A stretch of DNA of 45,898 nt, taken from positions 1-45,898 of the IMG/VR virus record IMGVR_UViG_3300025759_000166, one strand, 5' to 3'. Below the pieces are notes generated by a model, which saw nothing but the letters and a program-made list of their open reading frames with translations, was not told where the DNA came from and did not search any database. Shown in pieces: positions 1 through 45,898 of this stretch. Origin of the DNA: a virus. The translations under genes and the position numbers were made by a program. Position 1 is the stretch's first letter, and every line of letters starts with the position of its first letter.

Positions 1-147
1 TTTAAACATAGCATTGGTCACTTAGCCAACCCCTTCAGATCGGCAAAGTCAGCAGCTATATTCTCAATACCCAAATCTTCTCGGGTTATTTTCTTCGCGT
101 TAAATAGAGCATCCTGGAGTCCTTTCGCCGTATTCCACATTCCATTG
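1..147. repeat. Contig-end direct repeat, left copy
   Basis: These 147 bases recur as 45751-45898. The match is exact apart from one base: the run of T after CAC near position 22 has two T here and three in the right copy. This is what is expected when an assembler linearises a circular or terminally redundant phage genome. The shorter T run introduces a stop into the minus-strand virion gene, so this copy is probably the one carrying the error. Confidence 0.93.
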
Positions 148-2447
148 CGGAACATCGATGGGAATAAATCAGCAAACTGAGTTATGGTACTGGTAGGTGA
201 TCCTAATGCTGTAATGTGTGTTACTGATTTGTAAGCGTTCACAAGGCCGTTACTCTTACCCGTATTAAAATACGCCTGTAGCATATTCATTACTTGCTGC
301 TCATTTTCCGGCGCGAGTTTACCTTCATCCATTAAGCGAGCAACGTGGGTTCCAACATCCTGACTATGCCAATTGCCTCGCATCCTTTCATTAGCCATAG
401 AAAGGTCAGTTACAACGTCCCTTGATCCCTTGTTAAAAAACCGACGATCTGCCATCAACTTTGCTGCATTGTCAATATATTGCAATAAGGCCGTGGGTGT
501 ATCCTCGTAATATTGAGCCAAGTCAGCAGTTAGTTTCTTAATACTTCTCTGTTTAAAGTTACCCTGTGGTGAATTGGGGTTACCACTCCGAAGATCACTC
601 AATACCTGATTGAATATCTCGGCCCTAGCAGGTTGCTCCATAGCATCCCAGTCCATGCCCATGCCTTCTGCCTTACGACGACCAGCAATATTTATCTCGC
701 CCCAATCCTTGTCACGATACAATCGATTGAGTAGTCCAGCATAATCACGTATCTTACGTGGCATATACTCCTTTAAATACCCAACCTTAAACCCTTCCTT
801 ACCTGCCTTCTGATGAATTTCATCTAATAGACCGCGAACAGCCTTATAAGTGTCCTTCATGTGATAGTCATCGGTGATTTTGGCTATAGTTTCCGCATCA
901 CCATTTTTAAACGCCAAATCCAGTTTCTTCTTTGTAACCCTGGGTAGCTTTTTATACTGTTTAAGGAATGGAGCAACCGCAACGTGTGATCGGGCTTGTC
1001 CTGTCCCTACTTCATACGCATGAGCGCGAACCGTTTTACCTAATCCCTCGGCCATATTGTCGAGCCTGGTCGATATGGGTTGGATGAATTCGTTAACTAA
1101 CTGTCCCGTGGCCCGTTTCTTTTCGAGAACATTGCGACCGAATCGCGTTAAGGCACCCGGTTCTTCGTCTAACGATCGGGGATCACCCTTAGTTCCAGTA
1201 TCTCTAACCTTCTCTTTCCGTATAGGTGGGGGTGAGCTGGCTGGTGCCTTGGTCTTAGGAGTAGTATTAACCGAACCACCTTGCTCTGCTATCTGGCGTT
1301 TGATATTATCGACTTCTGCTTGCTGTTTTTGCACTGTGCGACTTGTAGCTCCATTAGCAGTAAGGGCTTTGGGGTTTTCTTTCCTGCGCTTTAATGTTGC
1401 TTCTAATCGTGCTTGAGCAATCTCTAGGTCGTGGTTTAAATCTTTATATGAACCCACCTCAAAATCATTAGGATCATAATTTGCAGTCTCAATTTCCCGT
1501 TTCTTTTCGAGAATATTGCGACCGGCCCTAGCAATAACACCCGGTTCCCCGTCCAACGACCGAAGTTCCACTGCCTCTTCAAAAACCTTTCTTTGCAAAT
1601 CGCTATGCCCACGGCCCTTGAGGAATTTAGAAATAGCCTTGGGTGACTTTAATGCTGCGGGAACCACCGCTCCCATAGTGGCATCGAGTGCCAACTGGTT
1701 TTTACTGAATTCCTCTTGATCGCCGGATGCGATGTTACCAGCTTGAATAAGGGGATTAGTAGCAGTATTAACCAATGCGCCTGTTAGAGCTTGTTTGCCT
1801 AGCGTTTTTAAAACAGTTGCCCCTTTACCACCAGGAACAAAAGTCTCGGGTGTAGCCGACGAACCAGCCAATTGCCCCACTAATGCCACGGAGCCTTCCA
1901 CGAATCCATCGTAATCCGGCATCCCAGCATACTCACCGGCACGACGGGCTTGTTTAGCTAACCCGTCGATAAGTTCCTTGCGCCGTTGCGGTGTTTTCTC
2001 TGCTATGCGAACCTTATCCGCTGCTTGCCTTTCCCTTATTTGATCATCGGTCAGTTCAGGGTAATTAGAAAAGCCGCCGTTCTCCCGGCGAAACAATTCC
2101 TGGTCAAACTCATCAATGCGTTTTTGAGCCAGTTGGATTTCATTCTCAGTTCCAATACCCGTCTCTTTCATTTTAGCCACCATACCCGCCGAGGTATTGC
2201 TAAAAAAGGATTGACGGGCATTCTGGTAGAACCGCTCACCGTTGTCGGTTTCTTTATCTTTCTTTTCTTCGTACCCCTCCTTGAAGGCACCCTCTATTAA
2301 CGTGTTTTCCTCGTCGCTCAAACCGTAGCGATCCTTAATACGGCCACGGGTAGCGGGTTCGTCGATGGGCGTTCCAAAAACCTTCGGTTCCTCAATGGGT
2401 GTGCCGAATTGTTTGGGTTCCTCAATGGGTGTGCCGAAGTTGGCCAT
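18..2447 (-). CDS. Giant internal/ejection virion protein, N-terminal 809 residues (continues across contig join)
   Basis: This is the N-terminal part of a protein of about 1074 residues whose end lies at 44974-45898. The apparent stop at position 18 comes from the missing T in the left contig end. The N-terminus carries three tandem copies of a motif like FGTPIEEPK. Around residues 290-315 and 420-445 there is an internal duplication sharing SLDxEPG and GRNxLEKKR, separated by a coiled-coil and Pro/Ser-rich linker. The last of three large genes after the spike is where podoviruses encode DNA-ejection proteins (T7 gp14-16, P22 gp7/16/20), so an ejection role is inferred. I see no clear transglycosylase domain. 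It overlaps the upstream gene by one base (TAATG). Confidence 0.75.
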   Translation of the reverse strand: MANFGTPIEEPKQFGTPIEEPKVFGTPIDEPATRGRIKDRYGLSDEENTLIEGAFKEGYEEKKDKETDNGERFYQNARQSFFSNTSAGMVAKMKETGIGTENEIQLAQKRIDEFDQELFRRENGGFSNYPELTDDQIRERQAADKVRIAEKTPQRRKELIDGLAKQARRAGEYAGMPDYDGFVEGSVALVGQLAGSSATPETFVPGGKGATVLKTLGKQALTGALVNTATNPLIQAGNIASGDQEEFSKNQLALDATMGAVVPAALKSPKAISKFLKGRGHSDLQRKVFEEAVELRSLDGEPGVIARAGRNILEKKREIETANYDPNDFEVGSYKDLNHDLEIAQARLEATLKRRKENPKALTANGATSRTVQKQQAEVDNIKRQIAEQGGSVNTTPKTKAPASSPPPIRKEKVRDTGTKGDPRSLDEEPGALTRFGRNVLEKKRATGQLVNEFIQPISTRLDNMAEGLGKTVRAHAYEVGTGQARSHVAVAPFLKQYKKLPRVTKKKLDLAFKNGDAETIAKITDDYHMKDTYKAVRGLLDEIHQKAGKEGFKVGYLKEYMPRKIRDYAGLLNRLYRDKDWGEINIAGRRKAEGMGMDWDAMEQPARAEIFNQVLSDLRSGNPNSPQGNFKQRSIKKLTADLAQYYEDTPTALLQYIDNAAKLMADRRFFNKGSRDVVTDLSMANERMRGNWHSQDVGTHVARLMDEGKLAPENEQQVMNMLQAYFNTGKSNGLVNAYKSVTHITALGSPTSTITQFADLFPSMFRNGMWNTAKGLQDALFNAKKITREDLGIENIAADFADLKGLAK

Positions 2448-3397
2448 TATTTTTGAGCTAGAGTTCCATCAGCGTTTCGGAATTTAGCACCAGGGGGTAG
2501 TGCATCAAATTCCTCCTGAGTGGTAATAGTGGGTAGTTCTTCCTGTTCGGGGGCTATGGCCGTCGCTTCGCTTTGCGTAGCCGGTGTTGCTGTTTTTTCC
2601 TTTTTGGTATCCGAGAAAGATTCATACCCCAATGCTTCCAGTGTTCTTTCAAAGGCCGGGTTAATGTCCTGATCGCCGAAACCCAATTTACCCGCTCTCT
2701 TACCGGATTTATTACGAGTCCTAGCGTAATACGTTCCCAATGGGGAATCGGGATCAAGAACATCATTGAGTTGTTTTGCTTTTTCTACCGGAGTTAAATC
2801 AGCCGTATTGGGTATACGCTCCCACTTATTACCATCATGGAATATCTCAGTTCCACCCGGTAAGGTTTGTGTGGTACCCGACAATTTCTGTAGTTCTTGT
2901 TCTATTTTCAATTGTTCCTCGGCGATTGCTTGACGCTGCGCTGCTGTTTTAGCATTAAGCATATTAATCTCGGTTTGCGTTTTGGCTTGATTTAGTTCCG
3001 CAAGCGACATCTTTTCCTTTAATGCCAAATCCCTTTCGTCACGACGGCTGGCTGCCACTGTGTTGGTGTTCTCAAAGGCTTGCTGTTTCATATCGAACCG
3101 CTGTTTAGCCGCTTCGGCAGCGGCTTGCTGCTGGATATTCATAAATTGCAACACATTCTCAGCACCCACGCCCTTAACACCGGCCTTAGCATCCTCCTCA
3201 TCCATTCCCTGGGCTACAAAGAAATTGATAGCGGTTGTTTCTCGCTGTTTTTCTTCCTTCTTCTTACGATTACCCTGAATGGCAGCACCTAGCCCCTCGC
3301 CAAATCGCTGCAACCCCTGTGCTAGTAGCTGTCCCGAAACGTCCTGCGTTGTAGCCGTTCCACTAAAGTATCTGTTATTTCCGTTTGCGTTAGCCAT
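2447..3397 (-). CDS. Internal virion/ejection-like coiled-coil protein
   Basis: This 316-residue protein has no signal peptide or membrane segment. Residues about 45-175 are Gln/Ala/Lys/Glu-rich with strong coiled-coil character, and the C-terminus is Glu/Pro-rich and looks disordered. Its position between a glycine-tailed 306-residue protein and the 1074-residue protein, with one-base start-stop overlaps on both sides, matches the middle member of a podovirus three-gene ejection set. The function is inferred from position and composition. I recognise no specific family. Confidence 0.7.
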   Translation of the reverse strand: MANANGNNRYFSGTATTQDVSGQLLAQGLQRFGEGLGAAIQGNRKKKEEKQRETTAINFFVAQGMDEEDAKAGVKGVGAENVLQFMNIQQQAAAEAAKQRFDMKQQAFENTNTVAASRRDERDLALKEKMSLAELNQAKTQTEINMLNAKTAAQRQAIAEEQLKIEQELQKLSGTTQTLPGGTEIFHDGNKWERIPNTADLTPVEKAKQLNDVLDPDSPLGTYYARTRNKSGKRAGKLGFGDQDINPAFERTLEALGYESFSDTKKEKTATPATQSEATAIAPEQEELPTITTQEEFDALPPGAKFRNADGTLAQK

Positions 3398-4317
3398 TAC
3401 CCGAATATTCCTCCAATAGCCGTACCAGTACCACCCAACAACCCGCCAATTATACCCGCGTTATTGTTTTTCTGATTAATGTCGGCGTTGAGTTTATTAG
3501 TTGCCATACTAGATGACAGTCCATTAAAGTCATTCATGAAGTTGGGCCGAGTTGAGTTCTGGTTATTAAAGTTACTCTGACCAAACATACCGCCCGTTGT
3601 GGATTGGTTTACTGATTGTCTACCTAGTATCAACTGGGCAGGATCAATAAAGGTGGATAGCTGGTTGTTGATCTTCTGCTGTCCACGGCTAAACTCCCGG
3701 TTGGACATCTCACCCGCGAAAGCTCTAGCCCGATCCTGACGTTGACGTATCATCGCATCGGTGTTCAGTATCTCATTACCCACACTCATACCAGATCGTA
3801 GCATACCACGGTCATTGTCAGCCTGTCGTGAGAACTGTTGAACATTACGTTGATCCTGTTCGGAGAGTTGACCGTTGAGCTTTAACTCATCACCCGCCAT
3901 CTTGTAAAGCAACTCATGACCAGCCTCTTGTGGAAGTTGGTTGTTGATAAGCCGGAACAACATTTCGTTCTCGCCCTCAACCATTCCGCGAACCCGACCC
4001 TTGTTGTTTTCCACATCGGCCAAGTCCGTCTCGCGTTGCAGTGCGTTAGCCTCAGCGTTCTGAGTATTGATCCTTTTAGTGGCCCGTTCGTTAATATCTA
4101 ACAAGCCATCCTGATCACCTACACCCTCTAACAACCCCTGTTGCTTTGACAGTTCGTTAGCGGTCATTTGTGGGTTGGTTTTTCTGTCTAGCTCTACCAA
4201 CGCTGGAACATAATCAATGAGTGACTGCATTGAATCCCTGTTAATAGCATTGTAATCATCACGGGATAAAGCCCCTGAGTCCCCACCGCCAAATATTGCG
4301 TCAAATAATCCACTCAT
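3397..4317 (-). CDS. Internal virion/ejection-like protein with Gly-rich C-terminus
   Basis: This 306-residue protein is mostly helical and rich in Asn, Gln and Arg. Its last 25 residues form a small-residue hydrophobic segment (NNAGIIGGLLGGTGTAIGG), as seen in phage proteins that insert into the host envelope during DNA ejection. The N-terminus (MSGLFDAIFGGG) is also short and glycine-rich. It follows the GNAT-like gene with a 4-base ATGA overlap and runs into the next virion gene with a one-base overlap. It is the first of three consecutive putative ejection proteins. The role is inferred, not shown by a named domain. Confidence 0.65.
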   Translation of the reverse strand: MSGLFDAIFGGGDSGALSRDDYNAINRDSMQSLIDYVPALVELDRKTNPQMTANELSKQQGLLEGVGDQDGLLDINERATKRINTQNAEANALQRETDLADVENNKGRVRGMVEGENEMLFRLINNQLPQEAGHELLYKMAGDELKLNGQLSEQDQRNVQQFSRQADNDRGMLRSGMSVGNEILNTDAMIRQRQDRARAFAGEMSNREFSRGQQKINNQLSTFIDPAQLILGRQSVNQSTTGGMFGQSNFNNQNSTRPNFMNDFNGLSSSMATNKLNADINQKNNNAGIIGGLLGGTGTAIGGIFG

Positions 4318-4673
4318 AATCTTGTTCCTTTCATAAATAATGTTCCTCTTAATACCCTTTTAAAACCCAACCGATCAGCTACGCTAACGAAAGGGCTAGT
4401 GTCCTCTAAAACCGTTTGATACCACTTATGGCCATGGCTGAGCATTTTCCTATCAATCTCATTCAGAACCCGTTTTGTTCTTAAAGCGTTTTGATCACGT
4501 GTATCAAACCACCCATGCACTAATGGTATACCACCCATAGAAACGTAACCCGTTATTTTGTCGCCGGTCTTGATCACATGCGTCGGCGCGAATACCGCAT
4601 GATTATCCGCAGCAGCTTCATGCTGAAGAATGTTGAGCGTGTGGATGTCGTTGATGGGTTGTAAGGTTGTCAT
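4314..4673 (-). CDS. GNAT-like small virion-associated protein
   Basis: This 119-residue protein has a C-terminal segment (FVSVADRLGFKRVLRGTLFM) that resembles the last strands of GNAT acyltransferase folds, where a GF(K/R) motif precedes the final strand. Small GNAT-like proteins are common beside internal virion genes in podoviruses, often with no proven enzymatic activity. The acetyl-CoA-binding P-loop (Q/RxxGxG/A) is not evident, so it may be an inactive, structural version. It lies 8 bp after the spike gene and overlaps the next gene by 4 bases. Confidence 0.5.
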   Translation of the reverse strand: MTTLQPINDIHTLNILQHEAAADNHAVFAPTHVIKTGDKITGYVSMGGIPLVHGWFDTRDQNALRTKRVLNEIDRKMLSHGHKWYQTVLEDTSPFVSVADRLGFKRVLRGTLFMKGTRL

Positions 4674-4681
4674 TAGATAAA

Positions 4682-6661
4682 TTAGTGGACTAAAGTTTTT
4701 AACATTCCCATTGACCAGCTTTGCCCCCCCAATTTCTGAGAAACAATCTGTATACCTATTTCATCTCCCTGTAGTCTTGATCCCAAACTGGTAAAGCCAT
4801 CCACTGCATAACCAATTGTTCGGGTGCCGTATGTGGACACACCATCAAATGTTGACCATTGTACCGCTAATGGAGGATCAACAAATCTCAAGTAGTGGGT
4901 TCCAGACGGTAAGGTTCCCGTTAAATCAATAGCACTGCCTCCTAATGTTTCCGACAATGTAACGGCTGTTGTGGAAACCGACTCGATATAATAAGTATTG
5001 CCATTAGTTAGCCCCCCTATTGCCGAATCCCCTTCAACATAAGTGACCGCGTCACCAACCGAAAAATCGGTGTTAACATTCCAATCGGTAGTATCTAATG
5101 TCAGGGTTTCGGCACTGTTATCCATCGCTGTTACAGCGCGTTGTGCTAAATTATTTTCTACCCACAATTTAACCTCGACACAGCGGTCATCATACCCCGA
5201 TACCACCGTTGTAAATCGTGCGGGTATAGTTTTTGCACCTGAGTTGCCAGTTGTCGATGGACTGGTAATGTCCATAACCTTCGTTGTTCCATTGTAAGCT
5301 ACTGTTGCAGTGCCACTAGCTACCCAGTCACCGATACCATATTGGAATATAGTGTTACCAGTTTCGTCACGCTCTCCCAGTATATTAAATCCAACATCCA
5401 ATTGATCTACGCCTAGTATAACGTGTCCATCTCCCAACCACTTACCTTCAGCACCACCGCCGGTGTAATCACAGTTATTTGCTTTTACTACCTGGTCGGC
5501 ACCGATCTCAAATGCATAACCACCCTCAAATTTACAATCAGTAAACGAACAGGTCGTAGCAAAGTTGGTACTTACCTTAATGATAGCTGTTACACTACTG
5601 TAGCTGGTAAATTCGGTTTGAAAGAATGACCACCCATGTCCAGCCAAACCACCATCCACAAACTCAACAGCATAATCGTTACCGTGTTCGCTTTCAAATA
5701 CGCCACCAATCACCAGGTTACGCATGATAGTATTACCCCCATAAGGCGGTGTTGCAACCAACTTAGCGTGTGACCACGTTCCAGCCCATATGTGCCTGTT
5801 ATCAGCATGTGAGGGTATCGTCGCACCAGAATAACGGGTTTGCACCCCAAATAAAGCGTTGTTGCGAGCATCGTTAGCGAAGGCTACATTTCGCTTATTG
5901 TTGCTGATTTTCATGGACAGGAACGTGCTGTTTTGCGCCCCATCCAAGACTAGACCACCCTCGGTATGATTCAGTATTCGAACATGCTCAATGTAGGCTC
6001 CACTACTAGCAGCTTGCACAATCATTCCAAATTCAGCAATGTCATTACCATCAATCCTAAGATCGTGAACATGACTATTAGAGGAAACATTTAACCGCGC
6101 ATCAGCATGGTTAGCTTTTAATACGGAAGCACCGTGCGATTCACCATTCAGGGTTCTTTCGTCCTCTAAGTCAATCAAACCACTATACTCAAAAGTTCCT
6201 TCTGGAATAAATATTCTCTTACCAGTGGCTATACACAGATTGATCGTAGCCGTATTATCCGCTGCCGCTGTGGTTACCGCGCCAGCCCACTTAATATTGA
6301 TAGGGGTATTAAAGGATCTTTTATAGCGAACCCCATTGGCATCGACAATACAAGTAAAGCCATCATCCGCTGTTACGGCATCCGAAGTATCAACAAACAG
6401 GGGTGGCCCAAAGTCACCGTCACCATCCGTGTAATAACCAGACAGATACACAGCCGTATTATCAGTAAAAGAGTCTGTGTTGTTTCTCAGATCATTTACG
6501 TTACCAAAACCACCGGTTAATTCTACTGACAATTCGGTATTAGTAATACTCCCCGGATTCACCTGGAACGTCCCGCCGCCTAAGCGGTTAAGTTTATCGT
6601 TAGTGACCTTCTCGTTACTGGTTAAAATAAGATCTGGTGTTCTTGTAATTTCTCCACTCAT
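4682..6661 (-). CDS. Tailspike-like protein with right-handed beta-helix
   Basis: This 659-residue protein begins with a short N-terminal region (about residues 1-95) of the type that attaches fibres to the tail. Next comes a pectate-lyase-like region in which about residues 125-400 show the Asn- and Val/Ile-rich repeats of right-handed beta-helices (for example HVHDLRIDGNDIAEFGMIVQ). The C-terminal 200 residues are beta-rich and may trimerise or bind glycan. Such spikes usually bind and often cleave host surface polysaccharide. Catalytic acids cannot be assigned by eye. It follows the nozzle-like gene by one base. Confidence 0.75.
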   Translation of the reverse strand: MSGEITRTPDLILTSNEKVTNDKLNRLGGGTFQVNPGSITNTELSVELTGGFGNVNDLRNNTDSFTDNTAVYLSGYYTDGDGDFGPPLFVDTSDAVTADDGFTCIVDANGVRYKRSFNTPINIKWAGAVTTAAADNTATINLCIATGKRIFIPEGTFEYSGLIDLEDERTLNGESHGASVLKANHADARLNVSSNSHVHDLRIDGNDIAEFGMIVQAASSGAYIEHVRILNHTEGGLVLDGAQNSTFLSMKISNNKRNVAFANDARNNALFGVQTRYSGATIPSHADNRHIWAGTWSHAKLVATPPYGGNTIMRNLVIGGVFESEHGNDYAVEFVDGGLAGHGWSFFQTEFTSYSSVTAIIKVSTNFATTCSFTDCKFEGGYAFEIGADQVVKANNCDYTGGGAEGKWLGDGHVILGVDQLDVGFNILGERDETGNTIFQYGIGDWVASGTATVAYNGTTKVMDITSPSTTGNSGAKTIPARFTTVVSGYDDRCVEVKLWVENNLAQRAVTAMDNSAETLTLDTTDWNVNTDFSVGDAVTYVEGDSAIGGLTNGNTYYIESVSTTAVTLSETLGGSAIDLTGTLPSGTHYLRFVDPPLAVQWSTFDGVSTYGTRTIGYAVDGFTSLGSRLQGDEIGIQIVSQKLGGQSWSMGMLKTLVH

Positions 6662-6662
6662 A

Positions 6663-8741
6663 TTAAACTCTTCCCCCTGCTAAATCCTGTTGTCTTTTAA
6701 TGTCCAAACTGACGTTCTTGATCTTTACCCGACCATCGTTAACGTCGATTCTAACCTGAAAATAATTACCTGTCCTGTTGATAAGTTGACTCTCGTTAAC
6801 TATCTGAAATTTGCCCAACTGAATACCCTCCTCGGTCCTGTCGAAATCAACACCCGTTGCACTGTCATTGGGAAATACCGCATAATCATACCGGTAAGGG
6901 TCGCCGTGGTACAGGGTAATGCTTGCCGGATCGTAATCGGTCTTACCCCACACTAGATAGGTATAACGATTGGAACTATTGGTGTTAGATGATAGAACCG
7001 TATTGAGGCTAGCGGTCGTATCAGTGTAGGTCCAAAGGTCATCCAATTCCCCATCAGTTAACACATACATCTTATAATCGGCATTGAACCGCTCAAGGCT
7101 CACATTCAATTTACGGGCTAATTGTTCGACAGCTGCACCCGCAGTTAGACCACGGGTGATCAATGATGATCTTACGCTTTGATAGTCATTGTCCTCGATA
7201 TCACCATAGCCAATCACATGAAGGTTACCAGCGTTCTTAGCGAACATCATCAGTCGTTGCTCACCCAACCAATCGGTTAGGATCGGCGTTCCAGTATAGT
7301 CCATTGTAGGGTGAAAATCCAATGATGCCCAAGCCTGGTTGATTGTATCGTAAACCCCAATCCTGTTAAGGTTAGTGTAGCCGGATAGCAATTCGGTTTC
7401 ATTCAGGAATGCAGCACGGGTTTCTACCCCCGGCTCGAACTTCATGAACAAATAGTAATACCCATCATAGTAAGCTGCTGCCCATGATGAGGGATCTTTG
7501 GCACCGCCCTCTTCAAGTAATGGTTTAATGGGCCAAGATACCGGCTCGCCGGATAGTTCCATGCGTTCCTCGTCCACTTGATTCAACGACCAAACATCAC
7601 CCACTTGGTCGCAAAACCACAATTGGTTACCCACATTCACTATGGTGTTAGGAGCACCACAACCCACCCGCGAACTGATCTGGCGGGTTCGTATATTGGT
7701 GGCCACGTCACCATAGATGTTATCAATTAGAAAAATGCTGTTAGTCAAAAACACCAACATCCCATACTTACCAAATGGGAAGAGTGCTTCGATAACGTCG
7801 TCGGTTCCGGCGTTGATACGGACCTCGTTGTCCAGTAGGTAGTAACGATCCGGGTTGCCGATGTCGGAGAAATAAAGCGAATCATCCACGAATACCCACA
7901 TGCGATTCTGAAAGAAGGTCCCACGTTTGCAGTTGGGTAATGGTAACACGTAGGTCCCATTAGTGTTCGGTGTGAGTTCAGCCCAAGTTCCGCGTGCTTC
8001 AGTGTAATCCAATACTGACTGGCCGGTCCCACGAAATAGGAACAGACGGTCAAAGGCTTGAACTAGGTGAGCTTCGGTATCCACACCACCGGGTATGGTT
8101 ACCTCAAATGGTCGGTTATGCTCACGACCAAACCATGCTGATGTTTCCGTGATAGCTACTGCATACTCATTGCCGTTAGGATTGGAATACCGGCCCGTAG
8201 CCATGATATTCTGTGAGGCATTGCTGATGACGCTGCGTGGTCCCCTGACGCTATCCAATATATTCCCGGTGGCTAATCGGCACCATACGAATGTTTCACC
8301 GGTTACTGATTGGCCGTTGAGTATAAATTGGGGTTCGACCGGGATAACCCCACCGGATTCATTTCCGGTTACACGCAGTATCAATCCACTCGTAAAACGT
8401 AGATACTCAAAACCCTGGGTATAGGGCGTTCCGCTGGTAGCACCACTGTCCACTGTAACACCAGCATCCAACCCGTTGTTAGTCCATGTCCCCGTAAGGG
8501 CACCACCACCATTAGTATACTCCCCATCGTAAGGCCAGTTATCCGGGTAGAACCAACTGATAGCGGGATTAGCCGGGCGGGTAACAGCCTCCTTGGTGCG
8601 GAACCGCATGTTCTCAGCATAGGATACTACACCCTCACTGAGTTTATCGGGAGAGGTTCGGGCATCCATACCAACAAAACCACCATCACCCACGCGGGTG
8701 TAGTTATCGTCCAGTTGACCGTATGATGAAAAGAGGCTCAT
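6663..8741 (-). CDS. Tail nozzle-like (P22 gp10/T7 gp12-type) structural protein
   Basis: This 692-residue protein has an N-terminal segment (GGFVGMDARTSPDKLSEG and the following ENMRFR) typical of phage tube/nozzle proteins, which start by describing which variables are set on the tail ring. Residues about 180-500 contain recurring short strands with aromatic and Gly turns (FFQNRMWVFVDDSLYFSD, GNQLWFCDQVGDVWSL) that look like beta-propeller blades. In P22 and T7 relatives this protein forms the tail nozzle below the adaptor. Assignment rests on this pattern and on position in the tail module. An N- to C-terminal family match was not tested. Confidence 0.62.
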   Translation of the reverse strand: MSLFSSYGQLDDNYTRVGDGGFVGMDARTSPDKLSEGVVSYAENMRFRTKEAVTRPANPAISWFYPDNWPYDGEYTNGGGALTGTWTNNGLDAGVTVDSGATSGTPYTQGFEYLRFTSGLILRVTGNESGGVIPVEPQFILNGQSVTGETFVWCRLATGNILDSVRGPRSVISNASQNIMATGRYSNPNGNEYAVAITETSAWFGREHNRPFEVTIPGGVDTEAHLVQAFDRLFLFRGTGQSVLDYTEARGTWAELTPNTNGTYVLPLPNCKRGTFFQNRMWVFVDDSLYFSDIGNPDRYYLLDNEVRINAGTDDVIEALFPFGKYGMLVFLTNSIFLIDNIYGDVATNIRTRQISSRVGCGAPNTIVNVGNQLWFCDQVGDVWSLNQVDEERMELSGEPVSWPIKPLLEEGGAKDPSSWAAAYYDGYYYLFMKFEPGVETRAAFLNETELLSGYTNLNRIGVYDTINQAWASLDFHPTMDYTGTPILTDWLGEQRLMMFAKNAGNLHVIGYGDIEDNDYQSVRSSLITRGLTAGAAVEQLARKLNVSLERFNADYKMYVLTDGELDDLWTYTDTTASLNTVLSSNTNSSNRYTYLVWGKTDYDPASITLYHGDPYRYDYAVFPNDSATGVDFDRTEEGIQLGKFQIVNESQLINRTGNYFQVRIDVNDGRVKIKNVSLDIKRQQDLAGGRV

Positions 8742-9913
8742 TCGCTAATTAAATATATTTCAAATTCACAGGCTACGCTGCCAGTTGTAGAACTCACTTT
8801 AGCCATAAACCCAATATCACATGGACCAACAAAAGGACCAAAAGGAACGGTTCGACCAAAAAGGTCAGTGGTTCCTCCGGTTAATCCAGACAGAACTGAC
8901 TTTGCCCTCATGGCCGTATATGGTGCTGCTGTTTCGTCAATGTTCCCTCTGTGGAAAAATATGGCATCTACCGTCTTACCGGAGTCGATGGTGAGATCAG
9001 CCAGAAATACATAAGCGGTTTTACCAGCTGGAACACTGAATGAACCAATTTCTGATTGGCTCTTAGGGAATCCGGTTGCGCCAATGGTTGCCCAATCTGT
9101 GCCACCCGATCCGTTCTCAATCACAATAGCCGCTGAATGACTGCCAGCAGATGACGAAGCATAAGTGCCGGATTTCGATACCCATGCTCGATATAATCTA
9201 GTGAAGGTTGTGGCAGTTACCGCTGATGCGGATGCGCCAGCCGTAGCAAGTGTTTCAGTGACAGCAGCGAAATTCTCATCCAATCCCTCTAATGTCACTT
9301 CCCTAGCACCACTCCCCGCTGCGGTATCATTAGCGTTACCACCCGATTTGATTCTTAACGTAGTGGCTGCGGAAGATTGTGGAGTTTGATATACGCCACC
9401 TAAACAAATCGGAACATATGAGGTTCCTACTGCCGAGTTTCGTCCAAACTTTTTAACGGTCTCTATACCACCCTGTAATCCTCGCGCTACATCTAACCAA
9501 GGGAAGGTTGGTCGAACCAATAAAGCATCGGCATCTAGTCCAAGGCTTTGATTAAGAGGGGAACTTGGTTGCCGGAATGTTCCAAAATAAGTTTGGAGCT
9601 GTAGGACAGTTTGTGTTCCAGTCCCATTAACGAAACGAACCCTGAAATACCTGGGTCCTTTTACAGCAGTATGGAACTCATGGACATTGGCGGCGATCAC
9701 AAATCCCGACGTAGGAAACGTCCTCCAGTTAGTGCCATCCACTGAGAAATCAAAATACAATGTGCCAGCGGTATCACTAAAGCAGGATACCATTACATCG
9801 GAACTCTGATTCTGTTCAGCGGTTCCAGTGAATGTAGCGGAAGCACTTAATGGGGTCGTCGTGCTATTAACAGCACTGACAGTTCCATATCCACTATCTT
9901 TAAAGTAACTCAT
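8738..9913 (-). CDS. Virion structural protein, fibre/adhesin-like
   Basis: This 391-residue beta-rich protein is dominated by Ser, Thr, Gly and Ala. The first 110 residues look like a phage beta-sandwich (SDTAGTLYFDFSVDGTNWRT and KGPRYFRVRFVNGTG), a fold seen in many tail-fibre or baseplate-associated proteins of marine phages. The rest resembles a second jelly-roll-like region. No catalytic motif is visible. It overlaps neighbouring genes by four bases on each side, so it is translated with the tail module. The exact place in the virion is unknown. Confidence 0.6.
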   Translation of the reverse strand: MSYFKDSGYGTVSAVNSTTTPLSASATFTGTAEQNQSSDVMVSCFSDTAGTLYFDFSVDGTNWRTFPTSGFVIAANVHEFHTAVKGPRYFRVRFVNGTGTQTVLQLQTYFGTFRQPSSPLNQSLGLDADALLVRPTFPWLDVARGLQGGIETVKKFGRNSAVGTSYVPICLGGVYQTPQSSAATTLRIKSGGNANDTAAGSGAREVTLEGLDENFAAVTETLATAGASASAVTATTFTRLYRAWVSKSGTYASSSAGSHSAAIVIENGSGGTDWATIGATGFPKSQSEIGSFSVPAGKTAYVFLADLTIDSGKTVDAIFFHRGNIDETAAPYTAMRAKSVLSGLTGGTTDLFGRTVPFGPFVGPCDIGFMAKVSSTTGSVACEFEIYLISE

Positions 9914-10236
9914 ATAATCAGCCAGTTGCTCCCATCACTCTTAACCATTAGGGCTTCGTGGTCCAAAAGGCTAATACTAGCTTCCCCATCGATGGTTCCG
10001 GCCACTGGGGTTACGGTTAATATACCGCCGGTATTGTTCTTTATAGTGATAATTCCAACATAATCCACGGCTGATGTCAAACTATGTGAACTGCCGGTAG
10101 TTACGATGGTCGTAGACGTTAGTTTATCACGGGTTGCCTCGTCCAGTTCAGCTTCGGTAAGGTCAGTGATAGTGTAATCCGCGACCTTGTTAGGTCGGAA
10201 CTGTTCGGGATTACGGTATGTTTCGGTTATGGGCAT
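9910..10236 (-). CDS. Small fibre-domain-like protein
   Basis: This 108-residue protein ends in a beta-rich module (IITIKNNTGGILTVTPVAGT through DGSNWLII). That module is common at the ends of phage fibre and tail proteins, where a Thr/Gly-rich strand is followed by GSNW. A related module is seen in the signal-peptide protein at 15766-16542. The N-terminal 35 residues are polar. It overlaps the next gene by four bases and probably belongs to the virion. Function is inferred from fold resemblance only. Confidence 0.5.
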   Translation of the reverse strand: MPITETYRNPEQFRPNKVADYTITDLTEAELDEATRDKLTSTTIVTTGSSHSLTSAVDYVGIITIKNNTGGILTVTPVAGTIDGEASISLLDHEALMVKSDGSNWLII

Positions 10237-10260
10237 TAGTGTTCTTGCATGAAAAGAGGC

Positions 10261-10524
10261 TCATTGAGATTCTAGGAACCGAATACGCAGTTCGTGGTCA
10301 TTCACTTTTTCCACCAAGGGCATAAAGTCCCGCTCAGCCATTTCACGGGTATATCGGGTGCCTTGACTGGCATTGGCTTCTAGGACCGCTAATCGACCCT
10401 CGGTTTCCTTGGCAAAATTAACAAATTCTTTCATACCCCAAGCAAACATGGGGACGATAATAATTAAGCACAACGTTCCCACGATTGCGGATAGTAGTTT
10501 TATGTTTTCTTTATTGTCAGTCAT
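10261..10524 (-). CDS. Small single-TM protein, lysis candidate
   Basis: This 87-residue protein, starting MTDNKENIKLL, has one strong transmembrane segment at about residues 10-30 (AIVGTLCLIIIVPMFAWGM) followed by a helical, charged C-terminal half. I chose the start at 10524 because it forms an ATGA overlap with the stop of the upstream gene. A longer reading upstream lies inside that gene. An N-terminal anchor plus coiled-coil tail would suit an i-spanin-like or holin-partner protein. This is a guess based on topology and on two other membrane proteins beside it. Confidence 0.6.
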   Translation of the reverse strand: MTDNKENIKLLSAIVGTLCLIIIVPMFAWGMKEFVNFAKETEGRLAVLEANASQGTRYTREMAERDFMPLVEKVNDHELRIRFLESQ

Positions 10525-10928
10525 TTTATAGCTTGCCCAAGGTAGAAGCCTAATAGGGCTAGGAATCCTTGACGGATCTCCACGGGGAACAGCACCCCTT
10601 CTACGGTTATAAATTCTGTTACCATGCGCTTCCAAAACAACATGCCTTTACTAACTTCCGTTTCCACTATCACCGGTATACCCGCAAATCCCGCGACAAT
10701 GATTGACGCAAACATAGCCGCTATGAGAAAGTAGATACCCCGGCGCATCCAAGTGCCACCCTTTCCTGCACGTTTAGCCGCTGCGTCCTGGTTAGCGTTG
10801 GATAGTATCGACCGTTCCTTGGCTATTTCAAATATCTCCCTTCGTGAATCCGCGAATTGACGGAACACGAATCCAACACCACTGGTTACCAGCGGTATCA
10901 GAGCTTCCAATGTGAGGCTTTCAATCAT
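10521..10928 (-). CDS. Multi-TM membrane protein, holin candidate
   Basis: This 135-residue protein starts MIESLTLEALI. Hydrophobic segments lie at about residues 8-20, 60-83 (IYFLIAAMFASIIVAGFAGI) and 113-130, separated by a charged helix (about 25-50). The size and several short membrane segments fit a phage holin, but no named family was recognised. The start at 10928 overlaps the end of the upstream gene by eight bases and is preferred over the more upstream ATG at 10961, which lies deep inside that gene. It is coupled to the next gene by ATGA. Confidence 0.6.
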   Translation of the reverse strand: MIESLTLEALIPLVTSGVGFVFRQFADSRREIFEIAKERSILSNANQDAAAKRAGKGGTWMRRGIYFLIAAMFASIIVAGFAGIPVIVETEVSKGMLFWKRMVTEFITVEGVLFPVEIRQGFLALLGFYLGQAIK

Positions 10929-11139
10929 GTTTTTTAGGTAAGACCCGTTTACCGGCCTCAATGGTGTGGTCTATGGATTTCCTGTAGGCTCCACGGACCT
11001 TACTGTTAAAATGTGAACCACCAAAAATACCAATGAGAAACGAAACGAATGGGTGAGAAATAAATTCCCATCCAAAATCCATCCAACTACGGATACCTTC
11101 TTGTAGTCCTTCTCGCGTGATTGCTAGTAGTTCGATCAT
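10921..11139 (-). CDS. Small membrane protein in lysis-like cluster
   Basis: This 72-residue protein has one hydrophobic segment at about residues 29-42 (HPFVSFLIGIFGG) and a basic C-terminal half ending in KRVLPKKHD. It overlaps the heparinase-like gene by four bases and the following membrane protein by eight. With its two neighbours it forms a three-gene run of small membrane proteins directly after the exported-protein genes. That is a plausible place for a lysis cassette, although no endolysin is recognised nearby. Confidence 0.55.
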   Translation of the reverse strand: MIELLAITREGLQEGIRSWMDFGWEFISHPFVSFLIGIFGGSHFNSKVRGAYRKSIDHTIEAGKRVLPKKHD

Positions 11140-14100
11140 AGTGTTATATTGGTTCCGTCATAATTGAGTGTATATACCCCACCGGATTCGGTGAGTGTCA
11201 GAGTCGTAGGAGGGCTGGCTTTCACGTATGGCACTATGACAATGTCGAACGTGCCTGTGGATTTGAGACGGAAGATGTATTGTTCCTCGCTGTAGGTTCC
11301 ACCGTTCTCAGCCACCCATAGTGTTTTCATGGCTGACGTTCCGACGTTATGCTCAAAATGTTGGATGATGTAATCCGTGGCAGCATCGGCTATAACAAAC
11401 ACCGTAAAATCTGCCACCCATTGTCCTGTAAATTCAAACTTATGAATACCTGCTGCTAACGAGTATTCGGTAGCGGTCCCTGTGCTAGTGTTGAGCGTTC
11501 CGGCTGGTGGCGTATTGTTGCCATCGGGTGTAACCACTGCACCAGATGCCATGAAGTTATACGAGGCTATCTTACTATCAGCAATCCAGTCACCACCCCA
11601 ATCATCCTCTACACGATAAATTACTGTGGAATCCTCTATCTCATTGTAGCGTGTGATGCGTCTCGTTTGCGTATCCGTATCCGCTCCGTCCGTATATTGT
11701 ATCTGTGTCTCAGCCCACGATGTGTTCACCCCAAAGTTGGATGTGCTAGAAAGAATAGTATCCTGCCCATCTTCATCTCCGAATATATCAGCATCCATGC
11801 CGGAATAAGCATTAGTCCATGTCGTAATCTTCGACGATGGCACAACTACATTATGAAAGTAGTTACCAGCTACCCGAGGATCATACTGAGGCCCCCAATC
11901 AATCGAGATGGGTGCTCCCATAGCATACAGGGAAAACGATCCTTGATCATGGTGCCTGTGATCTCGGTAATACGTGCCGTGAACAAAGTGCATCACCGAC
12001 TCTAATGGATCATCCAGATGGTTCCTTAGCACCGTTCCAAATCCATTCCAGAATTTGTCACCCGTGGTCCGAGTGCCGGAAGCAATAGAAGTGTCGTTAA
12101 TCACCACCGTTGGTCCTAATATATTCTCATGGTATGAACCATTGTCTCGCCATGTTTTTATTAACTCACCAGCAAGTGTGGGATCGGCGGTCTTGAATAG
12201 GGTGGCTAGGGTTCCAGTTAAAGCTATACGCTCCGTAGGCCCATCTCCCAATGATACCACTGCCGTTGCCGTTCCATACCGAGCTTCAGTGGGTGTGTGC
12301 ATTGCCATCAGGTAATCAGCCATGAGTGCCACCTTGGAATTTATGGTTGGTAATTCCCCTGCTCGTTGTAATTGCAGCATCAGGTAAGCCAACGGTTGAA
12401 ACGAAGCCTCACCCATGTAATGGGGAGCCGATTCATGCACTCCATACGCATTCACTGTGCTCTCAATACTGGCGTCCAATACCGTCTTAATCTCTGTGAG
12501 GTCGATAGTCTGCGCACCGTCAATAAGGGATGTATATAGAGCGAATCTGTCACGTCCTGCCTTGTATTGAACGGGCATATTAGAGGTTCCAAGACTGGAG
12601 GTGTATTCATCTTGTAAGGGAACGTGGTCATTATCCTGAAGTAAATTAGTGAATATGCTGGCAGCGTCTAATAAGTCTTGCCGCTGAGCGTCTGTAATCG
12701 AACTACCTTGGTATTCATCTAAAGCTAATAGCGTTGTTATAGCAAAGAAATGAGTAGAGATGTTCCGCACTAACTTCCAGTAGGTGTTATTTTCGTCATA
12801 GATTCCATAGTAGTTATGGATGCGATTAAAAACGCTAGTGAGCTGAGCCGTAACCGTATTCACTGCTGTTGTTGCATAGGTGGCAGGATCATTTACAGCT
12901 TGCCATATGTAGTCGTAACTCGACGCTGTGCTGTGTGCGTCGCCCCATGCACCCGAAGAATTGTTAGCCGATGCTTGCATATCATCCACCCAACTTTGAA
13001 ATCCTGCATCTGATAGGTAGGCATGGCCAACCGTAGGATCGGTAAGCTCTAGGTTTAGATTCAGCACCTTCGAGAGATTCATTCCCGCATAAAGGGTTTG
13101 TTTTTTCTGAATATCCTGAGCCACATTATAAGCTCCTATCTCTGATTTTAGCCCAATGTAAAACCCATAACTCCAGCGGTTAATAGCCCCATAAGTAGCA
13201 TCTGGCCCGGTTCTCCATATCATGTGCCTCAGCTTTGTTTGTGTGTTACCACCTTCAGAGTGTGGTTCCCAACCAGAATAATGACAACCAATGATTCGGG
13301 AAACAGGTCCGTTAAATAGGGCAAGCATATTAGATCCCGCTGCTCCGGCTGTATCAGAGAACATCCAATATGTTCGGCCAGTGTTTGTAGGTGTTCCGGG
13401 TGCAGGCCAAGGTCTGAAAAGTCTACGACCATCGTAATCATTATTGATGGTGAATGGCAGGTCTACATACGCCTCTACTGGATTAGCAGTAGACCCATTG
13501 GAGAACGTCGTTAAATCAACAGGGTGATAGCCCCAATTTGTGTTATCTGTAGTATGTGGAATATACTGCCCCCGATCAGGAACCAGTCCAGTGTCTAATA
13601 CTATCTCCCAATACACATCATCATTGCTGTGTGATTCCATCAGCACCACCTCTGGATCATGTGAAAATAGCTGTATACGGGCGTTGTAATAACGATCTGA
13701 GGAACCTTGCCGTGTAAACTGTGTATCCACGTCTACCGTCCATCTTAACGGACCTTCCTCTACCCACGTAACATCCCGATTATCGGTTGACGTAGGATCA
13801 ACCTCACTGTTTGTCAGTTTTACCAGCTTATCCCCTGTCATCGCCCACGTGCCGTCCTGATACTTGAATGCCTGAAGCGGTTGCAGAAACGTCGGACTGG
13901 CATCCGCTTTCGGAATGCGAATAGCAGTTGAGCTAGTTTCGAGTAGATGACGGGTAGCTTCATCGGTTCTTGTGATAGGATTGGCGTAGTCATCCAAAGC
14001 AGTTTCGCCTGGTATCATCTCCAACTCGATCACCTGATCCGCTGTCATACCACTCTCCAATAGGAGAAGCAGCTTCCCGTCTGCCGCTATCTGGTGAGGG

Positions 14101-14315
14101 TAATACGTTCCACCCGAATCAATCACATAAAATGGTTCCGAGGGTGTTTGCATATCCAATTCCACCAACTGTTCACGATGGGCAATTCCCAACGGTTCAG
14201 TGAGGGTGAACGCAATGTTACCGCGTGTCCGGTTGCGCCCCTCGCTCATATAAGCCGTGGGCGGTATCGCGTGGGCGGTTACGCTCAGTAAGAGCAATGT
14301 AATGAAAATTCTCAT
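11136..14315 (-). CDS. Exported heparinase II/III-like polysaccharide lyase
   Basis: This 1059-residue protein begins with a clear signal peptide (MRIFITLLLLSVTAHA, cleavage after AHA). The middle (about 380-700) is helix-rich, like the alpha/alpha barrel of heparinase-type lyases. Around residues 780-800 there is YYRDHRHHDQGSFSLYAMG, which strongly resembles the heparinase II/III C-terminal signature with its catalytic-region His and the DQGSF motif. The C-terminal 260 residues are beta-sandwich-like, as in that family. Such enzymes cut acidic polysaccharides by beta-elimination. The signal peptide implies export from the host, which is unusual for a phage spike. It is fourth-gene neighbour to other exported proteins and may act on capsule or released glycans. 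Activity and substrate are inferred. Confidence 0.72.
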   Translation of the reverse strand: MRIFITLLLLSVTAHAIPPTAYMSEGRNRTRGNIAFTLTEPLGIAHREQLVELDMQTPSEPFYVIDSGGTYYPHQIAADGKLLLLLESGMTADQVIELEMIPGETALDDYANPITRTDEATRHLLETSSTAIRIPKADASPTFLQPLQAFKYQDGTWAMTGDKLVKLTNSEVDPTSTDNRDVTWVEEGPLRWTVDVDTQFTRQGSSDRYYNARIQLFSHDPEVVLMESHSNDDVYWEIVLDTGLVPDRGQYIPHTTDNTNWGYHPVDLTTFSNGSTANPVEAYVDLPFTINNDYDGRRLFRPWPAPGTPTNTGRTYWMFSDTAGAAGSNMLALFNGPVSRIIGCHYSGWEPHSEGGNTQTKLRHMIWRTGPDATYGAINRWSYGFYIGLKSEIGAYNVAQDIQKKQTLYAGMNLSKVLNLNLELTDPTVGHAYLSDAGFQSWVDDMQASANNSSGAWGDAHSTASSYDYIWQAVNDPATYATTAVNTVTAQLTSVFNRIHNYYGIYDENNTYWKLVRNISTHFFAITTLLALDEYQGSSITDAQRQDLLDAASIFTNLLQDNDHVPLQDEYTSSLGTSNMPVQYKAGRDRFALYTSLIDGAQTIDLTEIKTVLDASIESTVNAYGVHESAPHYMGEASFQPLAYLMLQLQRAGELPTINSKVALMADYLMAMHTPTEARYGTATAVVSLGDGPTERIALTGTLATLFKTADPTLAGELIKTWRDNGSYHENILGPTVVINDTSIASGTRTTGDKFWNGFGTVLRNHLDDPLESVMHFVHGTYYRDHRHHDQGSFSLYAMGAPISIDWGPQYDPRVAGNYFHNVVVPSSKITTWTNAYSGMDADIFGDEDGQDTILSSTSNFGVNTSWAETQIQYTDGADTDTQTRRITRYNEIEDSTVIYRVEDDWGGDWIADSKIASYNFMASGAVVTPDGNNTPPAGTLNTSTGTATEYSLAAGIHKFEFTGQWVADFTVFVIADAATDYIIQHFEHNVGTSAMKTLWVAENGGTYSEEQYIFRLKSTGTFDIVIVPYVKASPPTTLTLTESGGVYTLNYDGTNITL

Positions 14316-15763
14316 TAATAAGCGGGCGGCGTTCCTCCCCCGTAGAGGTCGGTGACTTCCGAGGCTGTAACTTCAGAACCAGACATAATTGCAACCTCGT
14401 CCACTTCTGCCGTTGCATACGTTCCAACAGTGTTTGCGCCAAATTGAAATGTATCTGATAAGACGTTTATTGTATCTGAGCCAGCAGTGGATGCCGCTGC
14501 CACCGATGAGCCATCTATGTAGACATTAATATCCGCTGAAGTAGCTGATGACGGCCACGTAACTACAAAATGATGCCATGACCCGTCCTGATAGCCACTC
14601 CCAAAGCTGGCAGTATTTCCCACACCCTGCCTCGCCCACAATACACCATTTTCTAATGATAATTGCTGCATTGAACCGCCTGGAGTATCAATTCCCATTG
14701 AGAAAAACCGCTCAGTTCCGGTGCCTGATGCCTTAACCCATCCAGAGATAGTAAAAGCACCCGTTCCTGTATGGACATCATTCGTTGCTCGGCTTAAACT
14801 TTCACTATTGGCCGCTACAAAGTTGGCAGCATTACTCAGGACCCCCGTAGAACTGGCAACCGTGTTATTATCCGTCAACGTGAGCGAACCTACACTATCC
14901 GAGCGGTTGCCGCTGGCCTCGTTGAAATCATAATAAGTGGTTACCTTTGCCGCCAACGTAGGGTGGTCGCTGATGGTGGTCCAAGGCTCGTAAGCCGGTG
15001 GCGTTCCTTCCCCGTAGAGATCGGCGATCTCATCCGTGGACAGGGCCTTGCTCCATATGCCCACCTCGTCGATGAGGCCGTCGAAGTTGTTATCTCCAGT
15101 AGCCCAGCCAGCACCTATTTGGAACAACGAAGTATTATCCTGGATTGAGGCGGGAATGGTGCCACCTGCTGTTTGTGTCAACGCCACTCCATTTCGATAC
15201 ATTGTGAGTGATGTGCTGGGCACAAACACCATAACCATGTGATACCATGTGGCTGTTGACGGAACAGCAGTTATCTGTTTGGTATATACAGCAGTTCCAT
15301 CGCTTGAGACATAGCCCTCCTGCTGATCCACAGCATCAATATGCATTTGATACGACCTTAAATTGCCTGCGGTTATGTATTTTCCAGCAATTCCCATTAC
15401 GTTTAAACTCTCAATATTCACCCAAGCAGATATACTTACCGCGCCTGTAATTGACAGGGATGCATTGTCGGCAATAGATAAATACTCCGAGTTGTCTCTC
15501 TCAAAATCAGCCGCATTACCAAGTTTTCCGGCTGCCGATAACACCGTGTTGTTGTCGGTGAGGTCATTGCCCGTTGCTGTGGAATCCACCCGTGTGCCAG
15601 ATGCCTCATTTAAATTCCAATAGCTCACTAAATTCGTCGTGAGCGTAGGGTGGTCGCTGATGGTAGTCCAACCCGCGTTCTTCCGAGCAATAACACTATG
15701 AAACTGTGTGTTGGCCAACAGGATAGCTGGCAGCAATAAACTAGCTATTAAAAGGTTTCTCAT
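14315..15763 (-). CDS. Exported protein with two LamG/concanavalin-like domains
   Basis: This 482-residue protein has an N-terminal signal peptide (MRNLLIASLLLPAILLA). It then has two tandem units of about 225 residues, each starting WTTISDHPTL, running through a LamG-type beta-sandwich (YWNLNEASGTR; YYDFNEASGNR; GAFTISGWVKASGTG) and ending LYGxGTPPAY. LamG/ConA-like domains usually bind or position carbohydrates. The two units also share matching DNA around 14960 and 15645, so a recent tandem duplication is likely. It overlaps the lyase gene by one base (TAATG), suggesting joint expression and a shared glycan target. Confidence 0.72.
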   Translation of the reverse strand: MRNLLIASLLLPAILLANTQFHSVIARKNAGWTTISDHPTLTTNLVSYWNLNEASGTRVDSTATGNDLTDNNTVLSAAGKLGNAADFERDNSEYLSIADNASLSITGAVSISAWVNIESLNVMGIAGKYITAGNLRSYQMHIDAVDQQEGYVSSDGTAVYTKQITAVPSTATWYHMVMVFVPSTSLTMYRNGVALTQTAGGTIPASIQDNTSLFQIGAGWATGDNNFDGLIDEVGIWSKALSTDEIADLYGEGTPPAYEPWTTISDHPTLAAKVTTYYDFNEASGNRSDSVGSLTLTDNNTVASSTGVLSNAANFVAANSESLSRATNDVHTGTGAFTISGWVKASGTGTERFFSMGIDTPGGSMQQLSLENGVLWARQGVGNTASFGSGYQDGSWHHFVVTWPSSATSADINVYIDGSSVAAASTAGSDTINVLSDTFQFGANTVGTYATAEVDEVAIMSGSEVTASEVTDLYGGGTPPAY

Positions 15764-15765
15764 AA

Positions 15766-16542
15766 TTACGGTCCTCCATCAGTCCAGGAGTTGCTGGCAC
15801 AATACCAGCCTGTAGCGTCGTAGTAGGTGGCTGTGATGATGTCTCCGGCTGTAGAGGTGTTGGTTGCTTTGTCTCCGTCATCTAGGGCGGTTCCGTCCAA
15901 ATACATGAGGTCAGAAGCGTTGGTGTCCAATGATACCGCAATGGCCCCTATCGTAATAATCGTGTAGCTGGCTCCGTCTGATACGGCTGGCAATGTAAGG
16001 GTGGCTGCACTCGTTACGTAATGCACCGATCCATATCCTTCTCCCGTTGTCTCATCAAAGGACAGGGTGTGTGAAGCTGCATGTTTCTCTTCGTAGGTGG
16101 ACACACCCACTAAAGGCTCGTTACCAAACACCTCCCATGTATTCGTGGTATCACTATGCCAGACCGTAATGATTTTACCCGTTACAGATAAAGCCGCGGT
16201 GCCGGATATGGTCACTGAAGCCCCTGCCGTAATAGTCACAGCATTCGTCGCATCCGTCAGCATCACCGAGAATATTTCGTTGGCTCCTTCTCCTGAATTG
16301 ATGGTGATGGTCCTTGCTCCCCCTGAAGCATCGACTTGTAGCAGCTTCCCCGCATGGGTGGCCGTTGCATAGTCAATGTTCGTGCTCACCGCTACAGCAT
16401 CCCATTGGTCAATTTGCATGGACGACCTCATAGCCGTTACATCAGCGGTTTGAAGAAAGGTGTCTACGCTAGACGAAACCGTCACGTCAGCTCCCACAAG
16501 TAAGCTCGGTATGAGAGCCAAGATTAAGAATAGTTTTTTCAT
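15766..16542 (-). CDS. Exported fibre-like beta protein
   Basis: This 258-residue protein has a signal peptide (MKKLFLILALIPSLLVGA). The body resembles phage tail-fibre modules: a short region like THAGKLLQVDASGG is followed by beta strands with Thr-rich turns (VTITAGASVTISG) and the element DTTNTWEVFG. A second similar module lies at the C-terminus (TYYDATGWYCASN). Finding fibre-type modules behind a secretion signal is odd, and may mean the mature protein is displayed at the host surface or joins the virion outside the cytoplasm. It is linked to the next gene by ATGA. Confidence 0.6.
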   Translation of the reverse strand: MKKLFLILALIPSLLVGADVTVSSSVDTFLQTADVTAMRSSMQIDQWDAVAVSTNIDYATATHAGKLLQVDASGGARTITINSGEGANEIFSVMLTDATNAVTITAGASVTISGTAALSVTGKIITVWHSDTTNTWEVFGNEPLVGVSTYEEKHAASHTLSFDETTGEGYGSVHYVTSAATLTLPAVSDGASYTIITIGAIAVSLDTNASDLMYLDGTALDDGDKATNTSTAGDIITATYYDATGWYCASNSWTDGGP

Positions 16543-16763
16543 GGTTGTAAGTAGTATTCGGTTCCGCCTGGTTGCAAGTAATAGTCTACGCCTCCTGGCT
16601 GTAAATAAGCATTCACTGGGCCTGCCGCTGCTGTTCCTTCGTCTGTTACTAACGTGCTCACGATGGGCCTCGCTAATGGTCTAGCTAGGTGTCTGGCCGT
16701 CTGACCTATCAGGACGCCTCCTACGCCCAATAGCAGGGCTACAATCAATGCTTTGCGTTTCAT
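16539..16763 (-). CDS. Small exported protein with YLQPGG repeats
   Basis: This 74-residue protein starts with a long hydrophobic segment (KALIVALLLGVGGVLIG) that looks like a signal peptide or an N-terminal membrane anchor. The mature part is short and ends with three copies of YLQPGG or close variants. I know of no family for it. The start overlaps the preceding gene by one base, and the stop overlaps the next gene by four bases. Its function is unknown; the repeat may serve as a docking tail. Confidence 0.5.
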   Translation of the reverse strand: MKRKALIVALLLGVGGVLIGQTARHLARPLARPIVSTLVTDEGTAAAGPVNAYLQPGGVDYYLQPGGTEYYLQP

Positions 16764-17116
16764 TATCGTTCTTCCCTGACCACGTAGTCAATGTCGGGTG
16801 AAGTGGAACTGGCCAAAGTAATACGGATGGATGATCCGGGCACACCATCGAAGGAAAAACCATCATCATCGGTATAAGAGATCGCACCGGATGTGTTCTT
16901 AAAAGCCACATAGGTATCGCCCACTAGATAAAATACGGTTACCGTGCCACCACCAAAGTCACCGGAGAAACCAATGGAACCTTTCGTGCCCGGTCGCCAG
17001 TCAATATCCGTGTTACCATCAGCGGTTAAAGTCCCGGCTGCGTTAGCTGCCCATACCGCTAGGGGTATGCTGACGGCTAGTGTTAATACTGCTAAAAGTT
17101 TTAATTGTTTCTTCAT
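16763..17116 (-). CDS. Exported small beta-rich protein
   Basis: This 117-residue protein carries a signal peptide (KLLAVLTLAVSIPLAVWA, cleavage near AAN). The mature part of about 90 residues is beta-rich with many Gly, Asp and Thr, similar in composition to small fibre or adhesin domains. I cannot assign it to a family. It is the first gene transcribed in a run of five consecutive genes that all encode signal peptides, and it starts just after the adaptor-like gene. Confidence 0.55.
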   Translation of the reverse strand: MKKQLKLLAVLTLAVSIPLAVWAANAAGTLTADGNTDIDWRPGTKGSIGFSGDFGGGTVTVFYLVGDTYVAFKNTSGAISYTDDDGFSFDGVPGSSIRITLASSTSPDIDYVVREER

Positions 17117-17120
17117 AAAT

Positions 17121-17867
17121 TTATCCTCCTGATCGGACCCTAACGGGGGGTCGTATTTGTTGATTCTTTTGTCGTTCCCATTTTTCTATTTCCAAGTCCC
17201 TTGCCCTATCCGCTTGCCGTCGTAGGATCATAGCCTTATTAGTTTCCCCCTCGGCTTCCCTGATATCAGCCACAACAGAGAGCCGTGCGTGTTCAAATAG
17301 GAATGCCGGTATTTCACGGCGATCCCACCATGCGGTTTCGGTTACCTCATGACCCAAATTAGAATCCGCCAATGACCGATAGTAATCCAGAGTCGTAGAG
17401 TCATAAACCATATCACCGTTGGAATAGGATTCGGCCAACGAATGCTCGATACCATCGAACGGGTAGAACCGCTGCCGATACTTCAGGTATACAGTCGTCG
17501 TCGTAGCTAGATCATCCAGTAGATTAAGACCACCGGAATCCTCGGAAAAACCATAGTAAGTGGGCCACCGCTTAACACGCGGGTCATATTTGGAAATGCT
17601 GAACAGGTCATACTCAGCGTAGTTATCCAAATTAGCTACCGTATCACTGGTAACGCTCATTAAGGGTGCCCAAGGATAGTATTCCCAACTGGTGCGTAAT
17701 GCTGAGTTGATGTAGTCCCGTATGGCCAGCGCATCATCATTGAGTAAACGAGCCGGTGTTATCCCCGTTAAACGCGAAATAGCATAGAGCAAATCACGAT
17801 AGGTCCTTGTTTGGTAGTAAGGGACTACCGCTGTGTTAGTGGCTTCTGTTCCGGTGTATGTGGCCAT
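17121..17867 (-). CDS. Head-tail adaptor-like protein
   Basis: This 248-residue helical protein begins with a region (YAISRLTGITPARLLNDDALAIRDYINSA, here given in parts) that resembles connector or adaptor proteins of podoviruses, in which a helical bundle docks under the portal. A TxxxYYRSL segment and a basic C-terminus follow. No catalytic motif is seen. It lies in the region between head and tail genes, overlapping the upstream fibre-like gene by one base. The assignment is based on position and composition and could equally be another tail-ring protein. Confidence 0.42.
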   Translation of the reverse strand: MATYTGTEATNTAVVPYYQTRTYRDLLYAISRLTGITPARLLNDDALAIRDYINSALRTSWEYYPWAPLMSVTSDTVANLDNYAEYDLFSISKYDPRVKRWPTYYGFSEDSGGLNLLDDLATTTTVYLKYRQRFYPFDGIEHSLAESYSNGDMVYDSTTLDYYRSLADSNLGHEVTETAWWDRREIPAFLFEHARLSVVADIREAEGETNKAMILRRQADRARDLEIEKWERQKNQQIRPPVRVRSGG

Positions 17868-18853
17868 TAGCTAACTACCAGGGTTTGAGGGTTATCGAAG
17901 TTGTAACTGGTTCGCTGCATCCACACGTAGTAGGTTCCAGCGTCCAACATGAAAGTGGCTTGACCACTAGCGTTGGTTGTCAGGGTTCCCGCTACTACAT
18001 TGGTTCCAGCAACATCGGTCGTGATCCATACTTCAACGCCATCCAGCGGATTCGAGAGGGCATCGGATATTGTAATGACTTCTTCGATGGCACCCGATCC
18101 AGTGTTGCTGGTGGCATCGGCCAGTTTCGCGACTGACCCCGCTACTGCTACGGTTTCACCCGTATCATCAGTGGCGAACTGTGCTAAGGCGGCTGTAGTC
18201 ATGGCTCCCACGGTTACGTTACCACCGGCTGATCCTTGTGCTATCTTTGCTACTGATCCCGCCGCTGCTACCGTTTCACCAGTATCATCGGTTACCATCT
18301 CGGCTAAAGCCGCTTGAGTGAATCCACCTACCGTTACGTTACCCGGCGTTAAACCATTAGTAACAGTGGTAACGGTAGGAATGACAGCCCCCGTATGTGT
18401 GGCGGCGGCCAGCGTTACGGTGTCCGTAGTGTAGTCAAACGTGAGTCCAGATCCGGTCGCTTTAAAGTCAGCTACACCCGATACTGCTGATCCGGCACAT
18501 TGAGTGACATCGACCTGGAGTTTATCGGATGAATAGAGTGAATCAAATACATTAGCGGGTAATACCTTGTAGCTATAAACCACATGAAGATGGGTCGCCG
18601 GAGCACTAACTGATACAACTAGGTCACCAGCGGTATTCGTATCCGTAGCATCAAGATGCACACGGTAAAATCCATCAGCATCATAACTGATAGCCGTCGA
18701 ACTATTACGTGCGCCCAAGGCACCACCGTATTTAGCCAGCTTAACGGTCATGGAACCGGCTAATCCGGTTTCGTTGGTTGCAGCATCACTAACATCGACG
18801 AATGGGCCAATGTTGATGTAACGTGCCGTGGATTGTCTTAAATCAAAGCTCAT
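17867..18853 (-). CDS. Virion protein with 40-residue repeats and C-terminal Ig-like domain
   Basis: This 328-residue protein has a tandem repeat of about 40 residues (GNVTVGxxTxAALA followed by TDDTGETVAxAGSVAK) at about residues 175-265. It ends with an immunoglobulin- or carboxypeptidase-regulatory-like domain (about 265-328: NPLDGVEVWITTD and ASGQATFMLDAGTYYVWMQ). Such domains often decorate phage heads or fibres. The first 110 residues form another beta domain. It overlaps the spike gene by four bases. The repeats are a likely site of copy-number change. Confidence 0.6.
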   Translation of the reverse strand: MSFDLRQSTARYINIGPFVDVSDAATNETGLAGSMTVKLAKYGGALGARNSSTAISYDADGFYRVHLDATDTNTAGDLVVSVSAPATHLHVVYSYKVLPANVFDSLYSSDKLQVDVTQCAGSAVSGVADFKATGSGLTFDYTTDTVTLAAATHTGAVIPTVTTVTNGLTPGNVTVGGFTQAALAEMVTDDTGETVAAAGSVAKIAQGSAGGNVTVGAMTTAALAQFATDDTGETVAVAGSVAKLADATSNTGSGAIEEVITISDALSNPLDGVEVWITTDVAGTNVVAGTLTTNASGQATFMLDAGTYYVWMQRTSYNFDNPQTLVVS

Positions 18854-21066
18854 GCTAAACTGACGTATTGAAGTTTGTTGCTACCTACGGTGACCACACG
18901 ACAAGTTAATACCTGTGAACTCGTAATACTGTAGGATTGACTGAAATTGTTCCAAGACGAGTTTGGCTGGAACGTAATAGTATGTCCCGTGTTGTAGGGA
19001 CGAAATTTAAGATAAGAACCCACCTTATGTTTATCGAGATTACTGATACCAGTTATGCTATATACGGTCTCGCCGTTGTTCTGGATCTTGGTTTGCCCCC
19101 ACTCGACTTCCAGTGAGGATGAGGTTCCCGAAACGGTCTGTGCGTGCCATAATGCAGCAAAGTCCTCATATAGAGGGAGGGGTAACGTAGAATCCGGGTT
19201 ATTCAAGTTAATGAACATACTAAACTCATCTGTCGATAAACTAGACACGGACCAATCACGCATCTTGTAGTTGGCCCTGCCGCTAGCGTTAGTATGCTGG
19301 TCCTGTATGATACGGGTAGCCGTCTGACCATTACCGTTAATCACAATATTATCCAAGATGTAGTTATCCTGGCAATTGATGTTGCTAAAATTCTTAATCA
19401 GTCCACCCCCGTTACCCATGTCACTCGTTCCCATGTCGAACGTAATCTTATTCAGGTAAACGTAATCCATGCCTCCCGATAGCTTGTAGAGTGATTCCGC
19501 TTTGGGGATAACACTTAAAAACGCACCACTACTGTCAGTAGGATTCTCGATGGTGATGTTATTGTAAAAGGCGTTAAAGCACTCATACCAAGGGGCAATC
19601 CCCGTTTCACCAAAGTTCTCAACTGTGCAGTCAGTGACGGTTTGAAATGTTCCTACCTGATTAAATATATGTATACCACTAAAGGCGTTCTCCGCTGTTG
19701 CTAAATCGGATAAGTCTTTCATTACCCCGGATACCGATTGATCCAGACAGTTGAACGTGCAACCGCGAATGATAGAATCCTGATAAAAGGCTAACCCGTT
19801 AAAAGTACTGACTAATTGAGACCCAGTCGCATTATCACCACTAAGAGAGTGAGGGGAGTTTTCCACCCCTGCATTAGAGAAATCACTGAACGTGCAGTTC
19901 TCAAATTCCACACCCGCCGACATACTGGTGATCGAACTATTGGACTGTGAGAAAACACAATCCACTAGCTTGAACTTACCAGAGAACTCTAATCCACCCC
20001 AGTAAGCTATCTCCCCACGGATGTTACGTGCACGAACATTGGTTAACAATATGTTGCGAGCATTAACATCGTTGCCTCTTACTAGCTTCTGGCTAATATC
20101 CCACTGGTAACGTAATTCATCGAAGGTATACCACCGCTTCCCCGTTGATACGGGATTGGATGTCATATCAATGTCAACGTCCTTGAGTTCGATATTCTCT
20201 ACCCCCTCGTCAACGCGCCAGAATGAATACCTTTTGATGCCGTAATACTCGTCGGTTCCACTGGGTCCCTGGTAAATATCGGAATCAACTGCCGGATTCC
20301 CTCCAGCGTTTTTCAATACGGTCAGGAAGTCAGTTCCGGGGCGATTAGCCCACAGTCGGCAAGTAAAAAAAGTAGTAGGATTCCCACTGCCATCCACATC
20401 ACCGTAGATAACAGTATTTGACATATCACCCGTAATGAAGGCTCCTGCGAATGTTTGTCCATTAGTGACTTTTAAATATGATCCATCCCAAGTTACCGCC
20501 GGATCGGTGGGGTAAATCAGGTAAGTTCCAGCCGGGCAACGTAAGTTACACTTATTAGCGTTACCCCGAATGGTGGAAAATGCGGATTGGAAAGCGGCCC
20601 AACTATTAGTTGCCCCAGTGTTATCGGCTCCGAAATCGGTAACCACATTGTAGTTAGTCTCCGATATAGCGTCCGTAGTCGCACCACCGTATTGCCAATC
20701 CGTATAAGTTGCTGTTGCACCAGCGCGGGTTACGGCATCATAATTAGTGACGTAACAGGCCCGGTATTCGTAAGTGGTATTAGCGGTAAGACCTAAATCG
20801 ATGTAACGATTGGCTTCACGTATCCCTACCCAAATAAAATTAGTGTCAATATCCTGAGCGGCTGCCAGGTTGACGGTTGGCCAAGTGCCATCGGTTGACC
20901 GCTGTAAAATACAGGGGTCATTCCATTTACCCGATTCATCCACCCATTCCATATCAATAAACATCCATCCACTGTCACGAATCGTCATCGTGTGAGCGGG
21001 GTTGGGTGCGGGTCCGGCATCCGCGAATAGCGTCCGGGCCTTGATAAGATCGGGGGCTAGTATCAT
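18850..21066 (-). CDS. Beta-helix spike or head-fibre protein with N-terminal FnIII-like domain
   Basis: This 738-residue protein starts with a fibronectin-III-like domain (about residues 20-120, with ANTTYEYRACYV). A pectate-lyase-superfamily entry follows (VVTDFGADNTGATNSWAAFQ, about 140-165), then a long right-handed beta-helix with Asn/Gly turns (about 300-600) and a beta-rich C-terminus. It is the second beta-helix protein of this genome. Its place right after capsid genes rather than in the tail module leaves open whether it is on the head or tail. It probably binds or cleaves a polysaccharide, but catalytic residues cannot be picked out. Confidence 0.65.
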   Translation of the reverse strand: MILAPDLIKARTLFADAGPAPNPAHTMTIRDSGWMFIDMEWVDESGKWNDPCILQRSTDGTWPTVNLAAAQDIDTNFIWVGIREANRYIDLGLTANTTYEYRACYVTNYDAVTRAGATATYTDWQYGGATTDAISETNYNVVTDFGADNTGATNSWAAFQSAFSTIRGNANKCNLRCPAGTYLIYPTDPAVTWDGSYLKVTNGQTFAGAFITGDMSNTVIYGDVDGSGNPTTFFTCRLWANRPGTDFLTVLKNAGGNPAVDSDIYQGPSGTDEYYGIKRYSFWRVDEGVENIELKDVDIDMTSNPVSTGKRWYTFDELRYQWDISQKLVRGNDVNARNILLTNVRARNIRGEIAYWGGLEFSGKFKLVDCVFSQSNSSITSMSAGVEFENCTFSDFSNAGVENSPHSLSGDNATGSQLVSTFNGLAFYQDSIIRGCTFNCLDQSVSGVMKDLSDLATAENAFSGIHIFNQVGTFQTVTDCTVENFGETGIAPWYECFNAFYNNITIENPTDSSGAFLSVIPKAESLYKLSGGMDYVYLNKITFDMGTSDMGNGGGLIKNFSNINCQDNYILDNIVINGNGQTATRIIQDQHTNASGRANYKMRDWSVSSLSTDEFSMFINLNNPDSTLPLPLYEDFAALWHAQTVSGTSSSLEVEWGQTKIQNNGETVYSITGISNLDKHKVGSYLKFRPYNTGHTITFQPNSSWNNFSQSYSITSSQVLTCRVVTVGSNKLQYVSLA

Positions 21067-21070
21067 AGTA

Positions 21071-21382
21071 TCACTGACGTATGACTACCTCCGGGTTATC
21101 TTGCTTGTATTGCTTAATAGTGCTCTCATCTCTCCAATGATAGCGGTCATGCTGTTGGGCGCGGAACCATTGTTCGGCATCGTAGGATGCTACCTTCTGG
21201 CCCAGTCCTTCGATCCAACCCGCTGATTGCTGATTGGATATTCCCAGTTCCTTGCTTCTACGCTTCAGATAATCGTAGTTTGATTTGGTCATACCGTTCT
21301 TAACAACCTCATAGAAGTATTCCATGAACTTCTTGTGCTGGTATTCCTCTCGCTCTTGTGACTTATCGATTTGTATTAACAT
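21071..21382 (-). CDS. Small helical hypothetical protein near capsid genes
   Basis: This 103-residue protein is highly charged and predicted helical (REEYQHKKFMEYFYEVVKNG). It contains no motif I can name. It is the first gene after the capsid pair and follows a hairpin that looks like a terminator (21392-21419), so it may be expressed at a lower level than the capsid genes. The spike gene follows it by four bases. It could be a chaperone or a small head-completion factor, but this is only inference from position. Confidence 0.55.
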   Translation of the reverse strand: MLIQIDKSQEREEYQHKKFMEYFYEVVKNGMTKSNYDYLKRRSKELGISNQQSAGWIEGLGQKVASYDAEQWFRAQQHDRYHWRDESTIKQYKQDNPEVVIRQ

Positions 21383-21391
21383 AATAGGTAA

Positions 21392-21419
21392 AGCGGGTGA
21401 GGTATTAGCCCCACCCGCT
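21392..21419 (-). terminator. Hairpin after capsid/decoration gene
   Basis: On the minus strand the arms AGCGGGTG and CACCCGCT enclose a 12-base loop and are followed by TTTA. The pairing is perfect over 8 bp. The T tract is short, so this may be an attenuator that lowers expression of genes beyond the capsid pair rather than a full stop. Confidence 0.6.
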
Positions 21420-21429
21420 AAAACTGTAA

Positions 21430-21909
21430 TTAAAGCCCTATGGCTTGTTCACTGATGTCCAGTATTTCCAACAGGACAACGATCTCACCAGCGGTAATAT
21501 CCGCAGGTGCTCCGGTTGCACCTTGGGTCGTGAAGCGCAACATAATGTCGTCTCCAGCGGAACCAAAGGAACCAGCTAACGTGACGGGTGCGGCACCAAC
21601 AGCGGCGATTTCTACACCAGCCGTTTTAGCGTCCGTTGACGTTAGGAAGTTATTGGGGTCACCATCGGTGCCCAGCTCGTAAGTGAGCGTGCCATCGGTA
21701 GCAAAAGCGGTAGTTACGTCGGCAACAGCGCGAGTCACAACATACTTCGTAGGAAGGTCAGAACCAGTAAACTCTACTGATACTGTATCTCCATCGGTCG
21801 TCCATGCGGAATCGTTGATGTCAGAGTACTTAACTTTAACTCCGTGGGTGAATGCCGAATTTTCCGGCAGGCGTTTCAGTCTTGAAACTGTAGTTGTTTG
21901 ATCAGCCAT
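21430..21909 (-). CDS. Capsid decoration/stabilisation-like protein
   Basis: This 159-residue beta-rich protein (FTGSDLPTKYVVTRAVADV and a C-terminal ADITAGEIVVLLEILDI) is encoded directly after the major capsid gene and before a hairpin. That pair placement, together with its size and lack of any catalytic motif, is typical of head-decoration proteins that sit on the capsid surface. It has a GAAAGG ribosome site about 10 bases before the ATG. No specific family was recognised, so the name rests on context. Confidence 0.5.
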   Translation of the reverse strand: MADQTTTVSRLKRLPENSAFTHGVKVKYSDINDSAWTTDGDTVSVEFTGSDLPTKYVVTRAVADVTTAFATDGTLTYELGTDGDPNNFLTSTDAKTAGVEIAAVGAAPVTLAGSFGSAGDDIMLRFTTQGATGAPADITAGEIVVLLEILDISEQAIGL

Positions 21910-21925
21910 GTTTTAAACCTTTCTA

Positions 21926-22921
21926 TTAGCTGGTTGCAGAGAATTTGCCGAGTGCCAAAGGACTCTTCACGCAAAGTGAGAAAATCATTTTAGCATATCC
22001 GCGTTTACCAGCACCCTGATCTTCCAACTCTTTCATCTCAGGAGATGACATATAGAGCAGGTCGATCATGTCTGGATCAATAAGGTAACCACGCGCTTTC
22101 GCTTGGTCAGTCAGAGAACCACCGGAAGTCCGTCCATTGAACAACGTAGGAACGACGAAGATTCTACCATAGTCACCCATGTATTCGTCAACCTTGAGCG
22201 TAATATTGTGCTCTTTGGCATCCTGGTTAATGGTGTAGGGGTTACCAGCACCACCGCCAACGGAACGCTGTAGGTTGGTAATAGCCGAGCGCAATGCAGG
22301 ACCAGCTACCAACGTGTAACGTGCCATATCGTTTCCACCTTGTTCAAACAAGGACTGCATAACCCCGTTAAGGTCATCATCAGTGAGTGATCCAGTAGCA
22401 GTCGTATTGATGTGTCCAACGGGTGAACGGTAAGCAGCTGGAACCGGGTTAACCGATTGTGCTGCGGTTTGAATCCATGTTCCCAACGCACGAAGTTTAG
22501 TAGGATTAGAGGACTGCATTTCCTGATCAGAAGCGATCAGCGATTCCGCATCCCGTTTCATTTCCAAAAAGCAACGACTTTTCGCATAAGCTACTTCGTC
22601 CTTAACTCCAGCGGTCTTGGTCTTTTCCTGTTCTTCGGTAACCATCCAAGTCCGACGTAGCTTCTCTTGTTGGTTGCCTACCCGCTCGCGGTTCTTAGCC
22701 TTGTTATCAAAGTTAGAAACATCGCTACCCTCTTCTTGTGCGACGAACTCAGGTGTGTCATACGCATCCAAACCCCATTCCGTGAATAGTGCCTGTGGCG
22801 CATCTGCCTTACCAGCTAACGTCGTGATAGGCGTCATCTGTGGCTCGTATACTGTTAGTAGGTCCTTGAGGTCCTCTCGGTTGAGAGTGGACCCGTCACC
22901 GTATGTAGTGGCTCCTGCCAT
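21926..22921 (-). CDS. Major capsid protein (DUF5309/SU10-type)
   Basis: This 331-residue protein has the size and layout of HK97-fold capsid proteins of the DUF5309 (SU10-like) group. It has an N-terminal region containing DLLTVYEPQMTPITTLAG and FTEWGLDAYD, a central region with LVAGPALRSAI, and a C-terminal LIDPDMIDLLYM that leads to a final beta-rich end (KMIFSLCVKSPLALGKF). The gene is preceded by a strong AGGAG site and by the scaffold-like gene. These features together make the assignment good, though the family was recognised from memory. Confidence 0.82.
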   Translation of the reverse strand: MAGATTYGDGSTLNREDLKDLLTVYEPQMTPITTLAGKADAPQALFTEWGLDAYDTPEFVAQEEGSDVSNFDNKAKNRERVGNQQEKLRRTWMVTEEQEKTKTAGVKDEVAYAKSRCFLEMKRDAESLIASDQEMQSSNPTKLRALGTWIQTAAQSVNPVPAAYRSPVGHINTTATGSLTDDDLNGVMQSLFEQGGNDMARYTLVAGPALRSAITNLQRSVGGGAGNPYTINQDAKEHNITLKVDEYMGDYGRIFVVPTLFNGRTSGGSLTDQAKARGYLIDPDMIDLLYMSSPEMKELEDQGAGKRGYAKMIFSLCVKSPLALGKFSATS

Positions 22922-22968
22922 AATATTATCTCCTCTATTTTAGTTAGTTAGAGCGAAAGAACCTATGT

Positions 22969-23988
22969 TTAACTGAATAAATCTACCGCTTGCTTGCGGT
23001 TGACGTTGCCAGATTTTAGAAGTTTTCTTCGACTTTTACGACTTTGATCCTCAGGGGTGGAGGCTGGTGCTACGGTTCCGGTATCAGCGGGGGCTTTCGG
23101 TGGCGTGCTTTTGATTACGGTTTTCTTGGCCGTTTTCTTTTTAGCTTCCGCTTGTTCAGCATCAATCGCCATTTTACCACGGACCATGAGTGCTACTGCC
23201 GCTTTAGCGTCCGGGATCTTTGAGGCTAACTCAGTATAGATCGGTTGCTTTAGCGTGGCTTGTGCCAACTCATAATACGGATCTTCCGGGTCGGAAAAGA
23301 ACGGTAGACTGTCTACGGCTTCATTTGCTTTGGATTGTTCAGCTACAAAGTTCTTCCGTTTTGGTATTGCTCTTAACGTCTGGCGTGCGTTTTTACGGAT
23401 GTTAATCAGATCACTCTTGCTTAACTCCTTATCGCCAACCTTCCAGTAAGCATCCCCATCACTGTTATATTCCGGTTCCTCATCCAGTATCGCGTCAACC
23501 TGGTCCTCTGCATCTAGTGCATCCTGTTCCAGTTTCTCCAATGCTTTCACATCGGTGATAGTTTCAACGGTCGCTACCTTTTGTGGCTCATCCGATACCT
23601 CTTGTAGTTTAGCTTCCAGCGCAGCAATCTTTTCCTCGGCTTCCTTGCGTTGAGCCGTGATCTTATTGATACGCTTTTTAAACCACTCAGGTTCATTGTC
23701 GTCTTTCAAAGAACTTTCTTCTTCTTCTTCGGTTGATTCGGTTTCCTCGGTTTCCTCGGTTGCCTCCTCAACTTCTGGCTCGGTTTCCTCCTCCGTTATA
23801 CTAGCGGGTTCCTCGACTTCATCGTCGCTAGTATCCGGGGTCTCTTCCGGTGCGTCTTGTGGAGTGCTTATTGAGAACATTGTCTCAACATCTTTTACAC
23901 TCTTATTTCCCGTGGGTTTACTTGAGACTTCCACGTTTGTCTCGCCCGTCGCTTCTGGTGCGGCGTCAACCATAGTTTCGTTTTCCAT
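22969..23988 (-). CDS. Scaffolding-like protein, acidic with coiled coil
   Basis: This 339-residue protein has a long Glu-rich N-terminal half (residues about 45-105), a coiled coil at about 110-155 (KRINKITAQRKEAEEKIAAL), and a basic C-terminal end (RKSRRKLLKSGNVNRKQ). An acidic helical body plus a basic C-terminal capsid-binding tail, encoded just before the major capsid gene, is the classical scaffolding-protein layout. No protease motif is seen. It lies 47 bp before the capsid gene start and 9 bp after the preceding small gene. Confidence 0.72.
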   Translation of the reverse strand: MENETMVDAAPEATGETNVEVSSKPTGNKSVKDVETMFSISTPQDAPEETPDTSDDEVEEPASITEEETEPEVEEATEETEETESTEEEEESSLKDDNEPEWFKKRINKITAQRKEAEEKIAALEAKLQEVSDEPQKVATVETITDVKALEKLEQDALDAEDQVDAILDEEPEYNSDGDAYWKVGDKELSKSDLINIRKNARQTLRAIPKRKNFVAEQSKANEAVDSLPFFSDPEDPYYELAQATLKQPIYTELASKIPDAKAAVALMVRGKMAIDAEQAEAKKKTAKKTVIKSTPPKAPADTGTVAPASTPEDQSRKSRRKLLKSGNVNRKQAVDLFS

Positions 23989-23997
23989 ACCCTGACT

Positions 23998-24246
23998 TTA
24001 GGTGTCAGTAACCTGTGTTGCGTTAGTTATCGTTTGATCGGCAAATTCAGCAGCACCAAGAAATTTATCCTGATCCTTTTGGGTTATCCCCGGCTGACAT
24101 GCCTCTCTGTAAAAACGGTCCCTGCCCTCACGCATGAGGTCTAAAAATACTTCAAATTCTGGATTCACCTGGAGTTTCATCAGCGCATCTTTCAGTTGCG
24201 TCTGTGTCTCTTTCAGGGTTCGGCGATATCGATTGCGTTTCATCAT
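23998..24246 (-). CDS. Small helical protein between portal and scaffold
   Basis: This 82-residue protein is helical and charged (LKETQTQLKDALMKLQVNPE). It overlaps the portal gene end by four bases. It has no domain I can name. Its location suggests a head-assembly role, such as a small connector or scaffold helper, but nothing in the sequence decides between these. Confidence 0.5.
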   Translation of the reverse strand: MMKRNRYRRTLKETQTQLKDALMKLQVNPEFEVFLDLMREGRDRFYREACQPGITQKDQDKFLGAAEFADQTITNATQVTDT

Positions 24247-26345
24247 CGTGCGTTCATGTTACCGGGGTTAGTTCCCAGTCTACCTATCTGTGCGTTCTCA
24301 CGCTGCTGATCGATAAACTCCAATTGCTTCATGTGTTTCTCCAGTCGCATCTTGAACGGATCTTCCTCGTTCTGTAATCGAGCCTGGATGTCGGTAGCCG
24401 GTATTTCTTCGGTTCCCTGAACGAATGCATTAACTACCTGCTTGCGGAGTTGGGTGTTAACGCCCTGTTCCGGTAGATCAACATCCATACCGGAGAACAT
24501 CTGCATCAGCATCTCACGCTCTTGTTTAACCTCGTCCTGGGTGGCCTGTTCTTCCGGCTTAATCATACTCTCAGCCCATGTAGGATCAATGATCTCTACA
24601 CCTTTCTGAAGGAGTTGATCCCAATCCCCACGACCGTTGCGGTCAGCAGCAGAAAAAAGCTCAATTGCCGCCTTAATCTTCTGTTGTTGTAACTCCGGCT
24701 CTTGCGACAGTGCATCAAAATCTAAATAAAAATCGTAATCCTCACCGGGATTCTTGTGAAATTCTTCAGGGGCTACTGTATTTGACCCCATGACTCTAAA
24801 AGTAATAACCTCATCACCGTATTGCTGGTATAACCAGAACACCTTACGGTAGACATTACGCCAGCAGCGCAGCCATTTATTGATGTTAGCTTGCTTCTTG
24901 GCCCGAACCTCATTGGCGTGTTCCTGATCGGTAGTTAGTCCCACGTAATTACGGGTCAAATCTATCAACCACTCACGCATATCGCGGGATGCGGGATCGA
25001 ACTTGGGGACATCACCGTAACCAGCTTCACCACGACGGGATACTGGCCACATGGCTCCGGGTCCCCGTTCAGGGACTTGACGGCCAATCACATATTCAAA
25101 GGGTGGATCGATGGCTAGTGACTGACGATCAATCTCGCCATCCAGGTAAGCCTTGCCGATCTTCTGAAAATCACCCGCATTATCGGGTATACCACGGGAA
25201 TTTAAACTCTGACGTGAGGATTTCTCCCGGCAAAAGTCCTCGAAGGGGTAATCACCCTTTAAGCGATACGGGCATAATCCGTGTTTAGCTACTGACGGTC
25301 CCTCGCGGGGAGTATATTCCGGGCAGAATATGGTCTCATAGATTCCCAGTATACCATTCTTAATGAGTCGCTGGTAACACCACACCACCTTGATCAACCC
25401 ATCATCATCACCCTCGTCGAAGTTTACCCCGAACCGATCCCGACTTCTCTCGTAGGATTCCCATTCGGTCGTGTCCATGCCTCGGCATTTATCAATAACC
25501 TTCGTTGCCCACCGCTTATCCCAACCATCGTCGTTAGCATACTCCTGTATTTCTTGAGGCGTCTTATATTCCACCCGGAATACAAAAGGTGCGCGTTGGA
25601 TGTTCGCAGCAGATTTAGGGTAGATAATATCCTCACCCTTTCTGAAAACACGGACACACGGTCGATTGACCGTGAGTCCTTTGCGTGGCAGTTCGGCTTC
25701 TCCGGTTTCTCGCAATTCTGTTATCGCTTTGGCGATCTTTGCGTCTCCCGCATCTGGATAATTGCTTTGGAGAAGTTGCCTAAATTCTTCGTCAAACATG
25801 GGGTCCATCAATACGGACGGGTCCATACCTTGTTCCATGAGTGATCGTGCTATGTCTTGTAAATCTACCTTTTCAGCCCACTCGGAGCTGCGTCGGTCCC
25901 AAAAGGTTCCTACTACCAAACCACCCTTTTCAGCCCAGTAATTAGCCGCTAATTCCACTTCATCCGGTAACTCCGTCATTTGAGATCGGGTCATCCACTT
26001 CATGAAGTTAGCTACCAGCTTGGCTCGCAGGGTATCACCACCCTCGACCGGAACACCGATCATACTGGAGCGTCTTTCAGCTTCAGTCAGGTAAGCGGCT
26101 TCCGTATTACAAAGGTCATCAATGAGAGGGAACCGGATATCCGAGGCACCCGGCCAAGGGTAAGCATCGTCGCCATTCTTGCGTCCGTCGTCGGATTGAC
26201 CGACCCATTTACAGAAACGCACGTTGGCGTTCTTAGCCATCTGTTGCCGGTAACCACTGAGGTCCGATACGGTTTCCTCGTAGGTTTCGGTTAACCAGGT
26301 AACGTCTGGCTTGCTGTAAAGATATTCCCGTTTCTCGTAGTCCAC
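24243..26345 (-). CDS. Portal protein (P22/podovirus-type)
   Basis: This 700-residue protein matches the length and pattern of P22-like portals. It has an N-terminal helical part (YRQQMAKNANVRFCKWV), a conserved DAYPWPGASDIRFPLIDD element at about residues 60-80, and a long central stretch ending in a helical C-terminus rich in Glu and Arg. It forms the dodecameric ring through which DNA enters the head. The start codon is GTG, since a TAA lies three codons upstream. It sits between the terminase block and the scaffold gene, as expected. The region upstream on the opposite strand carries the RNA/HNH insertion. Confidence 0.85.
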   Translation of the reverse strand: MDYEKREYLYSKPDVTWLTETYEETVSDLSGYRQQMAKNANVRFCKWVGQSDDGRKNGDDAYPWPGASDIRFPLIDDLCNTEAAYLTEAERRSSMIGVPVEGGDTLRAKLVANFMKWMTRSQMTELPDEVELAANYWAEKGGLVVGTFWDRRSSEWAEKVDLQDIARSLMEQGMDPSVLMDPMFDEEFRQLLQSNYPDAGDAKIAKAITELRETGEAELPRKGLTVNRPCVRVFRKGEDIIYPKSAANIQRAPFVFRVEYKTPQEIQEYANDDGWDKRWATKVIDKCRGMDTTEWESYERSRDRFGVNFDEGDDDGLIKVVWCYQRLIKNGILGIYETIFCPEYTPREGPSVAKHGLCPYRLKGDYPFEDFCREKSSRQSLNSRGIPDNAGDFQKIGKAYLDGEIDRQSLAIDPPFEYVIGRQVPERGPGAMWPVSRRGEAGYGDVPKFDPASRDMREWLIDLTRNYVGLTTDQEHANEVRAKKQANINKWLRCWRNVYRKVFWLYQQYGDEVITFRVMGSNTVAPEEFHKNPGEDYDFYLDFDALSQEPELQQQKIKAAIELFSAADRNGRGDWDQLLQKGVEIIDPTWAESMIKPEEQATQDEVKQEREMLMQMFSGMDVDLPEQGVNTQLRKQVVNAFVQGTEEIPATDIQARLQNEEDPFKMRLEKHMKQLEFIDQQRENAQIGRLGTNPGNMNAR

Positions 26346-26370
26346 TCTATATTAAATAATATAAGAGCAA

Positions 26371-26399
26371 ACATTAGCTTATTGAGACTGATGTGTCAA
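26371..26399 (-). promoter_or_regulatory. Candidate sigma70-like promoter before portal
   Basis: On the minus strand a consensus TTGACA at 26394-26399 is followed by a 17-base spacer and TAATGT at 26371-26376. It points into the portal gene, whose GTG lies 25 bases beyond. The -35 element is perfect and the spacing ideal, but the -10 element matches only partly. Confidence 0.35.
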
Positions 26400-26459
26400 A
26401 TAGGGTGAAAAACACCCGACTTGACAAGGTGTCAATTTTCTGATTGATTGGTGGTTATA

Positions 26460-26760
26460 GTTCTTTTTAAGGCGAGGAGTGCCTGGAAACCTCCAGTATT
26501 AAAGGCTAACGTCCTCCGATTATAAATCCCAGTGATTCTGACAACTTGAGTGGCTGGGTGTTGCAAAAAACCTAAAGACTAAGGGGCATTCGGCATATGG
26601 AGCGAACCTATACGAACTGAGAACAACTCGGTTTGCCTTTTTGCAAGGGGATTTATGATCCCTTCAGATTAAGTAAACTCTTAGTCTTAGATACCTCTAT
26701 GTCTGCGTGTCTAAAAGTTGCTATTTGGTTGGCCACAGGGCTTCGGCAATAACTTCTGAA
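26460..26760 (+). ncRNA. Structured RNA resembling a group I intron core
   Basis: This plus-strand stretch has no coding frame and many nested pairings. The strongest is CTAAAGACTAAG (26572-26583) with CTTAGTCTTAG (26680-26690): 11 bp with one unpaired A just 5' of the G-C pair, the arrangement of the group I P7 helix (R sequence with AGACTA). A possible P3 pairs AGTGCC (26478-26483) with GGCATT (26585-26590), three bases after GACTA. Other hairpins include GAGGA/TCCTC (26474 and 26512), CCCAG/CTGGG (26528 and 26554), AACTGAG/CTCGGTT (about 26616-26634) and a hairpin at 26645-26664. An HNH gene follows directly. Splice sites and exons are not identified, and P4/P6 are ambiguous. Confidence 0.48.
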
Positions 26761-26764
26761 CAAG

Positions 26765-27187
26765 ATGAATAAAAAAGAATATCAAGCATACTTACTCAGT
26801 GATCACTGGAGTAATCAACGTAGAACCGCGTTTTTACATTATGGTAAAGTATGTAATAGATGTGACCGGTTTGCTACTGATGTTCATCACCGCTGTTATA
26901 GCCGATTAGGTAGAGAACTAATGTCGGACCTCGAATTACTCTGCCGTAAATGCCATGAAGCGGAACACGCTAAGGATCATCTTAAAAAGAAGAGTAAGGA
27001 AAAACCCCGAAAGACCAAAAAAACCCGGATCACACCCAGGGCTTATTGGCAAATGAAGAAGAAGAATGTAGAGAAGTTAGCCGCAGCAACCGGTTATAGC
27101 TACGAGTTCCTACATGACCTAAAAATAGGGACGCTTAATCACCTGGCACAGAAATACAAAGTGAAGGTGAAATTTGCCAGATATTAA
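26765..27187 (+). CDS. HNH homing-type endonuclease
   Basis: This 140-residue basic protein has a zinc-bound HNH fold: Cys30/Cys33 (CNRC), His40-His41 (DVHH), then Cys59/Cys62-His63 (CRKCH) and His67. The C-terminal half is Lys-rich and ends in a small helical domain that may contact DNA. Homing endonucleases of this type nick or cut DNA to spread the intron or gene that carries them. It stands alone on the plus strand among minus-strand virion genes, following the structured RNA, which supports a mobile origin. It overlaps the convergent small gene by four bases. Confidence 0.75.
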   Translation: MNKKEYQAYLLSDHWSNQRRTAFLHYGKVCNRCDRFATDVHHRCYSRLGRELMSDLELLCRKCHEAEHAKDHLKKKSKEKPRKTKKTRITPRAYWQMKKKNVEKLAAATGYSYEFLHDLKIGTLNHLAQKYKVKVKFARY

Positions 27188-27321
27188 CCTTTTTTACCCC
27201 GAATCACTTTACTGTCAACCGGCTCTTTCTTCTTAAACACCCGATCCCACCGGTCAGCCAATTCCTTCTCGGTGCAGTATTTAGTGTTCAGGGGTCGTTG
27301 TGTGTCGCCTTTGCCGTTCAT
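27184..27321 (-). CDS. Small conserved-looking phage protein (45 residues)
   Basis: This 45-residue protein begins MNGKGDTQRPLNTKYCTEKE and continues through ADRWDRVFKKKE. The opening GKGDxxRP plus a later W.R(V/I)F pattern recalls a small protein found in many phages with no known role. The ATG at 27319-27321 is preceded by AGGA. It overlaps the convergent HNH stop by four bases and follows the 63-residue gene by 7 bases. Function unknown. Confidence 0.6.
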   Translation of the reverse strand: MNGKGDTQRPLNTKYCTEKELADRWDRVFKKKEPVDSKVIRGKKG

Positions 27322-27328
27322 TGTCCTA

Positions 27329-27520
27329 TTATTGCGGTATCGGTTCAAATTCGGATTGGTCGATAACGGTCAGTAGTCTTACCCCCTTTTGGGGATACAC
27401 CGTTACCAGTAGGTTATCACCGTCAATGTCATTAACGGTCACGGGATCAACACGCGGCTCATCATAGGCCACATAACGGAGCCAGATGCCGGGTTGGTTG
27501 GGTTGGATAATGGTGGTCAT
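27329..27520 (-). CDS. Small hypothetical protein after DNA methyltransferase
   Basis: This 63-residue beta-rich protein (GIWLRYVAYDEPRVD, LLVTVYPQKGVRLL) is linked to the methyltransferase by a one-base TAATG overlap, so it is probably translated with it. It has no family I recognise. An accessory role to the methyltransferase is possible but unsupported. Confidence 0.5.
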   Translation of the reverse strand: MTTIIQPNQPGIWLRYVAYDEPRVDPVTVNDIDGDNLLVTVYPQKGVRLLTVIDQSEFEPIPQ

Positions 27521-28164
27521 TAAAATAATGTCTGTTGCGCTGTTTCGCGTTTAATGCGTTCACAAGCGGATTTGTAATAGTCCTCGTCTAGTTCACAGGC
27601 TGTTAGGTGTAGTCCGGCATAATGACAGGCTATGGCGTGTGAGCCGCTTCCAAGGTGTGTGTCCAGAATAGTGTCGCCTTCCTTCGCGTAGTTGCGTAGG
27701 AGCCAGTCGTATAATTCTACTGGCTTTTGTGTCGGGTGAATCTTCTTATTGAGTGCCGAAACCACGAATCCTCCATTTGAGCAAAACTTATATATTTTTG
27801 CTATACAGTCAAATGAAGTCCATGCGTATTCGCACTGTGAGTAGTTGCTTGCAAACTTAACCTTATCCCAAATCGCAAATCCCCTTGTCGGTGGTAGGTT
27901 AAAATAGTTCCCCCCCCATATAATTTGATTCTTACTTACCCGCGAAAGCTCAATAAAGTATTCTGCTGTCGGCGCTACATCGTTCCAATTTCCTGAATTA
28001 TAAAGCTCTTGCATTCTATTTGGAGACTTACATCCACCGATTGATAACTTATCACCAATCCCATAAGGCGGGTCCACAATAGCCAGATCAAAGTGCTTGT
28101 CAGGATATTCCCGCATCAGATCCATGCAGTCCATATTACGTATGTCTAGTAAGTCTGTTTTCAT
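27520..28164 (-). CDS. Orphan N6-adenine/N4-cytosine DNA methyltransferase
   Basis: This 214-residue protein has the catalytic motif DPPY at residues 31-34 (AIVDPPYGIG). A later SAM-binding motif (DTHLGSGSHAIA) lies at about residue 178. The order DPPY then GSGS, plus HPTQKP before it, is that of the beta-class enzymes. These methylate adenine N6 or cytosine N4 in DNA. No restriction partner is encoded, so it is likely an orphan enzyme that shields phage DNA or marks it for packaging. Specificity cannot be told from the sequence. Confidence 0.85.
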   Translation of the reverse strand: MKTDLLDIRNMDCMDLMREYPDKHFDLAIVDPPYGIGDKLSIGGCKSPNRMQELYNSGNWNDVAPTAEYFIELSRVSKNQIIWGGNYFNLPPTRGFAIWDKVKFASNYSQCEYAWTSFDCIAKIYKFCSNGGFVVSALNKKIHPTQKPVELYDWLLRNYAKEGDTILDTHLGSGSHAIACHYAGLHLTACELDEDYYKSACERIKRETAQQTLF

Positions 28165-28165
28165 A

Positions 28166-28594
28166 TTAGTAACACCTCATCTTTCCACCCTCATAACCGT
28201 AGGCCCAGGCTGTGATAAAGTCCAAGACCCTACCCCGGTTCGCACCCCAACCGTAATCCACCAGTAGATCCAGTATCTCTTTCGTGGACAACCACTGACA
28301 GGCATAATCCTTATAGGGACTCTTGCGCTTTTGACGGACACCATTCACCTTATGGGTGCAGAAGCTACAAAAGAACCGGCGGGATACGTAATCAATAACT
28401 CTGCCGGGATTAGCTTCACAGCCAATAAATACCCAGCCCTTATAAGCCAGCCAGTTCAGCAACTCCAGTGTCCGTGGCATTACCCGAAAGTGTACATTCT
28501 CACGGGGCCGACTGGAACGATAACGTGTCCGGGGTCCCTCCAGTCGGTAGAGTTGGGCGATACGGTTACCGGTGATGGATTCGCGGGATAGCAC
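28166..28594 (-). CDS. Hypothetical protein with possible zinc site
   Basis: This 142-residue protein starts at a GTG that follows the stop of the tiny upstream gene (TAGTG). It contains CSFCTHKVNG at about residue 70, which could be part of a zinc-binding site, and two similar segments near W and GYE/GWGANRGRVLDF that may be internal repeats (WVFIGCEANPGRVIDYV and YGWGANRGRVLDFI). The repeat looks like a DNA-binding helix motif. I do not recognise the family. It is co-transcribed with the methyltransferase. Confidence 0.5.
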   Translation of the reverse strand: MLSRESITGNRIAQLYRLEGPRTRYRSSRPRENVHFRVMPRTLELLNWLAYKGWVFIGCEANPGRVIDYVSRRFFCSFCTHKVNGVRQKRKSPYKDYACQWLSTKEILDLLVDYGWGANRGRVLDFITAWAYGYEGGKMRCY

Positions 28595-28734
28595 TAGTTA
28601 TCTTCCATTACATAATTCATAATCACAACCAAGCCACATAAAACCATACCCATTGAATGATTGCCATGGATTAATTCTATTATACTCTGAAACGATAGGC
28701 AACCTATCACTATGTATGTTAAAAAAGCCTTCAT
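28594..28734 (-). CDS. 46-residue small membrane protein
   Basis: This 46-residue protein (starting MKAFLTYIVIGCLSF) has two short hydrophobic stretches and so is probably membrane-bound. The ATG at 28732-28734 overlaps the upstream TGA as ATGA, and its TAG runs into the next gene's GTG. This tight coupling on both sides is good evidence that it is real, even though it is very short. Its function is unknown. Confidence 0.6.
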   Translation of the reverse strand: MKAFLTYIVIGCLSFQSIIELIHGNHSMGMVLCGLVVIMNYVMEDN

Positions 28735-28979
28735 AACTCCTCATCCCCCACCGGGCGTAACTCCAACTTGTCAGCTAGGTCATCACACCCGTGACGTTGT
28801 GCCAGTAAATCCAGCTCGTTCACCAGCCGCTTAAAACCAATGGTGGTCGAATAACTACTACTAGCCGTGATGTAATCAAAGATATCTTCCAAGAGAGCAC
28901 GGTATACCGTCCCCATCTGTGCATCGTCAAAGGAATCTTGTTCCCTCGGTATTTCAAACTGTAGTGATACTGTTGGCAT
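28731..28979 (-). CDS. Small hypothetical protein
   Basis: This 82-residue helical protein (FDDAQMGTVYRALLEDIFDYI) has no motif I can name. It is the first gene of the short cluster that runs to the methyltransferase. The promoter-like TTGACA just upstream on the minus strand (29010-29015) is at a spacing that would place transcription start very close to its ATG. Confidence 0.5.
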   Translation of the reverse strand: MPTVSLQFEIPREQDSFDDAQMGTVYRALLEDIFDYITASSSYSTTIGFKRLVNELDLLAQRHGCDDLADKLELRPVGDEEL

Positions 28980-28985
28980 TGTGAT

Positions 28986-29015
28986 AGGCTAGGGGACTTT
29001 ATAGGGGGTTGTCAA
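28986..29015 (-). promoter_or_regulatory. Weak candidate promoter with TTGACA
   Basis: On the minus strand a perfect TTGACA (29010-29015) precedes TAGCCT (28986-28991) with an 18-base spacer. Transcription would begin close to the ATG at 28979. The -10 match is poor, so this is tentative. Confidence 0.25.
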
Positions 29016-29063
29016 ACTTTTTAGTTGACGTGGTTAATGGAGGGGTAGTAGGGTGGATTTATT

Positions 29064-29312
29064 ATGACGAGAGAAGGCATTAACGTGAACCGCATAGTTC
29101 TGCGGGAGTGTCCAGAATGCAACGGTGACGGCTATTTTGTCACGCAAAGATGCTGCGGGAACCTTTCGCCATCTGGAGGATGCTGGGGTGGATGCGGGAT
29201 TCAAGACCAAGAGCCTTGCAGTATATGTGGCAGCTCAGGAACTATCGAAACTTTAGAGCAGAACACTACGTTAATACCCTCTCGGCCCACGCCGACCGGT
29301 CGGCACCGTTGA
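29064..29312 (+). CDS. DnaJ-type zinc-finger small protein
   Basis: This 82-residue protein has CPECNGDGYF (residues 15-24), then paired Cys (RCCG), Gly/Cys-rich spacer (GGCWGGCGI) and CSICGSSGTI. The CxxCxGxG-like pattern is that of DnaJ-type zinc fingers, seen in many small phage proteins and possibly used in protein folding or nucleic-acid contact. A GGGTGG sequence precedes the ATG. It is on the plus strand and its end overlaps the convergent terminase gene by 42 bases, so confidence is reduced. Confidence 0.5.
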   Translation: MTREGINVNRIVLRECPECNGDGYFVTQRCCGNLSPSGGCWGGCGIQDQEPCSICGSSGTIETLEQNTTLIPSRPTPTGRHR

Positions 29313-30977
29313 CCAATCCACCACACGGGGATTGATCTCTAATAGTATTCTAACACAGTCAATGTAATCCTTCCACACCTCATCGTGGCCACCCTCATCC
29401 GTATAATTCTCCATACACTCTATAAGGTTCTCGCACCGATCCGATATGTAAAGGTGGGGCATGTTGGTCGAATCCAACTCCCGTGATTCATCGTAATTGA
29501 GAAAATCATTGATGGCCTGGATACCCAATTCGATCTCATTACGCATATCTACACGCTTAGTAATGGGAGTCACATACCGGAGTCCCTCACGCAGTAACTC
29601 TTCCAATAACCGGGTATCACCGTCTCTACCGGTATGGGTGGTATTAGCGAACCGCTTATCAATACCCCTCTCAAATATCTCTATACCCGCTTCCATCGCA
29701 TCCATCTGAGTAGCGTATCGCAATATACCCCATCCTAACGACTTCATAGCATCACCAGCTTTGCCTTTCGGTGATTCATCAGTAATACCCCAAGGACCGT
29801 AGCTCCTGTCAGGGAACTCAGCCCATATATAAATGTTAGGCATATCATCATCAATCGATGCCGTTACACCCGCATACAGCCATACCCAGGGCTTCTTACC
29901 CGCCGGGTCCAAGGTCTGATAGTGGGTGACCACCATGTTGGGCTTATCAATCCACGGTAAATCCTTATGGGGTATAACATGAACCCGCCGATTGAACTTC
30001 GGGAACTTAGTAGTGGAACTCTTAACGCATATCCCATGAGCGCGGGCCAACTGTTCCTCACGGGGTCGTGCCTTCAAATCATCCAGCATATCACCCGGAA
30101 TGTAAGGATTATCCGCTGTCCAGAAATACCAGATCTTACACCGTTTGCGGTTCTTGCTCAGTTGCTCATAGGGGAGCCATTCGTTCAATAGATGACTCTT
30201 ACGCCGCTTTAACGTAGTAGCACCCGCATTGATATCGTGTATCAGGCTAGTCCAGCCCTGGAGGGTCGTAAAGGATAACAGTATTCTACCACGGTAATCA
30301 CTGATACGGAATATCAACGTCTCGAACAGCGATTGGGGTAATTCCTCATCGGCCCATACTATATGAGCCTTCCAACCCTCGGCCACCTGCGGGTCCAGCA
30401 TATAGGACCGGTAGTTCTGAAAGTGAATAATACTACCCTTGCCAATACCATCACGCGGTGGGAGAATCAACTTACGTCCCGAAAAGCCATTCTTCTGACT
30501 ATACTGGACTGACCAGTTATCACCCTTGGCCTTGGGTAGCTTCTTATAATGCTCCGGCAGGGCATCCCATATCATACGCTGCTGATCATTGATACTGGAT
30601 TGCTCATTAACCGACCAACACCGGATTTCCGCTTCGGGGATGTTAATAGCCATGAACACACATAGCCTAGCGCAGAATGTGCTCTTGGAACTCCGGTTCC
30701 CACCATATATCACATGAATAGCGTATTTATCCCACTCATCAATAATCGCACGCCACCGCTCAAAGGTCCAGCCATACGCTATCGGATCACGGCTCATAAG
30801 GTCCTCACGGGCCTCCTGCCACGCTAGGGCCATCTTTAACGACTCAGTGGGTAGCTGCCACGCTTCACTCTCCGGTATCGGGTAAGCGGATAGAAGATTC
30901 CTTTCCCCATCCACCATAGCTTCATAGGGGACCCCAAAGTCTATCGGGACCTCATCGGTGTAGGTTATTTTAGCCAT
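29271..30977 (-). CDS. Terminase large subunit
   Basis: This 568-residue protein has a Walker A loop near residue 92 (YGGNRSSKSTFC) and a Walker B near residue 205 (HIVWADEELP). The DEE-type acidic pair after the hydrophobic strand is the usual ATPase catalytic site. The C-terminal half (ADNPYIPGDM, about 290 on) resembles the RNase H-like nuclease domain with TLDPAGKK at its first strand. The enzyme pumps phage DNA into the head and cuts it. It overlaps the peptidase gene by eight bases. Confidence 0.9.
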   Translation of the reverse strand: MAKITYTDEVPIDFGVPYEAMVDGERNLLSAYPIPESEAWQLPTESLKMALAWQEAREDLMSRDPIAYGWTFERWRAIIDEWDKYAIHVIYGGNRSSKSTFCARLCVFMAINIPEAEIRCWSVNEQSSINDQQRMIWDALPEHYKKLPKAKGDNWSVQYSQKNGFSGRKLILPPRDGIGKGSIIHFQNYRSYMLDPQVAEGWKAHIVWADEELPQSLFETLIFRISDYRGRILLSFTTLQGWTSLIHDINAGATTLKRRKSHLLNEWLPYEQLSKNRKRCKIWYFWTADNPYIPGDMLDDLKARPREEQLARAHGICVKSSTTKFPKFNRRVHVIPHKDLPWIDKPNMVVTHYQTLDPAGKKPWVWLYAGVTASIDDDMPNIYIWAEFPDRSYGPWGITDESPKGKAGDAMKSLGWGILRYATQMDAMEAGIEIFERGIDKRFANTTHTGRDGDTRLLEELLREGLRYVTPITKRVDMRNEIELGIQAINDFLNYDESRELDSTNMPHLYISDRCENLIECMENYTDEGGHDEVWKDYIDCVRILLEINPRVVDWSTVPTGRRGPRGY

Positions 30978-31287
30978 GTAGGGATCTCTTGATAAACTTC
31001 ACTAATTCGGGATTCGCGGCCAATACCTTGACCATACCACTCGACAACTTACCCACTACAGCCTCTTCAGCCTCACCATCCTCATTCATCTGATACTCAT
31101 ACCATATAGCGTGCATGATCTCATGTAATAGAGTGTCCAGGGTGAATACCGGATCGCGGTGAATACGAATACTGATAATACGCTCGTCCTTCTGGCATTG
31201 ACCCCATTCATCGTCACAGGATGGGATTTCCTTTTGATACCAGAATATCGAATACTCGTTACCAAGAATGTTGACGTAGGGGATCAT
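30970..31287 (-). CDS. Small HExxH zinc metalloprotease-like protein
   Basis: This 105-residue protein contains LLHEIMHAIW: His55, Glu56 and His59 match the HExxH zinc site, with GEAEEAVV (Glu74-75) as a possible third ligand. Such short domains occur in several phage proteins next to terminase genes. The start at 31287 is chosen because it forms ATGA with the stop of the upstream gene. A longer reading from 31302 is possible. Role unknown; it could act in head maturation or on a host target. Confidence 0.6.
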   Translation of the reverse strand: MIPYVNILGNEYSIFWYQKEIPSCDDEWGQCQKDERIISIRIHRDPVFTLDTLLHEIMHAIWYEYQMNEDGEAEEAVVGKLSSGMVKVLAANPELVKFIKRSLHG

Positions 31288-31562
31288 GCGGTGATTACCC
31301 ATCCGTCCTGATAATACGGTTTTGTTTCTGAATGAATCATCTCGCCGATCTTTTCAAAAGCATGGGTCACGAAATCATATTCGCCACAACCACATTTTAT
31401 GAGGGGAGTGAACCCCGAATCCCTTATATAGAGATCAAGTCCACCGTGATCCATTCTGGCCCCCAAAATGAGATCCGCTTTAATAATTTGAAATTCAGTG
31501 TCCCATGAGTCTGTATAGGTCAGCATACCATTGGATAGTTCTAAACTCTTCGTTCTAGTCAT
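31284..31562 (-). CDS. Hypothetical protein upstream of peptidase
   Basis: This 92-residue protein starts MTRTKSLELSNG at the ATGA overlap with the upstream gene (31559-31562). It is beta-rich, with a possible metal-binding CGCGEYD segment at about residue 65. No family is recognised. It ends in ATGA overlap with the peptidase-like gene. Confidence 0.5.
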   Translation of the reverse strand: MTRTKSLELSNGMLTYTDSWDTEFQIIKADLILGARMDHGGLDLYIRDSGFTPLIKCGCGEYDFVTHAFEKIGEMIHSETKPYYQDGWVITA

Positions 31563-32008
31563 CCTATCCTCACATTCTTCCAATTATAGATTCCCACCAA
31601 TTCCCACTTACCCGCGGAACGCCAACTCGGTTCCACATATAGGTTAGTCTTATAAGGGAAACGATTACGGTCGTTGTAACCCAACTGCAAAATAGCCTCA
31701 TCCTCCAGTATCTCACCATCCTCATCGAATACTCGTATTAAACGTAACGCCCGGTTGGGAAGGTCCTTCAATACATAAGCCTGATAGCTGTCGTAGTAAA
31801 CCATATCAACGTGAGCCAATCGCGGGACTCCGGCTGCTATAGCTATCTCCTCCTGCTTGAGTTGTCCTTTTAAACGACGCATCTCGTTGGCCCGACGTAT
31901 AAGGTCAGCCTTGTGTTCCTTGCTGCCGCTGTTAGCCGCTTTAAGAGCGTCCAGCTTCGCTTCTAGCTGCCTTGCAGTATGCTCCAGTTGTTCAGGTATT
32001 TGTTCCAT
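31559..32008 (-). CDS. Hypothetical protein with N-terminal coiled coil
   Basis: This 149-residue protein begins with a coiled coil (about residues 8-60: EHTARQLEAKLDALKAA and EMRRLKGQLKQEE). The rest is a beta-rich domain (VDMVYYDSYQAYVL, KTNLYVEPSWRSAGKWELVG). It overlaps the upstream PD-(D/E)XK gene by 46 bases in a different frame. I recognise no family. It could be a partner of the nuclease-like protein or a structural helper. Confidence 0.5.
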   Translation of the reverse strand: MEQIPEQLEHTARQLEAKLDALKAANSGSKEHKADLIRRANEMRRLKGQLKQEEIAIAAGVPRLAHVDMVYYDSYQAYVLKDLPNRALRLIRVFDEDGEILEDEAILQLGYNDRNRFPYKTNLYVEPSWRSAGKWELVGIYNWKNVRIG

Positions 32009-32364
32009 TTGCTTTTGGGTGTTGCTATTTTCAATGTAGTTGGGAGTTCATCAATGTTGTCCGTGATCCACCAAAGGTTATCATCCATGCAGTAACATGC
32101 CAGAATATCAAAGTTGCGCTTGGGTCCTAGTTTGAATGCTCGTTGTAAGCTTTTGGACCCGGTATCGTAAGTAGAGGGACCACTAGTAGCCTTTACCTGC
32201 ACCGTCCTGAATTGACCATTAACCACAATAGCGTAATCCACGTCCACCGTGTTGCTACTGCTAGGGACCCAAAAGTCTATACCGCGTTTGAAACACTCCA
32301 GTTCAAAGGTCTTCTCGCCGATATCGCCAACTTGATTACAGTGGACTAGTTGTAGTTGTGCCAT
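31963..32364 (-). CDS. PD-(D/E)XK-type nuclease-like protein
   Basis: This 133-residue protein has VDVDYAIVVNG (Asp41/Asp43) followed by FRTVQVKATSG, where Gln56-Val57-Lys58 gives the D...QxK form of the PD-(D/E)XK active site. An N-terminal Glu (GEKTFELE) fits the usual helix. The pattern resembles small endonuclease-like proteins related to group I intron-type endonucleases, but here there is no intron beside it. Function is likely DNA cleavage, perhaps in packaging or recombination. It partly overlaps the following gene. Confidence 0.6.
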   Translation of the reverse strand: MAQLQLVHCNQVGDIGEKTFELECFKRGIDFWVPSSSNTVDVDYAIVVNGQFRTVQVKATSGPSTYDTGSKSLQRAFKLGPKRNFDILACYCMDDNLWWITDNIDELPTTLKIATPKSKWNKYLNNWSILQGS

Positions 32365-32428
32365 GGATACTGATTTCTGGTAGAGAAAAATTCTGTGTGG
32401 GTTAAGGAATACTAATATAAATACGTGC

Positions 32429-32445
32429 GGGGATTTCGCGACCCC
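32429..32445. other. GC-rich hairpin in packaging-region spacer
   Basis: The 149-bp spacer between the possible small terminase and the nuclease gene holds a GC-rich island. GGGG and CCCC pair around ATTTCGCGA, which itself contains TCGCGA. A C/T-rich stretch follows. It could be a transcription terminator or a packaging recognition site. No direct evidence for either is visible. Confidence 0.3.
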
Positions 32446-32513
32446 CTCCTCCCGTCTGCTGTCGAGCGGTGGTTTTTGCGTTGTTTTTGGTGCAATCCAT
32501 GGGTTCCGGCGGA

Positions 32514-33005
32514 CTAGTCCCTTGCATCCGGTTCCGTAACCGCTTGCACATCAATGATCTCTATATCATCCTCACTTGATTGAATAACAGTCGGTGCATT
32601 GTGACCAGTCTTAACACCTGACATTTTTGTCATGTATTCCGGTTCACCTGGTTGATCGGTAATTTCTTTTGATGATGCACTGGAAACGAGTTTCACCAGC
32701 TCTTCACGTCCCAAGTCCTTCCCGTCAACCGTCACTCCCAGCGTTGCACTCATCCTACTAGGTTTTCCCTTTAAGGTCTGAGCTATCCCAAAGGCCTCTG
32801 TAGCGGTTCTAGTCCAGTGATTAGGATTAATGTCCTCCATTCTATCCCCTATCATTGTAAGAGCTTGCAATGCCACCAATTCAGCCTGTTTTACTACGTC
32901 ATTCTCCCAGTTCCCGGATTCAATGGACGCTAGGGCATTTTGGTTTGCTAGGTTAATGAGTGTCGTTTCGGCTTTGTCGGTTAAGTTGCCCTTCATGTTA
33001 ACCAT
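32514..33005 (-). CDS. Possible terminase small subunit
   Basis: This protein of about 163 residues starts MVNMKGNLTDKAE. The upper part is helical (LVALQALTMIGDRMEDI) and includes TEAFGIAQTLKGKPSR, a style seen in some terminase small subunits, but I see no clear helix-turn-helix. The tail is acidic. It is the first gene of the packaging and virion block, which is where a small terminase would be expected. The start is uncertain: ATGs at 33005 and 32996 both lack an SD site, and a longer reading needs a TTG. The identity remains tentative. Confidence 0.38.
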   Translation of the reverse strand: MVNMKGNLTDKAETTLINLANQNALASIESGNWENDVVKQAELVALQALTMIGDRMEDINPNHWTRTATEAFGIAQTLKGKPSRMSATLGVTVDGKDLGREELVKLVSSASSKEITDQPGEPEYMTKMSGVKTGHNAPTVIQSSEDDIEIIDVQAVTEPDARD

Positions 33006-33032
33006 TGCATACGAAAGAAAAGGCCTTGTCAA
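33004..33032 (-). promoter_or_regulatory. Candidate promoter at start of packaging/virion operon
   Basis: On the minus strand TTGACA (33027-33032) precedes TGCAAT (33004-33009) with a 17-base spacer. Transcription would begin next to the ATG at 32996, which would give a leaderless message. The -35 is perfect and the -10 matches four of six bases. Confidence 0.32.
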
Positions 33033-33178
33033 ATAGGGTGGTTTTACCAGCCAACCTGGGTGGACCGGGTTGAACCCCAAAATATTATCTACTTTAACTC
33101 GTTGTTTTATAGTAGCTTACAATTTACTATTCATATTTTACTTGAGTATCGATCCTTTAGTCGTAAGTTGTAGGCATC

Positions 33179-33418
33179 ATGAAAAACACAAAAGCACAAA
33201 AAAGATTCGAGCACTGCGTTAATCTGTGGAGTAAATATCCTCACTATAGAACCAGTGAGACTTCCGACCGATGGGGAGAATTAAAATCAGTATCAGCCAT
33301 CAAGGACTCCACGCTGCTTTACGCTTCGTTGTCCATCCCTAGTAATTATGCTAAGAAAACACTTAGTGCAAGACCTCCTAGAACTTCGTTTTCATTCTCA
33401 AGGACAAGCATTCGCTGA
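33179..33418 (+). CDS. Uncertain small ORF at start of plus-strand cassette
   Basis: This 79-residue reading frame begins MKNTKAQKRFEHCVNLWSK, which looks like a real N-terminus. Its last 35 residues are Ser/Thr/Arg-rich and resemble an out-of-frame reading. Alternative short frames overlap it (33271-33342 and 33348-33446), so a frameshift or two different tiny genes is possible. The AT-rich region just upstream probably contains the start of the cassette transcript. Confidence 0.3.
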   Translation: MKNTKAQKRFEHCVNLWSKYPHYRTSETSDRWGELKSVSAIKDSTLLYASLSIPSNYAKKTLSARPPRTSFSFSRTSIR

Positions 33419-33446
33419 TTTAATCACTAACACAAAGAAATCATGA
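33348..33446 (+). CDS. 32-residue small protein linked to next gene
   Basis: This 32-residue frame (MLRKHLVQDLLELRFHSQGQ then AFADLI) overlaps the next ATG as ATGA, which supports it being translated. It has a helical, amphipathic look. It could be the true C-terminal part of the 79-residue reading upstream if a frameshift lies between them. Function unknown. Confidence 0.4.
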   Translation: MLRKHLVQDLLELRFHSQGQAFADLITNTKKS

Positions 33447-33811
33447 AAACCATCAAATCATACAACCCATCCAGCAAATCAGCTCCCTACTCATTTGAGG
33501 GGGACATTTACAAGAACGACAAGATCATCCGTGTAGGAGCAGCTAAACACTATAGGAGGATCGAGAATACGCATCAACTAAAGGCCTGCTTAAGAGCAGG
33601 TGAATATGCATGGCCCGGTGGATATCAGCTATTTTTCTATACCTCAGACGGCGGCATTCTATGTTACGAGGCTGTGTTGGATAATCTAGTAAGTGTTTTT
33701 GATTCTATCAAAACTGATTGCGACGACGGTTGGAAAATTATAGGCCTAGGCTGTACAAACGAACTGGATGGCCCAGTTTATTGTGATCACACCGGATCAG
33801 AGATTTCTTAA
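33443..33811 (+). CDS. Hypothetical protein in plus-strand cassette
   Basis: This 122-residue protein has a beta-rich middle (YQLFFYTSDGGILCYEAVL) and an aromatic N-terminal half. No motif is recognised. Upstream of the ATG is an A-rich leader with no SD site. The stop lies inside the first 47-bp hairpin repeat (33808-33854), which separates it from the next gene. It probably belongs to the accessory (early or host-modifying) set together with ArdA. Confidence 0.6.
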   Translation: MKTIKSYNPSSKSAPYSFEGDIYKNDKIIRVGAAKHYRRIENTHQLKACLRAGEYAWPGGYQLFFYTSDGGILCYEAVLDNLVSVFDSIKTDCDDGWKIIGLGCTNELDGPVYCDHTGSEIS

Positions 33812-33854
33812 TTCCCTCAGTTCTCCTTTATTGGAGGACTGCGAGCAGTTAAGC
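33808..33854 (+). repeat. 47-bp hairpin repeat, copy 1
   Basis: This is an exact copy of 34320-34366. It contains CAGTTCTCC and GGAGGACTG, which pair over 9 bp with one G-U around TTTATT, and an outer CTC/GAG. The arms hold an anti-SD-like CTCCTTT and an SD-like GGAGGA. Copy 1 includes the stop codon of the preceding gene. Confidence 0.9.
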
Positions 33855-33884
33855 AAACCATTAAGCACAATAACCAATAAAATT

Positions 33885-34097
33885 ATGAAAACCTTACAGC
33901 CAATAACCAAGAGATTTGCCAATATGAATCTGGACACTGTTGAAATTCGCAATCGTATGATTGAACTAAATTCTCAATCATCTCTAACTTGTGGCTTTGC
34001 AAGTGATTACTACACGATTACTTTTAACGGCAATCCTGAGACAATTGAAACAATTAGAGCTGAGTTTTTTCCTATGGATTCCGGTATCAATCTTTAA
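33885..34097 (+). CDS. Small protein of plus-strand cassette
   Basis: This 70-residue protein starts MKTLQPITKRFANMN and has a beta-like middle (SDYYTITFNGNPETIETI). I chose the start at 33885 because it follows the common A-rich leader (TTAAGCACAATA...AAAATTATG) and clears the hairpin repeat. A longer frame from 33768 would run through that repeat. Function unknown. Confidence 0.55.
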   Translation: MKTLQPITKRFANMNLDTVEIRNRMIELNSQSSLTCGFASDYYTITFNGNPETIETIRAEFFPMDSGINL

Positions 34098-34124
34098 TCA
34101 TTAAGCACAATAGAAAATAACATT

Positions 34125-34310
34125 ATGGACAACCTAGAAAAACAATACACCTTATTCTACAGATCGGGCCCCATAGCCAATTGCCAACTATTAGCAGAGA
34201 AAGTTGGCCGGATGTTAGATGAGGATTACTTAAATCAATGCTCTATGGAGGAAATTGGGCAATTGAGAGACAATCTAATCGAAGCATATAATAGAAAGTT
34301 GATGAAATAG
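34125..34310 (+). CDS. 61-residue small helical protein
   Basis: This protein starts MDNLEKQYTLFYRSG and is helical. Its leader TTAAGCACAATA matches that of the preceding gene, suggesting shared expression signals. No family is recognised. It is followed by the second hairpin repeat. Confidence 0.5.
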   Translation: MDNLEKQYTLFYRSGPIANCQLLAEKVGRMLDEDYLNQCSMEEIGQLRDNLIEAYNRKLMK

Positions 34311-34319
34311 AATTATAGT

Positions 34320-34366
34320 TTAATTCCCTCAGTTCTCCTTTATTGGAGGACTGCGAGCAGTTAAGC
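34320..34366 (+). repeat. 47-bp hairpin repeat, copy 2
   Basis: This is identical to 33808-33854. It lies between the 61-residue gene and the ArdA gene, on the plus strand. Two exact copies 512 bp apart among otherwise unlike sequences suggest a recent duplication or a functional RNA element. Confidence 0.9.
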
Positions 34367-34400
34367 CCTAATTATTAAACACACATAAAGAAAACACATT

Positions 34401-34931
34401 ATGAAAACAATAACACCAACAACGCCCCGTTTATACGTGGGAACTTACGCTAAATATAGCTCTGGATCAATAGCCGGTGCATGGCTGGATCTCGAAGACT
34501 ATTCCGATAAAGAGGAATTTTATGAAGCCTGCGCGGAACTCCATAAAGATGAGAAAGACCCGGAGTTCATGTTTCAGGACTTTGAGGGCTTCCCTAAAGA
34601 TCTTTATTCCGAAAGTGAAATAGACGGTGAGATATGGGAATGGATCAATCTTGAGGAGGAGGATCGTAAACTCTGTGCTATGTTCACTGAGGCAACCGGC
34701 GCGGATTTACTTGAAGCCTTAGCGAGTTTCCAAGATTCATTTTACGGAACCGCCGATAGCCCAGCTGATTTTGCCGAAAACCTTGCGGAAGAATGCGGGG
34801 AAGTTCCAGAAACAGCGTCCTGGATTGTTATCGATTGGGAAGCCTCCTGGAATTGCAATTTGCGGCATGATTTCATTGATGTTTACGATACTGAAACCGG
34901 CAGCTATTACTTTTTTAACCGGAACTGGTGA
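34401..34931 (+). CDS. ardA: Antirestriction protein ArdA
   Basis: This 176-residue acidic protein closely follows the ArdA pattern. It has an N-terminal PRLYVGTYAKYSSGSIAGAW, then an acidic helix, EEFYEACAELHKDEKDPEF, a middle with FQDFEGFP, and a C-terminal half with many Asp and Glu. ArdA mimics the shape and charge of DNA and blocks type I restriction enzymes. Its length is close to the usual 160-170 residues. It is preceded by the cassette's A-rich leader and followed at once by a tiny membrane peptide. It fits an early-expressed host-defence escape role. Confidence 0.88.
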   Translation: MKTITPTTPRLYVGTYAKYSSGSIAGAWLDLEDYSDKEEFYEACAELHKDEKDPEFMFQDFEGFPKDLYSESEIDGEIWEWINLEEEDRKLCAMFTEATGADLLEALASFQDSFYGTADSPADFAENLAEECGEVPETASWIVIDWEASWNCNLRHDFIDVYDTETGSYYFFNRNW

Positions 34932-35024
34932 ATGACCCACTTCGAATCCCTCTTTAATACCCTGATGTCAGTTATCCTGGCATCGGGGTTTATCACCGTA
35001 ATACTAATAATAATCATATTATGA
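34932..35024 (+). CDS. 30-residue membrane peptide after ArdA
   Basis: This short frame starts right after the ArdA stop (TGAATG) and ends in an ATGA overlap with the next gene. It holds a strong hydrophobic segment (TVILIIIIL). Coupling on both sides suggests real translation. Function unknown. Confidence 0.45.
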   Translation: MTHFESLFNTLMSVILASGFITVILIIIIL

Positions 35025-35221
35025 AAACAAAAAACGCATTGCATCAATGGCAAACAACCAAAGAACGATTGATTGCTAGGATTAACGAGCAAGAAAGACT
35101 GGAGGATAAATACGCAAATCAAGCGCAATACTTGGCTGCTACCTTTCACGGTGAAAGGGCAACGGATTTGAAAGTGGAACTATCGAACCTTATTGCAAAG
35201 TGTCCGTTTCAATTAAATTAA
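35021..35221 (+). CDS. 66-residue coiled-coil protein
   Basis: This basic, helical protein (QTTKERLIARINEQERLEDK) looks like a short coiled coil or DNA-binding helper. Its start overlaps the membrane peptide by four bases. No family is recognised. Confidence 0.5.
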   Translation: MKTKNALHQWQTTKERLIARINEQERLEDKYANQAQYLAATFHGERATDLKVELSNLIAKCPFQLN

Positions 35222-35247
35222 ACAAAAACCTAGAAAGCAGCAACAGT

Positions 35248-35421
35248 ATGAAGACCATTAAGCACAAACCAACCAACACCAGGGTAATTAAATATCTCAA
35301 AAACTACCCAATCCGAACCCAACAATCTCGGATAGAAGGGGCACGTATGCGCGCCCTTGTCGGTCTCACAGTTTCTATCATGTGGATAGGAATCATCGTT
35401 CTCATGAGTAGAGCTGTATGA
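35248..35421 (+). CDS. 57-residue small membrane protein
   Basis: This protein starts MKTIKHKPTNTRVI and has one TM segment near its end (ALVGLTVSIMWIGIIVL). The start at 35248 is preferred over an upstream one because it follows an A-rich leader. The coding sequence itself contains TTAAGCACAA, the same string as in neighbouring leaders. Function unknown. Confidence 0.5.
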   Translation: MKTIKHKPTNTRVIKYLKNYPIRTQQSRIEGARMRALVGLTVSIMWIGIIVLMSRAV

Positions 35422-35452
35422 ATTAATTAACCAACTAACAAGAAAGCATATA

Positions 35453-35605
35453 ATGAAATACATACAAAGAAAAGGCCAATATTTAGAAACCGTTGACGAG
35501 TTTAAAACATTCAAAGAGGCAAGAGAAATGCTTAAAGAATATCAAATGAGTGATCCAACCGGATATTTCTACATTTCTAGCCGTCCCTGCAAAGACTGGA
35601 ACTAA
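35453..35605 (+). CDS. 50-residue conserved-looking small protein
   Basis: This protein (MKYIQRKGQYLETVDEFK, later EAREMLKEY and YFYISSRPCKDW) has a pattern I recall from small proteins of phages and bacteria: an EA..ML.EY helix, SDPTGYFYIS and RxCKxW at the end. Its role is unknown. It lies between the small membrane protein and the signal-peptidase-like gene. The leader is A-rich and SD-less. Confidence 0.6.
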   Translation: MKYIQRKGQYLETVDEFKTFKEAREMLKEYQMSDPTGYFYISSRPCKDWN

Positions 35606-35617
35606 CACAAACCAATA

Positions 35618-36028
35618 ATGAGCCTGAAAAAACCCTTTTTCATAATGTTAGGGTTATCACTAGCCGGTTGTGTGTCTCAGGATGCGCAACCGGTTTCCCT
35701 TACTCCTAACAGCTCCATTGGCCTCGAATCAATAGCTGATGCCAGTATTCTAACTCGCGAACGCATCGGCGGTCAGTCCACGTTTGTCACTGGTAACAGT
35801 ATGAAGCCGATTTTCGGTGAGAGGACCATGCTCATATTCAAACACTCATGGCCTATTAAAAGGGGCCAATTAATAGTCTTTGATTACCAGGGTAACCGGT
35901 ATTTTCATCAGGTGATTGCCATTGACGGGGATCGCTTTTTAACCAAAGGTATTAACAACGATCAACCCGATCCGTGGATGAGCCGACAGAATTATGTTGG
36001 TACCGTTTACTGGGCGGGATGGTTTTAA
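35618..36028 (+). CDS. Lipoprotein with ER-type signal peptidase-like (S26) fold
   Basis: This 136-residue protein has a lipoprotein signal with lipobox LAGC (Cys18). The mature part has GNSMKP with Ser61, then an RGQLIVFDYQGN stretch, then FHQVIAIDGD where His97 stands where bacterial signal peptidase I has a Lys, and KGINNDQ (about 110-116). The Ser/His pairing and HxVI plus KGxNN order match the Sec11/ER-type signal peptidase family rather than the bacterial Ser/Lys one. Such a protein anchored by lipid would act on exported proteins. The leader is A-rich with no SD site. Activity is not proven. Confidence 0.68.
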   Translation: MSLKKPFFIMLGLSLAGCVSQDAQPVSLTPNSSIGLESIADASILTRERIGGQSTFVTGNSMKPIFGERTMLIFKHSWPIKRGQLIVFDYQGNRYFHQVIAIDGDRFLTKGINNDQPDPWMSRQNYVGTVYWAGWF

Positions 36029-36050
36029 TCAACTAAAAGAAAGCAAAATT

Positions 36051-36419
36051 ATGAAAACAAGCAATTTAAGCGACTACATAGAATGTGCATTATGGTCATC
36101 AAGTCATTCTGAAAATGGGGAAGATATTCCATTTGACCAAATGGACGCCTCTCTATCCACCAAAGCTATAAAACAAATGAATGAGGATCTCTCAGGCTTT
36201 ATGGAATTGGTGACCCTTCTTAGAACTGATGAAAATGAATCTATTTTTCCTTCAGATAGCCAAATAGCACATGATTTTTGGCTAACTAGAAACGGGCATG
36301 GTGCTGGATTCTGGGATAGGGAATTAGGAGACTTAGGGGATGAACTAACAGCATTGTGCGAGCATTACGGCCCCTGCGATTTAGAACTGGGGGACGATGG
36401 TCTGATTTATTTATTCTAA
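36051..36419 (+). CDS. Phage-type hypothetical protein (HDFWLTRNGHGAGFWDR)
   Basis: This 122-residue acidic protein contains HDFWLTRNGHGAGFWDR, a motif I recall from many phage proteins of unknown function. The start at 36051 follows an A-rich leader. A longer reading from 35994 lies within the preceding gene. It is the last gene of the plus-strand cassette and ends just before the terminator. Confidence 0.68.
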   Translation: MKTSNLSDYIECALWSSSHSENGEDIPFDQMDASLSTKAIKQMNEDLSGFMELVTLLRTDENESIFPSDSQIAHDFWLTRNGHGAGFWDRELGDLGDELTALCEHYGPCDLELGDDGLIYLF

Positions 36420-36426
36420 GCAACGA

Positions 36427-36458
36427 AAAGCCCGGTGAGATTGACTCCACCGGGCTTT
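36427..36458. terminator. Strong bidirectional terminator between convergent operons
   Basis: The arms AAAGCCCGGTG and CACCGGGCTTT pair perfectly over 11 bp around a 10-base loop, flanked by A and T runs. It follows the plus-strand cassette stop (36419) and precedes the end of the minus-strand DnaB gene (36523), so it can stop transcription from either side. Confidence 0.88.
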
Positions 36459-36522
36459 ATTGTATCGCAACCCCTTGCGAATAACACCTACTAAAAGGGG
36501 CTAGATCGCCATACCTGTCGGT

Positions 36523-37866
36523 TTACCTCACCCTATGAAAAGTGGTAACAGCAGGAACGAACCGAGCCGGAAAGCTACCGGTAGGACCTCGCCTTCTCTT
36601 AACGATATCCAACAGGTGATCATACTCCATAAGACCGCCCTGGGATTGATCGATGCCGCCGTTAAATCCGCGAGTTTCAGCGTCCCAATTCTTAGTGGGT
36701 CGTGAATTGAGTAGGAGTAAATCAGCATCCTGTTCGAGCATACCACAAGAGGAAAGATCGGAAGCCCTGGGGATTCGATTCTCCTTCTCGCAATCCCGAT
36801 TCAATTGGGCTAACATGATCCCGGTGCATTTACTGGACATGATTTGCTGTTTAAATTCCCGACTTACCTCACTGATCCGATCAATTGTGCTATTGTGCCT
36901 GCCTTGCGTCATGATGATCTGAGCATAATCGGCGGTGATCAGATCCAATCCATTGACCTGCTGTTCAACTGCCTTGGTCCGTGAGCAAATCTGTTGAATG
37001 GTTTTGGCTGTTCTCGAATCGAAAATGAATAGTGATTTATCAAGGTGATCCATGACCCACTCAACACCCTCACGAAATTTCTTTTGTTTCTCATAAAGAT
37101 CCCGGTCCAGTGTCCAAGAGTTGACTTGGGATTTGATCGACGCGAGGCATTCGATTATCGATTGCCGGGACATTTCGAGAGAGAATAGAACCACCCTTTT
37201 GTTGGTCATTAGATTAGCGACCACGCATTGATTCATGAGAGCTGTTTTACCCCTGCTGGGCCTGGCTCCAATCACCACCATCTCAGTTGACGCGTATCCC
37301 TTGGCCTTTTCGTCAAGATCAGCAATACCCGACTTGATAAACTTACGAGGGTCCGGCTTTCCCGCCATGATGTCATCAATCATACGCAGGACCGCTTTAC
37401 CATCCTCGGAGGCATCAGCATCACCACTGCTATTAAGAACGGCCTCGGATTCGGTAACGAAGGGTTGAACCCGATCCACTAGCTCGGCCCAATCATAACC
37501 GGGTTGTTTAACGGCCTCACACGCGGCTGTAAGGGAGTGAGTCAAGGTATTGAGTCGATTAAGCTCCCGTAAGCGGCTTAAACTGTGTTCAAAAGCACTG
37601 GTTGTTTCAATTTTATCGGTAATAGCGGTGATATCAGCGAAAGAGCACTTTGTTCCCTTGCTACTGATATAGTCAGCTACTAACAGTTCCTCCAGGTCCT
37701 CACCTTTCCCGTCAAAATACTCAATAGCTTCCCAACATCGGGCATGAATACCCGGCGTGAAGGAATCGGTAGTGATACCGGCATCGGCAGCTAGAATAAA
37801 TAGTGAAGGGTCCAGAAATACGGACCCTATCACGATGGTTTCAGCTTCAGTGGAGTGGTGAATCAT
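36523..37866 (-). CDS. dnaB: DnaB-family replicative helicase
   Basis: This 447-residue protein has a DnaB-type N-terminal domain (ETIVIGSVFLDPSLFILA) and a RecA-like core with Walker A at about residue 200 (GARPSRGKTALMNQ). A DnaB Walker B-type strand (DLITADYAQII) and RREVSREFKQ-like segment (EVSREFKQQIM) follow, with QLNRDCEKENR and LEQDADLLLL near the C-terminus. It unwinds DNA at the replication fork. It is the last gene of the minus-strand replication operon, one base after the preceding small gene. Confidence 0.92.
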   Translation of the reverse strand: MIHHSTEAETIVIGSVFLDPSLFILAADAGITTDSFTPGIHARCWEAIEYFDGKGEDLEELLVADYISSKGTKCSFADITAITDKIETTSAFEHSLSRLRELNRLNTLTHSLTAACEAVKQPGYDWAELVDRVQPFVTESEAVLNSSGDADASEDGKAVLRMIDDIMAGKPDPRKFIKSGIADLDEKAKGYASTEMVVIGARPSRGKTALMNQCVVANLMTNKRVVLFSLEMSRQSIIECLASIKSQVNSWTLDRDLYEKQKKFREGVEWVMDHLDKSLFIFDSRTAKTIQQICSRTKAVEQQVNGLDLITADYAQIIMTQGRHNSTIDRISEVSREFKQQIMSSKCTGIMLAQLNRDCEKENRIPRASDLSSCGMLEQDADLLLLNSRPTKNWDAETRGFNGGIDQSQGGLMEYDHLLDIVKRRRGPTGSFPARFVPAVTTFHRVR

Positions 37867-37867
37867 A

Positions 37868-38083
37868 TTAGTCAGCTTCCCCGTTCTCTAAATAAATGTC
37901 AGGTGAGTAAGCAGGATGGCTGACTGTCATCAAATATTTGATCTTATGTCCATTGTCCGTTTCAGCCTCGAAGGTGATTTGACTGCCTTCTTGCTTCGGG
38001 GTGGTCTTCACCGTCGAGCTTATCTTTCGACCGTAGCCGTATTCAGCGATTCGGTCGCCTATTTTGAGTGTCATCCAGTTCAT
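37868..38083 (-). CDS. Small hypothetical protein next to DnaB
   Basis: This 71-residue protein (MNWMTLKIGDRIAEYGYGR, and GSQITFEAETDNGHKI) is beta-rich and may form a small SH3-like barrel. It lies one base before the DnaB start and 12 bases after the primosome-like gene. It has no family I can name. Confidence 0.5.
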   Translation of the reverse strand: MNWMTLKIGDRIAEYGYGRKISSTVKTTPKQEGSQITFEAETDNGHKIKYLMTVSHPAYSPDIYLENGEAD

Positions 38084-38095
38084 AATGTTTAGGTT

Positions 38096-38419
38096 TCATA
38101 AGAAGTTCAATTTCGGTGGTGGTGGTGGTTGATTAGCTTTCTCCTGATCGATCATAGCCATAACCATCTCCCGGCGTTCGCTAAAATCCTCGTCCCATCG
38201 TTCCTGATTGAACCAGGTTGACGGATAGGGGATGCTCTTGGTTGGGATCGGGTGCTGTTCTAGTTGCTGCTTATAATCCTCAACTAGTTGCATCACCTGA
38301 TCGACAGTGAACCCATTACGCTGAATGGCTTTACGTATAGCCTCTTTAGCCTCGCGGGGTGCCAGGTGTCGGGGATACGCCCGGTAGATGGCGTGAAGTT
38401 CTTCGGGTGTGGGTGTCAT
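38096..38419 (-). CDS. Primosome/helicase-loader-like protein
   Basis: This 107-residue protein resembles the C-terminal domain of phage replication proteins such as replisome organisers. It has IYRAYPRHLAPREAKEAI and RNGFTVDQVMQLVEDYKQQ, followed by IPYPSTWFNQERWDED, a motif common in that group. It may help load the DnaB helicase encoded two genes later. It is coupled to the preceding gene by ATGA. The role is inferred from the motif and from proximity. Confidence 0.6.
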   Translation of the reverse strand: MTPTPEELHAIYRAYPRHLAPREAKEAIRKAIQRNGFTVDQVMQLVEDYKQQLEQHPIPTKSIPYPSTWFNQERWDEDFSERREMVMAMIDQEKANQPPPPPKLNFL

Positions 38420-38595
38420 TTTAATCCTATTTCTACTTTTTTGCCACGGGGTGTATTGAGTATATCAAAATGATCTTCCGTTGGTGTTACAAATTCCGTA
38501 GTCGTATACCAATCATTTTCAAACTCTTCCAGCACCCACACTGTTGCATCCTTGGGGTATCCCTTTAGTTTTTCAATAAGTTCCTCAACAGTCAT
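38416..38595 (-). CDS. 59-residue small phage protein
   Basis: This protein starts MTVEELIEKLKGYPKDATVW, a beginning found in many small phage proteins of unknown role. A strong GGAGGG site lies 9 bases before the ATG at 38595, which decides the start. ATGA overlaps link it to both neighbours. Confidence 0.65.
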   Translation of the reverse strand: MTVEELIEKLKGYPKDATVWVLEEFENDWYTTTEFVTPTEDHFDILNTPRGKKVEIGLK

Positions 38596-38825
38596 ACCAC
38601 TGCCCTCCAAACCCGGTTCGGGTGTCCATTCTCTTCAATGTAATCCACGACCATCAGCTTACCATCTCGGTAAAGATCACTGGTTCGGCGACGAATGGTG
38701 TAAAGGTCATCGGCACCGAGAAGTTTTTGCAGTTGCCGGTCGGTATGTCCATTATGGGTGCGTAAAAGGAAGTTGTGAATCCGTTTTGCGGTCTTTAAGT
38801 GCGGGTCAATAGCGTTACTTTTCAT
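38592..38825 (-). CDS. Winged-helix-like small DNA-binding protein
   Basis: This 77-residue protein starts MKSNAIDPHLKTAKRIHNFL. It has a helical part followed by TDRQLQKLLGADDLYTIRRR and TSDLYRDGKLMVVDYIEENG, the layout of a winged helix in which the recognition helix precedes the wing. It could regulate or organise replication. The start at 38825 overlaps the upstream gene by 11 bases. A longer reading upstream is possible. Confidence 0.5.
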   Translation of the reverse strand: MKSNAIDPHLKTAKRIHNFLLRTHNGHTDRQLQKLLGADDLYTIRRRTSDLYRDGKLMVVDYIEENGHPNRVWRAVV

Positions 38826-39153
38826 GGGTGATGTGTTGTTTGGTGTTATAGAGTGCGAGCCGGGCATCCGTGATGAGTGCCCTGAATCGGCGATCCATCA
38901 CCGACAAACTCTTACATTTACGTGTGGCATACACAAGCGTGGTGTAGTGCCGGTTAAAGATCTTGCCCAAGTCTTCGAGTGTAACCCGGTGATACTTCTC
39001 CCGCAGGAGAACCATAGCTATGGCTCTTGCGTCGGATAATTGCCGGTGTTTAGCCTGGCCGAGTATATCCTTGGCCTGAAAGCCGAGAGCATTGGCGATA
39101 GTGACGATATCCAACATCATTTGGACGCGATGGGAGGTGGTTCCTGGGCTCAT
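38815..39153 (-). CDS. Stand-alone DnaA domain IV-like protein
   Basis: This 112-residue protein matches the DNA-binding C-terminal domain of DnaA. It contains DILGQAKHRQLSDARAIAM, then LLREKYHRVTLEDLGKIFNR and HYTTLVYATRK, which correspond to the DnaA domain IV helices and its HTTV-like signature. It lacks the AAA+ domain, so it cannot be a full initiator. It may bind DnaA boxes at the phage origin or on the host chromosome. It sits between a 67-residue gene and the winged-helix gene in the replication operon. Confidence 0.8.
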   Translation of the reverse strand: MSPGTTSHRVQMMLDIVTIANALGFQAKDILGQAKHRQLSDARAIAMVLLREKYHRVTLEDLGKIFNRHYTTLVYATRKCKSLSVMDRRFRALITDARLALYNTKQHITHEK

Positions 39154-39353
39154 GATATTCCTAATACCCTCCTGATTTGCTCTTTAAATTCCCTGTGACC
39201 CATTGTGATGCCTTTCTCGTAAATCTCATAGGCTACATCTTCCCATTCGGGACGCCCTGAAAACCTAAGAGAGGCGAGCACATTGTGTTCAAAGACATCC
39301 CCTTCATATCTTTTAAAGCCTAGTTTTTTCATGGATTGATTCGATACCTTCAT
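39150..39353 (-). CDS. Small hypothetical replication-operon protein
   Basis: This 67-residue protein (MKVSNQSMKKLGFKRYEGD, KEQIRRVLGIS) is basic and helical. ATGA overlaps link it to the 84-residue gene and to the DnaA-like gene. I recognise no family. Confidence 0.5.
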   Translation of the reverse strand: MKVSNQSMKKLGFKRYEGDVFEHNVLASLRFSGRPEWEDVAYEIYEKGITMGHREFKEQIRRVLGIS

Positions 39354-39604
39354 AATAGTTCCCCCTGTTCTAAATCCTTCTTATCGGATGTCAACGGTTT
39401 ATACGGCGTATTGAAAAGTTTAGCGCAATCATCGTATCTGATACCCCGCGACTCACAGTAGGTAACTACCCGACCGGGACGACCCTGCCATACTTTTGAT
39501 AGTGCTTCAGCGGCATCGTAGGCCCATACGGAAAGGCGACCCGATCCGGTGTCATCGCTGTAGCCGATAAAGTATTCTTTTTTGCGTGATGGTTGGATAT
39601 TCAT
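39350..39604 (-). CDS. Small hypothetical replication-operon protein
   Basis: This 84-residue protein (KKEYFIGYSDDTGSGRL, AYDAAEALSKVW) appears beta-alpha mixed. It is coupled by ATGA overlaps to the RuvC-like gene before it and the 67-residue gene after it. I recognise no family. Confidence 0.5.
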   Translation of the reverse strand: MNIQPSRKKEYFIGYSDDTGSGRLSVWAYDAAEALSKVWQGRPGRVVTYCESRGIRYDDCAKLFNTPYKPLTSDKKDLEQGELL

Positions 39605-40074
39605 CGGTATCTATAATAGTGGGCTATGAGGAGCCCATCGGCATCCCCGTGTTGGTTAATGGCCTTGGCGTGCATCGGGTAGAGTTCGATACCCTTCAAT
39701 TTACTGGCCTTTTTAAGATTAGCGGAGCCTTTAACACCCGGTAGGAGGGCTTTTTGCCAAGTCTTCGAGTCAATGGTCTCATAGGGTATCCCAAGCGATT
39801 CCAGGGCAGTTAGTGTGGCTTCATAAGCCCGACCAGCTAATACAGCAGTGTTCACAAACGTCCCGGTGTAGGGTCGCTCGATGTAGGCTTTGGATCGGTT
39901 GGAATGGGGTAAGAGGATACTATCCAGTTTAATGAAATCCACCCGCTTAATGAACCCACCTTTCTTGGTGTAGTGTAAGTGCTCCTTCGTCGGCGTGGTC
40001 TCAAAAATACTCCCATCGGGGCTAATGATCCCGATGGTGCCGGATGTGCCGTTGTCGATTCCTATTGTTGTCAT
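39601..40074 (-). CDS. RuvC-like Holliday junction resolvase
   Basis: This 157-residue protein has the RNase H-type layout of RuvC. Asp7 is in the first strand (TIGIDNGTSG), Glu66 in the second (AYIERPYTG), and Asp144/Asp146 in the last helix (QHGDADGLLIA). These acids bind metal ions and cut four-way junctions. In a phage it would resolve recombination or replication intermediates before packaging. ATGA overlaps link it to its neighbours. The length fits the family. Confidence 0.78.
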   Translation of the reverse strand: MTTIGIDNGTSGTIGIISPDGSIFETTPTKEHLHYTKKGGFIKRVDFIKLDSILLPHSNRSKAYIERPYTGTFVNTAVLAGRAYEATLTALESLGIPYETIDSKTWQKALLPGVKGSANLKKASKLKGIELYPMHAKAINQHGDADGLLIAHYYRYR

Positions 40075-40214
40075 AGTGCTGTATCCTCTTCCTGTGCCAT
40101 TATCCAGCCCTTGACGAACTCATTGGATTGTTGGCGGGTTAGCATGTGTTTCATGCAATCGTGGTCATAGCCATCCCAATAAGCGGCGTAACCGAGTTGT
40201 TCGTGGACGGTCAT
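40071..40214 (-). CDS. 47-residue small protein
   Basis: This short protein (MTVHEQLGYAAYWDGYDHDC, then QEEDTAL) has an ATGA overlap with both the preceding and the following gene, which is good evidence of translation. It is acidic, with several aromatic residues. No family is recognised. Confidence 0.6.
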   Translation of the reverse strand: MTVHEQLGYAAYWDGYDHDCMKHMLTRQQSNEFVKGWIMAQEEDTAL

Positions 40215-40543
40215 GCCAACAGCCTCCTTCTAGCATCCTCGTCCATCTCTAGTCCGTATTCCATGTAACACTCATAGATATCCTCATTGGTATCCGCGAG
40301 GTTATGGGTTAATACCGCTTCATAGATAGCCGCTTCCACATCGCACTCTTCCTTCTTTTGGATGAGTTCAACGAAATCACTCAATGTCACTTCTTCAAAA
40401 TAGATAGCGGGTTCATTGTCGGGGAAATACGCTGCTATTTTCTCAGCATCCTCCCGCGAATCGTAGGTCCCCACATTAAGATAGTCGTGGTCCTCTTTAT
40501 GTATCACTAAGCGATACCGGTATTTACTAGTTTCCAAACTCAT
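40211..40543 (-). CDS. Acidic small hypothetical protein
   Basis: This 110-residue protein has a beta-strand start (YRYRLVIHKEDHDYLNVG), a middle like TYDSREDAEKIAAYF, and a long acidic helical end. Two ATGs occur in tandem. GGAGG is six bases before the second, so that start is preferred. No named family. Confidence 0.55.
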   Translation of the reverse strand: MSLETSKYRYRLVIHKEDHDYLNVGTYDSREDAEKIAAYFPDNEPAIYFEEVTLSDFVELIQKKEECDVEAAIYEAVLTHNLADTNEDIYECYMEYGLEMDEDARRRLLA

Positions 40544-41045
40544 CATGTTCCTCCATTAATTTTTCAAGGTTAGCTAACGCACGCCAGGCTACTTTAGTAT
40601 CGTGCCAGACACCATCGGTATCTTTAGTTCCACACTGTAGTAGGTGACGGGATAGGGCGTCCAGTTCATCACCGGATTTACTACGGTCCCAATGGAGTTC
40701 CGTGCCGGGGTTGTGTTGATCGTTACCCATCTTACTACCGTGAGCTACGGCTCGCATTGCACGGGGGAAATAACGCATCACACCGGAGTAGACGGGTTGG
40801 GATTTGCGCGGTATGGGATCGGCGTCAGTCCAGTCCCGTTCGTCCACCCAAATGCGGCGTCGGTAATATTCTTGGTTGAAGGTCACCTGGCATCCCTCAG
40901 CACTGGTCTTAATCCATCGATCAAGACAAGGTCCACGAAACTCATCTCCAGCTTCAATGGTGTCACCCACCCTCAGACGCACGTATTTAGCTCCATTCTC
41001 GTAGTAGATTGTTCTACCCTCGTCATCAGTTATTACTGTCTTCAT
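40527..41045 (-). CDS. Protein with dATP/dGTP diphosphohydrolase N-terminal-like domain (DUF5664 type)
   Basis: This 172-residue protein starts MKTVITDDEGRTIYY. Its C-terminal 90 residues have RYFPRAMRAVAHGSKMG, DELDALSRHLLQC and KVAWRALANLEKLM, the arrangement of the helical DUF5664 family, later named for a dATP/dGTP diphosphohydrolase N-terminal domain. I know that only by recall. It may change nucleotide pools during infection. No partner enzyme is seen. The start at 41045 forms an ATGA overlap with the upstream gene. Confidence 0.58.
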   Translation of the reverse strand: MKTVITDDEGRTIYYENGAKYVRLRVGDTIEAGDEFRGPCLDRWIKTSAEGCQVTFNQEYYRRRIWVDERDWTDADPIPRKSQPVYSGVMRYFPRAMRAVAHGSKMGNDQHNPGTELHWDRSKSGDELDALSRHLLQCGTKDTDGVWHDTKVAWRALANLEKLMEEHDEFGN

Positions 41046-41347
41046 ATCTCTTCCCTTTCCGTTACCACGATGTCCCTTTTGGCCACCCATAATTCGTGCA
41101 TCGATTCGTCGTATCGCATGACAAAGCATTGGCGCGGTTCAGTGCCTTTTGTCTGGCTTTTGACCATAGATACGAGTACCTTGTAGTCCTCCTCGATCTC
41201 CAGATTAAGTGGGACGCAAACCGCTCGCCACATACCCGCATGGGGTCCGCCCAGGATGGTGTATTCGGCCCGTTCCTCGCGCCAGTTCTCAAGTATAGCG
41301 AGGTCCTCGCGGTCGATAATTGGTATGCCTTCAAATTGTTCTTTCAT
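41042..41347 (-). CDS. Hypothetical protein downstream of methyltransferase frames
   Basis: This 101-residue protein (REDLAILENWREERAEYTIL, HAGMWRAVCVPLNL) is mixed alpha-beta. It overlaps the end of the long 312-residue frame by four bases (ATGA) rather than the methyltransferase frame, which ended 200 bases earlier. That supports the 312-residue frame being translated. No family is recognised. Confidence 0.55.
   Translation of the reverse strand: MKEQFEGIPIIDREDLAILENWREERAEYTILGGPHAGMWRAVCVPLNLEIEEDYKVLVSMVKSQTKGTEPRQCFVMRYDESMHELWVAKRDIVVTEREEI

Positions 41348-45898: not shown

Follow-up and report, generated by a model that had tools for sequence, protein, structure and literature searches.

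Five consecutive coupled genes (g1 to g5; 11136-17116, minus strand), each encoding a protein with an N-terminal signal sequence, fill the fibre slot of the phage genome recorded as IMGVR_UViG_3300025759_000166, and we lean toward the view that they constitute a lineage-specific, Sec-exported version of the fibre module that binds and degrades glycans late in infection. The window (the whole stretch of DNA that was analyzed, 45,898 nt) represents a phage genome in full. The 147 bases at its left end recur at the right end with one base inserted; because of this terminal repeat the "linear" class of the record is an artefact, and the true genome length is ∼45.75 kb. The window encodes an SU10-type major capsid protein (PF17236, 1.3e-45), a terminase, a tyrosine integrase (PF00589), and a DnaB helicase, its virion operon lies on the minus strand, and no endolysin was recognised in it. 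The sole genome_contigs match of its portal is an Opitutae metagenome-assembled genome (MAG; L089), which hints at a verrucomicrobial host.

In transcription order, the five genes are located at 16763..17116 (g1, 117 aa), 16539..16763 (g2, 74 aa), 15766..16542 (g3, 258 aa), 14315..15763 (g4, 482 aa), and 11136..14315 (g5, 1059 aa), all on the minus strand. The junction between the upstream adaptor gene and g1 is +4, the four junctions within the block are −1, −4, +2, and −1, respectively, and g5 overlaps the next gene (−4). The N-termini were evaluated with a rule-based scorer using a net positive n-region, an h-region, and a −3/−1 cleavage site as criteria, to which the SPase I type adds the lack of a lipobox. 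Among the ∼60 genes scored in the window, the rule called g1 to g5 and a lipoprotein (35618-36028) only. All five block proteins possess a charged n-region followed by a hydrophobic h-region, four of them have a good cleavage site, and the resemblance to SPase I-type Sec signals is clear for g1, g3, g4, and g5 and marginal for g2. Cleavage is predicted between MKKQLKLLAVLTLAVSIPLAVWA and ANA in g1 (cut at 23 or 26), between ...LLVGA and DV in g3, between ...AILLA and NTQ in g4, and between ...VTAHA and IPP in g5, and a second transmembrane-like segment is absent from these four proteins. In g2 (MKRKALIVALLLGVGGVLIGQTARHLARP), a good cleavage site is lacking, and this protein may be an uncleaved membrane anchor instead of an exported protein. 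The sequence-only reading, which had described five tightly coupled genes with signal-type N-termini, is borne out by the coordinates, the junctions, and the scorer, which called five of five with g2 marginal.

The rule was calibrated with proteins of Escherichia coli K-12, for which it called 15 of 20 secreted, 1 of 48 cytosolic, and 4 of 21 inner-membrane proteins; on account of the last value, it separates an export signal from a membrane anchor less well. The base rate was 9 of 1127 genes for whole related phage loci and 23 of 607 (<4%) for the genes downstream of the capsid gene in relatives, the latter being mostly lysis lipoproteins and holin-like genes. A run of five calls has a P of ∼5e-5 when six calls are permuted over 60 genes and of <1e-5 when calculated from the base rates. 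Chance or an artefact of the rule is ruled out by the E. coli calibration and these base rates.

Comparison within the family places the block in the fibre slot, with the head-tail adaptor on one side and holin-like genes on the other. The left border in the window is the gene for an adaptor-like protein (17121..17867, minus strand), and the right border is that for a 72 aa protein that is a possible holin component (10921..11139, minus strand). Beyond it are genes for a 135 aa holin-like membrane protein (10521..10928, minus strand; phrog_38283, 9e-10), which has homologues at a family-conserved position in L002, L065, L067, L073, and L080, and for an 87 aa spanin- or lysis-accessory-like protein with an N-terminal membrane segment (10261..10524, minus strand). 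Four contigs encode portals with 73-77% identity to that of the window, and two of them (L005 and L006) are the only other contigs of its genus that reach the slot; a genus-level scan for more slots yielded no further locus reaching it. The identity of these two contigs to the window around the slot is 60-80% overall, with 64-65% for the adaptor, 61% for the tail hub, and 74-81% for the terminase over the compared stretches. Their slot contains two short signal-less genes encoding proteins of 98 aa and 171-174 aa, the longer of which appears discoidin-like by eye. In more distant relatives (portal ∼32% and capsid protein 32-45% identical to the window), the slot starts with one or two proteins of 85-113 aa and a 46-70 aa protein that often ends in short repeats, continues with at least one fibre or LamG protein and then a small protein, and closes with genes for lipoproteins and holin-like proteins, after which the tail hub follows. 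The small, repeat, fibre, and LamG proteins in these slots are without signals. The gene types follow the same order in the window (the 117 aa protein, the 74 aa repeat protein, the fibre-like protein, and the LamG protein), each with a signal, and a lyase is added. Because the slots of the relatives hold signal-less fibre, LamG, and small accessory proteins arranged in this same order, the comparison indicates that the exported set replaces the ordinary fibre module and is not a foreign insertion among virion genes.

The shared slot also bears on an alternative in which the hydrophobic N-termini are anchors or assembly elements and the block encodes virion proteins that are assembled in the cytoplasm, as those of the relatives are. 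The position, which is that of cytoplasmic fibre proteins in the relatives, the 4 of 21 inner-membrane proteins called in the calibration, and the lack of a good cleavage site in g2 are consistent with such a role. We regard it as quite unlikely, however, given that four of the five proteins combine a plausible AxA-type site with the absence of any further membrane segment, that N-termini of this kind are absent from the slot proteins of the relatives, and that it offers no easy account of how five proteins would each have independently gained a hydrophobic leader with a charged n-region.

The first three proteins of the block were equated with the slot genes of the relatives by order and type because no significant homologue was found for g1, g2, or g3 by phmmer. 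After its signal, g1 comprises ∼91 aa and is predicted to be all-beta in a low-confidence model (AlphaFold pLDDT of 51 for mature g1); by order and type, it would be the positional counterpart of the 85-108 aa small proteins of the relatives. The C-terminus of g2 consists of short repeats, YLQPGGVDYYLQPGGTEYYLQP (YLQPGG repeats), and this protein is the likely counterpart, on the same basis, of the 46-68 aa repeat proteins. The remainder of g3 after the signal is fibre-like; its N-terminal VDTFLQTADVTAMRSSM resembles IDTFMQSANKAEML of the L085 slot fibre, and blastp returned a value of 0.006 against the slot fibre of L022. The earlier description of g3 as fibre-like thus holds weakly, with the blastp result in its favor and the lack of a phmmer match against it. 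No homologue of g1 or g3 was found in phages, and none of g3 or the adaptor was found in viral contigs, the one-protein scans of which, like those of genome contigs, are based on exact peptide patterns that detect close relatives only.

The assignment of a double LamG protein made from the sequence alone was confirmed for g4, which contains two LamG/concanavalin-A-like domains (PF13385, 1.9e-36; 125.9 bits versus a cut-off of 27.6, in two stretches). A homologue of g4 was not found in phages. In L127 and L141, the slot contains signal-less LamG proteins, and the signal call on the L128 LamG protein looks like a false positive. Elsewhere in phages, LamG proteins are annotated as virion structural proteins. 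This annotation, together with the fibre-type proteins held in the same order by the slots of the relatives, would fit a scheme in which fibre components are exported, reach the periplasm or the outside, and become attached to virions upon lysis or later. Such late attachment seems quite improbable: no precedent was found in the literature searched, the phage keeps separate tail-spike candidates at 4682-6661 (with a phrog tail fibre match) and 18850-21066, and a lyase with its own signal needs no virion.

The final protein of the block, g5, had no direct match in Pfam, PHROG, NCBIfam, or the PDB, and none to PF07940 even at an E value of 10. Homologues of g5 were detected in 6 of 286 genomes (the class of an Opitutae MAG; best 1.2e-18), and two of these bacterial proteins reach the PF07940 cut-off. 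A hidden Markov model built from the bacterial homologues without g5 matched residues 611-824 of g5 (1.6e-40 in a one-sequence search). The profile including g5 matched PL15, PL39, and PL12-type lyases in the PDB (best 2.6e-9), and the matches of the g5-containing alignment were oligo-alginate lyase 3a0o, alginate lyases 6jp4 and 6jpn, and heparinases. Since PF07940 itself is not matched, these profile comparisons lead us to classify g5 as a divergent member of the heparinase II/III-alginate lyase superfamily and not as a member of the PF07940 family; the original heparinase II/III-like label is retained by way of the bacterial intermediates but not as a direct PF07940 assignment. According to residue counting in the profile match, Y633 and H786 of g5 align with Tyr365 and His531 of Atu3025, which are catalytic in that enzyme (Table 4, PMC12088678), and the third catalytic residue (the neutraliser) is perhaps N579, in a region where the alignment is uncertain. 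The AlphaFold model of g5 alone (pLDDT of 32) is too poor to show an (alpha/alpha) toroid plus beta-sheet fold. Neither a single-protein search nor a two-sequence alignment turned up a homologue of g5 in phages, in plasmids, or in viral and genome contigs (the one-protein contig scans detecting close relatives only), and no phage homologue of the whole block was found.

The block belongs to the late operon, because its genes are coupled, promoter-like sites in the block region showed no excess over shuffled sequence (sigma-70 type scan only), and its codon usage tracks that of the tail genes of the phage (r = 0.90). Terminator-like sites in the region were at chance level. A foreign island is ruled out by composition and codon usage. 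The same features bear on the possibility that the block is a lysogenic-conversion or auxiliary metabolic cassette, with exported glycan-utilisation proteins that serve the host of the prophage. The integrase gene in the genome, the identity of the g5 homologues as bacterial carbohydrate-active enzymes of Opitutae, and the lack of the block in close relatives would agree with a cassette of this type, which nevertheless appears rather unlikely considering that all of the genes are coupled within the late operon, that promoter-like sites do not exceed those of the shuffles, that the codon usage is that of tail genes, and that no transport or regulatory genes lie beside the block.

The survey of recurrence covered 75 family loci whose sequence continues for at least 2.5 kb past the capsid gene, and convincing signals on fibre-slot genes were observed in L022 only. 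The signal-bearing fibre of that locus, MKLFLKIFAFVSLTALAVAQ, starts at 12220 and is TAATG-coupled to the preceding stop, a 135 aa protein of the slot (MKALFFILLATAAYAQ) has a signal sequence, and the slot LamG protein has a hydrophobic N-terminus. The remaining rule calls in the survey fell on proteins of holin-like or membrane type whose starts are internal, or are likely to be false positives. Because L022 is distant from the window, signals on fibre-slot genes probably arose at least twice.

The lipoprotein called by the rule outside the block (35618..36028, plus strand) exhibits S26B (Sec11-like) signal-peptidase motifs, GNSMKP...FHQVI...TKGINND. The Ser, His, and Asp motifs of the Sec11 type are present (phmmer to Sec11C 7p2q, 0.0012; PF00717, 6e-7), and a lipobox (LAGC) with a predicted lipid anchor replaces the N-terminal membrane anchor. 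We consider it very doubtful that the fibre slot is a dedicated secretome in which the exported fibre homologues and the lyase act as a complex on the surface, preventing re-adsorption and digesting matrix, and in which the phage's own lipid-anchored Sec11-type peptidase processes them. An S24/S26 protein was found in none of 25 relatives' records, including that of L022 with its fibre-slot signals, and we therefore reject an obligate partnership of the peptidase with the block; any connection is limited to this one genome, and the two are perhaps unrelated. The literature searched contained no report of a phage-encoded signal peptidase or of a secreted fibre module.

For the exported fibre module that we favor, a sequence of events can be proposed. 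The fibre-slot genes would each have a leader, and the module would have been extended by a signal-peptide polysaccharide lyase, whose gene comes last and adjoins the holin-like genes. Co-expression with the virion and lysis genes would supply the host Sec pathway with five proteins destined for the periplasm or beyond. There, binding of envelope or extracellular glycans would fall to the LamG protein, perhaps together with the fibre-like one, and g5 would cleave a uronic-acid-containing polymer by beta-elimination. Loosening of the host matrix and masking or destruction of receptor glycans would allow progeny to be released and not re-adsorbed, and we infer that such clearing of matrix and receptors is the most likely purpose. 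The sequence-only reading had likewise envisaged an exported glycan-binding or glycan-degrading module made late, and the signals, the LamG domains, the lyase-superfamily protein with its Tyr/His pair, and the place in the late operon are consistent with that part of it; the family comparison adds that the block sits in the fibre slot as a replacement of the fibre module. As possible purposes, that reading had offered capsule clearance, a superinfection block, and parts that join the virion after lysis, among which the evidence given here does not discriminate.

Phage fibre genes are assumed to encode virion parts that are assembled in the cytoplasm. Here, two phages that are only distantly related have predicted export signals on fibre-slot genes. 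Should the proteins really be exported, position alone cannot annotate fibre-slot genes as virion proteins, and the addition of a leader peptide would be a simple route for a phage from an adhesin to a secreted decoy or glycan tool. The block provides a testable set of candidate phage-encoded secreted glycan-active proteins.

Several known systems resemble parts of this arrangement. The heparinase II/III-alginate lyase superfamily ((alpha/alpha) toroid plus beta-sheet; PL12, PL15, PL17, PL21, PL35, PL39; PF07940), the bacterial members of which are usually secreted, is homologous to g5 through the Opitutae proteins, and Tyr633 and His786 of g5 align with its catalytic pair; g5 differs in having no PF07940 score, an extra N-terminal region, and a location in a phage late operon. 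The LamG/concanavalin-A-like virion proteins of phages (those of cyanophages and of the L127, L128, and L141 slots) share the domain of g4 and, in the relatives, its slot, but the L127, L128, and L141 proteins start in the cytoplasm whereas g4 has a signal peptide. Exported phage morons include lambda lom and bor, Gifsy-2 sodC, and Fels-1 nanH, and they are like the block in being signal-peptide genes in or beside late virion operons, some of them glycan-active. Morons of this kind usually come singly, each gene with a promoter and terminator of its own, whereas the block consists of five coupled genes that replace a fibre module; it is absent from the syntenic site of close relatives (L005 and L006), as a moron would be, but its promoter-like (sigma-70 type) and terminator-like sites are no more frequent than expected by chance. 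Porphyromonas gingivalis phages possess genes with Sec signal peptides and are predicted to use the host Sec pathway (PMC10367356), as proposed here for the block proteins. The signal-peptide genes of those phages are described as having unknown functions or encoding capsid proteins or spanins and, in contrast to the block, are not presented as a consecutive fibre-slot module with a lyase (PMC10367356).

The first and last bases of the window (1-147 and 45751-45898) form a terminal repeat, 147 bases long at the left end and 148 at the right, the copies differing by one indel. It shows that the contig holds a whole genome in circularly permuted form. The ORFs at 18-2447 and 44974-45891 are accordingly a single gene, split by the contig ends plus the indel. 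A tyrosine integrase gene (43862-44929) adjoins the internal virion protein gene; despite its presence, no repressor was recognised. An anti-restriction protein is encoded on the plus strand at 34401-34931 (phrog_2059, 1.4e-19), and the N6_N4 DNA methylase at 27520-28164, whose profile match is confined to the profile's end (residues 140-200), is possibly divergent or degraded. Between the capsid and adaptor genes, a weakly pectate-lyase-like protein of 738 aa (18850-21066), kept in the related contigs L005-L007 at 56-57%, is a candidate head-side decoration or depolymerase.

No endolysin was recognised in the window by Pfam and PHROG searches, with several small early genes lying outside the scan, whereas the holin-like genes are conserved. 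The predicted lipoprotein at 35618-36028 (plus strand) carries Sec11/archaeal-type signal peptidase motifs (Ser, His, and TKG-NN-D); no close phage homologue of it was found, and no S24/S26 protein turned up in the records of 25 relatives. The fibre slot of one distant relative encodes a membrane-anchored protein (L085:13178-13624) that appears S26-like by eye and lacks the GxSMxP serine motif. In another distant relative, consecutive fibre-slot genes (L022:12220-17178; fibre, LamG, and a 135 aa protein) also carry signal sequences, which are independent of those in the window.
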